Assembly (NCBI GenBank): GCA_022482625.1
Contig: JAKVOU010000001.1
Coordinates: 2,590,784-2,654,783, forward strand
Direction of reading: 5' to 3'
DNA from: Spirochaetia bacterium
Lineage (GTDB): Bacteria; Spirochaetota; Spirochaetia; Sphaerochaetales; Sphaerochaetaceae
Length of the DNA stretch: 64,000 nucleotides
The position numbers and the translations under genes are program-made. The notes below the pieces were generated by a model. The model saw only the letters and a list, made by a program, of their open reading frames with translations, was not told the origin of the DNA and ran no database searches. Positions 1 through 64,000 of this stretch are shown here, in pieces; position 1 is the stretch's first letter, and every line of letters starts with the position of its first letter.

Positions 1-1
1 A

Positions 2-673
2 ATCAATGGGGATCGAATCCTTACCGATGAGAATGATCTTGGCTTGGTCAAGTCATCACCGCTTTTGATTTCTGATGCTATCCTTCGTTTTGCAAGAGAT
101 TTTAGTCTAATCCATACAAGTTGCTATAGTTTCATTGATGGGCAGCTTGAAAAACTGAAAGGACTAGGAATCCCGCTTATCTATGATTTTTCTGATTTGT
201 GGGATGAAAAGAAAATTGCAGCAGTTTGTCCGAATTGTACCTATGCTCTCTTTTCTGTTGGAAATCTGGACAATTTTAATCAAAATAAACAATTGCTTAA
301 GCAAGTAGTCGATAAGTTCAATTGTGAGCTTTCGATTGCAACATTAGGAGCAGACGGAGCGTGGGTCTATTACCATGACAAGGAATTCTTCCTGTTTCCG
401 TATAACCGATCGGGAAAAGTATTTGATACGACCGGATGTGGTGATGCATGGATTTCCGGTTTCATTGCTACATATCAATGTGAAAGAGACAAATATAGGT
501 CATATACCACTGCAGGTACATCCGATTTTCATCTTTCCGATGATGATGAGAATGATTTTTCCAATGGTCTGATACCTTACTGTATGCATGTAGGAAACTA
601 TTGCGCTGCAAAGATTGCAAAAACTGACGGGGCTTTGGGATATTTTGTTCCTTTTGCTGATTGGGAGGAATAA
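2..673 (+). CDS. frlD: PfkB-family sugar kinase, fructoselysine 6-kinase-like (5' end outside window)
   Basis: The reading frame is open from the first bases of the window, so the N-terminus lies upstream and about 223 residues are visible. The C-terminal part carries the PfkB signature DTTGCGDAWISGF near residue 145, where the GCGD Asp is the family's catalytic base and anion-hole region. PfkB kinases transfer phosphate from ATP to a sugar hydroxyl. The specific assignment to fructoselysine rests on context: a SIS-domain deglycase of the right length lies two genes downstream and a truncated APC permease lies beyond the IS, which matches the E. coli frl gene set (kinase FrlD, deglycase FrlB, permease FrlA). 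An acidic loop (SDDDEND) follows the signature and is unusual for the family. A different glycated amine or another ketose is possible. Confidence 0.72.
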   Translation: MNGDRILTDENDLGLVKSSPLLISDAILRFARDFSLIHTSCYSFIDGQLEKLKGLGIPLIYDFSDLWDEKKIAAVCPNCTYALFSVGNLDNFNQNKQLLKQVVDKFNCELSIATLGADGAWVYYHDKEFFLFPYNRSGKVFDTTGCGDAWISGFIATYQCERDKYRSYTTAGTSDFHLSDDDENDFSNGLIPYCMHVGNYCAAKIAKTDGALGYFVPFADWEE

Positions 674-678
674 GGTTC

Positions 679-1329
679 ATGGTAGAAGCAATTATTTTTG
701 ATATGGATGGCGTGCTTATTGATTCAGAGCCTTATCATCTTAGCTTGGATCTGGAATTGCTTAGAAGACATGGAATTGAAATGTCTAAATCAGAACATGA
801 TAAGATACGGGGAATGGATAATCTTTCTTTTTTCAAAAGGGTGGTTGCTGAACATAAATTAGATGTTTTACCAGAGCAATTGCTTGCCGAGAAAAACAGC
901 ATGATGCTGGCAGCCTTGCAATATAGGTTCCCACATATGCCTGGAATTGAGGATTTGACAGTCTTGCTCAAGCAATTGGGGTTACTGGTTGCTGTTGCTT
1001 CTTCTTCTTATAGAGTCGTAGTCGATTATGTATTGGAGAGGCTCCATTGGAAACATCTTGTTTCCTGTTCTGTGTGCGGGGATGAAGTTACCATTGCAAA
1101 ACCTGATCCACAGATTTATGTAAGGACTGCTGCTAAACTTGGTGTCTTGCCCTTGTCCTGTGCAGTAGTCGAAGATTCAACCAATGGAATCTTATCTGCA
1201 AAAAAGGCTGGGATGAGTGTCATTGCCTACTGTAGGGATGCTGTTGGCGGGCAACAGGATGTCAGTCTTGCTGATTTTTCTATATACAGCTTCGATGAGA
1301 TTGGAAAAGTTCTTTGCAGGATAGTGTAA
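679..1329 (+). CDS. HAD-superfamily phosphatase / beta-phosphoglucomutase-like
   Basis: The 216-residue protein starts with VEAIIFDMDGVLIDSEP, the HAD motif I with the nucleophile and acid/base Asp pair (DxD). Motif II is the SSS in VAVASSSYR near residue 113, the motif III Lys is in IAKPDP, and motif IV is VVEDSTNG. A helical cap follows motif I, as in subfamily IA beta-phosphoglucomutase and sugar phosphatases. The ATG at 679 was chosen because GGGAGGA at 663-669 precedes it; an upstream TTG would overlap the kinase end. It sits 5 nt after the kinase gene and 61 nt before the SIS gene, so it is probably co-transcribed and acts on a sugar phosphate of the same pathway. The substrate cannot be read from sequence. 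Confidence 0.8.
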   Translation: MVEAIIFDMDGVLIDSEPYHLSLDLELLRRHGIEMSKSEHDKIRGMDNLSFFKRVVAEHKLDVLPEQLLAEKNSMMLAALQYRFPHMPGIEDLTVLLKQLGLLVAVASSSYRVVVDYVLERLHWKHLVSCSVCGDEVTIAKPDPQIYVRTAAKLGVLPLSCAVVEDSTNGILSAKKAGMSVIAYCRDAVGGQQDVSLADFSIYSFDEIGKVLCRIV

Positions 1330-1390
1330 AGACTTTACACAAAGATTATAATACGTTATGATATGTTATATATTATTTTGGGAGGACTCT

Positions 1391-2404
1391 ATGTTTAATT
1401 TTGATGAGTCACGGTACGCAAGTGTTGTGAACAATGCGATTGCACTGCGGCCACAGATTGAGGCTGCTGTCGATGAGATATGCAAGCAGGGATATTCAAA
1501 TATCTTTTTTGTCGGTTGCGGGGGAACGTATGCACATTCTCTTCCAATGAAGTACTGGCTTGATTCTTCTTCGATGATTGAAAACCATGCAGTCATTGCA
1601 GCAGAGTTCATGGCGATGGGACACAAACGTTTTAGCAAGGACAGTATCTGTATTTTTTCTTCCAGAAGCGGTAATACAAAGGAAATTGTTGAAGCTGCCC
1701 AATTCTGCAAAGAAGCAGGAGCAAGAACAATGGTCTATGTTTCAAATGACGATACCCCAGTATGCAAGTTTGCAGATTACAAGTTCTATAGTTTTGCAGA
1801 AGATGATTGTCTGAGCGAAGCAATTTATTCTTATATGATTTTTGCTATTGCAAGGTTTATGAAAAATGCAGGTGAATTTCAGGACTATGACAAATTTATG
1901 GAAGAGTATGAACAGCTGACACCTTTTTTACTGAAGGCGAAAGAGCAGTATGAGCCTAAGGCTAAGCAGGTAGCTGAGAATTTGAAGGATGACACTTACC
2001 ATATGGTTGTCGGTTCAGGAATGCTCTGGGGCGAGGCATATGATTATGCAATGTGTATCCTGGAAGAAATGCAGTGGCTGAAGACAAAATCAATCCATGC
2101 CGCGGAATTCTTCCATGGTACTTTGGAACTAGTTGAAAAAGACATGAGTATCATTATGCTGTACGGTGAAGATGAAACAGAACCTCTGATGGACAGAGTG
2201 AAGAAATTTGCTTCGACGATTACTGACCGAATTAACATATTCGATACTTCGGTTGTCGAGTTGCCATTCTCTTGTGCTGTATATAGGAAGATTGTATCTC
2301 CTCTTGTCATTTATGCAATCCTAGAGAGACTGAGTTGTTATTTGGAAGAAGTAAGGCACCATAAGCTGACGATCAGACGTTACTATCGGCAGATGGAATA
2401 TTGA
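1391..2404 (+). CDS. frlB: SIS-domain fructoselysine 6-phosphate deglycase-like
   Basis: The 337-residue protein has two SIS (sugar isomerase) domains. The first contains NIFFVGCGGTYAHSLPM near residue 37 and a phosphate-binding SSRSGNTKE near residue 89; the second starts near YHMVVGSGMLWGEAY. Length and layout match FrlB (about 340 residues), which splits fructoselysine 6-phosphate into glucose 6-phosphate and lysine in the cytosol. The ATG at 1391 is preceded by GGAGGA at 1381-1386; an upstream ATG at 1358 lacks such a site. It follows the kinase and HAD genes on the same strand. Related SIS proteins act on glucosamine 6-phosphate or glucoselysine 6-phosphate, so the exact substrate is an inference. 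Confidence 0.75.
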   Translation: MFNFDESRYASVVNNAIALRPQIEAAVDEICKQGYSNIFFVGCGGTYAHSLPMKYWLDSSSMIENHAVIAAEFMAMGHKRFSKDSICIFSSRSGNTKEIVEAAQFCKEAGARTMVYVSNDDTPVCKFADYKFYSFAEDDCLSEAIYSYMIFAIARFMKNAGEFQDYDKFMEEYEQLTPFLLKAKEQYEPKAKQVAENLKDDTYHMVVGSGMLWGEAYDYAMCILEEMQWLKTKSIHAAEFFHGTLELVEKDMSIIMLYGEDETEPLMDRVKKFASTITDRINIFDTSVVELPFSCAVYRKIVSPLVIYAILERLSCYLEEVRHHKLTIRRYYRQMEY

Positions 2405-2416
2405 TCTGAGCTGACA

Positions 2417-2464
2417 GAAGGGACTGTTGCCGTGTCATCCTATGACTTTTGCAACAGCCCCTTC
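2417..2464 (+). terminator. hairpin after the frl genes, terminator-like
   Basis: Arms 2417-2430 (GAAGGGACTGTTGC) and 2451-2464 (GCAACAGCCCCTTC) pair over 14 positions with one mismatch, 12 nt after the frlB stop. No T-run follows, so this may be a weak terminator or an mRNA-end stabiliser. Confidence 0.5.
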
Positions 2465-2577
2465 CTAAGCCATTCGAGAATGAAATTCAAGTTATGATTC
2501 TACTTTTGTGTGTATCATAGGCTTATTGAAACTATATGTCCAAAAGGAAAACAGTACGTGATGGCGGATACATCATA

Positions 2578-2762
2578 TCAGTTTTTTCTTTTTTTTTCGT
2601 GATAGTATATTTGGGCAAGTGTTTCTTCTGCCCAGCTGTATTGGCTCATATATTCTCCACAAAAGTCACTTGCATTTTTTTCTCCGTTTAGATATCTGTA
2701 ATAATCACAATCAACCAACTGTGTATTTAGACAGCATTCCTTTCTTGTCTTTAGTATTAATC
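2578..2762 (-). pseudogene. C-terminal fragment of a response regulator with bacterial transcriptional activator (BTAD) domain
   Basis: The minus-strand frame ending at 2578 reads LVDCDYYRYLNGE, then GEYMSQYSWAEETLAQIYY. That combination (CDYxRxLxGD followed by GEYMSQYSWAE) is, from memory, the hallmark C-terminus of SARP/BTAD-type response regulators. The frame runs straight into the left end of the IS at 2763, so the receiver and DNA-binding domains are missing. It converges on frlB. No other part of this gene was found on the far side of the IS, where an unrelated permease remnant begins. That points to a deletion or rearrangement at the IS rather than simple insertion. Not expected to be functional. 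Confidence 0.6.
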
Positions 2763-4524
2763 CCAAGATGCCCGAAATTGTAGCACTACATTTTTAACCC
2801 CAATGCTTCCTTGAACTTTCCTGAGTCAAGACTTGAGGGAACCTCAATCCCAAAGGCCCTGTAGCATTCCTTTACTTGCCTGTTCGGAGTTTCGACTATG
2901 ACTGTTCCGTCTTGCTTTCTGAAGCACATCAGGGACTGTGTCCTGCCGATGATCTCCGGAAGCGGATGGCCGTCCCCATTCGCTTCCTTCCTGAACAGAA
3001 GCGTGATGATGAGGCAGATCATATCTGCAAGGATCTTGCCCCGTACCGTGCAGTCGGTCCACTTTGCAAGGGGAAGCAGCTTGAGATATGCCTTGGATGT
3101 CTTGAAGGCTCCTTCTATGTCGGCACGGTCAAAGTAGCGGGAAAGGATGTCCTTGGGAGCAGCCCGGTAGTTTGCAATGAGTACGAAATATCCGGATTTC
3201 ACTGTCAGGAAGTCCTTGTCCCTGGCACTTAGCTTCCCGTATGCATCCTCATCCCTCAGGATGCCGTCACGGAATCCCATGAGCGCATTTTCCTTGTCGA
3301 CGAACGGATAGAGGAACATATGCGCATCAAAGAGCCTGCTCTCCTCGCAGGTCCCGAAATAAGTATGCCTGTTGCGGACAAATGCATATTTGCCCTTTGG
3401 GATCTGTTCCTTGTGCCTCCAGTACAGTTCCTTGTATGGATATCCCTTCCTTGCCGGCATCCTCAGTATCAGGGACTTGTCCCCGCAGTCAGAAAACGCC
3501 CTTATGATTTCCTTTGATGCATATCCGGCATCAAGGGTGAGGGAACCGACGCTGATGCACAGGCTTGACTCCACGTCTTCCACGATGCCCATCACCGTGC
3601 TCACGTCAAGCAGGTTCCCCGGGATGATGTCGAACCATACCGGAAGGGAATGCCGTGCGTCCAGTACCAGGACAAGCCTCATCATGCAGGCGCTCCCATG
3701 TACCCCGTGGCTGCACAGTGCATCGAAGGGATTGTCCGCCATGCTGTTCGGCAGGGGGGTCGAATCCACATAGCACGCATTGCCGAAACCAGGATCCTTC
3801 ATCTTCATGAAGGACACGAACCCCTTGAAGAATGCCATCTTCACACGGTCATCCCCCAGCAGGGAGAAGAAGCCCGAATCACAATGCAACGAGGCTGTCC
3901 CTATGTCATCAAGGAGGTAGGCTGCAAAGGACTTGTCCAGGAAGCTGTCACACGATATCGCACTTCCGTTCCTCAGTATCCCATGCAGGAGATGGGCATA
4001 CACCCTCTGGAGGTCCTTTTTTTTCGTAAAGACGTCCTCCAGAAGCCCTGCCAGCCCCTGTTTCCTCAGAAACTCCAAAAGGAGATAGGCATCCCCGAAG
4101 ACGGTGTGTACCTCCTTCTTCAGTTCCCCGTGCGACATGATCCTCCCGTCATCGTCATCAACGGGACTGAACTCATCCTTTTCCACATCATAGGAGACAA
4201 GGCCCCTGGTCGGAGAAACGAAGACCCCCCTTTTCTTTGCAGCATCAAGGAATATTATCTTCCCCAGCACCTCCCTTGAAATCTGCCTGGAATGATATTT
4301 CGCTCCGCGGACGTATGCGACGTCCTTGATCGAAGCCGAACCGGATATGAAATTGCCTGCGGCATCGCAACAAGTCTTCTGAGTTTTGATAAAAGCCATG
4401 TTCGCCTCTTAAGTAGTCTTTTATATCACTACATAATATACAGCGCATTACAACTTATATCAATAATTCAAAAGAAAATATTCAAACTATTTGGAATGTA
4501 GTACTACAAAATCATTCATCTAAG
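2763..4524 (-). mobile_element. IS1634-like insertion sequence, full-length copy (about 1.76 kb)
   Basis: Ends were set by comparison with the second, deleted copy at 39026-39624 and by imperfect terminal inverted repeats. The left end (2763 on) and the reverse complement of the right end (4524 back) share AGATG and then TTGTAG.ACTACATT over about 28 bp. The single transposase ORF fills the element. No clear target-site duplication is visible. Both neighbours are interrupted genes of different families, so the element probably took part in an adjacent deletion or recombination. Confidence 0.85.
2786..4399 (-). CDS. IS1634/IS4-type DDE transposase
   Basis: The 537-residue protein has the layout of IS1634-family transposases. 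The first catalytic Asp is in CYVDSTPLPNSMADNPF near residue 208, the second in LTLDAGYAS near 285, and the conserved Glu block is YFDRADIEGAFKTSKAYLKL near residue 428 (the YREK-like region of IS4 enzymes). The start ATG (MAFIKTQKTCC) is retained. No stop or frameshift interrupts it, so it could be active. GC content is visibly higher than in neighbouring intergenic DNA. The deleted copy at 39 kb preserves the same start and parts of the middle. Confidence 0.9.
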   Translation of the reverse strand: MAFIKTQKTCCDAAGNFISGSASIKDVAYVRGAKYHSRQISREVLGKIIFLDAAKKRGVFVSPTRGLVSYDVEKDEFSPVDDDDGRIMSHGELKKEVHTVFGDAYLLLEFLRKQGLAGLLEDVFTKKKDLQRVYAHLLHGILRNGSAISCDSFLDKSFAAYLLDDIGTASLHCDSGFFSLLGDDRVKMAFFKGFVSFMKMKDPGFGNACYVDSTPLPNSMADNPFDALCSHGVHGSACMMRLVLVLDARHSLPVWFDIIPGNLLDVSTVMGIVEDVESSLCISVGSLTLDAGYASKEIIRAFSDCGDKSLILRMPARKGYPYKELYWRHKEQIPKGKYAFVRNRHTYFGTCEESRLFDAHMFLYPFVDKENALMGFRDGILRDEDAYGKLSARDKDFLTVKSGYFVLIANYRAAPKDILSRYFDRADIEGAFKTSKAYLKLLPLAKWTDCTVRGKILADMICLIITLLFRKEANGDGHPLPEIIGRTQSLMCFRKQDGTVIVETPNRQVKECYRAFGIEVPSSLDSGKFKEALGLKM

Positions 4525-5414
4525 GTATAATAGTAACCTGTTTGATTATGGGGGTCGTGATTGTGCTGGGGGCTGCCATAGGATTTTCTGGTTCAGATTT
4601 CAGACATCTTGAACCATTGTTTGCTCCGGATACACAGCCGATTGCAGGTATGTTGCCGATAATTGCTGTTGCTCCGTTTGCCTTTGTGGGATTTGATACT
4701 GTTCCGCAGGCATCTGAAGAGTTCTTATTTGATACCAGACAATGTAAGAAAATCATGAAACTCGCTATTTTTTTTGGTTTTCTGATCTATATTGCGGTAA
4801 ACACGGCTACAGCCATTGTATTTCCTTGGTATGATTTCATTTCAAAGCCATCTGAGTGGTATACGGCTGATGCCGTGGCCTATGTATTGGGACGGGGAGG
4901 AGTATATATCCTAAGCATCTGTATCCTGGCAGCATTATTGTCTGGAGTCCTTGCCTTTTATATGGCCGCAAGTCGGCTTTTGTTTGCCATAGGTCGTGAA
5001 AATGGTTTTTCATTTTTTGCTAAGCTCAATCAAAAGAACGGGACTCCTGAAAATGCCATTGTATTTACTCTGATGTATTCGCTTTTTGCTCCTTTTTTTG
5101 GACGGACTGTTACTTCTTGGATTTTTGAGGTTGCATCCATCGGTACTGCAATAGGTTACCTTTATACTTGTCTGTCTTGCCATAAGTTTTCCAAGAAAGA
5201 CGGAAATCGAAGACAGGCAACAAAGGCCTTGATAGGGAGTCTGTTTTCATGTTCGTTTATTGCTTTATTGCTCATACCGGGAACGCCGTCGTTCCTTTCA
5301 ATACCATCCAGGATAATTACCTTAGGTTGGGTAATATTGGGTTCTGTTTTCTTGTTGACACATAAAAGGAATTTCTTAGGGAAAAAATCCGATAGGAGGA
5401 TACTGGATCATTGA
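4525..5414 (+). pseudogene. APC-family amino-acid/fructoselysine permease, N-terminus lost at IS
   Basis: About 296 residues are open from the IS right end (4525) to the stop at 5414, without a proper start. The segment starts inside a membrane helix (LIMGVVIVLGAAIGFSG) and continues with APC-type features: LFAPDTQPIAG, then PFAFVGFDTVPQASEE, and several further hydrophobic helices. Typical APC permeases are 430-470 residues, so about 150 residues (four to five helices) are missing. Because FrlA of the frl system is an APC permease and this remnant lies next to frlD/frlB, it is plausibly the system's own importer, now broken. A TTG at 4542 could in principle start a truncated protein. Confidence 0.75.
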
Positions 5415-5668
5415 ATAACATTTTATTTCGAAAGACATAGACGGACAATACCAATATATTTGAATATCTGTTTTTTATTGCTAATGATTTTCCAATTTCT
5501 AAACTATATTTTTTCCAAGGATTGTATTCTGTTACGGCAGAAGCTTCTGTTTTGCTTTATGGTTTCCTTCTAGTCAATTCCTTGAGAATATTGTCCAAGC
5601 AGTTATTTATCTTTCTGCTATACATTAGTTAATGTATATTGGATTTATAATACCCTGTCTAAATTATT

Positions 5669-6574
5669 TCATATGATTCTACGAATTTCATCCAATGAAG
5701 AGTAGTGGTTGTCCGCCATGTACTGTTCCAGTCCTTTCAGGATTCCCATGGCTGCAGTCGGCTGCAGCAAGGATGCTGTGCCTATTTCGCAGCAGGTAGC
5801 TCCTACCATGATGTAAGCTATGACATCTTCCCAGCTCATGATGCCTCCTACGGCAACTACGGGAATATCCACTGCATGGCATACCTGATGTACCATCCTC
5901 AGCGCTATGGGCCTGATAGCCGGACCGGAGAGACCTGCGTAGACGTTGTTGAATACTGGTTTCTTTTTCTTGATGTCAATTGCCATTGCTTGGAAAGTAT
6001 TTACCAATGAAAGCGCATCGGCACCTACTTCTTCGCAGGCTTTTGCAAGGTCAACGATATTTTCTGCATTGGGAGACAGTTTTACTATCATCTTCTTCCT
6101 GCAGATTTTTCTCATCCTTGCGACGAACTGCTTCGCGAATTCAGTCTGTATACCGAAATTCATGCCTCCGTTCTTGACATTCGGACAGGAGATATTCAGC
6201 TCGATGAAATCTATATCCAAATCATTGAGTTTTTCCAAGGCTTCTTCATACTCTTCTTCTGAGTGGCCTCCCAAGTTTACAATCCTGGTAAAATCGAAAG
6301 TAGTCAACTTGGGATAGATGGTATCGATAAAGGCGTCAACTCCAGGGTTTTCGAGTCCTATGCTGTTCATCAGTCCGCTTGGGGTTTCCCAGATCCTTAT
6401 ACCTTCATTACCACACTGGGGTTGCAAGGTAAGTCCCTTGAAGCACATGCCACCAAGCTTTTCGATATCGAAGAACCCTGACAGTTCCTTTCCGAAGCCA
6501 CAGGTACCTGATGCCAGCAGAAGTGGATTCTTCATGACGGTCCCTGCAAGATTTGCCTGCAATGCATTATTCAT
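5669..6574 (-). CDS. pyrD: Dihydroorotate dehydrogenase, class 1B catalytic subunit
   Basis: The 301-residue protein has the PyrDB pattern: NPLLLASGTCGFGKE near residue 19, SIGLENPGVDAFI, the catalytic-base Cys in LNISCPNVKNGG near residue 130, and the FMN phosphate-binding VAVGGIMSWEDV near residue 238. It interconverts dihydroorotate and orotate in the cytosol. With PyrK it forms the NAD-linked heterotetramer. The ATG at 6574 was chosen because it overlaps the end of pyrK by 8 nt and aligns with the family N-terminus; the longer frame reads into pyrK. It is the last gene of the minus-strand operon. In this context it may run in the reductive direction (see findings). Confidence 0.92.
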   Translation of the reverse strand: MNNALQANLAGTVMKNPLLLASGTCGFGKELSGFFDIEKLGGMCFKGLTLQPQCGNEGIRIWETPSGLMNSIGLENPGVDAFIDTIYPKLTTFDFTRIVNLGGHSEEEYEEALEKLNDLDIDFIELNISCPNVKNGGMNFGIQTEFAKQFVARMRKICRKKMIVKLSPNAENIVDLAKACEEVGADALSLVNTFQAMAIDIKKKKPVFNNVYAGLSGPAIRPIALRMVHQVCHAVDIPVVAVGGIMSWEDVIAYIMVGATCCEIGTASLLQPTAAMGILKGLEQYMADNHYSSLDEIRRII

Positions 6575-7274
6575 AGAACACCTCATTTGCCTTGAAAACC
6601 GGGCCTTCCTTGCATACTCTTTGATTTCCGTGGATGGTCTTGATGGAACAGCCAAGACAAATGCCTATGCCACATCCCATTCTTGCTTCCAACGAAACGA
6701 AAAGTTTTTCTCCGACTCCCTTTTCCCTGCATATTTGGGAAAACAGTTTCATCATGATGGTAGGACCGCAGGCATAGATGTAATCATATGCCTGTACATC
6801 GATATCCTGGATGATATAGCCACCGACATTGACAGTGACCGCATCGAGGATTTCCTTATATTGATCTACCAGGATTGCTTCTTTGCTGAATCCCAAGTAA
6901 CCGTCTACGATAGTATTTTTCTGTTCTTTCAGCTTTTTCCCTGCATAGTATAGCGGCGCAATTCCTGTCCCTCCGCCTACCAAGGCTATTTTTCCTTCTG
7001 CATGGGGAAATCCTGTACCGTTCGGTCCCTGAAGCAGGACATGTTGCCCTGCTTGCATAGTGCTTAGCTTTTGAGTTCCTTGGCCGACTGTTTGGTAGAG
7101 AAAGGATGTCGTTTCAGCATTGCTGTCAAAAATACCAAGAGGTCTGGATAACAAGGGGAAATTGTCTTCCGTCCGTACCATGACAAACTGGCCCATGTCG
7201 CAGGAAGAAGGATCCTTGACCTTCATGAGATAAAACTTGTCGTTTACCTTCCTGTTGTAGACTATTTCATTCAT
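6567..7274 (-). CDS. pyrK: Dihydroorotate dehydrogenase electron-transfer subunit (FAD, 2Fe-2S)
   Basis: The 235-residue protein has a ferredoxin-reductase fold: LSRPLGIFD binds FAD near residue 40, and a glycine-rich nucleotide segment ALVGGGTGIAPLYYA lies near residue 105. A C-terminal cysteine cluster (MGCGIGICLGCSI then VCKEGPVF) ligates the 2Fe-2S centre. It couples PyrD to NAD(H). The gene overlaps pyrC upstream by 8 nt and pyrD downstream by 8 nt, which indicates translational coupling. Confidence 0.92.
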   Translation of the reverse strand: MNEIVYNRKVNDKFYLMKVKDPSSCDMGQFVMVRTEDNFPLLSRPLGIFDSNAETTSFLYQTVGQGTQKLSTMQAGQHVLLQGPNGTGFPHAEGKIALVGGGTGIAPLYYAGKKLKEQKNTIVDGYLGFSKEAILVDQYKEILDAVTVNVGGYIIQDIDVQAYDYIYACGPTIMMKLFSQICREKGVGEKLFVSLEARMGCGIGICLGCSIKTIHGNQRVCKEGPVFKANEVFYE

Positions 7275-8544
7275 TTGTTCTGTCCTTATATACTATTTTT
7301 CCATCGATGATGGTATAGACGACTTTGCCTTGCAATGTTTTCTGCAGGAACGGTGAGTTGGATGATTTCGATTTTCCGCTTGTATAGACCCATTGGGCTT
7401 GTGGGTCAAACACTACGAGGTCGGCCGTTGCCCCCTTTTGGAGTGAGGGGAGTTCAAAACCATATAAAGAGGCTGGATTGGTGGTCAGCAGACGTAGGAC
7501 ATCGACCATTGTCATACCGTGTTTTTTGACAAGCATTTCGTAGACGGCTGACAATGCAGTTTCCAGACCTATGATGCCACTGGGAGAGCGTAGGAATCCT
7601 TGTCCCTTTTCTTCTATACTATGTGGAGCATGGTCAGTCGCGATGAGATTGAGTGTCGAATCCCTTACCCCTTCTATCAGAACCATCCGGTCCTTTTCTG
7701 TTCTGAACGGGGGATTGAGCTTGGCATTGGTACCGCTTCGTAGGATTTCGGTTTCATTGAAGGAAAGATGCTGTGGTGTTGCCTCTGCAAAGATCGTTGG
7801 AGAAAATTGTTTGGCAAACCTGATGATTTCAACGGATTCTTGAGAGCTTATATGTTGGAAATCAACTTTTGCTTTCGTATGGACTGCAAATACACAGTCT
7901 CTGGCAACCATACTGCTTTCTGCCAGATCCATGGCTCCTTTCATCTGAAGCAATTCGGCGACCTTCCCATCATTTATACCATGTACACCGATGAAGTTCT
8001 GGTCTTCCTCATGCAAGCTGATAGGACAGTCAAGTGCCTTGGCCTTTTCCATGGCTTCGGCTACCAGCTTGGTATCCATGATGGGGGAACCATCATCACT
8101 GAAACCGACGGCACCATATGATCTGAGGGCATCCATATCGGTCAGTCTTTTACCTTCCATGCCTTCCGTTACATTTGCCACGGTATACAGTTTCAATGGA
8201 GTTGCTTTGGCTTTTTGATAAAAGTAGGCAAGGGCCTTTTCATTGTCCATCCGAGGCTGCGTGTTTCCCATGCAGACGACTTTCGTGTAGCCGCCGGCAA
8301 TGGCGGCTTCACTGCCGGTACATATGTCTTCCTTGTAGGTGAAGCCGGGGTCTCTGAAATGGGCATGTACGTCTATCAAACCGGGGAAGACCAGCATGCC
8401 TTCGGCATCGATATATTCGGTTGCCCTTCCTTTTTCAATATGTTGGCTGATTCCCGTGATTTTTCCATCAGCAATCTGCAGGTCAGCTTTTTTCTGCCAG
8501 CCATGCAGGGGATCGATAAGCAAGCCGTTTCTAATGATGAGCAT
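7267..8544 (-). CDS. pyrC: Dihydroorotase (class I)
   Basis: The 425-residue amidohydrolase carries the metal-binding DVHAHFRDPG near residue 57, NPPFRTEKD, and LIATDHAPHSIEEK near residue 301. These are typical of class I dihydroorotase, which interconverts N-carbamoyl-L-aspartate and dihydroorotate. The ATG at 8544 is preceded by GGAGG (minus-strand image of 8551-8555). It overlaps the M20 hydrolase gene by 14 nt and pyrK by 8 nt. Linkage to a hydrolase that could consume carbamoyl-aspartate, with no pyrB, pyrE or pyrF nearby, suggests a catabolic role. Dihydropyrimidinase or hydantoinase activity is a less likely alternative. Confidence 0.88.
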   Translation of the reverse strand: MLIIRNGLLIDPLHGWQKKADLQIADGKITGISQHIEKGRATEYIDAEGMLVFPGLIDVHAHFRDPGFTYKEDICTGSEAAIAGGYTKVVCMGNTQPRMDNEKALAYFYQKAKATPLKLYTVANVTEGMEGKRLTDMDALRSYGAVGFSDDGSPIMDTKLVAEAMEKAKALDCPISLHEEDQNFIGVHGINDGKVAELLQMKGAMDLAESSMVARDCVFAVHTKAKVDFQHISSQESVEIIRFAKQFSPTIFAEATPQHLSFNETEILRSGTNAKLNPPFRTEKDRMVLIEGVRDSTLNLIATDHAPHSIEEKGQGFLRSPSGIIGLETALSAVYEMLVKKHGMTMVDVLRLLTTNPASLYGFELPSLQKGATADLVVFDPQAQWVYTSGKSKSSNSPFLQKTLQGKVVYTIIDGKIVYKDRTNE

Positions 8545-9745
8545 ACTTTTCCTCCAGATAGCGGACCAATATATCCGCTGCTTTTCCTGCATCCTCAAGC
8601 TTGGCATATTCCTTTTCGTTGTGGCTTATCCCATTCTTGCAAGGAATGAAGAGCATGCCGGTAGGTACGATATCAGCAAAGCACATTGCATCGTGTCCTG
8701 CTCCGCTCACCATATCGGCATAGGGAATGGACTGATCTGCAACGATGTGTGCCAGGTTTGTACTGATTCCTTGGGACAAGTGTACAGGTTTTGCTTTTCC
8801 TATTTCCTTTATCGAAGCTTTCATGCTTCGCTGTGCCATCGTTTCTTCAACCTTATGCCGTATTGCACGTTTGGCTTCCGTCAACGTATGCTGGTCCTGG
8901 GAGCGGATGTCGAGGGTAAGCTTGGTCTTGCCCGGGATGACATTGATGACATTGGGGAAATTGTCCAGTTCCCCTGCCGTTATGACGATATCATCATGGG
9001 CTTTTGCATAGCTTTCTGCAAAGGAGACGAGCTCGGAGGCAAAGCAAAGGGAGTCTTTCCTGATTCCCATCGGGGTAGTACCTGAATGTTCGCTTTGCCC
9101 TTGGATGGTTATTTCCAGCCGTTCGTTGCCGACGATGGCATGGACGATCCCGATGATCTTGTTGCTGTCTTCAAGAATCTTGCCCTGTTCGATATGTACT
9201 TCCAGGTATTCCTTGATCCCTTCGAGGGAATCTGCATAGAGCAGGCCTTTTTCTTCGAATATCCTGCTGAGCTTTTTTCCTTCCTTGTCTGTGAGGTTCG
9301 CAACCGTTGCCTTTGTATATTCCTTGGACAGCAGTCCGCTTCCTATCGTACATTTATTGAAATTGGTAGATTCTTCACAGCGGAATGCACCGGCTCGTAC
9401 CGGTATGCGGATGCCTTTCGCTGAAAGGTCAAGCAATACGGCAAGTCCGACGATGACCCCGATGACACCATCATATCTGCCACCTGAAACAACGGAATCC
9501 AGATGTGAGCAGATCCATGTAGCCGGTGTTCTTTTGCAATTGGATACATACGAGTTTCCGATGTTGTCGGTGAAAGTATCAAAACCATATTCTTTGCCGA
9601 TCTGAAGAAATGTCCGGTGCATTTCATCTTCTGTGCTGCTGTAACCCAACCGGGTCACACCGCCGTTTTCGAGGCAGCCTATGTGTTCGAATCTATTGAA
9701 AATACTTCTTATTTCTTTTACGATATCTGATTTGTCCATAGCCAT
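8531..9745 (-). CDS. M20-family N-carbamoyl-L-amino-acid hydrolase / ureidosuccinase candidate
   Basis: The 404-residue protein belongs to the allantoate amidohydrolase/N-carbamoyl-amino-acid hydrolase group (AllC, HyuC, UPB-like). Metal and substrate motifs are visible: CSHLDSVVSGGRYDG near residue 80, FRCEESTNFNKCTIGS, EVHIEQGKILED, the dimerisation and substrate His in GQSEHSGTTPMG, and GAGHDAMCFADIVP. These enzymes release ammonia and CO2 from an N-carbamoyl group. Between an importer and pyrC, the most economical substrate is N-carbamoyl-L-aspartate (ureidosuccinate), giving aspartate. N-carbamoyl-beta-alanine or allantoate remain possible. A ribosome site AAGGA precedes the ATG at 9745. 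Confidence 0.82.
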   Translation of the reverse strand: MAMDKSDIVKEIRSIFNRFEHIGCLENGGVTRLGYSSTEDEMHRTFLQIGKEYGFDTFTDNIGNSYVSNCKRTPATWICSHLDSVVSGGRYDGVIGVIVGLAVLLDLSAKGIRIPVRAGAFRCEESTNFNKCTIGSGLLSKEYTKATVANLTDKEGKKLSRIFEEKGLLYADSLEGIKEYLEVHIEQGKILEDSNKIIGIVHAIVGNERLEITIQGQSEHSGTTPMGIRKDSLCFASELVSFAESYAKAHDDIVITAGELDNFPNVINVIPGKTKLTLDIRSQDQHTLTEAKRAIRHKVEETMAQRSMKASIKEIGKAKPVHLSQGISTNLAHIVADQSIPYADMVSGAGHDAMCFADIVPTGMLFIPCKNGISHNEKEYAKLEDAGKAADILVRYLEEKYAHH

Positions 9746-9784
9746 GTCTTCCTTGGGAGAATCGAATGATTCCGGTAGTTGCTG

Positions 9785-10570
9785 TCAACCTACGACTTCT
9801 TCTTCCGTTTCCTTCCATGTCAGGATATGTCTTTCCAGGATATCAAATACCTTATAGAGGAACAGGCCGAGGACACTCAGAAGGAAGACCGCAGACAGTA
9901 TCAGGTTGATGTTATAGTTTTCTCCGCCGAGTACGACCAGATAGCCTAACCCGGCCTTTGCTCCTATCATTTCACCGATGACGGCTCCGATCATGGCTTG
10001 GGTAACTGCTACCTTCATTCCGGAGAGAAGCATCTCTCCGGAAAAAGGCAATTCAATCTTGATGAACCGCTGCCAGGCATTGGCCTTCAGTATGGTCATC
10101 AGATTGTAGATGTTCTTTTCAATTGACCTGACAGCCAATACTTCATTTGTCATGACGGGAAAGGACACGACCAAGATGACCAGAGCCACCTTGGACTGGA
10201 TGCCCAGTCCCATCCAGAGGATGAACAGGGGAGCAAGAGATATCTTCGGTGCAGTCTGGACTATGATGACGAAAGGCATCACAAGCTTTTCCAGGAATTC
10301 AACCTTTGCCAGGACATAGCCGAGGACCAGCCCCAGCAGGATGCCCCAGAAAGTTCCCAGGAATATTTCTTCCAAGGTTACCCAGATGTGATAGAGCATA
10401 TCACCTGTCCTGAAGAATTCGATCATCGACAGCAGGAATGCATAAGGGCTTGGCAGCAGATAGGCCGGTATCTTGCATAGTACGATATAAAGTTCCCAGA
10501 CCAGCAAGAATACCGGGATTACTGATACTGGCAATATGACGTTCCTGTATTTCTGATAGAATAGTCTCAT
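9785..10570 (-). CDS. ABC transporter permease (SsuC/TauC/ThiX type)
   Basis: The 261-residue protein has about six membrane helices and the BPD_transp_1 coupling-loop region. The EAA-like segment runs from AWQRFIKIELPFSGEML to the downstream AGLGYLVV. The family imports small organic molecules such as sulfonates, nitrate and pyrimidine precursors together with NMT1/THI5-type binding proteins. A second permease of the same family (12430-13227) lies in the operon, so the importer is probably a heterodimer or two related systems share one ATPase. It is separated from the binding-protein gene by 21 nt. Confidence 0.85.
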   Translation of the reverse strand: MRLFYQKYRNVILPVSVIPVFLLVWELYIVLCKIPAYLLPSPYAFLLSMIEFFRTGDMLYHIWVTLEEIFLGTFWGILLGLVLGYVLAKVEFLEKLVMPFVIIVQTAPKISLAPLFILWMGLGIQSKVALVILVVSFPVMTNEVLAVRSIEKNIYNLMTILKANAWQRFIKIELPFSGEMLLSGMKVAVTQAMIGAVIGEMIGAKAGLGYLVVLGGENYNINLILSAVFLLSVLGLFLYKVFDILERHILTWKETEEEVVG

Positions 10571-10591
10571 CTCCTGCTCCTGTTTTCCTAA

Positions 10592-11611
10592 CTATTTGAT
10601 TATCTTCGAATACAGCAGATCATTTGCATCGAAGACATTGTCGATGATGCCGTACTCATGCTGGATGTTGATCAGCTTGTTCCAGCGTGCAGGATCTGCA
10701 GTCCCGATACCATTGGCTTTGGTGAAGTCGCTCTGCCACAGATAAGTCTTGAACACTTCGTTGATGATCTGGATGGTAACATCCCTCTTCGAGGCATTGA
10801 ATGTCTTTACGTAGTTTGCAATGGACAAGTCAACAGCTTCTTCTGCATGTCCGTCACAGATGTACTGGATTGCCTTTGTCAAAGCACTGCTGAATGCGTC
10901 GACTACTTCAGGATGTTCCTTGATATAGGCGTCTCCTGAGATCAGCACGTTGCCGAATGAAGGCAAGACCGTATCAGACCTGATTTCCTTTACGTCGGCA
11001 CCGGCATTGTTCAGCTCAATGGTCCTGAGCATGGAGAATACGATGGCGTCTACCTTGCCGGTCGTCAGGGAGTTCAGGATGGCACCGGTACCGATTATTT
11101 CCAGATCGATGTCATCAAGTGTAAGTCCGACGCTCTTCAGCAGGACCTGCAACTGGATGTAGTTTGGGCTTCCCAGGCTTGTTACGGCAATTCTCTTTCC
11201 TTTCAGGTCTTTTGCACTCGTAATTCCTGAATCGGCCTTGAAGATGGTTGATCCCAAGCCATGCTGATACGTATTGTGCACGACTTTCACGGGTACGCCG
11301 TTGGATTTGGCAGTGACTACTGCATCTGCATTGGGGAAGCCGAATTCAACGTTTCCTGCTGCAACGTTCTTGACTATATCAGAAGCTGCCGCATAGTAGA
11401 AATCGACATCAAGTCCTGCTTCCTTGAAGTAGCCTTTCTGCTGGGCTACATACAGGGGTGCATAGTACGGGGTCGCTCCACCGTCCAGTTGGATCGAGAC
11501 TTTCGTCAGTCCGTCGGCAGATTTTGCCTCGGTTGCTTCCGTTGTCCCCTGAGCCCAAAGACAGGCTGCCGACGACAACAGTGCGATTGTCAGGATTGCT
11601 AATTTTCTCAC
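10592..11611 (-). CDS. NMT1/THI5-like substrate-binding protein
   Basis: The 339-residue exported protein begins VRKLAILTIALLSSAACLWAQG. This leader could be cut by signal peptidase I after LWA, or be a relaxed spirochaetal lipobox ending at Cys. The mature part opens with KVSIQLDGGATPYYAPLYVAQQKGYFKEAG, typical of family NMT1/THI5 (pyrimidine precursor, taurine and nitrate binding). The GTG start at 11611 forms a GTGA overlap with the preceding stop and has AAGGAG upstream. It is expected to deliver ligand to the permeases at 9785 and 12430. With pyrimidine enzymes as neighbours, orotate, a pyrimidine base or a nucleoside are the leading ligand guesses. Confidence 0.85.
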   Translation of the reverse strand: MRKLAILTIALLSSAACLWAQGTTEATEAKSADGLTKVSIQLDGGATPYYAPLYVAQQKGYFKEAGLDVDFYYAAASDIVKNVAAGNVEFGFPNADAVVTAKSNGVPVKVVHNTYQHGLGSTIFKADSGITSAKDLKGKRIAVTSLGSPNYIQLQVLLKSVGLTLDDIDLEIIGTGAILNSLTTGKVDAIVFSMLRTIELNNAGADVKEIRSDTVLPSFGNVLISGDAYIKEHPEVVDAFSSALTKAIQYICDGHAEEAVDLSIANYVKTFNASKRDVTIQIINEVFKTYLWQSDFTKANGIGTADPARWNKLINIQHEYGIIDNVFDANDLLYSKIIK

Positions 11612-12399
11612 AACTTTTCTCCTTGTAAATACGAGTTTATTTTTACAACGGCTTCCAGCGTTGTCTTGCACATCTTCAACTGGGCGTCCTCGAAATCAAC
11701 CAGCCATTTATCCTCGATACGGTTGCAATGGACTACACAGATGCTTCCGGCATAAATATTGTTCAATGATGCCAGGGTCAATACGGTTTCTGATTCCATT
11801 TCAAGGTTTTTGATATTCAGGTCTTCATAATATTTGATCAGGTCGGTATCGCTGGTTTCCTTACCGACGATCTTACGGCCCTGTCCTTTGTAGAACGAAC
11901 CTACTGATGCACAGATGCCCATATGATATCTGACGTTGTTTTCTTCACAGGTTTCCTTCAGGGCCTTGACAACTTCAAACGAAGCTATGGCTGGGTATTC
12001 CGGCCTCACATAGAAACTTGAAGCTCCTCCCAGACGCATGGCTCCTGTGTTGATGATGAGATCTCCGCATTCTATTCCTTTTTGGACTGCTCCGGTACCG
12101 CCGGTGCGGATCAGAACTTCTGCGCCCAAGTACATGAGTTCCTGTACGACGATTTCCGTAGATGCAGAACCTATGCCTGTCGAACAGACGCTTAACCGGA
12201 CATTCTTGTATGTTCCGGTTCCGACGGTAAATTCCCTGTTGCTTGAAATGATTTCAAAGTTATCACATAAACTGGCGAACTTCATGACCCGTTTCGGGTC
12301 GCCGGGGAGCAGTACAATCTTTGCGATGTCCCCTTTCTTGCATTTCAAATGAGGCATCAAGCCATTGAAAAATGGTTTGTCTGCCGAAATATACTCCAT
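11608..12399 (-). CDS. Uridine phosphorylase-like nucleoside phosphorylase (PNP/UDP family)
   Basis: The 263-residue protein shows PNP_UDP_1 family motifs: the phosphate-binding LLPGDPKRV near residue 30, STGIGSASTEI, TGGTGAVQKGIECGD, and RLGGASSFYVRPEYPA. That last motif resembles the substrate segment of E. coli uridine phosphorylase. The C-terminal NLEMESETVL supplies the ribose-binding Glu-Met-Glu. It phosphorolyses a pyrimidine nucleoside to base and ribose 1-phosphate in the cytosol. The ATG at 12399 is preceded by GGGGGA. Its place inside the importer gene set ties it to the imported ligand. Confidence 0.82.
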   Translation of the reverse strand: MEYISADKPFFNGLMPHLKCKKGDIAKIVLLPGDPKRVMKFASLCDNFEIISSNREFTVGTGTYKNVRLSVCSTGIGSASTEIVVQELMYLGAEVLIRTGGTGAVQKGIECGDLIINTGAMRLGGASSFYVRPEYPAIASFEVVKALKETCEENNVRYHMGICASVGSFYKGQGRKIVGKETSDTDLIKYYEDLNIKNLEMESETVLTLASLNNIYAGSICVVHCNRIEDKWLVDFEDAQLKMCKTTLEAVVKINSYLQGEKL

Positions 12400-12429
12400 A
12401 TATTCCCCCAAAAAAGATGTGTTGTACGA

Positions 12430-13227
12430 TTATTGTTGCTTCGATGTGTTTTCCGAATCATGCCAGCGGAGCAGATATTTGCCTGCCAAGTCGATGATTT
12501 CGTAAGAGATGATGCCGACCAGTACGGTTACGATGATACCTGCCATCAGCAGGGCGGTATTGTAGGTGGCGGAGCTGTATGTCAGAATGTAGCCTAGGCC
12601 TACTTTGCCTGACATCCATTCAGAGACAATGGCTCCGATGACAGCCTGGACGATACCTATCTTCAGGCCTGAAAAGATCATCGGCAGTGAATACATTATC
12701 TCAATCCGTGAAAATATCTGCCATTTGCTGGCTTTCAGTATCTTCATCAGATAGCGTACATCCTGTGGTATTGAACCGATTCCCATGATGACGCCGATCA
12801 TGACAGGAAAGATTACCATTGAAACGATCAGGACCAGCTTCGATGTGATGCCAATACCGAACCAGACGACGAACAGAGGCACCAAGGCAATTTTGGGAGC
12901 TGTCTGCATGAAAATGATATGTGGCATCAATGCTGTCTTCAGTCCATCTACCTTGGCAAATACATAACCGAGGACGACTCCGAAAAAGACACCCAACAGA
13001 AAACCTACCGTTACTTCCCATGTGGTTGCCCACAGATGTGGCCAAATCATACCCGAGCTAAACAATTTGCCGAACTGGACAAAGACAATCTTCGGGGCCG
13101 GCAGGACAAAGGCAGGGACATCATGTGTCGAAACGTAAATCTGCCAGATCAATACGAAGATACTTATTGACAGGATATATTCACCTATCAACTTTGCAGC
13201 TGTCGTTACATTTCCCTTTATCCTCAT
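12430..13227 (-). CDS. ABC transporter permease, second (SsuC/ThiX type)
   Basis: The 265-residue integral membrane protein has the same fold as the permease at 9785. Shared features are FVLPAPKIVFVQF in the N-terminal half, a central GVFFGVVLGYVFAKV helix and MQTAPKIALVPLFVVWFG. Its start ATG overlaps the ATPase stop as ATGA. Identity to the other permease looks substantial, so a duplication is likely. Confidence 0.86.
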   Translation of the reverse strand: MRIKGNVTTAAKLIGEYILSISIFVLIWQIYVSTHDVPAFVLPAPKIVFVQFGKLFSSGMIWPHLWATTWEVTVGFLLGVFFGVVLGYVFAKVDGLKTALMPHIIFMQTAPKIALVPLFVVWFGIGITSKLVLIVSMVIFPVMIGVIMGIGSIPQDVRYLMKILKASKWQIFSRIEIMYSLPMIFSGLKIGIVQAVIGAIVSEWMSGKVGLGYILTYSSATYNTALLMAGIIVTVLVGIISYEIIDLAGKYLLRWHDSENTSKQQ

Positions 13228-13973
13228 CCGATGATTCTCCTCAGGTATCTGCTGTAGTCCTGGAATTCCGTCGTTTCCCTCATGGCCATAGTACGGGGCC
13301 TAGGTAAGTCGATGGTTACTGTTTCATTTATCATGCCGGGATGAGCAGACATGACAACTACTCTGTCGGAGAGGAAGACTGCCTCAGGAATACTATGGGT
13401 AACAAATACGACCGTTTTCTTTGTATTTTCCCAAATCTTGAGCAACTCGATGTTCAGATGATCTCTTGTCAGGGCATCAAGTGCACCGAAGGGTTCATCC
13501 ATGAGCAATATCGGGGCATCGTATGAGAGTGCACGAACGATGGAAACTCTCTGCTTCATACCACCGGACAGTTCTCGGGGAAGGGCATCCTTGAACTCTG
13601 TGAGACCAGCAAGTTCCAGTAGGGCATCAAGTTTTTCCTGAGACTGGATACTCTTGTCTTTCTTGATATCGAGGGGAAAACCGGCATTCTGCCGTACTGT
13701 TTTCCATGGTAGCAATACAGGGTCCTGGAAGACGAATCCCATTTCCTGTTCAGGGCCATCCTTGTAATCAATCTGCCCATTGGTCGGGTTATCAAGACCT
13801 CCGATGATTCGAAGGAACGTAGATTTTCCACATCCTGAAGGGCCTATGATGGAAACGAATTCACCGTTTTCTATTTCCAGGTTGATGTCTCTCAAAGCTA
13901 CAGTGTCTTCTTTCATCAGGACATGGTAGATTTTCGTCAGGTCAGTTGTCTTTAGGCAATAATCATTTGGCAT
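13224..13973 (-). CDS. ABC transporter ATPase (nitrate/sulfonate/taurine type)
   Basis: The 249-residue ATPase has Walker A GPSGCGKST near residue 44, a Q-loop in GFVFQDPVLLPW, the signature LSGGMKQRVSIVRAL, Walker B ILLMDEPFGALD, and the switch His in VFVTHSIPEA. The ATG at 13973 has GGGAGG upstream and overlaps the end of the IclR gene. A longer frame exists but starts inside IclR. It powers both permeases of the operon. Confidence 0.9.
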   Translation of the reverse strand: MPNDYCLKTTDLTKIYHVLMKEDTVALRDINLEIENGEFVSIIGPSGCGKSTFLRIIGGLDNPTNGQIDYKDGPEQEMGFVFQDPVLLPWKTVRQNAGFPLDIKKDKSIQSQEKLDALLELAGLTEFKDALPRELSGGMKQRVSIVRALSYDAPILLMDEPFGALDALTRDHLNIELLKIWENTKKTVVFVTHSIPEAVFLSDRVVVMSAHPGMINETVTIDLPRPRTMAMRETTEFQDYSRYLRRIIG

Positions 13974-14721
13974 GTTGGTCCTCCCTGAATCCCAACGAAT
14001 ATGATATGTCATTGGCACATTGTCTCAGTTTTTCTATCATCTGTATGTCGATGTCTCCGGTTTCCTTCAGATTGTTGAACGATACGCTGGCAATCGGCTT
14101 ATCCATGGAATCGAATATGGGGCAGGCTACACCGATGACACCTACCTGCAGTTCTTCATTGGATTTTGCATAGCCGAGCTGACGTATCTTCTGCAGTTCT
14201 GCTAGGTAAGTATTAATGTCTGTGATTGTGTTTGGAGCTATTTTCTTGAATGAATTTTCTTTGTTTTCGTTGATGACTTCTTCTGTCGGCAGGTAAGCGT
14301 CTATTACCTTACCTGCTGAAGTGGCATATTTCGGAATTGCAAAACCCGTACGTACGTAGAAATATTGTGTATCGATGTTCTGGATGTAATCAATACAGAC
14401 TGTGCTGCCGTTTTCGACGATACACAGTTCGACTGTCTTGTTGAGTTCCTTTGACAAGGCATTCATGTATTCGTGGGCTATCTTGGTCAGTGCATTTTTC
14501 TGGGAAATGTTCTGGGCCAGTGTGAGGACCTTGAAACCGATTCTGTATTTCTTTGATTCATTGTCCTGAAAAGCGAATCCATCTTCCTTAAGGCAGGAAA
14601 GGATCCTATGTACGGCACTTGTGGAAATACCTAATTCATCTGACACGCTTTTTACCGATACACCGTCGGGCTCTTTGCTCAGCAATGTCAGTATTGCCAG
14701 TGTTCTATTTATCAACTGCAT
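13963..14721 (-). CDS. IclR-family transcriptional regulator
   Basis: The 252-residue protein has an N-terminal winged helix-turn-helix (SVKSVSDELGISTSAVHRIL, residues 20-40) and an IclR effector domain. The latter includes VGVIGVACPIFDSMDKPIASVSF near residue 205. IclR proteins sense small acids and aromatic catabolites and often control catabolic operons. As the first gene of the minus-strand operon it is expected to control its own transport and pyrimidine genes. IclR control is uncommon for de novo pyrimidine synthesis and favours a degradative reading. Confidence 0.88.
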   Translation of the reverse strand: MQLINRTLAILTLLSKEPDGVSVKSVSDELGISTSAVHRILSCLKEDGFAFQDNESKKYRIGFKVLTLAQNISQKNALTKIAHEYMNALSKELNKTVELCIVENGSTVCIDYIQNIDTQYFYVRTGFAIPKYATSAGKVIDAYLPTEEVINENKENSFKKIAPNTITDINTYLAELQKIRQLGYAKSNEELQVGVIGVACPIFDSMDKPIASVSFNNLKETGDIDIQMIEKLRQCANDISYSLGFREDQHAK

Positions 14722-15251
14722 GTTGTCATCCCTTATTACGGGATACGATTCCGTATCACGAATTTAGACACATAATACCATGCACAGGCATTTTGTCAAT
14801 GAATTTAGAATTTTATCAAAATAATTGCCTGTTGTTAGCAAAACTGATCAAGGGTATGGTTATACATGGGTAGGAATGCTAGAAGTAACTGTAATTGGAA
14901 GCAAGAAGTTCTAGGAAAGAACATGATAAATATTTAACTAATATTATTTTTGATGTGTAAAAATTCATATCATAGCTGCAGATTTCAAAATGCTTACGAT
15001 ATTTTTTACTGACAACTTGCCTGTTCGTGTTTTTACTTTTTCCGGAAATTCTTAGAGGGCTTTGATTTTCAGAACATGGTTTATAAAATCCAGCTTTATC
15101 CTTTTTCGATAAAGTCCCTATTGCTGACTTAAGGATTGTAGTACGGCCAGACAAAAAGGAAGATATGGACTAATCCAATAAAAATAAACTTTACATAAGA
15201 ACAATATGTAACTTTCTAAGTAAGTATACTTATAGAATTATTTTATGTTTC
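14722..15251. other. 530-bp intergenic region
   Basis: This contains the presumed promoter region of the IclR operon next to 14722 and the tail side of the lacI-type gene. A minus-strand frame at 14879-15154 is open but has no ribosome site and no recognisable domain, so it is not called. No RNA gene or repeat was recognised. Confidence 0.5.
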
Positions 15252-16259
15252 TTATCTGAGAACTGCTGCCATACAGGTTTCTCGGATGACAATATTGGAA
15301 CTGAGGACGATTTGCTCAGTTGAAGGATAGGCATCTTGAATTAATGACAACAATTGTAGCATAGCAATTTTTCCCATTTCCTCGAACGGTTGCCTAACTG
15401 TTGTCAATCCAATTAGCGATGAAGTAGGAATATCATCAAATCCAATTATTGAAATATCTGCAGGGATGCTATAATTGTTTTTTCTTAATGTCTCATAGGC
15501 ACCAAAGGCCATGACATCATTTGATGCACAAATGGCAGAATAATCGAATTTTTTCTGGTCGATTAGATTTTGAGTTTCCTGACTGGCTGTTATCTTATCA
15601 TAATTTCCATTTATTTTTGTTATGTTGCTTAAATCAATTTTACTATCTTCCAGTGCTTTTAGAAAACCGCTGTAACGTTCTTCTGCCGTTGAAATATCTG
15701 CAGGTCCAGCAAGATAAAGAATTTTTTTATGTCCAAGACTAAGCAGATATTTTGTTGCTTGGTACATTGCAAGGAGATTATTTGTAGTAATTGATTGAAC
15801 TGGGGCGTTTATGCTTGGTATCCGATCAAGAAAGACAATAGGAGGCAATCGTCTCTGTACCATTTCAACAAGCAAATCGGATGGCTTGCCTGAACCGACA
15901 AACACAATACCTAAAATATTGATTTTGATTAGATTTTTTAGGATTTGTTCCTCAATTTTTGAATTACCTTCAGTATTGCAAACCAGTAAATCATATCCCT
16001 TGCTTCTGCAAATACCTTCGATACCTTTCAGCATGAGAGGAAAAAATTGATTTGTAATATCCGGGATAATAAAAGCAATGAAACCCATTTGGGGGTAATT
16101 GCTGCGTTTTGTATGCATCTCGATAACAGATAATACTTTTTTCTTTGTAGAATCTTTTACGTTTGGCGAATCTGCAAGCACTCTACTTACAGTAGAAATT
16201 GAGACATTTGATAATTCTGAAATTTCTTTTAAAGTAAAGTCATCTTTCTTATCTATCAT
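15252..16259 (-). CDS. LacI-family transcriptional regulator
   Basis: The 335-residue protein has the LacI helix-turn-helix TLKEISELSNVSISTVSRVLADSPNV at residues 9-34 and a periplasmic-binding-like effector domain with FIIPDITNQFFPLMLKGIE. It includes the usual IIGFDDIPTSSLIGLTTVRQP near residue 270. It is divergent from the carbohydrate importer operon starting at 16473 and so is its likely repressor. The effector is probably the imported sugar or a phosphorylated intermediate. Confidence 0.92.
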   Translation of the reverse strand: MIDKKDDFTLKEISELSNVSISTVSRVLADSPNVKDSTKKKVLSVIEMHTKRSNYPQMGFIAFIIPDITNQFFPLMLKGIEGICRSKGYDLLVCNTEGNSKIEEQILKNLIKINILGIVFVGSGKPSDLLVEMVQRRLPPIVFLDRIPSINAPVQSITTNNLLAMYQATKYLLSLGHKKILYLAGPADISTAEERYSGFLKALEDSKIDLSNITKINGNYDKITASQETQNLIDQKKFDYSAICASNDVMAFGAYETLRKNNYSIPADISIIGFDDIPTSSLIGLTTVRQPFEEMGKIAMLQLLSLIQDAYPSTEQIVLSSNIVIRETCMAAVLR

Positions 16260-16353
16260 ATATTTAGTTTACGTTCAATGCAAAACTTTGTCAATTGCAA
16301 TAAAATTTTTTCAATTTTTACCATTTTATGCAAAAAGATAAATTCATGAAAAA

Positions 16354-16381
16354 TTGACATGATAATTAATTTTTATATATT
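16354..16381 (+). promoter_or_regulatory. sigma70-type promoter of the LacI-controlled operon
   Basis: TTGACA (16354-16359), a 16-nt spacer and TATATT (16376-16381) lie in very AT-rich DNA between the divergent lacI and binding-protein genes. A second candidate is TTGACA at 16424 with GATAAC 17 nt on. The 10-mer TTTATGCAAA occurs at 16325 and again at 16453, flanking both promoters, and could be part of an operator. Confidence 0.55.
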
Positions 16382-16472
16382 TTATTATTATATATATAAA
16401 TATAAAATTTATAATATTAATACTTGACAAATAGTGAAAATAATATGATAACTTTATGCAAAGGAGTTGAAA

Positions 16473-17804
16473 ATGAGAAAACTATTATTAATGCTTATGG
16501 CAGTATTTTTGGTTTCAGCTTTTGCATTTGGAAATGGAAAGCAAGAAAGCCAAAACACTGAAACTGAATCTACTGAATCGCAAAAAGAAACGACTGAAAT
16601 TACATTTCTTTGCAGTTCGGTAAAACCGTATGATACGGCCATGCCCAAAATGATTCAAAAATTTGAATCTGAAAATCCAAATATAAAGGTAAAGCTTGAA
16701 CAGTTGCCAACCAAAAATATTTGGCAGATGGTGGAAGTAAAATTAGGAGCTAAGGAATCTGTTCCTGATGTAGTATTTACTGATGCTCCTCTTGTTACTG
16801 CTTATGCGGTGAAGGGATACTTGGAACCGCTCGACAGTTATTTTTCTTCAGATGAATTGTCTCAATATCTGGATGTTCCACTCAAGGCTTGCACATACAA
16901 TGGCAAACTTTATGCTGCTCCGTTCCAAAATTCTTCCCAATTGTTATATTATAATACTGACATGTTTGATGCTGCAGGTTTGAAAAGACTGTCGAAAGAT
17001 CCTGCTGACAGATTGACGTGGAGTGAAGTCGTCGATTTGGCTAAGAAATTGACAATTGATTCTGATAATGATGGGACACCGGAAGTATTCGGATTGGGAA
17101 TTTCTCAGATCAGCCGTCCTTACCAGATGCTTACCATGCCAGAATCCCTTGGAGGAAAAGCTATCAGTGATGATGGACTGTCAGTTAAGGGCTTGTTGAC
17201 AGATTCGGCATGGAAGCAGTCTTGCCAATTTATTTCTGATTTGTTTAATGTCGATAAAGTTGCACCAAAAGGTGTTTCTGCTTCCGATATGCTTGCATAT
17301 TTTCCTAGCGGCAAGTTGGCAATGCTGATTGGGCCGGATTATAATATCCGTGCATATAGTCAGCTAAAAGATTTGCATTGGGATTATGCTCCTTATCCAT
17401 ATTTTAAAAATGGTAAGCCAGTTACTCCGACTGGTAGTTGGTCTTTAGGTATAAACAAATATTCAAAGAACAAACAGGCTGCAATGAAATTGATTAAATT
17501 CTTAACATTGACTCCTGCCTGTGTGGATTGGTTCTATATGGATGGTCATTTACCGACAAATAAAAATACATTTACTGCCATTGATAATGATTCGAAATTT
17601 AAAGAATGGCCTTTTAATGTCTTTGATTTACTGACTTACGAATCTAACAATACAGCTGTTCCCAGGCCTATGACACCCGGTTATCTTGAGTACGAATCCA
17701 TTCTTACAAATGCATTCGACGATATAAGGAATGGTGCGGACATCGATACGACTTTGTCAAATACTGAAGACCAAATTGACAGATCACTTGCAAAATACCG
17801 ATAA
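16473..17804 (+). CDS. Carbohydrate ABC transporter substrate-binding protein (family 1)
   Basis: The 443-residue protein has a signal peptide (MRKLLLMLMAVFLVSAFAFG, cleaved near FAFG-N) followed by a low-complexity linker and a family 1 solute-binding domain. Typical segments are IQKFESENPNIKVKLEQLP, PDVVFTDAPLVTAYAVKGYLEPLD and GSWSLGINKYSKNKQAAMKLIKFLT. The ATG at 16473 has AAGGAG at 16461-16466. It heads a seven-gene operon with two permeases, two nucleoside hydrolases, a DapA-type lyase and a BASS transporter. The ligand is therefore probably a nucleoside or another N- or O-glycoside. Confidence 0.9.
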   Translation: MRKLLLMLMAVFLVSAFAFGNGKQESQNTETESTESQKETTEITFLCSSVKPYDTAMPKMIQKFESENPNIKVKLEQLPTKNIWQMVEVKLGAKESVPDVVFTDAPLVTAYAVKGYLEPLDSYFSSDELSQYLDVPLKACTYNGKLYAAPFQNSSQLLYYNTDMFDAAGLKRLSKDPADRLTWSEVVDLAKKLTIDSDNDGTPEVFGLGISQISRPYQMLTMPESLGGKAISDDGLSVKGLLTDSAWKQSCQFISDLFNVDKVAPKGVSASDMLAYFPSGKLAMLIGPDYNIRAYSQLKDLHWDYAPYPYFKNGKPVTPTGSWSLGINKYSKNKQAAMKLIKFLTLTPACVDWFYMDGHLPTNKNTFTAIDNDSKFKEWPFNVFDLLTYESNNTAVPRPMTPGYLEYESILTNAFDDIRNGADIDTTLSNTEDQIDRSLAKYR

Positions 17805-17821
17805 AAATTTTTTCTTTCCAG

Positions 17822-17846
17822 AGACACCAGCTTTTGGTTGGTGCCT
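17822..17846 (+). promoter_or_regulatory. intercistronic hairpin between binding-protein and permease genes
   Basis: AGACACCA (from 17822) pairs with TGGTGCCT (17839-17846) with one mismatch around a TTTTG-containing loop. It lies 17 nt after the binding-protein stop. No T-run follows. It probably protects the upstream mRNA so that the binding protein is made in excess. Confidence 0.5.
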
Positions 17847-17882
17847 TTGGTATTTATCAGAAACATATTCAAGGAAAAGACA

Positions 17883-18752
17883 ATGAACACTAGTAGAGAA
17901 AAATTTGTTCCATACTTTTTTCTTATTCCTGCTTTTATTGGACTCGTATTATTTCGTATTGCACCGGTTATCTCTTCTCTGATTGAAAGCTTTCTTAAAG
18001 TTTCATTTGCAAATGGTGCGCAGAAAAGCTTTTGTCTTTTTGACAATTACAAAACAGCTTTGTCAGATCAAGTTTTTATCCAAGCTTTACTTAATACATT
18101 AAAATTTATAATTGCCATTGTACCTTTTGAAATTATTTGGGCTTTTGCCTTGGCATTATTAGTCAACCATCCTATAAAAAGGATTGGCATTTTCAGAACA
18201 ATATTCTTTATTCCTTTTACAATTTCGCTGGCAATTACTTCAACAATTTGGGGAATAATGTATAATCCGAATGGTGGTTTTGTAAATTCAATATTTGAAC
18301 TTTTCAGAATACCTTCTCAACAATTCTTGACAAGTGCATCACAGGCATTGCCAAGTATAATCTTTTTCATTGCTTGGCGAGCTGTAGGTTATTGGATGAT
18401 TTTCTTGATTTCTGGCTTGCAAAACATATCACCCTCTTTATATGAATCAGCACAAATTGATGGGGCGAGGGGATACCAAAGCTTTTTCTATATTACGCTT
18501 CCGATGATGAAGAGAACTTTCCTTTTTGTTTTGGTGGCAAATACTACCGAGAACATATTGATGTTTACCCCAATGTACATTTTGACAGGAGGTGGTCCTC
18601 AAAATTCTACAAATGTTGCAATGTACGAAGCGTATCGGGAAGTATTTATTTACGCTGATAGAGGAGTTGGAAATGCAATGGTCATGCTTATGATTGTTTT
18701 GATACTTCTGATAATAATTGCTGAATTCAAATTGATGAGAAAGGAAGATTAA
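17883..18752 (+). CDS. Carbohydrate ABC permease, MalF/UgpA type
   Basis: The 289-residue protein has about six helices starting with FVPYFFLIPAFIGLVLF. The EAA loop is in LYESAQIDGARGYQSFFYITLPMMKR near residue 200, the contact site for the ATPase. The ATG at 17883 is preceded by AAGGA. It pairs with the permease 2 nt downstream. No ATPase gene is present in the operon, so a shared MsmK/UgpC-type ATPase from elsewhere is presumably used. Confidence 0.9.
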   Translation: MNTSREKFVPYFFLIPAFIGLVLFRIAPVISSLIESFLKVSFANGAQKSFCLFDNYKTALSDQVFIQALLNTLKFIIAIVPFEIIWAFALALLVNHPIKRIGIFRTIFFIPFTISLAITSTIWGIMYNPNGGFVNSIFELFRIPSQQFLTSASQALPSIIFFIAWRAVGYWMIFLISGLQNISPSLYESAQIDGARGYQSFFYITLPMMKRTFLFVLVANTTENILMFTPMYILTGGGPQNSTNVAMYEAYREVFIYADRGVGNAMVMLMIVLILLIIIAEFKLMRKED

Positions 18753-18754
18753 TT

Positions 18755-19594
18755 ATGAGAAATACAGGAATTAGAATTTTGCATTATACAGTTTTGGTCC
18801 TTTTTGCCATACTTTTCCTTTTGCCGATATACTGGGTAGTTATTTCATCATTCAAAAGTGATGATTCAATATTCAATGCTTTGATGCCGTTCAGTCTCAA
18901 AGCCTTGAAATTGGATAAGAAAGTATATATTGGTGCATTTTCATATATGCTTTTCAAGCGTAATTTTGCCAGAGCAATTTTTAATAGCTGCTTTGTAACA
19001 ATCTGCACGACAGCAATGGGAATCATTGTCAACTCTATGTGTGCCTTTTCTTTTTCCGTTTTTGATTTCAAAGGAAAAAATACTTTGTTTACACTTGTAT
19101 TGCTTACATTTATGATTCCTTTCAGTTCAATTGCCTTGCCACTGTACCAAATTGTCAGTTCACTGCATATGGTTGATACATATTGGGGATTGATTTTACC
19201 AGCTGTTGCTAATGGACTGTGTGTTTTTTTGTTCAGGCAATTCTTTCTTGATATTCCTAAGTCATATTTGGAAGCTGCAAGGCTTGATGGAGCAAATTGG
19301 TGGACAATTTATTCAAAGATATTCATGAGAATGTCAATTCCAATTGTTGTAAGTGCAGGAATCATACTTTTTATGTATCAGTGGGAAGCTTTCCTTTGGC
19401 CTTTGATTGCCGGGCGTTCACCTTCAATGAAAGTTATCCAAGTCGCAATTGCAGATTTGTCACAGGACAATGAAGTTTATTGGAACCAAATTTTTGCCTC
19501 TTGCACACTATCCTTGATTTTGCCGATTGCAATAGTCTTACCATTGCAAAAGTATTATATTGCCGGACTTACAAGCTCTGGATTAAAAGGTTAA
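18755..19594 (+). CDS. Carbohydrate ABC permease, MalG/UgpE type
   Basis: The 279-residue partner permease begins with the usual helix VLVLFAILFLLPIYWVVISSFK. Its EAA loop is SYLEAARLDGANWWTIYSKIF near residue 170, and it ends with GLTSSGLKG, the common MalG-type tail. It forms the membrane channel with the preceding gene. It is followed by the first nucleoside hydrolase after 3 nt. Confidence 0.9.
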   Translation: MRNTGIRILHYTVLVLFAILFLLPIYWVVISSFKSDDSIFNALMPFSLKALKLDKKVYIGAFSYMLFKRNFARAIFNSCFVTICTTAMGIIVNSMCAFSFSVFDFKGKNTLFTLVLLTFMIPFSSIALPLYQIVSSLHMVDTYWGLILPAVANGLCVFLFRQFFLDIPKSYLEAARLDGANWWTIYSKIFMRMSIPIVVSAGIILFMYQWEAFLWPLIAGRSPSMKVIQVAIADLSQDNEVYWNQIFASCTLSLILPIAIVLPLQKYYIAGLTSSGLKG

Positions 19595-19597
19595 GTT

Positions 19598-20560
19598 ATG
19601 AATAAAATTCCGGTTGTCATTGATGTTGATCTAGGTTTTGGATCAAGGAATGCAGATATTGATGATGCATTGGTATTGTTGCTTGCATTGAATAATCCTT
19701 TTTTTGATGTCAAGGCGATAACAACAGTGGGAGGGAATGTTTCTCCGGAGGAAGTTGCCTTAAACTTGGATGTGTTGCTGAAACGTATTGGTTTTGCCTC
19801 AATTCCTCATTCAAATTGCTGTGGACGACCTTTGGATCCTCTGCTTTGGGTAAAAGAAAGATGGCATGGTAGCCTGTCACAGGATTGTCTGAAAGATAAA
19901 GAAAAGACTTATAGTGTTGATTTGCTGAGACATACAATTCATAATTCAAATGAAAAGATAACGATTCTTGCAAGTGGCCCTTTGACTAATTTGGCTTTAG
20001 CTTTGGCGACAGAACCTTCTTTGTCTACGAAGATAAAGCAGATTTGTTTGATGGGTGGTACAAAGACAGCACCAGGTCTTGATTCCTTTCCTGTTGAATT
20101 CAATATCAAGGCAGACCCATATGCAGCGGCTTTTGTTTTTTCTTTGTTGATTCCGACTTATGTTTTCAGTTTGGATGTAACAAAGGAAAGAAAAATCATT
20201 CCTGAGGATTTGGATGTTCTGAACGAAGCAGTACCGGATGGTCTTGTTTGCAATTTGCGTGAAGCTTTTATCCGATATATGAGTTACCGGTCCCATAAAT
20301 ATGGCTTTGACAAGCCTTTTTCATTTATACATGATGCTTATCCTGTTGTTTACCTTTTACATCCTGAATTTTTTTCAATGACACCTTGTCACATAGCCGT
20401 AGATACCGATTGTGGATTGACAAATGCAATGACTGTCTTTGATACGAAAGTGACTGAACAGGATTCCTGTTTTCAGTACTTTGCATCTCATGCAGATGCA
20501 GTATCAATTCTTGATTTCGTGTTTTCGGAAATAGTACGAAAATGGGGAAATATCTTATGA
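19598..20560 (+). CDS. Nucleoside hydrolase (IUNH superfamily), first of two
   Basis: The 320-residue protein has the IUNH N-terminal calcium site in an altered form. Family members read DTDxGxDDA; here it is DVDLGFGSRNADIDDA, an insertion of several residues between the Asp pairs. Other motifs are kept: TTVGGNVSPEEVALN, ILASGPLTNLALAL, a Met-Gly-Gly strand, EFNIKADPYAA and the C-terminal HDAYPVVYLL. IUNH enzymes cleave N-glycosidic bonds of nucleosides to base and ribose in the cytosol. With a sugar importer in the same operon it probably cleaves the imported glycoside. The ATGA overlap with the next gene shows coupling. Confidence 0.85.
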   Translation: MNKIPVVIDVDLGFGSRNADIDDALVLLLALNNPFFDVKAITTVGGNVSPEEVALNLDVLLKRIGFASIPHSNCCGRPLDPLLWVKERWHGSLSQDCLKDKEKTYSVDLLRHTIHNSNEKITILASGPLTNLALALATEPSLSTKIKQICLMGGTKTAPGLDSFPVEFNIKADPYAAAFVFSLLIPTYVFSLDVTKERKIIPEDLDVLNEAVPDGLVCNLREAFIRYMSYRSHKYGFDKPFSFIHDAYPVVYLLHPEFFSMTPCHIAVDTDCGLTNAMTVFDTKVTEQDSCFQYFASHADAVSILDFVFSEIVRKWGNIL

Positions 20561-21501
20561 AAGAATTGCTTTATGATACTGATTTGATTGGCGATGATTT
20601 ATTGACACTTATGGTCATTGCAGGAACTAAAGATGTTTCCCTGGCAGGAGTCACTGCATATGGCCGAAGGATTGGTGCTCTTGGGCGTTGCAGGATTGCC
20701 CAGCAATTACTGGATTACCTAGGCACGACAGGTGTGGATATAGTACCAGGTGCTGATAGACCTATGTTGCAGGATCCATTACAGGGGTGTATATTTTGCG
20801 ATAATGTTATTTCCAGTTACGTTTCTAGCAAATGGGATGCCCAGAGAATCTATCAGAATCAGATTCTAGACAAAAAAGCGGCAGAATATTTAGTTGAAAA
20901 GGCAAACAAGTCTCCGGGTAAGTATACACTCCTTTGTACAGGTCCTTTGACTAATCTTGCATTGGCTTTGGAACTTGATTCGACAATTGCTACAAAATTC
21001 CAGGAAGTTTATGTTATGGGTGGTACGTATGCTGTCAGAGGAAACAGTTCTCCTGTTGCAGAAGCAAATTTCTATAATGATCCTGAAGCTGCCAAATTGG
21101 TCTTTTCACACTTCTCAGGAATCAAAATTGTCGGATTGGATGTTACTCTTCGTTTTGCTATTAATCGGAATACTCTTTCTTTTTCCAATGAGTCTTATTT
21201 GAAAAATTTCTTTTGTGATCTTGTCTATTCTTGTTGCTGTGCTCATAAAGAAAAGGGGACAGGTCTGCTCATGCCATTGCATGATACGTTGGCTTTTCTT
21301 GAATTGGCTGATCCTGGAATCCTCACATTCAAAAAAATGAAGGCGACGATAGGAACAGGGGCTGGCCGTACCCGTGGTATGATGGTTTGCTGTCCTGATG
21401 ATGGAAATGTCAGGCTAAACTCCCAGTATATTGCTGTTGATGTCGATCTTGACAGAGCCCGGCGATATTTTGCTGCTTGCATGGAAAGGATTATAAAATG
21501 A
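20557..21501 (+). CDS. Nucleoside hydrolase (IUNH superfamily), second of two
   Basis: The 314-residue protein has a standard-length metal motif, DTDLIGDDLLTL, at residues 7-18, with LLCTGPLTNLALAL, VMGGTYAVRGNSSPVAEANFYNDPEAA, and LMPLHDTLAFL near the C-terminus. The ATG at 20557 overlaps the stop of the preceding hydrolase as ATGA. An upstream in-frame ATG at 20542 would extend into it. Two divergent hydrolases side by side suggest either two substrates or a heteromeric enzyme. It overlaps the DapA-type gene as ATGA. Confidence 0.87.
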   Translation: MKELLYDTDLIGDDLLTLMVIAGTKDVSLAGVTAYGRRIGALGRCRIAQQLLDYLGTTGVDIVPGADRPMLQDPLQGCIFCDNVISSYVSSKWDAQRIYQNQILDKKAAEYLVEKANKSPGKYTLLCTGPLTNLALALELDSTIATKFQEVYVMGGTYAVRGNSSPVAEANFYNDPEAAKLVFSHFSGIKIVGLDVTLRFAINRNTLSFSNESYLKNFFCDLVYSCCCAHKEKGTGLLMPLHDTLAFLELADPGILTFKKMKATIGTGAGRTRGMMVCCPDDGNVRLNSQYIAVDVDLDRARRYFAACMERIIK

Positions 21502-22382
21502 AAAAACTGGAAGGTATCATTCCTTATCTGATCAGTCCTGTAAATGATGACGGAACCGTGAAGCTCAATGTTCTTTCCCGCTTATGCAATGACCTCATTG
21601 CAAGTGGTGTCCATGGCTTATGTGTTTTTGGAAGTGTCGGAGAATTTGCCTATTTGACTCCTGGGCAAAAGGACTCGTTGTTGAGAGAAGTCATAACAAC
21701 AGCAGCCGGGAGAGTCCCTGTAGTAGCAGGAGTCTCTGGTTTTTCTATTGCTCAGGCTGTTTCTGAAGCTATTAAATTCAAGAATATGGGTGTGGATGCA
21801 ATTGTTGTTATGTTGCAGGCTTATTTTCCTCTTTCAGAAATGCAGATTGCCAACTATTTCAAAAGTGTAGCATCTGCTGTCCCTGATCTTCCTATTATCT
21901 TATATTCAAATCCCAAATATATGCATTTTGAAATGTCATATGCTATTTTTGATCAGCTCATTGGTGTTCCGAATATACAATATTTCAAGGATGCGTCAGG
22001 CAATACCGGGAAGTTGTTGAGTATTGTCAATAAATATGGCAACAGGTTTAAGATATTCAGTGCATCTGCTCATATTCCTACGTTTGTTTCTTTGCTTGGA
22101 GGGATTGGATGGATGGCAGGGCCTGCATGTTTGATTCCTGTTCAATGTGTCCGGCTTTATGAATTGTGTAAAACACATTCTTATGCTGATGCTTTGGTTT
22201 TACAGAAGCAACTATGGAAATTGAATGAATTGTTTTCGACTTTTCATTTGGTTCCTTGCATTAAAGCCGGGCTCGAAATACTTGGTTATGATGTCGGTAA
22301 GCCTGTATTACCTCTAATGCCTCTTTCAGACAAAGGAAAGAGGCAATTGGAGGATATTCTTCTTGAAATCAGGAACTCTTAA
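21498..22382 (+). CDS. DapA/NanA-family aldolase or dehydratase
   Basis: The 294-residue TIM-barrel protein of the dihydrodipicolinate synthase family shows GSVGEFAYLTPGQKDSLL near residue 46, IILYSNPKY with the conserved Tyr, and the Schiff-base lysine in IQYFKDASGN near residue 164. The family cleaves or forms 2-keto acids (N-acetylneuraminate, 2-keto-3-deoxy sugar acids, dihydrodipicolinate). In a catabolic operon with hydrolases and sugar importers, a keto-sugar-acid aldolase is more likely than lysine synthesis. The ATG at 21498 overlaps the upstream stop. Confidence 0.87.
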   Translation: MKKLEGIIPYLISPVNDDGTVKLNVLSRLCNDLIASGVHGLCVFGSVGEFAYLTPGQKDSLLREVITTAAGRVPVVAGVSGFSIAQAVSEAIKFKNMGVDAIVVMLQAYFPLSEMQIANYFKSVASAVPDLPIILYSNPKYMHFEMSYAIFDQLIGVPNIQYFKDASGNTGKLLSIVNKYGNRFKIFSASAHIPTFVSLLGGIGWMAGPACLIPVQCVRLYELCKTHSYADALVLQKQLWKLNELFSTFHLVPCIKAGLEILGYDVGKPVLPLMPLSDKGKRQLEDILLEIRNS

Positions 22383-22384
22383 AA

Positions 22385-23356
22385 ATGTTTATCATTGCTT
22401 TGACCTTGACAGCACTTTGTGCTTTCCTTTTTCCTTCAGTCGGGACTTTTCTATATCAATTGGGATTTGTAGTAAATCTATGCATAATGGCAATGTATTT
22501 TTTCCTTGGCATTGTCGTTGATATAAAAGAAGTCAAAGAATCACTTTCTGAGAAAAAGCTTTTTTTCATTACACAAGTTTGTATTTTCATTATTGCACCG
22601 ATAATTGCTCTTGTTACTTTTCTTGTCCTTGGTAATTATTGTAGTAAAGATTCGTTGCTTGGACTGATATTCATCGGATGTGTGCCGACTACTATGACAT
22701 CCTGTATCATGCTGACGAAACGTTACCAAGGAAATACTGCTGCAGCATTGTGTAATGCCATCAGCTCGCAATTGGTTGGTATATTCATTACACCCTTAAT
22801 CATTTCTTTTATACTGAAAACCCAATATCAACTTGTACAACCTTGGCAAGTGGTTATTAAGAATCTTTTAATGAGGGTAATAATTCCTTTTTCTTTGGGA
22901 CAACTTTGCAATTTCCTGGCAAAAGGAAAATTAAACAAACGTGTTCCGAATATCATTTCTTTCTATGGTATTTTTGTAATCATTTACATAAATTTTTCCC
23001 AGGTGGTTTCTGGTAATGATTTCAATGCACTTATTGGCAATTTTAAACTTCCGATTGTGGGGACCTGCATCATTTGTTTGTTACAACTTTGTATCACGCT
23101 TATAATGGGTAAGGCAACACATATTTCATTTGGAAATAGAATTGCTTTGATTTTTACGGGGACTCAGAAAACAATAGGACTTGGAATACCTCTGTCTGCG
23201 ATTTTTTTTACTAACGAACCGTCATTGGGAATGGGCGTAAACATGCTATTGATAATATATTATTTCCTTGCAATGGTTTTTACCTCACTGATTGTAAAAA
23301 TTCTTATAGCAAGAAGAAAAAAAACAGATATTGGTCCTGTTGTATCCAAAGTATGA
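22385..23356 (+). CDS. BASS-family (YfeH-like) transporter
   Basis: The 323-residue membrane protein has about nine to ten helices. It carries GCVPTTMTSCIMLTKRYQGN followed by TAAALCNAISSQLVGIFITP, the signature of the SBF-like/YfeH branch of bile-acid:sodium symporters. It lies 2 nt after the lyase gene and ends the operon. It could export a product (for example a base or keto acid) or import a related substrate. The N-terminus is slightly short relative to some relatives, but the ATG start follows directly on the preceding gene. Confidence 0.82.
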   Translation: MFIIALTLTALCAFLFPSVGTFLYQLGFVVNLCIMAMYFFLGIVVDIKEVKESLSEKKLFFITQVCIFIIAPIIALVTFLVLGNYCSKDSLLGLIFIGCVPTTMTSCIMLTKRYQGNTAAALCNAISSQLVGIFITPLIISFILKTQYQLVQPWQVVIKNLLMRVIIPFSLGQLCNFLAKGKLNKRVPNIISFYGIFVIIYINFSQVVSGNDFNALIGNFKLPIVGTCIICLLQLCITLIMGKATHISFGNRIALIFTGTQKTIGLGIPLSAIFFTNEPSLGMGVNMLLIIYYFLAMVFTSLIVKILIARRKKTDIGPVVSKV

Positions 23357-23800
23357 CAACGGTCAGGTTCTATATTGAACATCAAGTATTTTATTGGTCT
23401 AAAATTTCAGACAACCTATTATAAATAATCTTGAAAAGCGTCCTGAGGGTAGAACTTTTTTATCAGAAGGGGGGAAATATAGGTCCTTCCTGGTTTCATC
23501 ATTATTTGATGTATTTTTTGTAGTTAGATGAAAGTGAACATAGGGATTCGGTTAATAGCTATAGTTTTGAAAAAACTTTAGCTATTGATTCTTGATATCT
23601 GCTATAAGTTGGTTTTGTTGACATTTGAATATAATTACTTTATTTTGAAATAGAGAAATTTATATAAAGTCAACTGGTTTTGGCAGTATATTTGTTATTT
23701 ATATAGAAGAATCTGTTGATGTTGACGATTCATCTATATGTTATTTTTCAGAAAAGAGATAGATTCTACTTGTGGTCTTATAAAGGGGAGTTTCGAAAAA
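23357..23800. other. 440-bp intergenic region
   Basis: This AT-rich stretch lies between the end of the BASS operon and the small-protein/ART-like pair. No terminator with a clear stem and T-run, no gene and no repeat was recognised. It presumably holds the promoter of the pair. Confidence 0.5.
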
Positions 23801-23962
23801 ATGAAAGCATTGAATACCAATCAAAGCAAAGAAACACGTGATTTTATCAAACTATGTGCAGAAATCGAAAAAGACTCGGTGCGAGCGGCAAAAGTTCTTG
23901 AAAGGACCGGGATTTATACAAAAAACGGTCAACTCTCTTCTCATTATAATCGAACAAAATAA
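23801..23962 (+). CDS. Small protein, candidate antitoxin of ART-like pair
   Basis: The 53-residue protein begins MKALNTNQSKETRDFIK and ends in GIYTKNGQLSSHYNRTK. The ATG at 23801 is preceded by GGGGAG at 23784-23789; the longer frame from 23738 has no such site. The central segment (KLCAEIEKDSVRAAKVLERTGIYTKNG) looks helical and charged. It lies 2 nt upstream of an ADP-ribosyltransferase-like gene, the arrangement of many type II toxin-antitoxin modules. I recall similar small genes before homologues of the next protein but cannot name a family. Antitoxin function is inferred. Confidence 0.6.
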   Translation: MKALNTNQSKETRDFIKLCAEIEKDSVRAAKVLERTGIYTKNGQLSSHYNRTK

Positions 23963-23964
23963 CA

Positions 23965-24564
23965 ATGTACCGACATCGGGATGGATTGATCTTTGGATTC
24001 CATGGATGTGATGAAGATGTACGAAACCAATTGGTAAATCGTCAGATAGAATTGTCTCCTAGTAATAATTCTTATGATTGGTTAGGGCCTGGTATGTATT
24101 TTTGGGAGAATAATGTCCATCGTGCATATGAGTGGGCCGACTACACCATGAAACATCCACAAAATAAAAACCAATCTATAAAAAAACCATCTGTAGTGGG
24201 CGCAGTACTTTGTCTTGGTAGCTGTTTGGATTTTCTTGATGCAGAAAATTTGGAATTATTGAAACCAGCTTATGATTTTCTTTGCCATCAGACGGAAGAA
24301 ACAGGGAAACCGATTCCTAAGAATAGAGGTAATGGCCTGATTAGAAATTTAGATTGCGCTGTTATTGAAATGTTGATTTCTTTGAAAAAAGAGAAAGAAG
24401 TTGTCTATGACAGCGTAAGAGGGGTTTTTTTTGAAGGAGAACCTATATATGAAAACGCCGGATTCAGGTCAAGGAATCATATTCAACTCTGCATACGTAA
24501 TCCTAATTGCATCAAAGGGTATTTTATCCCAAGAGACTTGGATGAAAAATATTCGTGTGTTTGA
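23965..24564 (+). CDS. ADP-ribosyltransferase-fold protein, candidate toxin
   Basis: The 199-residue protein opens LIFGFHGCDEDVRNQLVNRQ, followed by SYDWLGPGMYFWENNVHRAYEWA. The order HG(C/T), a short helix, then G.G.YFwe, then a helix with S/A-Y, matches the NAD-binding core of PARP-like ART folds (HG..., GxGIYF, Y). The C-terminal part carries EGEPIYENAGFRSRNHIQLCIRNP, where a Glu or the RNHIQ stretch could be catalytic or structural. It is too short for a multidomain enzyme and sits 2 nt behind a small gene, so a toxin-antitoxin role is likely. Target and activity are unknown; I recognise the family as widespread and uncharacterised. Confidence 0.62.
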   Translation: MYRHRDGLIFGFHGCDEDVRNQLVNRQIELSPSNNSYDWLGPGMYFWENNVHRAYEWADYTMKHPQNKNQSIKKPSVVGAVLCLGSCLDFLDAENLELLKPAYDFLCHQTEETGKPIPKNRGNGLIRNLDCAVIEMLISLKKEKEVVYDSVRGVFFEGEPIYENAGFRSRNHIQLCIRNPNCIKGYFIPRDLDEKYSCV

Positions 24565-24722
24565 ATAAATATCCTATCAAGAGATGCGCACAACAACCTT
24601 TTGCAGAAGTTGAAAGAGAGGGATATTTTGATTTTGCTAACTTTCTATTGGAGATAAGTTGTTGCTTCCTTTGCTGGTTTTATTGGGTCTGCCTGATACT
24701 TGATGTACAAATCTCAAGGAAA

Positions 24723-24760
24723 CTCTGTTGCAGTGACAGATATATATCATTGCAACAGAG
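24723..24760. terminator. perfect hairpin between convergent genes
   Basis: CTCTGTTGCA (24723-24732) pairs perfectly with TGCAACAGAG (24751-24760). It lies between the plus-strand ART-like gene and the minus-strand S12 gene, so it may serve as a bidirectional terminator, although neither side has a strong T-run. Confidence 0.5.
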
Positions 24761-24799
24761 ACTGAAAACAATTGTGAAGCTTGTTTGTACTGATTATGC

Positions 24800-26350
24800 C
24801 TATTGCTTTTGGAATATCATATGCAATGATCTGCCGCAATCAAGGGAAAAACCTGTAATGGCATGTTCCTTCCGTATCAAAGTCAAGGATGATGGAAGGT
24901 CATCGAAGACATCAAAGCAGAGGACATCCTGACTCCTTTGGTAGAGTTTTGCAGCAGGCCATCTGAAACGGGAAATGATGTATTCCTGCCCTTGCTGGCT
25001 GATTTGAAGTACTGCGCTGTTTTCAGTATCGGTATATGTTCCTTCCAAACCGTCAAGCTCCTTTGCCGGGAGCACTTTGTCCAGATCATATGTCCTGCCT
25101 GCTGCCTTGTAGAGTGCCTTGGAATCACAGAATGATATATATGCATCCAATGTGCCTAGTTGATAACTGCCATCAGGAAGACGGTGCAACGCAATTCGGT
25201 AACCGTTTTTCTCTACAAAGTTTTCCTTTCCATTTTCACTGATTGTAAGCTGACAGGGCCTGTCCTTGTCATTGTTCACATAAGTACCGACCATTGCTTC
25301 CTTCAAATCTTTTCCACTTTCAATGGACTGTTCCTGCGGAAGTTCCAGGAGTATGTCAGCGATACGAAGGGCAGCTTGCTTCGGAGCAATATTCGTCGTA
25401 TTGCTGAAGATACAGATATCCAGATGTTCCTTGGGGAAGATGAGTATCTGGGAGCGAAAACCTGCATCTACACCTCCATGTCCGAAGAATTCCAGTCCTT
25501 TATGGCTGCCGAATTCCAATCCGGCACCGTATTCACTCGGAAGGCCATTTGACAGGATCGGACGGGTAAACATGAAGTTTCTTGAGGCTTGGGAACCAAA
25601 CGAAGATAGTTGCCCTTCATAGTAATCCAAGACTGACACGAAATCATCGACGGTACTGTTGACGCTTGTCGGACCATAAAGACAGAAATTCAAAGGTTGA
25701 TAAGCAAACTTGCCGTTTCCTCTGTCAATGTAGGAATATGCAACATTTTTCAGGACCTGTGTGACCTCATTCCGTACACAGGTCTGGTTCATCCCAAGGG
25801 GAATGAAAACCTTTTGCCTGAGGAACTCAGGAAAAGGCATGCCTGATACCCGGTTTACGATTTCTGCAAGCAGGGTAAAATTAGAATTGCTATACAGATA
25901 CCTTGAACCGGGAGTAAAATTCAGATTCCTTTGATCTGAAAGGGTAGCTAGGACATCCTGCATGGTAATGACATCATCAATCCTGACCCCACGGAGCATC
26001 AGGAGTTCCCATTGGTCACGTATCCCGCTGGTATTGTTCATGAGGTTGCGAATGGTAATGGCAACCGGGATATGTATGATATCTCCTACATATTTCCGGA
26101 TATCATCATCCACCTGTAGCTTGTGTGCTTCCTGAAGCAACAGGATTGCCATGACGGTAAACTGCTTGGAAACCGATGCAAGATGGAAAAGTGTCTGTGA
26201 ATTGATAGGCACCTGGTATTCCAGATTGGCCATCCCGAACCATTTCCTATATATTGTCTTCCCTGCTTTCCTGACAAGTACCTGGCCACCTGGACAATTT
26301 CCTGACTGCCACCTAGCAAACAACTTGTCAATGTTTTTTTCAGTATCCAT
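24800..26350 (-). CDS. Serine hydrolase of family S12, D-aminopeptidase-like
   Basis: The 516-residue protein has the penicillin-binding/beta-lactamase fold: the SxxK nucleophile in ASVSKQFTV near residue 60, the YxN motif in LYSNSNF near 143, and a KTG-equivalent HGG in FGHGGVDAGF. After about residue 330 come two beta-rich segments (MVGTYVNNDKDR..., then LEGTYTDTENSA...). That gives a three-domain plan and a length close to 520-residue D-aminopeptidases, which remove N-terminal D-residues. There is no signal peptide, which argues against a cell-wall enzyme and for an intracellular peptidase. The ATG at 26350 has AGGAG upstream. It is the last gene of a set with DppA, MalY and CyuA. Confidence 0.75.
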   Translation of the reverse strand: MDTEKNIDKLFARWQSGNCPGGQVLVRKAGKTIYRKWFGMANLEYQVPINSQTLFHLASVSKQFTVMAILLLQEAHKLQVDDDIRKYVGDIIHIPVAITIRNLMNNTSGIRDQWELLMLRGVRIDDVITMQDVLATLSDQRNLNFTPGSRYLYSNSNFTLLAEIVNRVSGMPFPEFLRQKVFIPLGMNQTCVRNEVTQVLKNVAYSYIDRGNGKFAYQPLNFCLYGPTSVNSTVDDFVSVLDYYEGQLSSFGSQASRNFMFTRPILSNGLPSEYGAGLEFGSHKGLEFFGHGGVDAGFRSQILIFPKEHLDICIFSNTTNIAPKQAALRIADILLELPQEQSIESGKDLKEAMVGTYVNNDKDRPCQLTISENGKENFVEKNGYRIALHRLPDGSYQLGTLDAYISFCDSKALYKAAGRTYDLDKVLPAKELDGLEGTYTDTENSAVLQISQQGQEYIISRFRWPAAKLYQRSQDVLCFDVFDDLPSSLTLIRKEHAITGFSLDCGRSLHMIFQKQ

Positions 26351-26487
26351 AACTGTTGCTTCTCCTGTAAGTCTGCTGTCTGTCAATAGACAGGGACATG
26401 GAACTTGCTGATGCACGATCCATGTCCATTCTTCTGTATGATTGCATGTCCGTCAACGGGCATTCTTTCATGTCTTTCTTATTTGTC

Positions 26488-27087
26488 TCAGTAAATCAAT
26501 GAAGAAAAATAAATGATACCTATCATGACGACATCACCGGTGTTCTGATAGTTGTGCAGTGTGTTTTCAGGCACATAGGCACAGTCTCCGACTCCCATGG
26601 GAAACACTTCGTCATCGATGTGCATGTCTATTTTTCCTTGCAGGATAAAAAGGCTTTCATCCATCTTGCAATGGGAAATCATTTTTTCAGAAGCCCAGCA
26701 TCCTACGTCAAGCTGTACATACAGGCCGGTCATTTTCGCTTTCTTATCGCCAGGCAGGTTGGAAGGAGTGAGAATTTCATACTTTGTAGAAAGTTCGGGC
26801 ATGTGCATCTGCAATCGGGCTGTAGGAGCCAGACAGTAGGTGCCTTCCTGTTCCTTCTTGATTATTTTCCCGCTCCAAGTATTCTTTTCCTCAGTTTCTC
26901 CCGTGATAAGCCAGACTTCGGAACATTCCAGACATGCAGCAATCTTACGCAGTGTATTGAGCGACGGCTGTTTGAGATTACGTTCCAGTTGGGAGAGAAA
27001 TCCTACTGTGTATCCCGTTTGCTCTGCTACTTGTGCCAAGGTGTAGCCCTTGCGTTTCCTTGCTTCCCTTATCCTGTTTTTCTCCAT
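26488..27087 (-). CDS. XRE-family regulator with C-terminal cupin
   Basis: The 199-residue protein has a helix-turn-helix at residues 5-60 (YTLAQVAEQTGYTVGFLSQLERN and PSLNTLRKIAACLE). The C-terminal cupin barrel contains MGVGDCAYVPENTLHNYQNTG near residue 170. Such regulators bind small ligands in the cupin and often control adjacent catabolic genes. The ATG at 27087 is preceded by AGAGGG; an alternative ATG lies 18 nt upstream. It sits between the desulfidase-like gene and the S12 gene and probably regulates the set. Confidence 0.88.
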   Translation of the reverse strand: MEKNRIREARKRKGYTLAQVAEQTGYTVGFLSQLERNLKQPSLNTLRKIAACLECSEVWLITGETEEKNTWSGKIIKKEQEGTYCLAPTARLQMHMPELSTKYEILTPSNLPGDKKAKMTGLYVQLDVGCWASEKMISHCKMDESLFILQGKIDMHIDDEVFPMGVGDCAYVPENTLHNYQNTGDVVMIGIIYFSSLIY

Positions 27088-27109
27088 TTCGAATCCCTCT
27101 GTCATTTAT

Positions 27110-28393
27110 TCATTTCCAATGTTGCATTACTTCAAGAATAGTTGCATCTGTCGAAGACATACCCGGGAAGCTGACGGTTCCCATATTTCTCAACGTTTGT
27201 TCTGCTGTTGTACCAACGATGCCATTGTCATTGGGAATGACCACATCGGACAAAGCCAGAATTGCTGATTGGACGGCACTGGCAACTGCATTTGCCAATT
27301 TTAGGGAACAACCCTCTTTTGCGCCATCACAAATCATACCAGTGATCCCTCCTGCCATGTTCTTGATACTGTTCTCCATCTGTATCATCGACCCATCCAG
27401 CATATATGTCAAAGCACAGGCTACTCCTGTTCCTGACGCGACACCGCAGCCACACATGCCCGACAGTTTCCCTGAGAACCGTTTGACATAGACGGTGACC
27501 AGGCAGGACAGAGCCAATGCCTTCAGCATTTTCATCCTTGGAATATGCAGATACTGTGCAGCACGGGCTATGGGTACCATTGCCGTAATTCCATGGTTCC
27601 CGCTGCCTGCACAGGTCATTATGGATATCGGACTGCCCGATACCCGGACGTCTGACGCTGCACAGGTAGCAATCTGCAATTCTGTAGTCAAATCGTCTGC
27701 GACCCATCGTTTTCCGTCAGCCAGATCCTTCAGATGTGCACCGATTGCACTGCCAGGTCTGTGCGCAAGTCCCCACTTTGATGCTTCCATGTTCATATCG
27801 GCACCGAGGGCAAGCAGTTCAAGTTCATCAGAACTACAGGTTTCTACCAATGCAACCAATTCTTTGATTGTAACATCCGTAAGGCCATCTGTACACATTT
27901 TTTCTTCATCTGATGGCCTCCTGCCGTCTAAAAGGACCTTGCCGTTTTTCTCGCGGTATACGATGGAATCGTGGTAATCCTGGATGATGCATCTGCCGTT
28001 TCCTTTTGAACCTTTGCAGGATGCTTCAATATAGAGCATCTTGCCATTGTCAGAGACCGAAACAGATACGCCATCAGAAGCCAAAAGGGATGTGCAGGCT
28101 TTTGCCTGGACATCAGTCACTGTCTTCAGTGCTTCAAGCTTCAGACGGTAATCTCCTCCGATTGCACCGAGGGCAGCGGCAGCTTTGATTCCTTTCTCGG
28201 GGAAACCGGGGATGCCGACGGCCATGCAATTCTTATAGATATCGGGACTGACGATGATGTCGATGTGCTGTGTGCCGATGGAGTTCAGGTCAGAGGCGGC
28301 ACTGCAGCACATGGCTACAGCACCGGGCTCCGTGACACCCAAGGATGGTTTGATTTCTTCTGCCAGTATGTCCAAGAGTTGCTGTTTGTTCAT
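27110..28393 (-). CDS. L-cysteine desulfidase-like protein (UPF0597/CyuA family)
   Basis: The 427-residue protein begins with the family segment EEIKPSLGVTEPGAVAM and has the conserved cysteines in MCGCGVASGTGVACAL near residue 316 and MICDGAKEGCSLKLANA near residue 357. These probably bind an Fe-S cluster, as in serine-dehydratase alpha relatives. CyuA/CdsB enzymes degrade cysteine to pyruvate, ammonia and sulfide. It overlaps the MalY gene as ATGA, and both genes encode C-S lyase type activities, supporting a sulfur-amino-acid catabolic role. Another beta-elimination substrate is possible. Confidence 0.78.
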   Translation of the reverse strand: MNKQQLLDILAEEIKPSLGVTEPGAVAMCCSAASDLNSIGTQHIDIIVSPDIYKNCMAVGIPGFPEKGIKAAAALGAIGGDYRLKLEALKTVTDVQAKACTSLLASDGVSVSVSDNGKMLYIEASCKGSKGNGRCIIQDYHDSIVYREKNGKVLLDGRRPSDEEKMCTDGLTDVTIKELVALVETCSSDELELLALGADMNMEASKWGLAHRPGSAIGAHLKDLADGKRWVADDLTTELQIATCAASDVRVSGSPISIMTCAGSGNHGITAMVPIARAAQYLHIPRMKMLKALALSCLVTVYVKRFSGKLSGMCGCGVASGTGVACALTYMLDGSMIQMENSIKNMAGGITGMICDGAKEGCSLKLANAVASAVQSAILALSDVVIPNDNGIVGTTAEQTLRNMGTVSFPGMSSTDATILEVMQHWK

Positions 28394-29583
28394 TTCTGTT
28401 CAGCTCCCAATGCTTTTACCGCTTGTTCCAATTGTTCAAGGCCTTGCGTCAGCAATGACCTGGGACAACCGAAATTCAGACGCATGTACTGTTCGCTGGA
28501 AGGGCTGAACCGAACACCTCTGTTGCAGCCGATCTTGGCGTTGTTGATGAAGAATGCATCGAGTTCCTTGTTGTCTTTGAAACCAAGACGCTCACAGTTC
28601 AGCCAAAGGAGATAGGTTGCTTCCGGTTTCCATACCTGGATCTGGGGAATCCTTTCTTTGAAGAAGTCGCAGGCATAGTCCCTGTTTGCCTCAAGATAGT
28701 CCAGCAGCTGTTCCAGCCAGTCATCACACTTGGTAAATGCCGCTTCAAGGGCCACGAATCCAAAGATATTGCCATTGTCCACTTCAAGGCTGTAGAGGAT
28801 ATCATCAAAGGCTTGCCTGATTTTCGGATCAGGAATGACTATGTAGGAAGTGGAGAGCCCTGCAAGACCGAATGTCTTGCTTGGGGCGTAGCAGGCAATG
28901 GTATGGCTTTCGGCATAGGGGGTGAGGGAAGCAAATGGAATATGCTTATGTCCCTTGAAGGTGAAATCTGCATGGATTTCATCAGAGATTACCAACAGGT
29001 CATGCCGTTGTGCAAACTGCTCAAGCTGCAACAGTTCTTCCTTGGACCAGACTCTTCCTACAGGATTATGAGGATTGCAGATCATCAGGACTTTGAGGCG
29101 TTTGTCTACCAAGGATTCCATCTTGTCGATGTCGAATGCGTATCGGCCGTTTTCGTCTTTGTCCATCAGGCAGTCGATCAACTTCCTTCCGTTGTTGGTC
29201 ACTACATGGGAAAAAGGACCATACACGGGACTGAGAATCATTACGGCATCTCCAGGCCTTGTGACAGCCAGCAGGGAAAGGGCCATTGCAGGAACGACAC
29301 CGGGGCTGAAGGTAATCCAGTCGTCATGGATGTGCCAGCCATATTGCCTTTCTACCCATTCACTGATGATATGGTTGTATCTTCCGCTCCTATAGGTATA
29401 GCCGAATACACCGTGTTCCAAGCGTTTCTGCATGGCATCCAGAACTGCATCTGGAACCTTGAAGTCCATATCTGCAACCCACAAGGGGAGGATATCATCA
29501 GTTCCGTATGTTATTTTGTTGTGGTCCCATTTGAGACAATCCGTGTTATGTCGGTCAATGACCGTATCAAAATCATAATTCAT
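28390..29583 (-). CDS. MalY/PatB-type PLP C-S lyase
   Basis: The 397-residue class I/II aminotransferase-fold protein starts with FDTVIDRHNTDCLKWD and continues to LPLWVADMDFKVP, the hallmark of MalY/PatB cystathionine beta-lyases. The PLP lysine is in CYAPSKTFGLAGL near residue 235, with ICNPHNPVGRVW near residue 170 and the C-terminal Arg in FSPSSEQYMRLNFG. It removes sulfur from cystathionine or related S-conjugates. It is translationally coupled to the desulfidase-like gene. Confidence 0.9.
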   Translation of the reverse strand: MNYDFDTVIDRHNTDCLKWDHNKITYGTDDILPLWVADMDFKVPDAVLDAMQKRLEHGVFGYTYRSGRYNHIISEWVERQYGWHIHDDWITFSPGVVPAMALSLLAVTRPGDAVMILSPVYGPFSHVVTNNGRKLIDCLMDKDENGRYAFDIDKMESLVDKRLKVLMICNPHNPVGRVWSKEELLQLEQFAQRHDLLVISDEIHADFTFKGHKHIPFASLTPYAESHTIACYAPSKTFGLAGLSTSYIVIPDPKIRQAFDDILYSLEVDNGNIFGFVALEAAFTKCDDWLEQLLDYLEANRDYACDFFKERIPQIQVWKPEATYLLWLNCERLGFKDNKELDAFFINNAKIGCNRGVRFSPSSEQYMRLNFGCPRSLLTQGLEQLEQAVKALGAEQK

Positions 29584-29611
29584 ATGTGTTTTTCCTTACG
29601 CTATCTTAATT

Positions 29612-30445
29612 TTATTTTGCCAATGTACATGCGTACATGATCATTTCATACAGATTCGGGAAGTTTTCGTATTGGCAGGAAATGGTGCGTGCATCTTTCA
29701 GCTGTACGTTCGGAAGCCTTGCAACGCTTGCAGCCATGGCTGAGTCAGTAAACTCTATTTCCAATACATAGGGAGCATCGAACGTATACAGAGGAATGTC
29801 TGCGGGATTCCTGTCCAAGGCAGAGACTACAGAGGTGACGGTGTCTTCATAAAGTTGTTTCCTGCAATGGAACTTTGCGGCAGTCCGGCCCAGTGAATCC
29901 TTGGTGCAGACAAAGTTGACCCATGGCATCATCTGCTGGTCAATCAGTTCCTTGCGGAGTCCTGAGTCTCCGACGACGAGGGCTACCGGAATACCAAGGT
30001 AGCCGGCATAGGCAGCATTTGTGGTTGATTCATTCATGCGCTTGCCGTTGATCGTAAGGTTATGGATCAACCTGCTGGAAAAGCTGTGGTCCATATTTGC
30101 CTCTGTTTCGCCTACACCGGCATGATAACCGACGAAGAAGACCATGGAACATGTTGCGTCAAGTCCTGACATCATATAGTAGGGGCGCGGGGAACCGCTT
30201 ATCAGACTGATGCGGTCATCAAACTCACTCAATTGGGCATATGAAAGATTGGTACCGGACCCATGGGAATCAGCAATAAGGATTTCTTCAATTTTGTTCT
30301 GTAGTGTGCTGTTATGGATGCCGTCGATGATCCATCTTATCTGCATATGCATTGATTGACGAAAACGTTCCTGCTCTTCAGTTTCCTGTTTCCAGTTGGT
30401 AATTCCAGCCAACCCTTCCATGTCAACGGAAATGAAAATCTTCAT
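29612..30445 (-). CDS. dppA: D-aminopeptidase, DppA family (M55)
   Basis: The 277-residue protein begins MKIFISVDMEGLAGITN, the M55 metal-binding opening (Asp8, Glu10), with EILIADSHGSGTNL near residue 60 and FFVGYHAGVGETEANMDHSFSS near 105. DppA is a self-compartmentalising zinc D-aminopeptidase acting on dipeptides such as D-Ala-D-Ala. Its gene is divergent from oppA with about 236 bp between them. Together with the D-aminopeptidase-like S12 gene, this suggests use of D-amino-acid peptides, for example from peptidoglycan. AGGAG precedes the ATG. Confidence 0.9.
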   Translation of the reverse strand: MKIFISVDMEGLAGITNWKQETEEQERFRQSMHMQIRWIIDGIHNSTLQNKIEEILIADSHGSGTNLSYAQLSEFDDRISLISGSPRPYYMMSGLDATCSMVFFVGYHAGVGETEANMDHSFSSRLIHNLTINGKRMNESTTNAAYAGYLGIPVALVVGDSGLRKELIDQQMMPWVNFVCTKDSLGRTAAKFHCRKQLYEDTVTSVVSALDRNPADIPLYTFDAPYVLEIEFTDSAMAASVARLPNVQLKDARTISCQYENFPNLYEMIMYACTLAK

Positions 30446-30499
30446 AGAAACAATCTCCTAAGTTATGAAAATTTTTTGAATAAATATACGAAAAATGTA

Positions 30500-30526
30500 T
30501 TGACAAAAAATAACTTACGGTAAAAT
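30500..30526 (+). promoter_or_regulatory. promoter of the opp genes with TTACGGTAA palindrome
   Basis: TTGACA at 30500-30505 is followed 15 nt later by TAAAAT at 30521. The 9-bp palindrome TTACGGTAA (30515-30523) overlaps the spacer and -10, an operator-like position. The same palindrome in a nearly identical 15-bp context lies at the promoter of the aldolase operon (49087-49095). Confidence 0.45.
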
Positions 30527-30681
30527 ATTGTACAAAAAAGTGGATTTAGATGCAATACTAAGCTGAAAATATTTCTGAGAGTTAAATTTTGAGAGGTTTT
30601 TTACTAAAAGGGAAAATATATTAGTTGCCATATACTGTCCTTATGTGACAGATTGGAATTTGAATTTTGGAGGAATGAAAA

Positions 30682-32523
30682 ATGAAGAGGAAAGGGATGA
30701 TTACAGTTTCCCTGGTACTTGGAATCGCTGCAGTCTGCTTGTTGAGCAGCTGTGGTGCCAAAGAGAAAAGTTCTTCAGCATCGGCTACCACGGAAAAAGC
30801 CACTGCTGCAGCAACTACCACGGAGAAAACTGCTACAGCTACATCATCTGCTGCGGACAAAACCCCTACAGCGACGACAGAAAAAACTTCTCAGACTCAG
30901 GAAACCAAGCCGGTTGCCAGTGGGGATGATTCCCGCTACCTGGTCTGGAACTTAGGAAAGGAACCGAAAAGCTGGGATCCTACCACAAACAGCGAAAGTA
31001 TCTCTGATACGATGTGCAAGCAGTTGTTCGAAGGTCTGACCGTAAGCACAGCTACAGGTATTATCCCTGGCATTGCTACGTCCTGGGATGTTTCTGAAGA
31101 TGGAAAGACATACACTTTCCACTTGCGGAAGAATGCAAAATGGTCTGACGGTTCTCCCGTTACTGCCTATGATTTCCAATATTCATGGCGGAGGATCTGT
31201 GACCCTGCCGTTGCTTCCGATGCACTTCAGGCTGTTACTGACTATATCGTAGGAGCCCAGGAGTACTTTGACGGTACAGGTCCCTATGATGATATCAAGG
31301 CAACTGCACTTGATGACTATACTTTCCAGGTAGTACTCAAGAACGTGACACCTTATTTCCCGCAACTGGTAGCAAATGATGTCTATCTGCCGGTGAAAAA
31401 GGATGTTGTCGAAGCAAATAGCGATGCTTGGGAAAAGAATCCTGCTACCTGTATTTCTGATGGTCCGTTCAAATTGACGGAGTACAAGATCGGTTCCCAT
31501 TTCATCTTCGAAAAGAACCCGTACTATTGGAATGCGGATGCCGTGAAGCTCAAGGGTATCAAGGCAGTCATCATTACTGATGCCAATACGTCATTGCAAG
31601 GCTACCAGGCCGGTCAGATCGATGTGACCAGTACCCTTCCTGCTGAGCAGATTCCTCAGTTGGTTGCAGAAGACCCGAATGTGGTCATTACTGCAGACAC
31701 AGGTGCCCAGTTCCTGAACTTCAACTGTGACAAGGCACCGTTCAACAATGTGGATGCCCGTAGGGCAGTTGCCTATGCAATTGACCGCAAGCAGTTGACC
31801 GAACAGGTATTGAAGGATGGTTCCGTACCTGCCAGCGGTTTCCTTGCTCCTACCTGCATGAAGACGGACGGAGGTTCGTTCCGTACGATGGAAGACGATG
31901 GCTATCCTGCTGCTGAATATGGTATTGATCCCCGTAAAGCAGATGTACAGGCAGCAAAGGAAGAGTTGGCAAAAGCCGGCTATCCTGACGGCAAGGGTTT
32001 CCCGACCGTGGAGCTTGTCTATAAGAACAATGCCAAGTACAAGAAGATTTCTGAAGCAATCCAGCAGATGCTGAAAGCTAACCTGAACATCAACGTGACG
32101 CTCAGGGCAGAAGAATCCAGCGTGTTCATTGATACGAAGACGAAGGGCAAGTATGATATGGCTCCCGGCGGCTGGACGAATGCACCGTATGATGCAAGCG
32201 GCCTGGTCAAGCTGTTCTATTCCCAGAATGGTAACAACACACCGCAATGGCGCTGGAAAAATTACAAGGGAGCTCCTTGGGATACTGTCTTGAATCCTGG
32301 CAACAAGCCGTTTGACGAGTCATTTGACAAGGCAATGGCTTCCCAGGGCAGTGCCCGTGACGAGGCTTGGCATGAAGCTGAAGTTGCATTGATGACTGAC
32401 ATGCCTATCACTCCTTTGTTCTACCCGTCGTTCATTGCAGTGGTCAACAAAGACAAGGTAGAAGATGTCGAGCTGACCTCCACGAACAGTTTTATGTTCA
32501 AGCATGCACAGATCATCAAATAG
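30682..32523 (+). CDS. oppA: Oligopeptide-binding lipoprotein
   Basis: The 613-residue protein has a lipoprotein leader with lipobox LLSSC near residue 24, followed by a 60-residue Thr/Ala/Lys-rich linker and an SBP_bac_5 domain. The domain shows the OppA-type segments LVWNLGKEPKSWDP, ADGT-like WSDGSPVTAYDFQYSWRR, and NVDARRAVAYAIDRK. OppA captures peptides outside the membrane. GGAGG stands directly before the start. The linker is unusually long and repetitive (TTEKTATA-type repeats). The gene heads oppABCDF. Confidence 0.93.
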   Translation: MKRKGMITVSLVLGIAAVCLLSSCGAKEKSSSASATTEKATAAATTTEKTATATSSAADKTPTATTEKTSQTQETKPVASGDDSRYLVWNLGKEPKSWDPTTNSESISDTMCKQLFEGLTVSTATGIIPGIATSWDVSEDGKTYTFHLRKNAKWSDGSPVTAYDFQYSWRRICDPAVASDALQAVTDYIVGAQEYFDGTGPYDDIKATALDDYTFQVVLKNVTPYFPQLVANDVYLPVKKDVVEANSDAWEKNPATCISDGPFKLTEYKIGSHFIFEKNPYYWNADAVKLKGIKAVIITDANTSLQGYQAGQIDVTSTLPAEQIPQLVAEDPNVVITADTGAQFLNFNCDKAPFNNVDARRAVAYAIDRKQLTEQVLKDGSVPASGFLAPTCMKTDGGSFRTMEDDGYPAAEYGIDPRKADVQAAKEELAKAGYPDGKGFPTVELVYKNNAKYKKISEAIQQMLKANLNINVTLRAEESSVFIDTKTKGKYDMAPGGWTNAPYDASGLVKLFYSQNGNNTPQWRWKNYKGAPWDTVLNPGNKPFDESFDKAMASQGSARDEAWHEAEVALMTDMPITPLFYPSFIAVVNKDKVEDVELTSTNSFMFKHAQIIK

Positions 32524-32552
32524 TTGATTGACTTTGCTTGGTTATAGCTATG

Positions 32553-32582
32553 CATACTGTGCAGGTTTGCCTGCACAGTATG
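32553..32582 (+). promoter_or_regulatory. intercistronic hairpin between oppA and oppB
   Basis: CATACTGTGCAGG (32553-32565) and CCTGCACAGTATG (32570-32582) form a perfect 13-bp stem with a TTTG loop, 29 nt after the oppA stop. There is no T-run, so mRNA stabilisation or partial attenuation is more likely than full termination. Confidence 0.7.
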
Positions 32583-32613
32583 GTTCATTGTATATACCTG
32601 GGAGAACAAACGT

Positions 32614-33532
32614 ATGCTTCGCTATATTATAAAACGGATAATCTCGGCACTTATTACTATATGGTTTATAATGACACTGACGTTTTTTCTCATGAATGCC
32701 ATACCTGGGGATCCCTTTTCAAGTGAGAAGATGGCCGATCCCGTTATCATTGCAAACATGAAGGCAAAATATGGTCTTGATAAACCGCTTCCGGTCAGAT
32801 ACGTGCGGTATCTCGAAGGTTACCTTCATGGTGACTTTCGGCATTTCCTATACGAAGAAAGGTCTGACGACCAACCAGATTATTGCAGCCGGATTCCCTA
32901 CATCGATGCGGATCGGTCTCAGTGCAACGTTGTTGGTACTGTTCTTAGGTGTCTTTTCCGGCATAATTGCTGCTTTGCGCCAAAACAAATTCGTTGACCG
33001 GCTGCTGATGATCCTGTCGACATTGGGGGCGACGATTCCCAGCTTTGTCTTTGCTACCGGCTTCTTGTTCCTTTTCAGCAAGATGCTGGGGCTGGTCCCT
33101 GCCTATGGGACAAACAGTTGGCAGGGCTATATCGGTCCTGTCGTTGTCATAGCTTTGTTTCCGCTTGCTTTCGTGACACGGCTTATGAGAACGTCGATGT
33201 TGGATATCCTCAGCCAGGACTATATCCGCACGGCACGGGCAAAGGGTCTGTCAGAATGGAAGGTACTTGGCAAGCATGCGATGCGCAATGCCATACTTCC
33301 TGTCGTTACCTATATCGGACCTTTGTTTGCGGCCTTGATTACCGGATCCTTTGTCGTTGAGAAGGTTTTCGGAATTCCTGGTATCGGCAATCTTTTTACC
33401 AATAGCGTCCTCGACAGGGACTATACGCTCATTATGGGGATTACCGTCTTTTTCGCTGTGTTACTTGTGCTGTGTGTGTTGGTCGTTGATATCACGTATG
33501 TCTTGATTGATCCTCGCATTACGTTAGATTAA
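32614..33532 (+). pseudogene. oppB: Oligopeptide ABC permease, frameshifted
   Basis: The frame from ATG 32614 (RBS GGGAGA) encodes LRYIIKRIISALITIWFIMTLTF and reaches GYLHGDF. It then turns to nonsense and stops at 32997. The continuation GISYTKKGLTTNQIIAAGFP follows in the next frame and runs to 33532 with a complete OppB membrane domain, including the loop IRTARAKGLSEWKVLGKHAMRN. One extra T in the TTT at 32836-32838 explains the shift. If it is real, OppB is inactive; if it is an assembly error, the gene is intact with about 305 residues. OppC downstream is also shifted. Confidence 0.85.
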
Positions 33533-33546
33533 AAGGAGCTGGAACC

Positions 33547-34870
33547 ATGCTTGATACAAAAACCATACCTTCGGCGATGTGGGCATCCCTTCCCAAGGAA
33601 AAGAAAGATGCTGAAAAGATAGAACGGCCGAACCTTACGTTCATGCAGGATGGATGGAGAAAGCTCAAGGCAAATACCATTGCAATGGTAAGCCTGGTAT
33701 GTATTGCCGTCATTGCCATCGGTGCAATCTTCATTCCGTTTTTCTGGCATTATAACTATTATGAGCAGGATCTGAATTATGCAAACTTACCTGCACATAT
33801 GAAGACCTTTGCTGTTGATGATAATGACTATGTCTATGTCACGCCGCAATACACGCTTGTTGCGATGGATGGGCACGGCAATCTGAAAAATGATGCAGAA
33901 CTCGTGCGAAAGGACATGATCCACAAGAAGAATTACTACAAGGTGAACGGGCATTCCGTAGTGATTGGCTATGGCAGTTACATGGAAGCTGTGAAGGAAT
34001 ACAAGAAACTTCAGAAGACAGGTGACAAATACGTTCCTGTCAGTGGTGCCTCGTACCTTGCAGTCTTACTATGGGGCTTCGGCTCCTGACAGGATTTCCT
34101 TGCGGAAGGCGAAGACCATCCTTGAGAACAAGTTGGTCCGTGTCACTGTGACCAGTGATGGAAAGACCCTTACCGATACGAAGACGCTGCATAACAGGAC
34201 CTACATACTGGGAACTGACGGGCTGGGAAGGGATTTGTTCATCCGTATTGTGTATGGTGCGCGTATTTCCCTTACCGTCGGTATCATCGCGGCACTGATC
34301 AATTTCATCGTCGGGGTGCTCTATGGAGGTTTGGCTGGTTATATCGGTGGAAATGTCGACAATGTCATGATGAGGATCGTAGATGTCATCGATTCCATTC
34401 CGATGACGCTCTATGTCATTCTTATCATGGTGATCATCGGTTCCGGCCTGACTTCGATCATCCTTGCCTTGGGGCTGACGTTCTGGGTAAAGATGGCCCG
34501 TATCGTAAGGGGACAGGTCCTTAGCCTGAAAAAACAGGAGTTCATAAAGGCCGCCGTCGTAATGGGAGCCGATACCAAGAGGATCATGGTACGGCATCTG
34601 ATCCCGAACATGGTAGGTCCCATCATGGTCAACATTGCCATGCAGGTTCCCAGCGCGATATTCAATGAAGCTTTCCTGAGCTTCATCGGGCTTGGGATTT
34701 CTGCGCCGATGGCTTCCTGGGGTACGCTTTGCAATGATGCCTTGGCCGGTATTTACGTGTATCCTTACCAGATGGCATTTCCTGCCATTGCCATTTCAGT
34801 TACCATACTGACTTTCAACCTGTTCAGCGATGGGTTGAGAGATGCCTTCGATCCAAAAGTAACCAAGTAA
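33547..34870 (+). pseudogene. oppC: Oligopeptide ABC permease, frameshifted
   Basis: The N-terminal part (33547-34089) has a cytoplasmic lead, one helix (IAMVSLVCIAVIAIGAIFIPFFW) and an extracytoplasmic insert of about 110 residues rich in Tyr and Lys. The C-terminal part (open from 34022 to 34870, shifted frame) has YILGTDGLGRDLFIRIVYGARISL and a normal OppC membrane domain. The frame changes somewhere between about 34040 and 34080; the exact base cannot be fixed without a homologue. AAGGAG precedes the ATG. The large insert after the first helix is seen in some spirochaete and Thermotoga-type OppC proteins. Functional status depends on whether the shift is real. Confidence 0.82.
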
Positions 34871-34880
34871 GGAGTACACC

Positions 34881-35909
34881 ATGTCCAAGGCATTGCTTAC
34901 GGTAGATAACCTTCATACATCATTCTTTACCCAGTTCGGTGAAGTCAAGGCCATACGTGGTGTGAGTTTCCATGTTGACGAGCGGGAGATCATCGGCATC
35001 GTCGGTGAATCGGGGAGCGGAAAAAGTGTCACTTCGCTCTCTATCATGAAGCTTTTGACTTATCCTGGGAAAATCGTCGGTGGAAGCATTGCTTTCCAAG
35101 GCGAAGAGCTGACGACGAAGAGCCAGCATCAGATGAGGAAGATCAGGGGGAACAGGATTTCCATGATCTTCCAGGATCCGATGACTTCCTTGAATCCCCT
35201 CTATACTGTCGGGAACCAGATTGTCGAAGCCATCAACGAACATCAGCATCTTTCTCCCCAGAAAAGCAAGGAAAAGGCAATTGAAATGCTTTCGCTGGTG
35301 AGGATTCCTTCGCCTGAAGAACGTTTCAACTGTTATCCACATGAATTTTCAGGAGGTATGCGCCAGCGTGTCATGATTGCCATGGCTCTCTGTTGCCAGC
35401 CTCAGTTGCTGATTGCTGACGAGCCGACAACGGCTTTGGATGTCACGATTCAGGCCCAGGTGCTTGAACTCTTGAAGAACCTAAACCAGGAACTGCATAC
35501 TTCGGTTATCCTGATCACGCACAACTTGGGCTGTGTTGCTACGACCTGTTCCCGGGTATTGGTCATGTATGGCGGAAAGATCATGGAAGAAGGGACGACC
35601 GAAGAAATTTTCTATGCACTGCGTCATCCGTATACGATGGGACTGCTGCGGTCAGTCCCGACTGTTTCAGATACGCAGACGAAGAAACGGCTTGTTCCTA
35701 TCCTAGGGACTCCTCCGGATTTGCTGCGCCCACCCAAGGGCTGTCCGTTCTATCCGCGCTGTGATTTTGCCATGGAAATATGCCGGAGTGAAGAAGTTCC
35801 GGCATTTGAGTTCAGTCCTACGCACAAAGCCTGCTGCTGGCTCTGCCATGCACAGGCTCCGAAGGTCGAAGCGTATGAACAGCAGCAGAAGGGAGTATTC
35901 CATGGATGA
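34881..35909 (+). CDS. oppD: Oligopeptide ABC ATPase OppD
   Basis: The 342-residue ATPase has Walker A GESGSGKSVTS near residue 39, signature FSGGMRQRVMIAMALCC near 155, and Walker B LLIADEPTTALD near 173. The C-terminal oligopeptide-transporter extension has the cysteine-rich GCPFYPRCDFAMEICRSEEVP. That cysteine arrangement (C-x5-C-x6-C ... C) is the likely Fe-S site known from OppD/DppD. It overlaps oppF by 8 nt. Confidence 0.94.
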   Translation: MSKALLTVDNLHTSFFTQFGEVKAIRGVSFHVDEREIIGIVGESGSGKSVTSLSIMKLLTYPGKIVGGSIAFQGEELTTKSQHQMRKIRGNRISMIFQDPMTSLNPLYTVGNQIVEAINEHQHLSPQKSKEKAIEMLSLVRIPSPEERFNCYPHEFSGGMRQRVMIAMALCCQPQLLIADEPTTALDVTIQAQVLELLKNLNQELHTSVILITHNLGCVATTCSRVLVMYGGKIMEEGTTEEIFYALRHPYTMGLLRSVPTVSDTQTKKRLVPILGTPPDLLRPPKGCPFYPRCDFAMEICRSEEVPAFEFSPTHKACCWLCHAQAPKVEAYEQQQKGVFHG

Positions 35910-36879
35910 GACGGTATTGGTCGATGTACAGCATCTGAAGATGCATTTTACGCGGAAGACGGGTCTGATAAAGCAACAGGAAAAGTGTGTAAAGGCTGTC
36001 GATGATATTTCCTTTACGATCAAAAAAGGTGAGACCCTGGGACTGGTAGGAGAATCCGGATGCGGAAAGTCCACTACAGGCTACTGCATGGTCCGTCTCT
36101 ATGACCCTACCGGGGGAAGGATCATATATGATGGGACGGATATTGCTTCTTTGCCAAGCAAGGAAATGTGGATGTTCCGTAAGAAGATCCAGATGATTTT
36201 TCAGGATCCGTATGCTTCACTTGATCCCAGGATGACTGTTTCCGATATCATCGGAGAACCATTGGACATTTATCATCTTTATGAAAATGCCAAGGACCGT
36301 CAGGACCGTATCAATGTCCTGCTGCAGACCGTCGGGTTGGGCAAGGAGCATGCCAACAGGTATCCTCATGAATTTTCCGGTGGCCAGCGACAACGTGTAG
36401 GCATTGCCCGTGCCCTGGCTGTAAATCCTCAGTTCATAGTCTGTGATGAACCTATCTCTGCCTTGGATGTATCCGTGCAGGCACAGGTGGTCAATATGCT
36501 TGAGGACTTGCAGCAGCAGATAGGACTTACTTATCTTTTCATTGCACATGATCTTTCAATGGTACGGCATATTTCCCAGCATGTCGGTGTTATGTATTTG
36601 GGATCATTGGTAGAAACAGGAGAGACGGAAGAGCTTTATAAGCATCCGCTCCATCCTTATACCCAAGGATTGCTTTCAGCAATTCCTTTGCTTGATCCTA
36701 AAGCTGGCAAGGAGAAGAAGACTCATTTGCTTGAAGGAGAGATACCGAGCCCTCTCAATATGCCCAAGGGTTGCAAGTTTGCTTCCAGATGTCCCTATGC
36801 AATGATCCGTTGCAAGGAGGAAGTACCGCCGTTGAAGGAAGTGTCTCCTGGTCATATGGCAGCTTGTTTCCTTCTTTGA
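35902..36879 (+). CDS. oppF: Oligopeptide ABC ATPase OppF
   Basis: The 325-residue ATPase has Walker A GESGCGKSTTGY near residue 49, signature FSGGQRQRVGIARALA, Walker B FIVCDEPISALDVS and the C-terminal extension GCKFASRCPYAMIRCKEEVP. The ATG at 35902 lies inside the end of oppD. It pairs with OppD to drive peptide uptake. Both ATPases are intact although the two permease genes carry frameshifts. Confidence 0.94.
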   Translation: MDETVLVDVQHLKMHFTRKTGLIKQQEKCVKAVDDISFTIKKGETLGLVGESGCGKSTTGYCMVRLYDPTGGRIIYDGTDIASLPSKEMWMFRKKIQMIFQDPYASLDPRMTVSDIIGEPLDIYHLYENAKDRQDRINVLLQTVGLGKEHANRYPHEFSGGQRQRVGIARALAVNPQFIVCDEPISALDVSVQAQVVNMLEDLQQQIGLTYLFIAHDLSMVRHISQHVGVMYLGSLVETGETEELYKHPLHPYTQGLLSAIPLLDPKAGKEKKTHLLEGEIPSPLNMPKGCKFASRCPYAMIRCKEEVPPLKEVSPGHMAACFLL

Positions 36880-37021
36880 TTGTCAATATTGAATATGAGG
36901 ATTATCTTCGGGGGATAGGTTGTCCTTTCTATAAGTACAATTAGAAAATAAATTGTCTTACAGATAGTATGCAACTGGGGTGTATATAATTCGTTCTAAG
37001 TGTAAGAGAATACTATTGATT

Positions 37022-37056
37022 ACAACAGATATGAAACTTCATGTCTGTTGTTTTAT
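37022..37056 (+). terminator. intrinsic terminator downstream of opp genes
   Basis: ACAACAGATATGAA (37022-37035) pairs with TTCATGTCTGTTGT (37038-37051) with one mismatch and a 2-nt loop, followed by TTTTAT. It lies about 140 nt after oppF and 75 nt before the convergent minus-strand gene. Confidence 0.7.
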
Positions 37057-37131
37057 AGTGGCTAAGAAAATTCTCTTGCTTGCATGGACCTGTATTGTTT
37101 TAGAAAGTCATATCGACGGGAACCAACATCA

Positions 37132-37530
37132 TTATCTTCTTTGAGATGATACTCCTTTAATTCCTATTGAGGCTGTATTTTTAACAACCTTGCCGACATC
37201 TAGGAAAGGTATAGGATTATTGGTGTGATAGAAGTTGATATACGTATGATTCTTGGTATTTGTCTTGATATAATGTTTAGAAATCAACCAAAGTTTTTTT
37301 ATTGTTTCGATTTTATCATATGTCCGGTGAAATGAACTGAATGTCTTTAGGTCTTTTTGTTTGAGTACATCCATTACGCTGTTGATCTGTATGCTGCTTT
37401 TTCCTTTATCTCGTGAAACAATTTCCATGGGAAGATGCAGATTTGATTTTATGCATCTGCATAAGGCGTATTCTGATTGTCCATGGACGATAGTCATGAG
37501 ATGTTGGTAAGATGGTTTTATCTTACTCAT
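37132..37530 (-). CDS. TOPRIM-like partner of AAA ATPase, possibly shortened
   Basis: The 132-residue protein has a recognisable N-terminal half: MTIVHGQSEYALCRCIKSNLHL resembles the acidic HG/EGxSE opening of OLD/RloB-like TOPRIM proteins, followed by a GKSSIQI strand. The expected Asp-rich strand (DxDD) is not seen. The C-terminal half (LWLISKHYIKTNTKNHTYINFY...) gives no match I know and relatives appear longer, so the gene may be internally deleted. The start lies 8 nt inside the end of the ATPase gene, a coupled pair typical of ATPase-nuclease defence systems. Activity is doubtful. Confidence 0.5.
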   Translation of the reverse strand: MSKIKPSYQHLMTIVHGQSEYALCRCIKSNLHLPMEIVSRDKGKSSIQINSVMDVLKQKDLKTFSSFHRTYDKIETIKKLWLISKHYIKTNTKNHTYINFYHTNNPIPFLDVGKVVKNTASIGIKGVSSQRR

Positions 37531-38917
37531 TGTTATGTCCTTTTTCCGTATGCAGGACTTTTCCCTTTTCCCCTTGTGCTATCCTTTTGTATGTATCTGT
37601 TACCAACTCTTCAAAATCCAAATCTCCTGATTCCGGTACACCTTCATAAAATCCATGGAGGTATTTTACTCTCATACTGTTGTTTTTCTGGGTTCTGAAC
37701 TTATATTCCGTTATACATGTAATTTTCTTATTCCCGTTTGCATCTGCACGTATTACATATACATTTTCAGGTGGAACAGCGTCCAGCAGCAAGGTGTTGT
37801 GGGTTGAGACTATCAACTGACCTCTGTTTTCAGCTGGCAGATCCAATAACATTTGCATGATTTGTACCATCAGCAGATCGTGGATACCTGAATCAATTTC
37901 ATCGACCAATACCGTCTGACCTGCAGCATAGGAAAAAAGCAAAGGAAATATTTCCAGTATTTTTTTTGTTCCTGTCGATTCCATGGTCACAGGAACGGAA
38001 CAGATTTTTCCGGAAATCAGTTTGTCGAAATACAAGGTGTAATGGAATCCTTCTTTTGCCTTTGAAAAATGGTAATGGACGGCTTTGATGTCAGCATAGA
38101 GCTTTGTGAAATATTGGTTTAGCATGTCCTCACAGGCAAGGAGCTCCCTGTTGTCTTTTGCCTTGGTAAAACCTTCTTCCAGATTGTTGAGGAACTGAAA
38201 CAGTACGATACTCCTACCGGTTTCACCATAATGGACTTTGCAGAGGATATTGATTCCCTGAAGTGCTTTTTTTATGGAAAGCAGGACTGGAGACAATGCA
38301 TTCTTGATATAAGGGATATTCGTTCTGGTCTGTTCATACGTCAGAATGGACATGAGGGTATGCTTACCCCAATATTTGTCTATTTCCTCTTCCAATTCCT
38401 TCTTGTATTTCGTTGTCACGAAGCATGAAGGACTGAGAAAGCTTTTATCTTGCGAAATACTGAAAAGGATTCCGGCTTTTTCCTTCAATGTTCCATAGAG
38501 CTCCTCTTTTATTATTCCCTGCTTTGAAAAACTCGCAAAGTAATGCCCATCATGATTGTTCAGTCTGAATCCAAGTTCAATTTCCATTGGTTTTTCATTG
38601 CCAATGGACCAATAGTTATGAATGATGTCGGAAAGGGATGAATTACGTTCTTGAATGGCTAAATCCAAAAGTTTCTGTTTGATTTCATCGTCTTGCAATG
38701 ATGTAATTTGATTTACCGAAAAATTTTTATGCATTTGGTTCGTCAAGGTGTCCATGGTTTGCATCAGAAACAAGATGCTAAGGATAAGATTTGATTTTCC
38801 CGCGCCATTCTCACCATAGATCAAGGCCAGTTTCTTTGGGATTCCATGGGAACCACGCAGATCGATCGATATACTTGAAAATGACTTGAAATTTGTTAAT
38901 CTAATATAGGTAATCAT
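37523..38917 (-). CDS. AAA_15/OLD-like ATPase (defence-type)
   Basis: The 464-residue protein begins MITYIRLTNFKSF with Walker A YGENGAGKSN at residues 34-43. The C-terminal half has a signature-like ESTGTKKILEIFPLL, Walker B VLVDEIDSGIHDLL and the switch RGQLIVSTHNTLLLDAV. This SMC-like single-chain ATPase layout is shared by OLD, AbiL and related antiphage ATPases. With its coupled TOPRIM-like partner it forms a candidate two-gene defence unit. It lies immediately next to the deleted IS copy. A distant relative of the same kind lies at 49743, suggesting a defence-prone region. Confidence 0.75.
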   Translation of the reverse strand: MITYIRLTNFKSFSSISIDLRGSHGIPKKLALIYGENGAGKSNLILSILFLMQTMDTLTNQMHKNFSVNQITSLQDDEIKQKLLDLAIQERNSSLSDIIHNYWSIGNEKPMEIELGFRLNNHDGHYFASFSKQGIIKEELYGTLKEKAGILFSISQDKSFLSPSCFVTTKYKKELEEEIDKYWGKHTLMSILTYEQTRTNIPYIKNALSPVLLSIKKALQGINILCKVHYGETGRSIVLFQFLNNLEEGFTKAKDNRELLACEDMLNQYFTKLYADIKAVHYHFSKAKEGFHYTLYFDKLISGKICSVPVTMESTGTKKILEIFPLLFSYAAGQTVLVDEIDSGIHDLLMVQIMQMLLDLPAENRGQLIVSTHNTLLLDAVPPENVYVIRADANGNKKITCITEYKFRTQKNNSMRVKYLHGFYEGVPESGDLDFEELVTDTYKRIAQGEKGKVLHTEKGHNNE

Positions 38918-39025
38918 GTTTTTATCCCGATTTTTGTTATAATATATACCAAAATTTATTATAAGTAAATTATAATTAATTGATTTTGTATACTTTCTTT
39001 GTACTGTTTTTTGTTTGTATCAAGC

Positions 39026-39624
39026 CCAAGATGCCTGAAATTGTAGCATTATATTTTTAATTCCAACGCTTCCTTGCTGGCATCCTCAGTATCAGGAACT
39101 TGTCCCCACAGTCAGAAAACGCCCTTATGATTTTCTTTGATGCATATCCGGCATCAAGGGTGAGGGAACCGACGCTGATGCACAGGCTTGACTCCACGTC
39201 TTCCACGATGCCCATCACCGTGCTCACGTCAAGCAGGTTTCCCGGGATGATGTCGAACCATACCGGAAGGGAAGGGAGCCGTGTGTCCAGTACCAGGACA
39301 AGCCCCATCATGCAGGCGCTCCCATGTACCCCGTGGTTGCAGCATCAAGGAATATTATCTTCCTCAGCACTTCCATTGAAATCTGCCTGGAATGATATTT
39401 TGCTTTGCGGACGTATGCGACGTCCTTGATCGAAGCCGAACCGGATATGAAATTGCCTGCGGCATCGCAACAAGTCTTCTGAGTTTTGATAAAAGCCATG
39501 TCCGTCTCTTAAGTAGTCCCTTATATCACTACATGATATACAGCGCATGACAACTTACATCAATAATTCAAAAGAAAATATTCAAACTATTTGGAATGTA
39601 GTACTACAAAATCATTCATCTAAG
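39026..39624 (-). mobile_element. internally deleted copy of the IS1634-like element
   Basis: The ends match 2763 and 4524 of the full copy, with the same orientation and near-identical sequence. Two internal deletions shorten it to about 600 bp. The first joins positions equivalent to 2811 and 3453 at a shared CTTCCTTG; the second joins those equivalent to about 3715 and 4233 at a shared TGCA. Both ends are kept, so the element could still be moved by the full copy's transposase, like a MITE. It retains transposase pieces at 39057-39311 and 39308-39499. Confidence 0.88.
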
Positions 39625-39878
39625 AATTATCTCATGGCTATCTGGGAAATATGATGGATATGTCCCTTAAGTCTTTCATAAGCTCATTGTGACTGTCCAG
39701 AATAATTTCCGGAACTTGGCTATAGTGACGTTGCTTATCACCGGTTTTTTCTTTGATAAGAAGTTTCTGCTGAACTTTAAAGCGGTATTCGCACTACAAC
39801 TTAAAAACAAACAGTCACTGACAGGATCAATGATCATGAAAAGATTGGGATTTTGAGAAAAGCAACAATTATACTATT

Positions 39879-40772
39879 TCAAACCTTTTTTACCAATGAA
39901 TTGCCTTTCATCGGGTTTATTGCCTGCCGGGACATTTCAATTTCTTTTTCTCCTTTTTCTCCCATTGACAGACATGTTTTTACAAACAATATATCAAGAA
40001 TAACAAGTTGCACTAACCTTGAAACCAAGGCATCAGTATAATAGGGCATATCGTTTTTGACACTGAATAGGGCAATATCTGCAATTTGAACTAGCTTGGA
40101 ATGTAGATAGCTTGTAATGGCAATGACCGTACAGCCGTTTTCCTTTGCATTTTTTGCACATTCAACTACTTCCATGCTTGCTCCCGTATGAGAAATCAAG
40201 ATCAAGACATCTTTTTTACCCAAGTGAGAAGAACGGATGATGGCAAAATGGGAATTGCTTTCATAACTTGAATGCAATCCCAGTCGCATGAATTTATGAT
40301 GACCATCCATTGCAATGGCACTTGAACCACCAGATCCATAGAACAAGATTTGATTGGCATGTAAAATTTTATCAGCTGCTTTTTCCAAATCTTCGGGTGC
40401 AACAAATTTTTCTATATCACAGATAGCTGAAGTAGCAGAATGAATTACTTTCTTGCGAATCAACGCAATGGAATCATTAGGCGTGATGTTACCATAACCA
40501 TCTTTCAACAGTATGTTATTTTCATTTTCTGAGGTCTTTTCTGAAGCTTCTTGTACCAGTTCCAATCGAAATGTCTGATAAGATGAATAATCCAGCTTGT
40601 TGATGAATCGAATGACAGTTGTCTCACTTAGATTACATTCATGAGCAACTTCACTTATCGATAATCTCATCGCACTTTCTTTGTTAGCAAGAAAGAAATC
40701 TGCAATACGTTTCTGTTGGACGGAAAGTATGCTGTATCGATATTTCATTTTTTCAAACGGTCCCATTTCCAT
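39879..40772 (-). CDS. RpiR-family transcriptional regulator (HTH + SIS)
   Basis: The 297-residue protein has an N-terminal HTH_6 domain (SISEVAHECNLSETTVIRFINKLDY near residue 40) and a SIS domain. The SIS domain carries ILFYGSGGSSAIAMDGHHKFMRLG near 135 and LILISHTGASMEVVECAKNAKENG near 180, which would bind a phosphosugar. It is co-directional with the sugar-acid/ABC operon upstream (49059 to 41680) but separated from it by about 900 bp holding transporter remnants. It is the likely regulator of that operon. Confidence 0.9.
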   Translation of the reverse strand: MEMGPFEKMKYRYSILSVQQKRIADFFLANKESAMRLSISEVAHECNLSETTVIRFINKLDYSSYQTFRLELVQEASEKTSENENNILLKDGYGNITPNDSIALIRKKVIHSATSAICDIEKFVAPEDLEKAADKILHANQILFYGSGGSSAIAMDGHHKFMRLGLHSSYESNSHFAIIRSSHLGKKDVLILISHTGASMEVVECAKNAKENGCTVIAITSYLHSKLVQIADIALFSVKNDMPYYTDALVSRLVQLVILDILFVKTCLSMGEKGEKEIEMSRQAINPMKGNSLVKKV

Positions 40773-41679
40773 ATATTACTCCTCTTCCAATATATATCGT
40801 TCATATCATTTCATCAGACGTGCCAAGGATGAGAAACATTATCAAAAGAATAAGTAAAACAAGAGAACCAAAAGTTGCTGTTCACTTATCTTAATCAAAT
40901 CAATATGCAATGTTATTCAATACGAAGCAAAGATTTATCCTAACATGGTAGTCAAAATCCATACTACTTGGTCTTATTGTTGATGTTATTCCAAATCTGA
41001 CAAGGTAAATCCACATAAAGAATACTGATAATGGAATCAAGCTCATGACGTTTGAAGCAATGGAGGATGACACTATATAGGATAATTGCTATACCAGATT
41101 TGATTATAGAAAATGTTTTACTTAAGTACCTCCCATAATGATACTTGGCAATAAAAGAATCAGTAAGGTTTTTTCAATGTTACAGGCAATCCTTCTTTTT
41201 GTGGGATTTGCTTCTGCTTGGTAATTATTTCTTTTCGCAGTAAAATAATTATATATCATAAGGTACCTCCCATCAAGATTACCATTATAGACTCAAAGCC
41301 AGAATGAGAATCATATCTGATTCATTTTCAATTCATCAATGATACATTGTGAAAAACCTACTTACCTTCTTAATATCCCACCGGTATCTATTATTCAGTC
41401 TGTATGAAGAAAAATCTTGATACCGATGAAAATTTTCTGACATAATACAGTAGCAAAGCATAAAGAAAATTTTGCAAAGCTTTGATTTATTTGTATGCTA
41501 CTCAAATATAACATAGAAATCTGAAAGTTCCTGAATAAGACAAAAGTTCCGCAAGAAGCAACATTCCCGTAATTCTGGTTGTGTATATAAAGCAACAACA
41601 ATAATACAGCAGTTTAGGAAATGAGAACTGCTTTTCGATATTGCTTTCAGTTCCAGAGAACTTGACTATATGCAATGGA
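40773..41679. other. 907-bp region without intact genes, degraded
   Basis: No intact reading frame. Short minus-strand pieces resemble a TRAP large permease (see 41122-41259; a second piece near 41540-41610 reads TTRITGMLLLAELLSYSGTF). The pieces are out of order relative to a normal DctM, so this is at best a scrambled relic. The remainder gives no recognised signal. Confidence 0.45.
41122..41259 (-). pseudogene. remnant of TRAP transporter large permease (DctM-like)
   Basis: A 45-codon minus-strand stretch reads YFTAKRNNYQAEA and then EKTLLILLLPSIIMGGT before a stop. DctM proteins at this place read roughly YxxAKKRxY... followed by ALLxPVIIxGGIxxGxFTPTEA. The frame breaks exactly after GG(T), and a shifted frame continues with a hydrophobic stretch (IIKSGIAIILYSVI). 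TRAP transporters commonly accompany DUF1537 kinases and GarR/LtnD dehydrogenases, which fits the neighbours. The match is short and by eye. Confidence 0.4.
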
Positions 41680-43119
41680 TCATGATGTATAAATCAATTT
41701 TTCATAGCACTCTTTCAGCGTTGCGGCCTCTCCTACATTACCAGGAAAGATTACATAGGGAATGGATGGGAATTTGCTTTCTTGTCCCAATTGCCAAACA
41801 GGAATGCCCGGACAGATTTGGCCAAGAACTTTTGCACGTTTTACATGCAAAGCCTTTATTCCTATGTCACTTGAAGTGATTCCTCCTTTTGCAATAATGA
41901 ACGAAGGCGTGACAGTCAAAAGCTGCACAAGCGATTGTACACCATCGCTGATTTTGACAGACCGGATCAATGCCGATTCTTTTGAGTCATCTGGCAAAGA
42001 TAACAAAGTTCTCTCTGTAAAACAAACTGCGGTCTTGCCAGAACGGATAGTTTTTTCTTCTAGTTTGACACAGCGTTCGATTTCTTTCATAAAAGCAATT
42101 TTACCTTCTAAAACAAGGCTGGATTCAAACTTAATTGGTACTACATTTTTTGCAGTTAGAAGCAAATTCAATTGATCGGTTGATTTTTTCGTATGGCTTC
42201 CAACTACAATCAGGCCGCCATTTCTTAGATCTGGGTTTACTAGTTGCTTTCTTTCAAGCAGAGGCATCTGGGATATCCCTGCAATAGCGGCGACAAATCC
42301 TGCAGCTGTCCTGAACATATAATGTCTACCTGCCTGCATTGCACGATAGAGTGCAATACAAAATACCTTGACATCACAATAATCGAATGCATTCACACAG
42401 ATCTTATTAAAATCAGTTACTTGCAGCAATTGTTCTTTGATTCCATCAAATTGACGCTTTCTTAATGATTCTAATGATATGCATGTTACATCCTTGGCCT
42501 TATATTTCCCTTTTGTTTTTTCTTCTACATACTCTGGAATACTGGAGTGCAAATACCCAAAAGTCTTGTCTTTTGCAAATTCAGTATCTGCTGCAGGAAT
42601 GAGCATCGGCCCTTGTTTTACATAATGAATGTCGTCAATGGTATATCTACCACCTTCCTTGAAGAATGGGCAGAGTACTTCGCCATCAACATGAATACCA
42701 AGTTGTTCTTCCAAACCTTTTTTCAGAATTTCTGTCTCCAAAGGATAATGTCCTCTGAGCGTGGAATCACTTCGGGAAATAAAAGTAAAATTATATCCGG
42801 TTTCCTTGGATGCTGCGATAGCTGAAGAAACTATTTCCTTATGTATTTTTTCTGTTTCTTCAGCAGTCATACCACGACTATTGGTAAGCACATAAAACAC
42901 ATTGCTTTTTTCGTTCAAACCTTTGCAAAGAGATTCAAAAGACCAATCGGTATATACGTTGACATCATGGACTGTCTGCACTCCTGTAGGATCATCATCC
43001 AGCACAATGAATTTCATCTTACTTTTTGCTCTTTCATCAGCTAGGATCTGGTCTAAGGACCTTTCATCAGAGAGAGGAGGATACTTTTTCAAAATCTTAT
43101 CATATTGAATGGTGCTCAT
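41680..43119 (-). CDS. Four-carbon acid sugar kinase family (DUF1537/OtnK-like)
   Basis: The 479-residue protein has the DUF1537 N-terminal motif FIVLDDDPTGVQTVHDV near residue 38, SRSDSTLRGHYPLETE near residue 115, and the C-terminal nucleotide-binding domain with IAKGGITSSDIG near residue 405. OtnK-type kinases phosphorylate 2-keto-tetronates or tetronates at C4 with ATP. The ATG at 43119 has AGGGA upstream; a TTG 21 nt earlier overlaps the dehydrogenase stop. With the preceding LtnD/GarR dehydrogenase it forms the classic oxidation-phosphorylation pair for sugar acids. Confidence 0.88.
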   Translation of the reverse strand: MSTIQYDKILKKYPPLSDERSLDQILADERAKSKMKFIVLDDDPTGVQTVHDVNVYTDWSFESLCKGLNEKSNVFYVLTNSRGMTAEETEKIHKEIVSSAIAASKETGYNFTFISRSDSTLRGHYPLETEILKKGLEEQLGIHVDGEVLCPFFKEGGRYTIDDIHYVKQGPMLIPAADTEFAKDKTFGYLHSSIPEYVEEKTKGKYKAKDVTCISLESLRKRQFDGIKEQLLQVTDFNKICVNAFDYCDVKVFCIALYRAMQAGRHYMFRTAAGFVAAIAGISQMPLLERKQLVNPDLRNGGLIVVGSHTKKSTDQLNLLLTAKNVVPIKFESSLVLEGKIAFMKEIERCVKLEEKTIRSGKTAVCFTERTLLSLPDDSKESALIRSVKISDGVQSLVQLLTVTPSFIIAKGGITSSDIGIKALHVKRAKVLGQICPGIPVWQLGQESKFPSIPYVIFPGNVGEAATLKECYEKLIYTS

Positions 43120-43136
43120 CTTGATTTCCCTTATTT

Positions 43137-44045
43137 TCAATCAATATCAGATTTCACGACGACACCGGCAAGGTTCTCGAAATACTGTACGATTCCGGCA
43201 TGATCGTCATTCATATGTCCGCTGACCTTCAGGGCTTGCATGATCTCAAACAATTGGGCAGTCAATGGGATAGGAACATCAATAGCATGGGCCGTATTGA
43301 CAGCGTTCTTGATGTCTTTATGGTTGATGCTGATTTTCCCCCCAGGAGCGAAATTCCTTTTGCACATCATTGGGGCTTTTGCATCCAATACTGCACTTCC
43401 TGCCAATCCTCCTCTGATGGCATGATACACCTTCATAGGATCTGCCCCAGCTTTGACAGCCATGGTCATTGCTTCCGAAACGGCTGCGATACCTAGATTG
43501 ACAATGATCTGGTTTGCCAATTTGGTGGTACTGCCGCTGCCGCTTGGACCGATAAGCACGTTACTTTTTCCCATAATAGAGAAATATGGAACCATTTTTG
43601 CATAATCAGATTCATCTCCTCCACACATAATTGCAAGCGAACCCGCTATTGCACCAGGTTCACCTCCGCTTACTGGAGCATCTACAAATCCGACTCCTTT
43701 CTTTTTTAACTTTTCATAACAGGATTTACTTTCGTTCGGTGTGACACTGGACATGTCACAGACAAGTTTCCCGGCTTGCAGGGATGATGCAACCCCGTCA
43801 GGAGCAAACAAGACATCCTGTACAATTCCTCCATTTGGGAGAATTGTAATAACAACATCACATTCTTGTCCTATCTGGACATAACTTCCGGATTCTGCTC
43901 CTAAAGATGTCAATTCAGCCACTGCTGCAGTATTCAGATCAGATACTAGCAAGGAGATTCCTGCCTTAAGCAGATTTTTTGCCATGGGTTTTCCCATGAT
44001 TCCTAAACCAATGAAACCGACTTTTGTAAACTTTTTTTCTTCCAT
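43137..44045 (-). CDS. 3-hydroxyisobutyrate dehydrogenase family (LtnD/GarR-like)
   Basis: The 302-residue protein has the NAD-binding start KVGFIGLGIMGKPMAKNLLKAG, the substrate-binding FVDAPVSGGEPGAIAGSLAIM near residue 122 and the catalytic Lys in GSGSTTKLANQIIV near residue 176. Family members oxidise threonate or erythronate, or reduce tartronate semialdehyde. Its place before the DUF1537 kinase favours an LtnD-like role producing the 2-keto acid that the kinase uses. Confidence 0.88.
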   Translation of the reverse strand: MEEKKFTKVGFIGLGIMGKPMAKNLLKAGISLLVSDLNTAAVAELTSLGAESGSYVQIGQECDVVITILPNGGIVQDVLFAPDGVASSLQAGKLVCDMSSVTPNESKSCYEKLKKKGVGFVDAPVSGGEPGAIAGSLAIMCGGDESDYAKMVPYFSIMGKSNVLIGPSGSGSTTKLANQIIVNLGIAAVSEAMTMAVKAGADPMKVYHAIRGGLAGSAVLDAKAPMMCKRNFAPGGKISINHKDIKNAVNTAHAIDVPIPLTAQLFEIMQALKVSGHMNDDHAGIVQYFENLAGVVVKSDID

Positions 44046-44055
44046 TTTTTATTCC

Positions 44056-44907
44056 TTATCCTTTTATGCTACCGGCAGTAACACCTTCGATGTAATACTT
44101 TTGCAATGGTAAAAACAGTGCAATGGGAATACCTGCAGAAATAATTGTCGCTGCATAGATATATGTCCACTGGACAGAGTATTCACCGACAAACTCACTG
44201 ATAGCAATTTGAATTGTTCTTATTTCTTTACTTCTGGCGACCAATAAAGGCCACAGATAAGAATTCCATTGTGTCATGAAAATCATCAAACCTGAAGTAA
44301 CAAAGATTGGAATTGAAATTGGAATGATGATTTTGAAAAAAATCGTGGGCCATTTTGCACCATCGACCATTGCCGCTTCCACTAGGCTTACAGGCAAATC
44401 CTTGAAGAACTGAATAAACAAGAAGGTGACCAGTCCGTCTGCTACCGCAGGAAGAATCATACCGGAGTATGTGTCTATAAGATTCATTTTATTTGCAATT
44501 GCATATAGAGGAATTGCAATTGCTTCAAAAGGAACCATGAAGGAAACCATTATTATCAAATAGAATAAATTACGTCCTTTAAAATCAAAACATGTATATG
44601 CAAAGCCTGCAAGTGAACATAAAAGACAACCAAGCAATATAGAGGCTACTGTGACTATCACTGTATTGAGGATAGGTCGGTAGAAATGGTATTCACTGAA
44701 AATATTTATGAAATTTTCCGATACAATCTTCGAGGGAATCAGAGATTTCATAGTGAAAGGGAACATGTGCTGGAATAAATCATTCTGTGTTCTCAATGAG
44801 GCTGAAAGGCAAAACAAAAGAGGAAAGAGAGCAAAAATAGCCATCAGCACAAGAACTATATATAGGAAGGACTTTTGGGTTCTTTTCTTTATTTTTTTAC
44901 TGATCAT
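44056..44907 (-). CDS. Carbohydrate ABC permease, MalG type
   Basis: The 283-residue membrane protein has about six helices and the EAA loop VSLVEAAMVDGAKWPTIFFKIIIP near residue 170. It ends with GVTAGSIKG, the family tail. It lies 10 nt upstream of the dehydrogenase gene and 3 nt after the MalF-type partner. As in the 16-23 kb operon, no ATPase gene is present. Confidence 0.9.
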   Translation of the reverse strand: MISKKIKKRTQKSFLYIVLVLMAIFALFPLLFCLSASLRTQNDLFQHMFPFTMKSLIPSKIVSENFINIFSEYHFYRPILNTVIVTVASILLGCLLCSLAGFAYTCFDFKGRNLFYLIIMVSFMVPFEAIAIPLYAIANKMNLIDTYSGMILPAVADGLVTFLFIQFFKDLPVSLVEAAMVDGAKWPTIFFKIIIPISIPIFVTSGLMIFMTQWNSYLWPLLVARSKEIRTIQIAISEFVGEYSVQWTYIYAATIISAGIPIALFLPLQKYYIEGVTAGSIKG

Positions 44908-44910
44908 ATC

Positions 44911-45771
44911 TTAGGCTTCCTTTTCTTTCACTGCAGTTTGTTGGATGAAATACAATACAATGATAATTAATAGGAGAATCGTGACAATACAGGATTCCCT
45001 CTGTTGATTTGAATATTTGAATGCAGATTTATATGCTTCATACATAAGCAAATCAGTGCTTCCTTGCGGTCCCCCTCCTGTTGCAATCTGCACAGGTGCG
45101 AATAACAGGAAATTTGCTGTTGTATTTGCAATGATTACAAAGAAAAATGTGTTTTTTAGCAAAGGGATTATAATTGTAAACAATGTTCTGAAATAACCTG
45201 CTCCGTCTATGGCTGCGGCTTCTTTGATTTCTGAATTGATTCCTTTTAGACCGGCAAGAAAAAACATCATCCAGTAAGCACATCCACGCCAAGAACAAAT
45301 TAAGATAATAGAAAGCAACGCCCATCTTTTATCGATGAGGAATCCAATTCGTCCGATTCCAAATATACCAAGGAGACTATTTATGATACCGTTGTTAAAA
45401 TTCAGCATTGTTTCCCATAGCACGGTCGATATGGTTATGGAGACACAAAACGGCAGATAGAGCATGGTACGGAATATTTCAATTCCTCGTACTCTGGAAT
45501 TTACAAGCAGAGCCATGACGAATGCAATGATAATCTGCAGTGGAATGGTAATGAGATTGAATTTTAAAGTTACCCATAAAGAATTCCAGAATGTCTTGTC
45601 TACAAAGAGAAGCTGATAGTTTTCCAAAGTAAAGCCACTACCTTGCCTTCTCAGAAAACTTTGGACAAGACAATTTGCAATCGGGGCGATTTTAAAAATA
45701 CAAATCAGAAGGAAAACGGGAAGGACCATAATATATGGTAGCCAAGAGTTCTTGATGTTAATTCTTTGCAT
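44911..45771 (-). CDS. Carbohydrate ABC permease, MalF type
   Basis: The 286-residue membrane protein starts SWLPYIMVLPVFLLICIFKIAPI and has the EAA loop SEIKEAAAIDGAGYFRTLFTIIIP near residue 190. It forms the channel with the MalG-type partner. It is separated from the binding-protein gene by 65 bp containing a perfect 32-bp palindrome. Confidence 0.9.
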   Translation of the reverse strand: MQRINIKNSWLPYIMVLPVFLLICIFKIAPIANCLVQSFLRRQGSGFTLENYQLLFVDKTFWNSLWVTLKFNLITIPLQIIIAFVMALLVNSRVRGIEIFRTMLYLPFCVSITISTVLWETMLNFNNGIINSLLGIFGIGRIGFLIDKRWALLSIILICSWRGCAYWMMFFLAGLKGINSEIKEAAAIDGAGYFRTLFTIIIPLLKNTFFFVIIANTTANFLLFAPVQIATGGGPQGSTDLLMYEAYKSAFKYSNQQRESCIVTILLLIIIVLYFIQQTAVKEKEA

Positions 45772-45789
45772 AAATTGTCCTTTATTTGC

Positions 45790-45821
45790 ACAAAGACGAT
45801 AACAGCTGTTATCGTCTTTGT
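45790..45821 (-). promoter_or_regulatory. perfect 32-bp palindrome between binding-protein and permease genes
   Basis: The 16 bases from 45790 (ACAAAGACGATAACAG) are followed at once by their exact reverse complement, ending at 45821. As RNA this is a long stem with almost no loop, 16 bp from the end of the binding-protein gene. There is no T-run, consistent with mRNA stabilisation. As DNA it could also be a protein-binding site or cruciform. Confidence 0.75.
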
Positions 45822-45836
45822 AAGATCTGATAGCCC

Positions 45837-47147
45837 TTACTTATAAGAAGCAACAGAAAGATTGAATTGTTCTACGGCATCCTGCAGTGTGGATTTTACA
45901 TCAGCTCCGTTCCTTACATCTTCCCACGCTTGGTTCAGGATATTGGAATATTCTCCAAACATGGGGGTAACAGCGCGTGCAACAGCTGTGTGGGCTGCTT
46001 CATAGGCTGCAATCGTCAAGTACGGTACATTGCCATTCATCATTTCCTGCTGTTTGTCCAATCTGCTTGGAACATCTCCATTGATCTTCAACCACATGTC
46101 GTTTCCTTCTCCCAATGTGAAGAACTTTACGAATTTGGCAGCAGCATCCTTATTCTTTGATTGGCTGTTGACGCCAAAGTACCAACTGCCAGTGGACGTA
46201 GCGGCTTTGTCTTCATACCCTTTGAAACAAGGAGCATAGGTGCAACCGATATGTACATCTTTTGAAGTGTTTTTCTGAGTCCATGTGCCGCCGATCATGA
46301 AAATCATCTTACCAGCATAGAATTGCTGGGTAAGTTGATCTGCATCATAACCGCGGGAAGCAATACCGTCTTTTACAAGATTCTGATACCAAGTCATTGC
46401 ATCAATCCAAGGTTTCGTGTTCACAACTCCATCGAGCGTAAGGCCATTGTCACTGATGTTTTTTCCGCCCATTGAGTTCGGAAGCATATTCATTTGATAA
46501 ACACGGCTTACTTGTTGGAAATCAAAACCAATTATTCCCTTGGAACCAGTTGGGTCAAGCTTTGCAAGGGCTTTTTTCGCCATCTCAGCAATTTGCTCAT
46601 ATGTCAGGCGGTTATCAGGTCCATTCTCAGGGATTGTGATTCCTGCTTCATCAAGAAGGTCCTTGTTATACCAAAGCAGTTGGGAAGAAGTATTTTCTGG
46701 AGCTGCATACATTGTGCCGTTCCAAACGCTTGCAGCGTAGGATGCGGAATCCCACTTGGCCTTTTCATCTGCAGAGAAATACTTGTCAAGAGGTTCGAGA
46801 TAACCACTGGAACCATATTTTGCAACATACGTGACGTCAACGCTCATGACATCAAAATCCGAAGCCTTTGCCGCACATTTGGTTTCAAGTACATCGAACA
46901 GGTCATTGAAGGAATAGAATTCAGAATCGACTTTATAGCCTGTTTCTTCTTCGAATTTCTCCAAAATCGGTTTTGTTTTTCCTTCCCATCCACTAGCACC
47001 AGTCCCTTGGGAAATCCATTTGATGGTAATGTTGTCATTTGAATTTGATTCTGTTGCAGCAGAAGAACTTGCTTCATGTGTACCATTTGCAAACAGACTT
47101 CCGAAAGTAATAGCAATAACCATTAATGTTACCAATAGCTTTTTCAT
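45837..47147 (-). CDS. Carbohydrate ABC transporter substrate-binding protein (family 1)
   Basis: The 436-residue protein has a signal peptide (MKKLLVTLMVIAITFGSLFANG, cleaved near FANG). The family 1 binding domain includes ILEKFEEETGYKVDSEFYS, the ligand-site ENTSSQLLWYNKDLLDEAG near residue 140, and GSWYFGVNSQSKNKDAAAKFVKFFT. It is similar in style and length to the protein at 16473. It is the third gene of the minus-strand operon after the aldolase and the nucleoside hydrolase. Confidence 0.9.
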   Translation of the reverse strand: MKKLLVTLMVIAITFGSLFANGTHEASSSAATESNSNDNITIKWISQGTGASGWEGKTKPILEKFEEETGYKVDSEFYSFNDLFDVLETKCAAKASDFDVMSVDVTYVAKYGSSGYLEPLDKYFSADEKAKWDSASYAASVWNGTMYAAPENTSSQLLWYNKDLLDEAGITIPENGPDNRLTYEQIAEMAKKALAKLDPTGSKGIIGFDFQQVSRVYQMNMLPNSMGGKNISDNGLTLDGVVNTKPWIDAMTWYQNLVKDGIASRGYDADQLTQQFYAGKMIFMIGGTWTQKNTSKDVHIGCTYAPCFKGYEDKAATSTGSWYFGVNSQSKNKDAAAKFVKFFTLGEGNDMWLKINGDVPSRLDKQQEMMNGNVPYLTIAAYEAAHTAVARAVTPMFGEYSNILNQAWEDVRNGADVKSTLQDAVEQFNLSVASYK

Positions 47148-47172
47148 AAAATTTTCCTCCGTTTGATTTTAT

Positions 47173-48096
47173 TTAGTTTGCTAATTTTCTAAACAATTCT
47201 TCAAATAAGTTGTCTCGCTTGATATTGAACACGTAACGGATTTGATGACGCGTACAATCAAATCCCCATTTGTCGTCATATTCAGGAATAGGACTGGTAA
47301 TAAGACAGTCATCCATATAATCTCCGTCCAGTAGCCATGCGACCGCAGTGACATCCCAAATTGCTCTGGACCATGTTGGTCTCCCATAGGTAAGTAGGGC
47401 TTCTTTTTCAGTGACATCAACAAGATAATCACAAAGTTTATTTTTCCCTTTCAGGTGGTAGTTCAATTCTGGACCTGTCGTCCTGAAAGAAGAAACTACG
47501 CCAAGGCATGGGAGCATTATCAAAGGTACTCCACAGCCGAAAATAATCCTTGCACCAGCTATATCTTGGAACAAATTGAATTCTCTGTTAGTGGGCCAGT
47601 GGAGTGCATTGCCGCCTAACCAAACTACAACGATGTGGTTGATGATTTCTGGGTTGATTAGAATTGCAGAAGCAACATTTGTTATTGCTGCGATTGCAAT
47701 GACATATAATGGATTTTCTTCAGAGTAATCCATGGCTCGCCTTGCAAGATCTTCAGCCGCAGGAGAATATATTGGGGTATTTTCATTGGAAAGGTAGTTT
47801 TCAGAACCTTTGAACGTGATCTTTTTTAAATCGTCTCGTTCCAGCAAAGTAAGGATATTGAAAATCTCATCAAAGCTTTTCTGCATCCCTTCAGCTGGTG
47901 TAGCTGCTTTTTTATTGGAAAAAGGAGCAGCATACAAGGCTTTGAGATTCAATTTGTCACTGGACTTCACTAAAAAAGACAATGCATACTGATCATCAAT
48001 TTCGTTATATGTATCAGTATCAAGTACCACATCAACTTTTCCTTTTGGTTTTTTCAATTTCTGTAGACGTTGTGCTTCATTGACCTCTACTTTCAT
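47173..48096 (-). CDS. Nucleoside hydrolase-like protein (IUNH superfamily), third in window
   Basis: The 307-residue protein has an IUNH-type metal motif with two extra residues, LDTDTYNEIDDQYAL near residue 24 (usual DTDxxxDD). It also has PLYVIAIAAITNVASAIL and VVWLGGNALHWPTNREFNLFQDI, which is the fold's second metal region. The C-terminal Asp appears in IWDVTAVAWLL. It is more divergent than the two at 19.6-21.5 kb. The start at 48096 was preferred over 48102. In an operon of sugar importer, aldolase and sugar-acid enzymes it may release the sugar from an imported glycoside. Confidence 0.8.
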   Translation of the reverse strand: MKVEVNEAQRLQKLKKPKGKVDVVLDTDTYNEIDDQYALSFLVKSSDKLNLKALYAAPFSNKKAATPAEGMQKSFDEIFNILTLLERDDLKKITFKGSENYLSNENTPIYSPAAEDLARRAMDYSEENPLYVIAIAAITNVASAILINPEIINHIVVVWLGGNALHWPTNREFNLFQDIAGARIIFGCGVPLIMLPCLGVVSSFRTTGPELNYHLKGKNKLCDYLVDVTEKEALLTYGRPTWSRAIWDVTAVAWLLDGDYMDDCLITSPIPEYDDKWGFDCTRHQIRYVFNIKRDNLFEELFRKLAN

Positions 48097-48216
48097 AAAC
48101 ACTTGACTCCTTTGTATTTTTATTGGAATTGGTTGGCTTGTTTGCTACGACTTTTCCAATTCAGTTTTTGAAGACCAAAGTCCTATACGGGTTTCTCCAT
48201 GGACGAAATAAATCTC

Positions 48217-49059
48217 TTATGCATTTTGAAATATGCGGATGTATGAACCCACAACATCAGCAACTACTTTGATTGCTGTAGCAGACAGGGATGAATAATG
48301 TATATCCGGATCCTTTTCAAGCATGTCTTTTATTTGCTTTGTAACGGATCTTGAAATTTCTGTGTTGACGTTGATTTTGGAAATTCCTGATTGGATACAA
48401 TGTGATATTTCTGCAGCGGATACTCCAGAACCGCCATGTAGGACCAAAGGGAAATCAGACAGCTGTGTATGTATGTCACTAAGTATATCAAAACGAATAT
48501 TTTGTTTTCCTCTATGTAGCCCATGCACTGTGCCGATGGAAACAGCCAAGGCGTCAACATTTGTCCTCTCGACAAATGCTTGTGCCTGTCCAGGGTCTGT
48601 ATAGAGTTCTTTGTTTGATAATTCCCGTTCATTTGTACCCATACCTGTTGCTAAAGAACCAAGTTCGGCTTCTACTTGAACACCTTTTGCATGGGCAAGT
48701 GCAACAATTTCTTTTGTATTCGCTATATTTTCTTCAAATGGTAATAATGAACCATCATACATAACAGAAGAAAATCCAGTATTGATGGCTTTTTCAATAG
48801 TTTCTTTATTTTTACAGTGGTCCAAATGCAATGCCACAGGAAAGGGAACGGTCGTTGCCATTTCTGAAACCAATATGTACAGATCATCGATGTCCATGTA
48901 AGGAATGTTGCTTCCAAAGGCAATGATAATTGGAGAAGCTTGTTCGTTGGCTGCTAAAAAACAACCTTTTATTGTTTCATAATTGTAAACATTGAAAGCA
49001 CCTATTGCATAGGTCTTTTTTACAGCATCCGACAAAACATCTGACAATGATACTAACAT
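48217..49059 (-). CDS. Class II fructose-bisphosphate aldolase family (KbaY/GatY-like)
   Basis: The 280-residue zinc aldolase shows VALHLDHCKN with the first ligands near residue 77, SSVMYDGSLLPFEENI, EAELGSLATG, ALAVSIGTVHG, and PLVLHGGSGV with the DHAP phosphate loop. The family cleaves ketose 1,6- or 1-phosphates to dihydroxyacetone phosphate and an aldehyde. It is probably the first gene of the operon. In this set it may cleave the phosphorylated product made by the DUF1537 kinase. The ATG at 49059 has AAAGAGA upstream; a GTG at 49074 is the alternative. Confidence 0.87.
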   Translation of the reverse strand: MLVSLSDVLSDAVKKTYAIGAFNVYNYETIKGCFLAANEQASPIIIAFGSNIPYMDIDDLYILVSEMATTVPFPVALHLDHCKNKETIEKAINTGFSSVMYDGSLLPFEENIANTKEIVALAHAKGVQVEAELGSLATGMGTNERELSNKELYTDPGQAQAFVERTNVDALAVSIGTVHGLHRGKQNIRFDILSDIHTQLSDFPLVLHGGSGVSAAEISHCIQSGISKINVNTEISRSVTKQIKDMLEKDPDIHYSSLSATAIKVVADVVGSYIRIFQNA

Positions 49060-49123
49060 AATATTCTCTTTCACGTAGTTATTTTTTTACCGTAAATTAT
49101 TAACTTAGGTATTTATTTACTAA

Positions 49124-49151
49124 ATTGTATATCAGTTTCGTTTTTTGTCAA
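49124..49151 (-). promoter_or_regulatory. promoter of the aldolase/ABC/sugar-acid operon
   Basis: On the minus strand TTGACA (49151-49146), a 16-nt spacer and TACAAT (49129-49124) point at the aldolase gene. The palindrome TTACGGTAA (49095-49087) follows about 30 bp downstream, in the untranslated leader, a roadblock-type operator position. It shares its 15-bp context with the opp promoter site. Confidence 0.6.
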
Positions 49152-49742
49152 GAAAAATATTGATTGTAGTAAAAAATGAGTTTTGTTGCTTTTGTAGCAA
49201 AATTCTAAAATAAAAATTTGGATATATCGATAATCAGTATGTTAGTAAATGTCATTAAATGGTTAATGATAAAGATTTGATTACTTTGTTGGGGTTTTTG
49301 CAAAGCGTAGAATTGCTTGGACAAATATCCAAGGCCGGTGCATATCTATACAAAAATATGTCTGCATATTTAGAAGTGACTGCACACAGATACTGTATTG
49401 TCTTCTGAGATTTTATGGATATAGGAGAGCGCTTGCACTATCAGATAGTTTGGAGAATTTTGATCTGGAGGTGGTTAATAATGACATATCTATGGGGCAA
49501 CTGGAAGAACATATATGTTGCATCAGAAAAATCGGAAGGGATAGCAATTGTAACTATTTTAGATTAGTTTAATTCTGGTATTTTGAAAGTGAAATATCAA
49601 ATCTCAGAATAATAGAAAGGTTAATGTTTGTTTTATGGATTTTGTACTATGAGTCTGTATACGTGATTGTATTGCTTATATAGTCGATATGTTGGGGTAT
49701 ATTGACTTGAAATTTAAAAGTATGCGTGATACTATCACGTAT
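49152..49742. other. 590-bp AT-rich intergenic region between divergent genes
   Basis: It contains upstream sequence of the aldolase promoter, including two similar motifs TGTAGTAAAAAA (from 49166) and TGTAGCAAAA (from 49193). It also contains the presumed promoter of the AbiL-like pair. No gene recognised. Confidence 0.4.
49725..49739. promoter_or_regulatory. 15-bp palindrome just upstream of the AbiL-like ATPase
   Basis: CGTGATA-C-TATCACG is a perfect 7-1-7 palindrome ending 3 nt before the ATG at 49743. Its position over the promoter-proximal or start region makes it a plausible operator for repression of the defence pair. No Shine-Dalgarno sequence is visible at this ATG. Confidence 0.55.
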
Positions 49743-51107
49743 ATGTTAATACGTTTTAGATTAAACAACATATATTCCTTCGGAAAAGAGAAAGAATTTG
49801 CTATGATATCTGCACCGAGGTTTTCAAGACTGAATAAGCACAAATATCATGCTGGAAGCCTCGAAATACTAAAGCTCTCTGCATTTTACGGAGCAAATGG
49901 TGCAGGTAAATCCAATCTTGTAAAAGCACTTGATTTTTTTAAGTCAATCGTGGTGACAGGCAAACTTCCTAGTTCTCTTGCCCTTCGACGCCTCAGGTTT
50001 TTCCATGAGTCCACTACTCCTACTTTGCTTGGTGTTGAATTTGTTACAGAAGGTATACCTTATCTTTACGCATTGGAAATTGGTGAACAAAATATTCTAA
50101 AAGAAGAATTCTATGTTTCGGGACTGAATGAAAAAGAAGATAAACTTATATTTGAGCGTACGACGAATCAAGATGGAACAGCAACCTTGAAATTTGCTGA
50201 TTCAAAATGGAAACTTAAAGAAAATAAGATGCTTCAGAAAATCATAGAACAGAATCTGCTAAAACAAAATATAATAGCATTGAAGGTATTGGCAGAATTG
50301 GAAAACCCATCCAAAAAAGAAACTAACCAAGCATATGATTGGTTCAGAAAGAAACTTGTAATTCTTACTCCTTCAAGTGTCCCTTCGCTCCTTGTGCAAA
50401 AACTTGATATAGATAAGGAATTTCGTACTTTTGCAGAAGGTATTATTTGTTCCTATGGAGTTGGAATAAAAAAGTTAAAAACTGAAAAGAAAAATATTAA
50501 GGATTTTTTTGGGGATGACAATCCTGCTTCAATGGAGAGTGTTCTTAATAAAATGGATGAGAACCAAAATTCAGCTTTTGAGTTCAGGAATCCAGAGGGA
50601 GAAACTTTTGATGTTGTCCGTGAAAACGGCGCCGTTGTCGTCAAACAATTGAAAACTATGCATACCAGAGAAAATGGGCAAGCTGTTTTATTCGATCTTG
50701 GAGAAGAATCCGAAGGATCGAGGAGGCTGCTTGATTTTCTTCCTGCATTTACAGATGTGATAGCTTCGGATACAACATGCATCATTGATGAAATTGAGAG
50801 GAGCATTCATCCTCTTCTGATAAAAGAAATCATTAAGAAATTTTCATTTGATGATACGACAAAAGGTCAATTGGTATTCACCACCCATGAGTCAAATCTT
50901 CTTGACCAAGAAATCTTGCGGCAAGATGAAATCTGGTTTGTGGAAAAGGATTCTTTTGGGGACAGCGATTTATATTCTCTTTGTGATTTTAAGGAACACA
51001 ATACCAAAGACATCAGAAAGGGCTACCTTGAAGGACGATATGGAGCTATTCCGTTTCTTGCGAATCTGAGAGATCTCAACTGGGACAAATATGATTTTCA
51101 GAAATAG
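49743..51107 (+). CDS. AAA ATPase of AbiL/RloA type
   Basis: The 454-residue protein starts MLIRFRLNNIYSFGKEKEFAM. Walker A FYGANGAGKSN is at residues 48-58, and the C-terminal half has DLGEESEGSRRLLDFLPAF, Walker B TCIIDEIERSIHPLL and QLVFTTHESNLLDQ. This is the layout of AbiLi/RloA-type ATPases. The ATG at 49743 was chosen because the family begins close to the LxNxxSFGxE motif; the longer frame from TTG 49689 would include the palindrome. It overlaps the RloB-type gene by 17 nt. Together they form an abortive-infection type pair. Confidence 0.8.
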   Translation: MLIRFRLNNIYSFGKEKEFAMISAPRFSRLNKHKYHAGSLEILKLSAFYGANGAGKSNLVKALDFFKSIVVTGKLPSSLALRRLRFFHESTTPTLLGVEFVTEGIPYLYALEIGEQNILKEEFYVSGLNEKEDKLIFERTTNQDGTATLKFADSKWKLKENKMLQKIIEQNLLKQNIIALKVLAELENPSKKETNQAYDWFRKKLVILTPSSVPSLLVQKLDIDKEFRTFAEGIICSYGVGIKKLKTEKKNIKDFFGDDNPASMESVLNKMDENQNSAFEFRNPEGETFDVVRENGAVVVKQLKTMHTRENGQAVLFDLGEESEGSRRLLDFLPAFTDVIASDTTCIIDEIERSIHPLLIKEIIKKFSFDDTTKGQLVFTTHESNLLDQEILRQDEIWFVEKDSFGDSDLYSLCDFKEHNTKDIRKGYLEGRYGAIPFLANLRDLNWDKYDFQK

Positions 51108-51741
51108 ATTATACCAAAGGAAACCACCAGATAGAGATGCTACACTTGTCATTATCTATTGTGAGGGAAGCAAAAGAGAACCCCAGTATTTTACTTTTTT
51201 CAAAGGGTTCAGTTCAAGAATTAACCTTGAGATTGTTCCCGCTGATTCCCAAGGTAATAACTCACCTCTTGGTTTATACCAACAAGCATTCCTTGATATT
51301 TTAGATGGTACCCAACGACCTTTGAAGTATGATGTAAGCGATGATGACTGCGTATGGTTTGTCATTGATACGGATACCTGGGGAGAATCCATCGCGAAAT
51401 TAAGAAAGGCGTGTGCACCTTACAAAAACTGGTATGTAGCGCAAAGCAATTCCTGTTTTGAAGTATGGTTGTATTATCACTTTTCTTCGGAGCCAGCAAA
51501 AGATATTATGCAAGACAGTACAGGATGGAAACATGTTGTCGATGCAAAGGTCCCTGGCGGTTTTGACAGCCGAAAACATCCTCTTCTCTTAGCAGATGCC
51601 ATTGATCATGCAAAGCAAAACTTTATAAAAACAGATACAGGAGAGGTATGTTACGGTTCTACAGAAGTGTATCAATTGGGAGAACAGATATACCCGTTGG
51701 TGTCATCTGTGCTTGAGAAAGTAATGGAAGGTACTAAATAA
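51091..51741 (+). CDS. RloB-domain protein (AbiLii-like)
   Basis: The 216-residue protein has IIYCEGSKREPQYFTFFKG near residue 22, CVWFVIDTDTWG near residue 90 and QSNSCFEVWLYYHF near residue 120. These three blocks (EGxxxExxYF, DxDxW, SNPxFExWLxxHF) are the RloB signature with TOPRIM-like acidic residues. It probably acts as the nuclease or toxic effector controlled by the overlapping ATPase. The DNA on either side is mobile-element debris. Confidence 0.85.
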   Translation: MIFRNRLYQRKPPDRDATLVIIYCEGSKREPQYFTFFKGFSSRINLEIVPADSQGNNSPLGLYQQAFLDILDGTQRPLKYDVSDDDCVWFVIDTDTWGESIAKLRKACAPYKNWYVAQSNSCFEVWLYYHFSSEPAKDIMQDSTGWKHVVDAKVPGGFDSRKHPLLLADAIDHAKQNFIKTDTGEVCYGSTEVYQLGEQIYPLVSSVLEKVMEGTK

Positions 51742-52104
51742 ACAGTTTCATGACAATACGGAACAGCAACATCAAAATACTGTTAGGGAGTTACCTGATA
51801 TTAGTACTAAAATTTGGTCTTTTAAATAATGTTTTTGGCTCATTTACTTTTTTGGGGGAGGGTAAGCATACAGGGAATTGAAAAATGAGAGGAATTCCTT
51901 GTATTGTTCGGTTATCTACAACCACAAGAAAAGGAACCCTCTCATGAATGACTATATCAGAATACCTTCTGGATTGGAAGGGTTTTCCAATGCCGGGACC
52001 AAAGCCGTCCAGACAGCCACCAGACTTCAGAAGTTGAAATTCAGCAAATAACCAGGAAAATCAAACAATAGGAACGCCAGATGAAGAATCCGGCTTGTTT
52101 TTCC
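51742..52104. other. 363-bp intergenic region with inverted repeat and exon-side hairpin
   Basis: It holds an imperfect inverted repeat at 51886-51944 (TGAGAGG... against ...CCCTCTCA, about 14 of 17 pairs). A 35-codon open frame at 51944-52051 (ATG behind AAGGA) has no recognised match and could be an IS remnant. A small stem at 52076-52094 followed by TTGTTTTT lies just before the intron. Confidence 0.45.
52076..52104 (+). terminator. terminator-like stem directly upstream of group II intron
   Basis: GCCAGA (52076 on) pairs with TCCGGC (to 52094) with one mismatch, followed by TTGTTTTT. Intrinsic terminators are the preferred insertion site of bacterial class C group II introns, and the intron begins about 10 nt on. 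The second intron copy has the same arrangement. Confidence 0.5.
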
Positions 52105-52499
52105 GTTTGCCCGGCATGGGTGTTATCTAGACGGTGAAAGTCCGTTGCAGGTTGCGATGCAGGAGGAAGAAAACAGACCTGAACTGCTAGCCAGAGGCAA
52201 GGGCGTACCAGCGATGGTGGGTCTGAAGGAAGCCCGAGGCAGGAGTGTAAATGAAGTGGCTGCATGGGATGAAAGACAACATTCTTAACCGGGGAGGTCT
52301 TCGGGGCGACCCAGGCTGCAATGATGCCGTTTGACGGTCGCAGACAAACGAACCCGAAGAAGTCGGCAGAGGCCATAGTAGTGCAGGGAGAGTGCACGAA
52401 GGGCCGAACAATCAGATCTTTCCGAAGGAGGAAAGGCCATCATGCAGAAGACAGACACCTTGAGAGGGGCTTAGCCACGGCATGGGGGAGGAATACCAT

Positions 52500-52792
52500 G
52501 AGGGAAGGAAATCCGCCAATGCCTATGGAAGCAATGGAAGAAGCCTGGGAGGAGGGAGGAGATGCTGAAGAAGCCCTGTCTGCCTCAGGACAGGTGGAAG
52601 CTGAACGACTTCCATGCCTATTCCAGCAACAGGCACTGGTATTTCAGCAAGGCAGTGCTCAATGCATTCATTCCGAAATCGGCGATAATCCAAGAGTACG
52701 GATTGCTTGACATCGAAGCCTATTACAGGCAAGCCAAGCGTATGCCAGGAGAATGGAGACAGACAGACGTGTACGTGAAAGTCGCCAGCTAA
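52500..52792 (+). pseudogene. stub of the intron-encoded reverse transcriptase
   Basis: An N-terminal-like piece (GNPPMPMEAMEEAWEEGG, from about 52505) sits next to a C-terminal-like piece at 52562-52792. The latter reads SSNRHWYFSKAVLNAFIPKS and then EYGLLDIEAYYRQAKR. I read it as the DNA-binding tail of a group II intron protein. The catalytic reverse transcriptase domains (YADD) are absent, so this is a deletion remnant inside domain IV. Confidence 0.5.
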
Positions 52793-52812
52793 CGCTGGGA
52801 TTCGGATCTGAT

Positions 52813-52850
52813 TGAACCGCCGTATACCAGACCGGTACGTACGGTGGTGT
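52813..52850 (+). ncRNA. group II intron domain V
   Basis: A short hairpin with arms CCGCCGTA and TACGGTGG and a GACC-containing tip, followed by GTGTGAGAGG, has the size and place of the catalytic domain V about 50 nt from the intron 3' end. Confidence 0.65.
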
Positions 52851-52921
52851 GAGAGGAAAGGTTCTCCGGTTATCCGGAGAACCCGACCTACTCGATTGTT
52901 TTACCTGATGACAAGTTGCTG

Positions 52922-53557
52922 CTACTTGAAAATCACAGAAGAGTTTTTTGCAACCGAAGGATAACGGGCATATGCTACCAGCAGATGGACGGGGTCGGTC
53001 GTGCTTCCATGGTTGTCCGTGGCAAACAGGTCAATCAAATCATTGTCCAGATAGGTAAGGGCTTTTTGCCGTGTGATGGCATCAGCATCGCATTGGAAGA
53101 GTACTCCCATGGCTTTGAGTTTCTTTGTCAGCGCACTGTCCCATGTAAGCCAAGGGTATTGCTCGATATGTGCGATGATGACTCCATATCCTTTCTTGAT
53201 GACTGCTTCAATTTTTGTAATCAGGTTGGCAGGGACTGCCAGTATAGGGAATTCCACGAGGTAATAATGACCTAAGATCGGAATACCTGTGATTTCCTTT
53301 TCCGTGTCCTTGAGGAAGATTTCTGAACCCAGTAAGCAGGTTAAGCCGAAGCTTCTTGCAAGTTGCCTGCACTGGTCATACGTCTCCCGTATGTTCGTTA
53401 CGTCAGTGTGTATGTATGGGTTGAACAGATGCGGCGTAACGACTAGTGTCGAAATATGGCATTGGGCGTACCTTGAGAATATCTGAGGCAATTTCCTGTA
53501 AGTACGTAATCCTCCGTCAATATTAGGTAATAAATGTGTATGAATATCCGCGTACAT
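52922..53557 (-). CDS. PHP-domain phosphatase, CpsB/YwqE-like, paralogue A
   Basis: The 211-residue protein starts MYADIHTHLLPNIDGG, with metal His6 and His8. TPH is at residues 41-43, GSEIF near 75, IIAHIEQYPW near 127 and FATDNHG near 185. CpsB/YwqE proteins are Mn-dependent tyrosine phosphatases that act on capsule or tyrosine-kinase partners. No kinase or capsule gene is present here. Compared with the usual IDDG, position 15 is Gly. The family's final DxH motif is kept (DNH). No Shine-Dalgarno sequence precedes the ATG. Its C-terminal end lies 25 bp from the intron end. Confidence 0.8.
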   Translation of the reverse strand: MYADIHTHLLPNIDGGLRTYRKLPQIFSRYAQCHISTLVVTPHLFNPYIHTDVTNIRETYDQCRQLARSFGLTCLLGSEIFLKDTEKEITGIPILGHYYLVEFPILAVPANLITKIEAVIKKGYGVIIAHIEQYPWLTWDSALTKKLKAMGVLFQCDADAITRQKALTYLDNDLIDLFATDNHGSTTDPVHLLVAYARYPSVAKNSSVIFK

Positions 53558-53894
53558 GATTATGTAGTAACTTATTTTTTTGCGATTTAAAAGAGTTGTC
53601 CGTGAAATAATTGGTTAGAGCTAAAGATATTTAATATTTGATTCAGATATAATATGTTTAAATGCTACTATTATGCGTTATAGAAGATATTAAAATAATA
53701 TTTATTTATAAGTATGAATACGATTATATTATGTTATTGAGTCAAATATATAAATTTGAACCTTGTTGTAGCTATCGATATGATGAGGTGAAAAAGTTCA
53801 AGATTATCATGTATATTCATGGCAAGGGTTCAGTTTGTCAAGACAAGGATATTTAGCTGAAAAAGAAAATATCCTTGTTGTCAGATACTATGTA
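53558..53894. other. 337-bp AT-rich spacer
   Basis: AT-rich DNA between paralogues A and B. The paralogue A side carries TACTAC/CATAAT-like sequence next to its ATG but no clear TATAAT. No gene recognised. Confidence 0.4.
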
Positions 53895-54536
53895 TTAAAG
53901 GAAGATGGCTGCTGCTTTTTTCGCTACGGAAGGATACCTGGCATAAGCCAGTATCAATTTGTCTGGAGCATCGGCGGTTTTTCCATGGTGATTGGTAGCA
54001 AAGACATCGATCAAATCTCTGTCAAGATACGTGCGTGCTTTTTGCAATGTGATGTTTGCTGCGTCACATTGGAAAAGAATGCCACGGGCTTGTAGTTCTT
54101 TGAAGATTTTCGAATCCCAAGTTATCCATGAATAACGTTCAATGTGGGCTATGATGATTTCGTATCCCATTCCCAGTGCCTTGTCAAATTTTTGGAGAAA
54201 ATCATTGCTTGGTGGTGCCATGGCTGGAAGTTCGATGAGATAGTAACGACCATCAATTGGAATTCCTTCGATATCAAGTTCACTGTCCCTGAGGAATATT
54301 TCGGAGCCCAAATAGCAATGGATTCCAAAAGTTTCTGCAAGTTGCCTGCAAGACGTATAGGTATCATAGATACTAGGTATCTGCGTATGGACATACGGAT
54401 TGAACAGGTGGGGAGTGAATACTACCGAGGAAACGTTGCATGCTGCGTATTCAGAAAGAATCTGTAATAGGCGTTTCTTATTCTGCAGTCCGTCATCAAT
54501 GCCGGGTAGCAGGTGTGTGTGTATATCTGTGTACAT
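53895..54536 (-). CDS. PHP-domain phosphatase, CpsB/YwqE-like, paralogue B
   Basis: The 213-residue protein starts MYTDIHTHLLPGIDDG, with SSVVFTPHLFNPYVH near residue 40, GSEIFLRDSE, IIAHIERYSWITWDS near 127 and FATNHHGKT near 185. His6, His8, Asp15, the TPH His, the Glu and the ERY-block His of the metal centre are kept. The last metal motif reads NHH instead of the family's DxH. The start follows the other paralogues; an ATG 18 nt upstream is the alternative. TATAAT ends 6 nt before the ATG, implying a leaderless mRNA. Confidence 0.8.
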   Translation of the reverse strand: MYTDIHTHLLPGIDDGLQNKKRLLQILSEYAACNVSSVVFTPHLFNPYVHTQIPSIYDTYTSCRQLAETFGIHCYLGSEIFLRDSELDIEGIPIDGRYYLIELPAMAPPSNDFLQKFDKALGMGYEIIIAHIERYSWITWDSKIFKELQARGILFQCDAANITLQKARTYLDRDLIDVFATNHHGKTADAPDKLILAYARYPSVAKKAAAIFL

Positions 54537-54542
54537 GATTTG

Positions 54543-54548
54543 ATTATA
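54543..54548 (-). promoter_or_regulatory. -10 box of leaderless paralogue B
   Basis: TATAAT on the minus strand ends 6 nt before the ATG, so transcription should begin at or next to the start codon. A GTATCAT element lies about 18 nt upstream of the -10, as in paralogue D. Confidence 0.55.
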
Positions 54549-55154
54549 TGGCATTAATATTTATTAATGATACTAAAATTTTGTATTACCACAAACATTT
54601 TCTATATTTTAATCAAAATTATTATAGCTTTTAATTTTTTATGATTATAAATATCTTAGGTGCCTTATTCCTTATGTGATATAGATAAGGAATCTGTATT
54701 GCTAATCTATATATTGATTGAATATATATTATATGAGTTACAGTCATATTTAATATGATGAACAGTGTCATGATATTTGAAAATATCATTAGGGGGAAAT
54801 ATGACTTATGGTCTTGTATAATAAAATTGATTTGCGAAAATAATAAAACAACATTTCAGAATGGCAAAATGAAATCCTTTTGAGAAAATTCTGCTATAAC
54901 TTGCATGGAAAAATGTTTTAGGGGAAAATTCTTCCTGATCTTTTGAATTACTGAAGGATATTGGCTATAGGCCAATACTAACTTTTTCAAAACATCAATA
55001 GTTTGCCCGTGATCTTAGATTCTTACAACTCATAAAGAGGACGAAGGGTCGAATTCAAGCTTGAAGTAGATGTCCTTCTGTTCCTCCATGACCTCTTAAC
55101 CAACGGATACTCATGTGGAAATCGACACTTTCATCGAGGTGAAAAAGGAGCATC
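54549..55154. other. 600-bp AT-rich spacer
   Basis: It carries TTTGTGGTAATAC (minus strand, near 54582-54596), a motif shared with the upstream region of paralogue D. The rest shows no gene or clear repeat. Its right part, from about 55020, may already belong to the dead IS debris. Confidence 0.4.
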
Positions 55155-55375
55155 TTGATGCGGGATCCCCTGAGGTTCTACTCTTTGCAAACCAAAATCC
55201 AAGCAAGGAGGAACGAGGAGTTGCTCAAGATGCCCATAATTGAGAGTATACGGAAATTGAAAATGGATGGCTATACGCCGACGGAGATTGCACGGAGCCT
55301 GGACATCAACAGAGGGACCGTCTACAAGTACCAGGACAGGACGGACTACGATATCGGCATCGATGAGGTGAAGAT
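55155..55375 (+). pseudogene. N-terminal fragment of IS21-type transposase (IstA-like)
   Basis: The frame contains MPIIESIRKLKMDGYTPTEI and ARSLDINRGTVYKYQDRTD, an IstA-type helix-turn-helix. Soon after, near 55375, it runs into sequence that belongs to a different transposase on the other strand. Only about 50 residues are meaningful, so this is a dead remnant. Confidence 0.5.
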
Positions 55376-55620
55376 GATTTTCAGGCCTGAAGTAATGTCC
55401 AGTTCCTTGTCGATACAGTCAAACAGGTACGTGGTACCGTAGAAAGATATTTTGGGAAATACCTCAGCAGTCGGTTCAACAACTGACTTGTTTCTGTACC
55501 TGCCATCGGTCGGGAGGATTTCACTGGTAACATCGTTGACAAGTTTGATACCTCCCCCTCTCCCCGTCTGTTCTTGGACTGTTTGAATTCCTTGACCCAG
55601 TACGACTTGGATTAATACGC
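55370..55620 (-). pseudogene. N-terminal fragment of a second DDE transposase (IS1634/IS4-like)
   Basis: The minus strand reads SYWVKEFKQSKNRRGE, then after one frame change GIKLVNDVTSEILPTDGRYR and FYGTTYLFDCIDKELDI. The order (SYWdKE.KQ.r.kR, then G.i...TGE..PT, then YGt.YLlD.I...L.I) is the usual N-terminus of IS1634/IS1182-like transposases. It abuts the IstA fragment, so two broken elements are fused here. Confidence 0.5.
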
Positions 55621-56226
55621 ATAGGTTATTCCTGACCTTTTATTCTTCTGATGGGCAATTTCCATATCTGCTTTCTGCATTATGTATTGTAGCACATAAC
55701 GATGTCCAAGATAATAGGAATTGACAAGTAATATGCATCAAGAAAAGGAAATATGTCGAATTCGATACCTGATTATCGTTAGGTGTTTTGGGAGAGTAGG
55801 TTGAAAAGAGAATAAAGACCTTTAGCTGGCCGGATGATGGCTTCTATAGATGTCTATGATGCCTCGATAAGTACCCGTCCGTCCAAGCGCATATTCTCTC
55901 ATAAGGAAGCAAATAATCTGATTATTGAAGGAACCAGGGCCCATTTTATCTTCGTGTTACTGAATGAATTTCTATAAATATAGAATAAGATAAAAGAAAT
56001 TGCAGAGAAGCATCGACCATCGGGTGAACAGATCATGTATTACTGATGAAACTTGAGGGCCTTCTTGTTGTTTCCGTTTTTCTGTCCATGGCTATGATTA
56101 TAAATTGAAGAGTTCACGGAGGAAGGAATTAAAATTCAGACTTCCTGAAAACATTATGGAATAAGTCATAGACTGGTGCCATGCAGCAGACAGGAAGTCA
56201 TAATTTACCTCCAAATATAATAAAGA
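55621..56226. other. 600-bp spacer with uncertain mobile-element debris
   Basis: A 47-codon plus-strand frame from about 55836 (MMASIDVYDASISTRPSKR...) is open without a recognised match. The rest is AT-rich. Nothing else can be supported. Confidence 0.35.
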
Positions 56227-56868
56227 TTAAAAAAATAGATTGGCTGCCTTCTGTGCTACAGAAGGATACTGTGCATAAGCTGATATCAGTTTGTCAGGGT
56301 TGTCAGTGGGTTTCCCATGATGGTTGGTGGCAAAGATATCAATCAGGTCTCTTTCAAGATACGTACGGGCTTTTGGCAATGTGATATTTGCTGCATCACA
56401 CTGAAAAAGAACTCCACGTGCCTGTAAATCTTTGAAGAGTTTTGAGTCCCAGGTCAACCAAGGATAGCGTTCAACATGGGATATGATAATTCCATAACCC
56501 ATGTTCAGTACCTTGTTAATTTTTGGGAAAAAATTACTACCTGGTGGTGCTACAACCGGAAATTCGATGAGGTAATAGCGACCGTAAATGGGGATTCCTT
56601 CGATATCAGCTTCAGTGTCCCTGATGAATATTTCGGAGCCCAAATAGCACTGGATTCCAAAAGATTCTGCAAGTTCTTTACAAGACATATACATACTATA
56701 GATGTTGGTCAAATTAGTATGGATGTCTGGATTGAACAAGTGGGGAGTGAATACTACCGAGGAAACGTTGCATGCTGCATATTCAGAAAAAATCTGAAAT
56801 AAGCGTTCTTTGTTCTGCAACCCGTTATCAATTTCGGGCAACAGATGGGTGTGTATATCTATGTACAT
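56227..56868 (-). CDS. PHP-domain phosphatase, CpsB/YwqE-like, paralogue C
   Basis: The 213-residue protein starts MYIDIHTHLLPEIDNG. TPHLFNPDIH lies near residue 41, then GSEIFIRDTE, IISHVERYPWLTWDS near 127 and FATNHHGKP near 185. It is closest to paralogue B. Both variable metal positions differ from the family: residue 15 is Asn and the last DxH motif is NHH. It may therefore have altered or no phosphatase activity. TATAAT ends 6 nt before the ATG and no Shine-Dalgarno is present. An in-frame TTG start lies 18 nt upstream. Confidence 0.8.
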   Translation of the reverse strand: MYIDIHTHLLPEIDNGLQNKERLFQIFSEYAACNVSSVVFTPHLFNPDIHTNLTNIYSMYMSCKELAESFGIQCYLGSEIFIRDTEADIEGIPIYGRYYLIEFPVVAPPGSNFFPKINKVLNMGYGIIISHVERYPWLTWDSKLFKDLQARGVLFQCDAANITLPKARTYLERDLIDIFATNHHGKPTDNPDKLISAYAQYPSVAQKAANLFF

Positions 56869-56874
56869 AATCTT

Positions 56875-56880
56875 ATTATA
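56875..56880 (-). promoter_or_regulatory. -10 box of leaderless paralogue C
   Basis: TATAAT (minus strand) ends 6 nt before the ATG at 56868. No ribosome-binding site lies between. Confidence 0.55.
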
Positions 56881-57828
56881 TAACAATATTGATTTGTAGA
56901 AAGATTTTTATTTGGAAAAAAACCATATATTTTTTGTGCATGCATCAACATTATTATATATAAATATGTTTTCTTATAAATAATCTTAGCTTTCTTATTT
57001 CTCTTTATTTTACAGATAATATCACTATAATTTAATGAGTTATACAAAATAAAATAGATATAATAAAAGTTACAATTATATAATATTTAATATTGAATGT
57101 TGTTTTTTAATAACTTATTTAAAGAGTATAGATAATTTATTTTGCACTTTTACATTGATGGTAATAATGTGAATTTACAATGAAATCGGGGAATACCAAT
57201 AACATAAATACTATTTTCGAAGTTTTTATGTTTCTTGTAGTAAATCTGTACAGATAGGTTTAAAAAATATATGAAGCTATGTTTAACGTATGATAAGTGT
57301 TGGTATGATATTAGTACTATTGGCAGAGATATCAACTTCCTTTTTGTCGTTTGTCCATGAATAAGACATCCTGCATATAGATTATTATTGTACAGTATTT
57401 AAAATCAATCACTATAAGAAATTAATATTGTAAAAAGAAAATATAAGTCCAGTGTTGATTGTTATAATCGGGAACTGTAAATAATATTAGGGCAATGCTC
57501 AGAAATAATATAGAGAATATCAGGGTTATCGAAAACTGTATGTATCGATGAATAAGGTATAGCTTGCTTATCATAGCCTGTTTCTAGTACTGTGTTGGGT
57601 GATAGATAAATCCTGTATTCATAATCACTGCTATTAGAATATAAGTTGACAGTTGGAATCAATTGACCCGACTTTATCACAGAAACTCTTTGGTATCATG
57701 TTGGGTGTAATATCGGAAGGATTAATGTAGACAGGTCACCTATACAGTGTGTATTATGGCACAAAAATCTACGCTAGTTTGTATAAGGAAGGGTGCTAGC
57801 TTTTGTTATGATGTGTATGTGCAAATTT
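56881..57828. other. 950-bp very AT-rich spacer
   Basis: A minus-strand frame at 57462-57680 (72 codons, containing SNSSDYEYRIYLSPNTVLET) has protein-like composition but no good start or ribosome site. It may be the tail of a lost gene. No other signal recognised. Confidence 0.4.
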
Positions 57829-58470
57829 TCAGATAAAAAGCTTTTCTGCTTTTTCTGCTACAGATGGGTAACGGTTATATGCTAGTACCAATTTGTCTGG
57901 TGCATCGATGGTTTTTCCATGGTTGTTGGTAGCAAAGATATCAATTAAATCTCTTTCCAGATAGGCCTTGGCCTTTTGTAAAGTAATATTATCTGCATCA
58001 CATTGGAAAATCACACTGCGATTCTGCAATTCCTGGAAGATTCTTGAATCCCAACTTAGCCAAGCATAACGTTCAATGTGAGCTATTATGATGTCATAGC
58101 CCATTTGTTGAGCCCTTTCAATCTTTTTCAGGAAACTATTACTTGGCGGTGTCATAGCTGGAAATTCAATGAGATAGAAGCGGCCATCAATCGGGATTCC
58201 TTCAATGACAAATTCTGTATCCTTGATAAATATTTCAGATCCCAAATAACAGCGGATCCCAAAAGTTTCGGCAAGTTCCCTGCAAAACGCATATGTACTG
58301 AAGATGTTAGGTATGTCCGTATAAATATATGGGTTGAAAAGGTGAGGAGTGAACACTATAGAAGAAATGCCACATGTTGCATATTCAGAAAAAATCTGAA
58401 ACAAAGATTTTTTGTTCCGCAATCCATCATCGATGTTGGGGAGCAGGTGTGTGTGTATATCAGCATACAT
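57829..58470 (-). CDS. PHP-domain phosphatase, CpsB/YwqE-like, paralogue D
   Basis: The 213-residue protein starts MYADIHTHLLPNIDDG, with SSIVFTPHLFNPYIY near residue 39, GSEIFIKDTE, IIAHIERYAWLSWDS near 127 and FATNNHGKT near 185. Asp15 is kept, but the last motif reads NNH in place of DxH. TATAAT ends 7 nt before the ATG, with no Shine-Dalgarno. Upstream sequence (TTTGTGGTATAAC, GTATCATAATAAATA) is shared with paralogue B, so the duplication unit included the promoter. Confidence 0.8.
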   Translation of the reverse strand: MYADIHTHLLPNIDDGLRNKKSLFQIFSEYATCGISSIVFTPHLFNPYIYTDIPNIFSTYAFCRELAETFGIRCYLGSEIFIKDTEFVIEGIPIDGRFYLIEFPAMTPPSNSFLKKIERAQQMGYDIIIAHIERYAWLSWDSRIFQELQNRSVIFQCDADNITLQKAKAYLERDLIDIFATNNHGKTIDAPDKLVLAYNRYPSVAEKAEKLFI

Positions 58471-58477
58471 ATTTTGG

Positions 58478-58483
58478 ATTATA
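58478..58483 (-). promoter_or_regulatory. -10 box of leaderless paralogue D
   Basis: TATAAT (minus strand) ends 7 nt before the ATG at 58470. TATCAT lies 17 nt upstream of it, in the -35 position. Confidence 0.55.
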
Positions 58484-58976
58484 TAATGGTACTATTTATT
58501 ATGATACATTTTTTTTGTTATACCACAAATACTTTTTATGTTAGCATCAATATTGTTGCATTCTGTGCTTTTTTTTTGACAATTTTACTCATTTTATTAT
58601 TTATTATACTGATAAAAATAATTATTATATAAATTAATTATATAGCTAGTTATTAGTTTGTTCTTATTTTGTTTGGTCCAGCTGATTATTGTTGCCATAT
58701 AATTGGCCAATTTATTAGAATCTATACTCATTAATTTGTTTTTATATATGTAATACTTAATTATTTGTATTTCATTGAATCTGGAGACTGACTGGATATT
58801 GATGAGATTGATTACTTGCTTGATATTTGTCAGTTTGCCTAGAATCTGTGTTCTTTGCCTTGAATGACAGGATATATCTATTTTTTCATGGATGATATTG
58901 AGCTACAGGTACTAATTATATTGCTTGGTTAAGTTGTGCTACGAGGTATGTATGGATATGCTTTCAGAAATGAGAG
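58484..58976. other. 490-bp AT-rich spacer between divergent genes
   Basis: It contains the upstream element of paralogue D (minus-strand TTTGTGGTATAAC near 58518-58530). It also contains the promoter region of the plus-strand barrel gene, including an ATG at 58970 that is out of frame with it. Nothing else recognised. Confidence 0.4.
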
Positions 58977-59528
58977 TTGTTAGGTTTGGTGGCCTTTTCA
59001 CTGGTAGCCGAAAACATACAAGTCGGTGGTATGCTGACTTACCGTGGTACCCAGTCTCTTTTTTCGATTGATGTACGTAAGGATTTTGGTAAGTTTTCAG
59101 TTGGTCTAACACCAGGTTTCGCTGCTTTTATTATTTCAAAACCAGAGATTTCTATGGATTCTGCGGAACAGACAGTAGACCTGACAGGAAATCTGAATTG
59201 TCTTTCTTTTGAAGCTGGCGTGTATTATAATTGGCTTGAGCAGACTAATATGAAGGCTTATAGTGGTGTCAGCTATCTTTTTGGTTCCGATATATATGAT
59301 GGCACTGATGCTGATGTTTCATTTCCTTTGCTGAATATCAAGATTATAGTGCTTGGTGCTGATTTAATGCTTCCTGAGTATGATAACTTGATTTTGTCAG
59401 GAAGTATCGGCGGTGAAATACATTGGCTGGCTTCTTCTTCTGTTGAAGTTGATGATTACCATAAGGCGAAGCTGAATTCTTCTTTGTTCAATACATTTGG
59501 AGAAATCGCCGCAAGGATTGCCTTTTAA
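58977..59528 (+). CDS. small outer-membrane beta-barrel-like protein, start region disturbed
   Basis: About 183 residues are open. The first part (LLGLVAFSLVAENIQVGG) looks like the end of a signal peptide. The rest alternates hydrophobic and polar residues with aromatic belts (LTYRGTQSLFSIDVRKDFGKFSVGL, AGVYYNWLEQTNMKAYSGVSYLFG) and ends IAARIAF, with a terminal Phe as in outer-membrane barrels. A natural ATG at 58970 (ATGAGAG) is one base out of frame. Either the gene starts at TTG 58977 or a single-base indel has damaged the signal peptide. Function unknown. Confidence 0.55.
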   Translation: MLGLVAFSLVAENIQVGGMLTYRGTQSLFSIDVRKDFGKFSVGLTPGFAAFIISKPEISMDSAEQTVDLTGNLNCLSFEAGVYYNWLEQTNMKAYSGVSYLFGSDIYDGTDADVSFPLLNIKIIVLGADLMLPEYDNLILSGSIGGEIHWLASSSVEVDDYHKAKLNSSLFNTFGEIAARIAF

Positions 59529-59595
59529 AGAAAATAAACCACCTTAGGGCTGTGTAATCCAAAATATCTTGAGATAAAATCAATAATGTGTAGTC

Positions 59596-59628
59596 GGAAT
59601 CCTTGGTATAATTTGTGTCAAGGATTCC
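59596..59628 (+). terminator. perfect hairpin downstream of barrel gene and 5 nt before intron copy 2
   Basis: GGAATCCTTG (59596-59605) pairs perfectly with CAAGGATTCC (59619-59628). ATTTG and the intron 5' end follow. It probably was the terminator of the upstream gene and the target of intron insertion. Confidence 0.65.
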
Positions 59629-59633
59629 ATTTG

Positions 59634-59993
59634 GTTTGCCCGGCATGGGTGTTGTACAGACAGTGAAAGTCCGTTGCAGGTTGCGATGCAGGAGGAAGGA
59701 AACAAACCTGAACTGCTAGCCGGAGGCAAGGGCGTACCAGCGACGGTGGGTCTGAAGGCAGCCCGAGGCAAAGTCCCGAGCCAACGGACAGAAATTTCAT
59801 ACAAGGCAAGCCTGCCGGATAAATCTGCCAAACAAGACGAAGTCCGATCGCGAGGCAGGAGTGCAGATGAAGTGGCTGCATGGGAAGAAAGGCAACAAAC
59901 ATTCTTAACCGGGGAGGTCTTCGGGGCGACCTAGGCTGCAATGATGCCGTTTGATGTAGACAAACGGACCCGAAGAAGTCAGCAGAGGCCATA
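59634..59993 (+). mobile_element. 5' fragment of the same group II intron (copy 2)
   Basis: It is nearly identical to 52105-52377 but retains the about 82-bp segment missing from copy 1 (59771-59852). It ends abruptly after GCAGAGGCCATA, just before the viaA 3' end. Domains II-VI are absent, so it is dead. It has the same orientation as copy 1, 7.5 kb away, with the PHP array between them. Confidence 0.85.
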
Positions 59994-60023
59994 TTTGTTT
60001 ACGTAAGCTACTTGTATGGGCAA

Positions 60024-61745
60024 TTATAGTTTTACATGAGCCCAGGCATCGGAGACTTTTTCGATGGTAGCCTGTGCTTGTTCCCTTTTGCCTTGCTGTG
60101 CAACGACTTTCTGCAATGTAGGATCATAATACCAATGGGCATCGAAGCTGGAGAGTACTTCAGGATTCCATTTTTCTCCTATGCACAGGGAATAGAACCG
60201 AGTGCCTTTTTCTTTTTGTGCTGCCATTTTTGCTTTGAGTCTGGAAACAAGATCATCCATCAGGAAATCGGAGATGACAAGCACATCTGCTGAAGACCAT
60301 TTTTCTTCTTCAAGCTTATCCATGACCTCTTCGAGGGCGGGGTTGAGATCTGTGCCTCCTTCAAAGGTCTGTCTGAGGAAGGCAGCTAGCCGTATCGGAT
60401 CATAATGGTCGAGTTCCAATTGTGTGATATCGACGGAATAGAAGATCAGATAACAGCTTCGCTGTGCCTGCAATGCCAGTTTTGCCAACGCTAAGGTAAT
60501 CATTTTGGAAATGGTTTCAGCTGTGCCTACCATGGAGCCGCTGGTATCTACCAGCAGCATGATAGGTCCCCGTTTCTTGGCTTTTGCAACAGTGACTTCT
60601 TCTGTAATGGTATGCTTCCGTTCAATGAAGAGTGTGTTCTGGTAGCGGAAGGAGAGCAGTTGCTTTTCAAGCAATCTCTTGTCAAACAGTTTCTTTGTGG
60701 CAGGGCTGCATCGATAGAGCAGTTCTGTAGGAATCAATGAAGACAGGTCGTTTGATTGTCCTATGCCGCTGATCTGGCCTTTGCTGGTTGGTTTTTCATA
60801 AGGAATAAGGTCCGTAACCGTTCTGTGCTGGATTTCTTTGACCAAGCTGATATCTTCCTTGCTTGTCCTGCCTAGCAGGTCAAGCAACTGTCTGATGGAA
60901 GCATCATGCTCAAGAAGCTTTTGATAGTATGCAATGACCTTGAAATCCGATGTCTTTTTTGCTGCCCTGCGATGATCCCATAACCCCTTGAAAAGTTGCT
61001 TTCTACCTTGTTCCTTTCTTGTCTTTTTCATTTCCTTGAGTGTATTGGTAAGGAAATGATCTTGACTTGTTGCAAGCTGTCTTTCAAGGTAGGTTTGCTT
61101 TCTTCTTTGGAAATTTTCCCTTAGATCTTCCTTGAGCCGTCTTGTGAGTACTTCCTTGTCAATTTGTCCGGCCGCAACCATACGCCGGTAAAAATCAAAG
61201 TCAACAGTACTTTTGGAAACAAGGGATGACGTCGTTGATGGCAGGGTTTGGTAGTAGGTTTGTTTCTCAGGGAGGAAGGACAGCACGGCTGTGCTGTCCT
61301 GGAGCTCAAGAGAAGCGATAAAGAGTTCTTCTTGTTTGAACAGGTCAGTTTTAGTTGCTGCTTGCAGCCATTTCAATACAGTTTCTACCAGTTTGTCTGC
61401 CGTAGTGACTGCAGGCTTCAATTTGCCTGCAAGGTAATGGCAGCTCTGGCTGAGGCTGTCAGAAGGGAAGGGCATGGGCTGTGATGTATCGGTAAACAGA
61501 TCTTCCAGTGCCGTGATAAGCTGGAAACGGCTGCAGAGGTCTGGCTGGGCTCCTTGGAGTTCAAATTTTCTTGCCAGTACATTGTCTGAGATGTGCTGCT
61601 TCAGCTGCTCGGCAATATAGTCCTTGATTTGGCTGGTTGCTGCAGCCAGGGGAGGATCAAGATCTAACTGTTCGCATAGTTGTGCTGGTGGAGTATCTGG
61701 AAGCTTTAAATATGCTTCAAGCAGTTTTCTTCGTTCAGCTTGCAT
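60024..61745 (-). CDS. viaA: VWA-domain protein ViaA
   Basis: The 573-residue protein has a helical N-terminal region and a C-terminal von Willebrand A domain with the MIDAS motif LLVDTSGSM near residue 396. The Thr is in FEGGTDLNPAL and the Asp in VLVISDFLMDD. It matches ViaA in plan but is longer than E. coli ViaA (about 483). ViaA works with the MoxR ATPase RavA, in E. coli affecting respiratory complexes, Fe-S assembly and aminoglycoside sensitisation. The ATG at 61745 overlaps the ravA stop by 11 nt. The longer frame is inside ravA. Confidence 0.85.
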   Translation of the reverse strand: MQAERRKLLEAYLKLPDTPPAQLCEQLDLDPPLAAATSQIKDYIAEQLKQHISDNVLARKFELQGAQPDLCSRFQLITALEDLFTDTSQPMPFPSDSLSQSCHYLAGKLKPAVTTADKLVETVLKWLQAATKTDLFKQEELFIASLELQDSTAVLSFLPEKQTYYQTLPSTTSSLVSKSTVDFDFYRRMVAAGQIDKEVLTRRLKEDLRENFQRRKQTYLERQLATSQDHFLTNTLKEMKKTRKEQGRKQLFKGLWDHRRAAKKTSDFKVIAYYQKLLEHDASIRQLLDLLGRTSKEDISLVKEIQHRTVTDLIPYEKPTSKGQISGIGQSNDLSSLIPTELLYRCSPATKKLFDKRLLEKQLLSFRYQNTLFIERKHTITEEVTVAKAKKRGPIMLLVDTSGSMVGTAETISKMITLALAKLALQAQRSCYLIFYSVDITQLELDHYDPIRLAAFLRQTFEGGTDLNPALEEVMDKLEEEKWSSADVLVISDFLMDDLVSRLKAKMAAQKEKGTRFYSLCIGEKWNPEVLSSFDAHWYYDPTLQKVVAQQGKREQAQATIEKVSDAWAHVKL

Positions 61746-63279
61746 AACCTGACCTGATCTGTTCCAGCTGAAGCTTGCAGCCTTCAAGCTTTTTGTCTTC
61801 TGCTTCGATGGCAGAAGTAAGGTAAGCATAGGATTCTTTGCTGGTAAAGAAGTTCGGTTCCAGTTTGAGTTTGCGACATTGCTGCTGGGCTTCATTCAAT
61901 GCAGCCTGCAGCGGTCGGTAGAAGCTGGTATCAAGTCTTTCTGTCAATTGCTGTAACTCTGCTTTGTCTGCAAAGAGACTTCGCTTCTTTGCATCCTGAT
62001 GTAGTTTTTCCTTGGTTGCAACGGTAAACATAGCTGTTGTCCCGTCAGAAAAAACAGCTTTGACGTTTCCACCTATATCATCATACCTAAGCTGTTTTAC
62101 GTCCATGTAGGTCCTGATACCGTAGGTCACTGAGCTGAGCTTTCGTTTCTTGTGGTCATATGTGCCTGTAGATGAAAGGAAGCTGGCTTTCTTAAGCAGA
62201 CGATGATCTGTCGTATTGCCGATGATCCTGTAGCAGTCTTCATTTCCTATGCGGACCAGGATTGGATCTTTTCTTGTATCCCCCATGCAAGTTTTCTTTA
62301 CCTTTGTCTGATAAGTTTCAAGTTCTTCTGCAAACTGTCTGGTGCCGAGCAAGGTTTCTTTGATGCAGGAGGCTACCAAGCTGAAGGACTGTTCCAGTTG
62401 TTTTCTGGTTGACCAGATGCAGTACTGGATCAGGAAACAATCCAAGAGGTCAACTTCTTTCCTTCCGTTGAGGAAGGCACTGGTACGTAGCAGATGGATG
62501 ATCTTCTTCCATCTGCGGTCAGAGACATAGTAATCTGCAGCTTCGCTGTCTTTTTCGCTTTGGATGATCAACTGTTTCCTGATAGCTGTAATAGTATTGC
62601 GTACCGGTTGCGGCAAGATGATGCTGTCAGCTTCTTTGTGCCAGGCTTCAAGTTCTTCGACACTGAGTCTTGCTTGTGTGATGATGCAGGTATCAGGGAT
62701 CATCTGGTCACCTGTCTGGGTAACCAGTGCAAAGAACCCTGTCTCGTCTTCTATCGGCTTGACTTGGAGTCTGACGAGGAACCTGTCCCAGAGTGCTTCC
62801 AGTCCTTTTCCTTCTGCAGGAAGTTCGTTGGAGGCAGCAACAATGAAGAGAAGTGGAACCTGCTCAACTTGATTGCCGTTGTTGTACTTTTTTTCGTTGA
62901 TGATGGAGAGCAGTGTATTCTGGATGGCAGGCCCTGCCTTCCAGATTTCATCAAGGAAGGCTACGGTAGCTGTGGGTAGATAGCCGTCGGTAAGTCTCTT
63001 GTACTCATCTCTTTCGAGGCCTTTGAGTGAAATAGGGCCGAAGAGATCCTCTGGGGTACTGAATTGGTTCATCAGATATTCGAAGTAAGCCGTATGGTCT
63101 GTAAAGATGGTACTGAGTCTTCTGCTGATCATGCTTTTTGCTGTTCCAGGGGGGCCGTAGAAGAATAGACTTTCTCCTGCTATGGCACAAAGCAAGGAAA
63201 GTGTCACAGCTTCTTTTCTTTCTACCAAGCCTTCGTCCAAATATGAAATGAGTGTATGTATCCGCTGGTGCAATTCCAT
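61735..63279 (-). CDS. ravA: MoxR-family AAA+ ATPase RavA
   Basis: The 514-residue ATPase has Walker A FFYGPPGTAKSMISRRL near residue 39, Walker B TVAFLDEIWKAGPAIQNTLL near residue 107, sensor 1 FIVAASNELP near 147 and the arginine-finger region ALWDRFLVRL. The C-terminal part has a beta-rich segment (near 350-430) and a helical tail, as in RavA with its LARA insert. Length is close to E. coli RavA (498). AAGGGA precedes the ATG. It forms a hexameric chaperone-like complex with ViaA. Confidence 0.88.
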   Translation of the reverse strand: MELHQRIHTLISYLDEGLVERKEAVTLSLLCAIAGESLFFYGPPGTAKSMISRRLSTIFTDHTAYFEYLMNQFSTPEDLFGPISLKGLERDEYKRLTDGYLPTATVAFLDEIWKAGPAIQNTLLSIINEKKYNNGNQVEQVPLLFIVAASNELPAEGKGLEALWDRFLVRLQVKPIEDETGFFALVTQTGDQMIPDTCIITQARLSVEELEAWHKEADSIILPQPVRNTITAIRKQLIIQSEKDSEAADYYVSDRRWKKIIHLLRTSAFLNGRKEVDLLDCFLIQYCIWSTRKQLEQSFSLVASCIKETLLGTRQFAEELETYQTKVKKTCMGDTRKDPILVRIGNEDCYRIIGNTTDHRLLKKASFLSSTGTYDHKKRKLSSVTYGIRTYMDVKQLRYDDIGGNVKAVFSDGTTAMFTVATKEKLHQDAKKRSLFADKAELQQLTERLDTSFYRPLQAALNEAQQQCRKLKLEPNFFTSKESYAYLTSAIEAEDKKLEGCKLQLEQIRSGYAS

Positions 63280-63579
63280 AGTAAATCCCTTTTATGGGCA
63301 TGGTATCACATCAAGGGAAAAGGAGAAACCTCATGACTGTCTGCAAAGCAAACCGGTACACCATGAAAATGTGTATATAGTTTGTATATATTGTGTATTT
63401 TTCTTTGACTTGTCAGAAATTACATAATATAATAAAGTAGTACTTACTTGTATTGGGTAACACATAAAATACATATAAGTTGCTGTACTTTCGTAAAGTA
63501 ACGTGATACGTTCTGAGTACAGATATATTTTTTTTCTTACACATTTTCCTGGGGGAAAACAGGAGAAGGTAACAGGCAC
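63280..63579. other. 300-bp divergent intergenic region
   Basis: It holds the ravA promoter region, the MarR-side promoter at 63405-63433 and a long leader with a small hairpin TTTTCC-TGGG-GGAAAA near 63544-63559. No other gene seen. Confidence 0.45.
63405..63433 (+). promoter_or_regulatory. sigma70-type promoter for the leader ORF / marR
   Basis: TTGACT (63405-63410), a 17-nt spacer and a perfect TATAAT (63428-63433). A transcript starting here has a leader of about 140 nt before the small ORF and 225 nt before the MarR gene. Confidence 0.6.
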
Positions 63580-63669
63580 ATGGGCAGGTTCATTCCATAT
63601 GGAGGCTTATGGACATGTCAGCTATATGTGCTTGATTATGTGGTTAGTAAGATCGGAGGCGCAGTATGA
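63580..63669 (+). CDS. 29-codon leader ORF coupled to marR
   Basis: The ATG at 63580 follows AGGAGAAGG (63561-63569) and reads MGRFIPYGGLWTCQLY with a hydrophobic end. Its stop overlaps the MarR start as ATGA, and the marR GGAGG (63655-63659) lies inside it. This could be a coupled leader peptide or a real small protein. It is too short for a domain. Confidence 0.45.
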   Translation: MGRFIPYGGLWTCQLYVLDYVVSKIGGAV

Positions 63670-64000
63670 ACGAAGATGATGCATTGGCTATCGGACTACA
63701 GATGAAAAAGATTGTCGTGGAACACGACAAGTATATTGACAGTGGCTTAGCTAGATTCAACTTATCGCATTCTCAGATCCGGGTTCTCGGGTTTGTGTTG
63801 CGTTGTGATGAGGAAGGAAAGACTGTCAATCAGAGGACAATTGAGAATGCACTCAATCTCTCAAACCCGACGGTATCCGGTATCCTGACCCGTCTGGAAG
63901 ACAAGCACTACATCAACAGGACAGAGTGCACTTCCGATGCCAGGGTCAAGCTTATCACACCGACAGGGACCAGTAAGATGCTGAAGAACAGTCTGTTGGA
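63666..64000 (+). CDS. MarR-family transcriptional regulator (3' end outside window)
   Basis: About 111 residues are visible from ATG 63666 (GGAGG at 63655-63659). The winged helix-turn-helix is seen in LSHSQIRVLGFVL, VNQRTIENALNLSNPTVSGIL and the wing RLEDKHYINRTECTSDARVKLITPT, typical of MarR. The frame is still open at the window end. MarR proteins often control efflux pumps encoded next to them, so the following genes are the likely targets. Confidence 0.85.
   Translation, partial: MNEDDALAIGLQMKKIVVEHDKYIDSGLARFNLSHSQIRVLGFVLRCDEEGKTVNQRTIENALNLSNPTVSGILTRLEDKHYINRTECTSDARVKLITPTGTSKMLKNSLL

Follow-up and report, generated by a model that had tools for sequence, protein, structure and literature searches.

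Putative leaderless start regions in a multiplied PHP gene family of a Sphaerochaetaceae genome

In a 64,000-nucleotide stretch of a Sphaerochaetaceae genome (the window; G000:C1:2590784-2654783, part of a 3.47-Mb genome), three PHP genes, B, C, and D, together with a related copy, E, located outside the window, are likely transcribed singly from a -10 TATAAT that ends 6-7 nt before the ATG, with translation initiating at the 5' AUG of a leaderless mRNA. The initial annotation had proposed leaderless mRNAs for B, C, and D. At the level of sequence, that proposal is supported by the retention of the layout in E and in three sister species, by a terminator in the latter that limits where the promoter can lie, and by a class of genes with the same layout in this genome.

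The PHP Gene Family and Its Surroundings

The window holds four intact PHP genes (A-D) of the CpsB/CapC family, all on the minus strand between positions 52922 and 58470, as well as a remnant of a seventh copy; two more copies, E and F, occur outside the window in the same genome (Table 1). Copy E has 56% identity with D. The PF19567 profile matches A-D over their whole length (84-92 bits; cut-off 27), placing them in the CpsB/CapC PHP family, whereas the NCBIfam Cps4B equivalog scores 53-57 bits against a cut-off of 400 and thus does not take them in. No match to the PHP proteins was returned by PADLOC, and copy D as a query against named genomes found nothing.

The D-x-H metal-ligand motif, Asp-x-His in CpsB, has Asn in place of Asp in B, C, and D (N-x-H) and reads N-x-Q in E (L006 1501-2133). 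The D-x-H that belongs to a complete set of PHP metal ligands is thus kept only in A and F. As the Asp is lost in B-E and kept in A and F, several of the PHP copies may be catalytically altered.

The cluster is adjoined by an AbiLi/AbiLii-like pair, and fragments of group II introns (n=2; ~90-93% alike) are located on either side of it. Neither fragment showed an intact long ORF.

Table 1. Positions of the PHP copies, their upstream elements, and neighboring features. Positions are those of the window unless preceded by C1.
Feature	Position	Strand	Remarks
PHP copy A	52922..53557	-	211 aa, CpsB/CapC family; TACTAC at -10 position, no SD; D-x-H metal-ligand motif kept
PHP copy B	53895..54536	-	213 aa, putative leaderless gene; ATG at 54536
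PHP copy C	56227..56868	-	213 aa, putative leaderless gene; ATG at 56868
PHP copy D	57829..58470	-	213 aa, putative leaderless gene; ATG at 58470
PHP copy E	C1:2582382-2583014
PHP copy F	C1:19057-19683
Seventh PHP copy, remnant	54925..55029	-	C-terminal piece, one internal stop
TATAAT, putative -10 box of B	54543..54548	-	ends 6 nt before ATG
TATAAT, putative -10 box of C	56875..56880	-	ends 6 nt before ATG
TATAAT, putative -10 box of D	58478..58483	-	ends 7 nt before ATG
Rival upstream TATAAT of B	54621..54626	-	84 nt before ATG; counterpart in C at 56953-56958; absent from D
GTTTGTGGTAATA block of B	54584..54596	-	common to D as TTTGTGGTAT, 58520-58529; ~50 nt before ATG
AbiLi/AbiLii-like pair	49689-51741	+	AAA ATPase and partner
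Group II intron fragment	52105-52896
Group II intron fragment	59634-59993
AAA_21 ATPase gene	C1:1358006-1359253		L120, with ~200 nt before it

Start Regions of Copies A-F

A -10-like box ending 5-8 nt before the start codon is present in five of the six copies: as an exact TATAAT in B-E (with a gap of 7 nt in E), and as TATTAT in F, at 6 nt. For B, C, and D, the positions given in the initial annotation were re-found exactly. Its further descriptions, that none of the four copies in the window has a Shine-Dalgarno (SD) sequence and that A lacks a TATAAT as well, also agree with our reading of the upstream regions, and the search of the 20 nt upstream of the ATG found no SD in A-E. The annotation had set this against the presence of an SD in most other genes, which is true at the level of ~60-65% (33 of 55 crude gene calls in the window; 482 of 736 in a 0.86-Mb sample). 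Copy F has an AGGAG 1 nt before its ATG and a same-strand gene 77 nt ahead, which make it ambiguous, as it may instead be part of a transcript that starts upstream. The leaderless reading does not cover A and F with confidence.

Leaderless genes are known from bacteria, where they form a minority, and we take the start site and ribosome mode from established knowledge of their mRNAs. The housekeeping RNA polymerase would bind the TATAAT of B, C, D, and E, and transcription would start at the A of the ATG (B and C) or within a few bases of it (D and E). A 70S ribosome would then start on the bare 5' AUG without SD pairing. The transcript ends themselves, 70S initiation, and the expression of all of B-E are what we infer from this layout. 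The -35 hexamers of B, C, and D are poor (best 2-3 of 6), so that either the perfect -10 box would suffice or an activator would help. TTTGTGGTA(T/A), common to B and D and located ~50 nt upstream, is a candidate site.

Further perfect TATAATs occur upstream of the ATG in B (84, 107, and 191 nt), C (84 and 206 nt), and D (132, 153, and 166 nt). The best rival to leaderless transcription derives from these: the mRNA would start from the TATAAT ~90 nt upstream (84-nt gap in B and C), or from one further away, and would carry an AT-rich, unstructured, SD-less leader, and the box beside the ATG would be a relic or a weak secondary promoter. Both B and C have the 84-nt box, in homologous surroundings; the distant promoter of C is TTTATA-16-TATAAT, matching at 10 of 12 positions; and upstream blocks are partly conserved between B and D. 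However, D has lost the 84-nt box, with AACAAT in its place, and none was seen in E, F, or the sister species; by contrast, B-E and the sister species all retain the box adjacent to the ATG. A simple promoter scan of the region gave 22 promoter-like sites against a mean of 28.4 in shuffled DNA; sites no more numerous than in shuffled DNA cannot decide between the promoters. We regard transcription from the distant boxes as unlikely.

In B and C, the reading frame continues upstream across the TATAAT without a stop as far as an in-frame ATG (B) or TTG (C), raising the question of whether these ORFs begin there, with the TATAAT being coding sequence (Tyr-Asn) and no promoter. These upstream start codons have no SD, and in copy E the box is present but is preceded by a stop and by no start codon. 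In addition, relatives share the N-terminus M-x-x-DIHTHLL, whose start is only a few residues ahead of the first metal-ligand histidines, while the extension is not conserved, which makes the upstream starts of B and C unlikely. Of the explanations weighed here, this one appears the least probable.

Conservation of the Box

AT-rich DNA often yields TATAAT. The upstream regions are ~26% GC (37% for the longer one of B), and the local rate of the hexamer is 0.003-0.004 per base, or one every 250-300 nt. The position could thus be one of chance, inherited by recent duplicates and without function. A box at 6-7 nt in three of four genes has a probability of 1e-6 to 2e-6 if the copies are independent, and a first-order Markov model reproduced three of four boxes in none of 20,000 trials. 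The upstream homology of B, C, and D reaches at least -90, so that the agreement among them is partly inheritance and the probability from independence is not strictly valid; conservation was tested instead. All six positions of the hexamer are identical across B, C, D, and E, as compared to nine of the 43 other aligned upstream columns. The hexamer is thus conserved far above its flanks, and its position stays at 6-7 nt both among diverged copies and among other species of different base composition, including a genus sampled by a genome of 58% GC (g12, below). Against this, composition and chance make a very improbable explanation.

Two Layouts of the PHP Gene in Relatives

A PHP homologue was found in 48 of 100 relatives searched, as a single copy in each, and 46 of the 48 loci were examined. 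The gene is adjoined by an AAA_21 ATPase gene (AbiLi-like profile) in 42 of the 46, often with a CobO-like gene ahead (L008-L036, L093-L106). PHP and the AAA_21 ATPase are a conserved, uncharacterized pair.

Two layouts of the start region occur among these loci. In the leadered layout, a TATAAT is located 17-21 nt before the start codon with an SD between the two (g2, g3, g6, g15, g16, g18, g21, one g5 species, and one g10 species). In the other, a -10-like box ends 6-7 nt before the ATG with no accompanying SD (g1, which is the present genus; g12; g17; and one g8 species). Two further species have a -10-like box at 8-9 nt. The single PHP genes of the present genus have TATACT at 6 nt (L011 and L019) or TATAAT at 7 nt (L015), and no SD was found within pairing range in these three. 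In g12, whose sampled genome is 58% GC, all six PHP genes have TTGCNN-18 nt-TANANT before the ATG, the gap being 6 nt in five of them and 8 nt in the sixth. Placed on the protein tree, the two layouts require ~5 changes, at least three of them by well-supported branches, with changes counted without direction. The putative leaderless layout appears from this comparison to be the genus's version of a promoter that is located ~12-14 nt further upstream in other genera of the family and is accompanied there by an SD-bearing leader.

A Promoter Without Its Gene

In the three sister species, a terminator hairpin with a T-tract occurs 57-62 nt upstream of the PHP ATG. PHP transcription in these species must therefore restart within those 57-62 nt. 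The evident promoter within that stretch is TTCACT-17-TATACT-6-ATG (L011 and L019).

The present genome has the ATPase gene at another place (Table 1), 72% identical to that of G001. Ahead of it are the same terminator and, as in the sister species, the GGATATACT promoter (TATACT), but no PHP gene stands between this promoter and the ATPase, which is now preceded by a leader of its own carrying GGAGG. Since terminator and promoter were kept in this genome after the loss of PHP, the TATACT is likely a true -10 element, and the PHP mRNAs of the sister species would start at the ATG. The arrangement indicates that PHP left its ancestral place in this genome and survives solely as solitary, multiplied genes.

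Other Genes With the Same Layout

A genome-wide search for a leaderless class, as the initial annotation had suggested, was carried out on 862 kb (about a quarter of the genome) with crude gene calls, taking the expectation from positions 10-47. Among the genes without an SD (n=249, PHP removed), 13 have a -10-like box at 6-7 nt against 2.8 expected (Poisson P 7e-6, or 3.5e-5 with a repeated transposase counted once). Among the genes with an SD (n=481), there is no peak, with one such box against 8.1 expected. The same peak is seen in samples of relatives (10 vs 2.6 in G001, 4 vs 0.3 in G014, and 4 vs 0.7 in G049). By its sequence signature, then, a class of putative leaderless genes exists in this genome, with the excess restricted to genes lacking an SD.

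The genes concerned, named by eye from their translations, include MutS, MazG-, LacI-, and GntR-like proteins with TATACT at 6 nt, and CarD- and MnmE-like proteins with TATAAT at 7 nt. MutS has TATACT or TATAGT exactly 6 nt before the start and no SD in four of four species of the genus, and the box is absent at that position in most other genera. The nearest named MutS records are those of Pleomorphochaeta and Sphaerochaeta. The many copies of a repeated transposase-like gene (366 aa) also have the layout (L048, L117, and TATACTCAACATATG sites in the present genome).

The exact pattern TATAAT-N6-ATG occurs at 40 sites genome-wide, as compared to 20 for the reversed pattern, with nearly all sites inside genes or noncoding DNA; B and C are the only clear gene starts among the 40. 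Because counts of this pattern are uninformative alone, boxes were instead placed relative to called gene starts. TATACT-N6-ATG occurs at 50 sites, as compared to 21 for TATACT-N12-ATG. About half of the first 30 N6 sites start ORFs of at least 150 aa near the beginning of the ORF, whereas at most one of the 21 N12 sites does.

Discussion

A single gene family occurs in an SD-led and a leaderless layout, apparently built on one and the same promoter in related genera. As the promoter has also outlived its gene in one genome, the family offers a usable natural series for how genes switch their kind of translation start, including the case of a gene lost and a promoter kept. To our knowledge, leaderless translation has rarely been studied outside actinobacteria, Deinococcus, and archaea. 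More speculatively, and with considerable doubt on our part, PHP may have left the PHP-ATPase operon and multiplied with compact promoters, in which case its expression would depend on leaderless initiation, and the copies with lost ligands may be regulators or decoys instead of enzymes. If so, their expression would be favored, for example, by a shift in ribosome or initiation-factor balance.

The leaderless layout itself is not new among spirochaetes. Genes of the TA-led kind were predicted in six of 18 spirochaete genomes, which had 1.8-6.9% leaderless genes, according to the parts of the survey by Zheng et al. 2011 (PMC3160421) used here. As in these, copies B-E have a TANNNT ~12 bp before the start codon and no SD. 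The present lineage is not discussed in those parts of the survey and, unlike the genes described there, one duplicated family here keeps the layout in most of its copies. In Leptospira interrogans, likewise a spirochaete, ~440 leaderless mRNAs with a 5' UTR under 10 nt were mapped by dRNA-seq (PMC5243855). The Leptospira ends are from measured transcripts, and that work found no clear -10 motif, whereas those proposed here derive from sequence and have a plain TATAAT or TATACT. A literature search joining Sphaerochaeta with leaderless found no paper. Less ordinary than the layout are the occurrence of PHP as solitary, multiplied genes and the absence of a metal-ligand Asp from B-E, where it has been lost; the switch of layout within one family and the surviving promoter likewise merit attention.

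The proteins resemble the CpsB/YwqE tyrosine-protein phosphatases of the PHP superfamily (PDB 2wjd, 3qy8, 3qy6), with a nearly whole-length match to CpsB (E 5e-12) and to PF19567. They differ from these in falling far below the Cps4B cut-off (55 vs 400 bits), in that the PHP of relatives is encoded with an AAA_21 ATPase, and in that B-E have Asn for the metal-ligand Asp.
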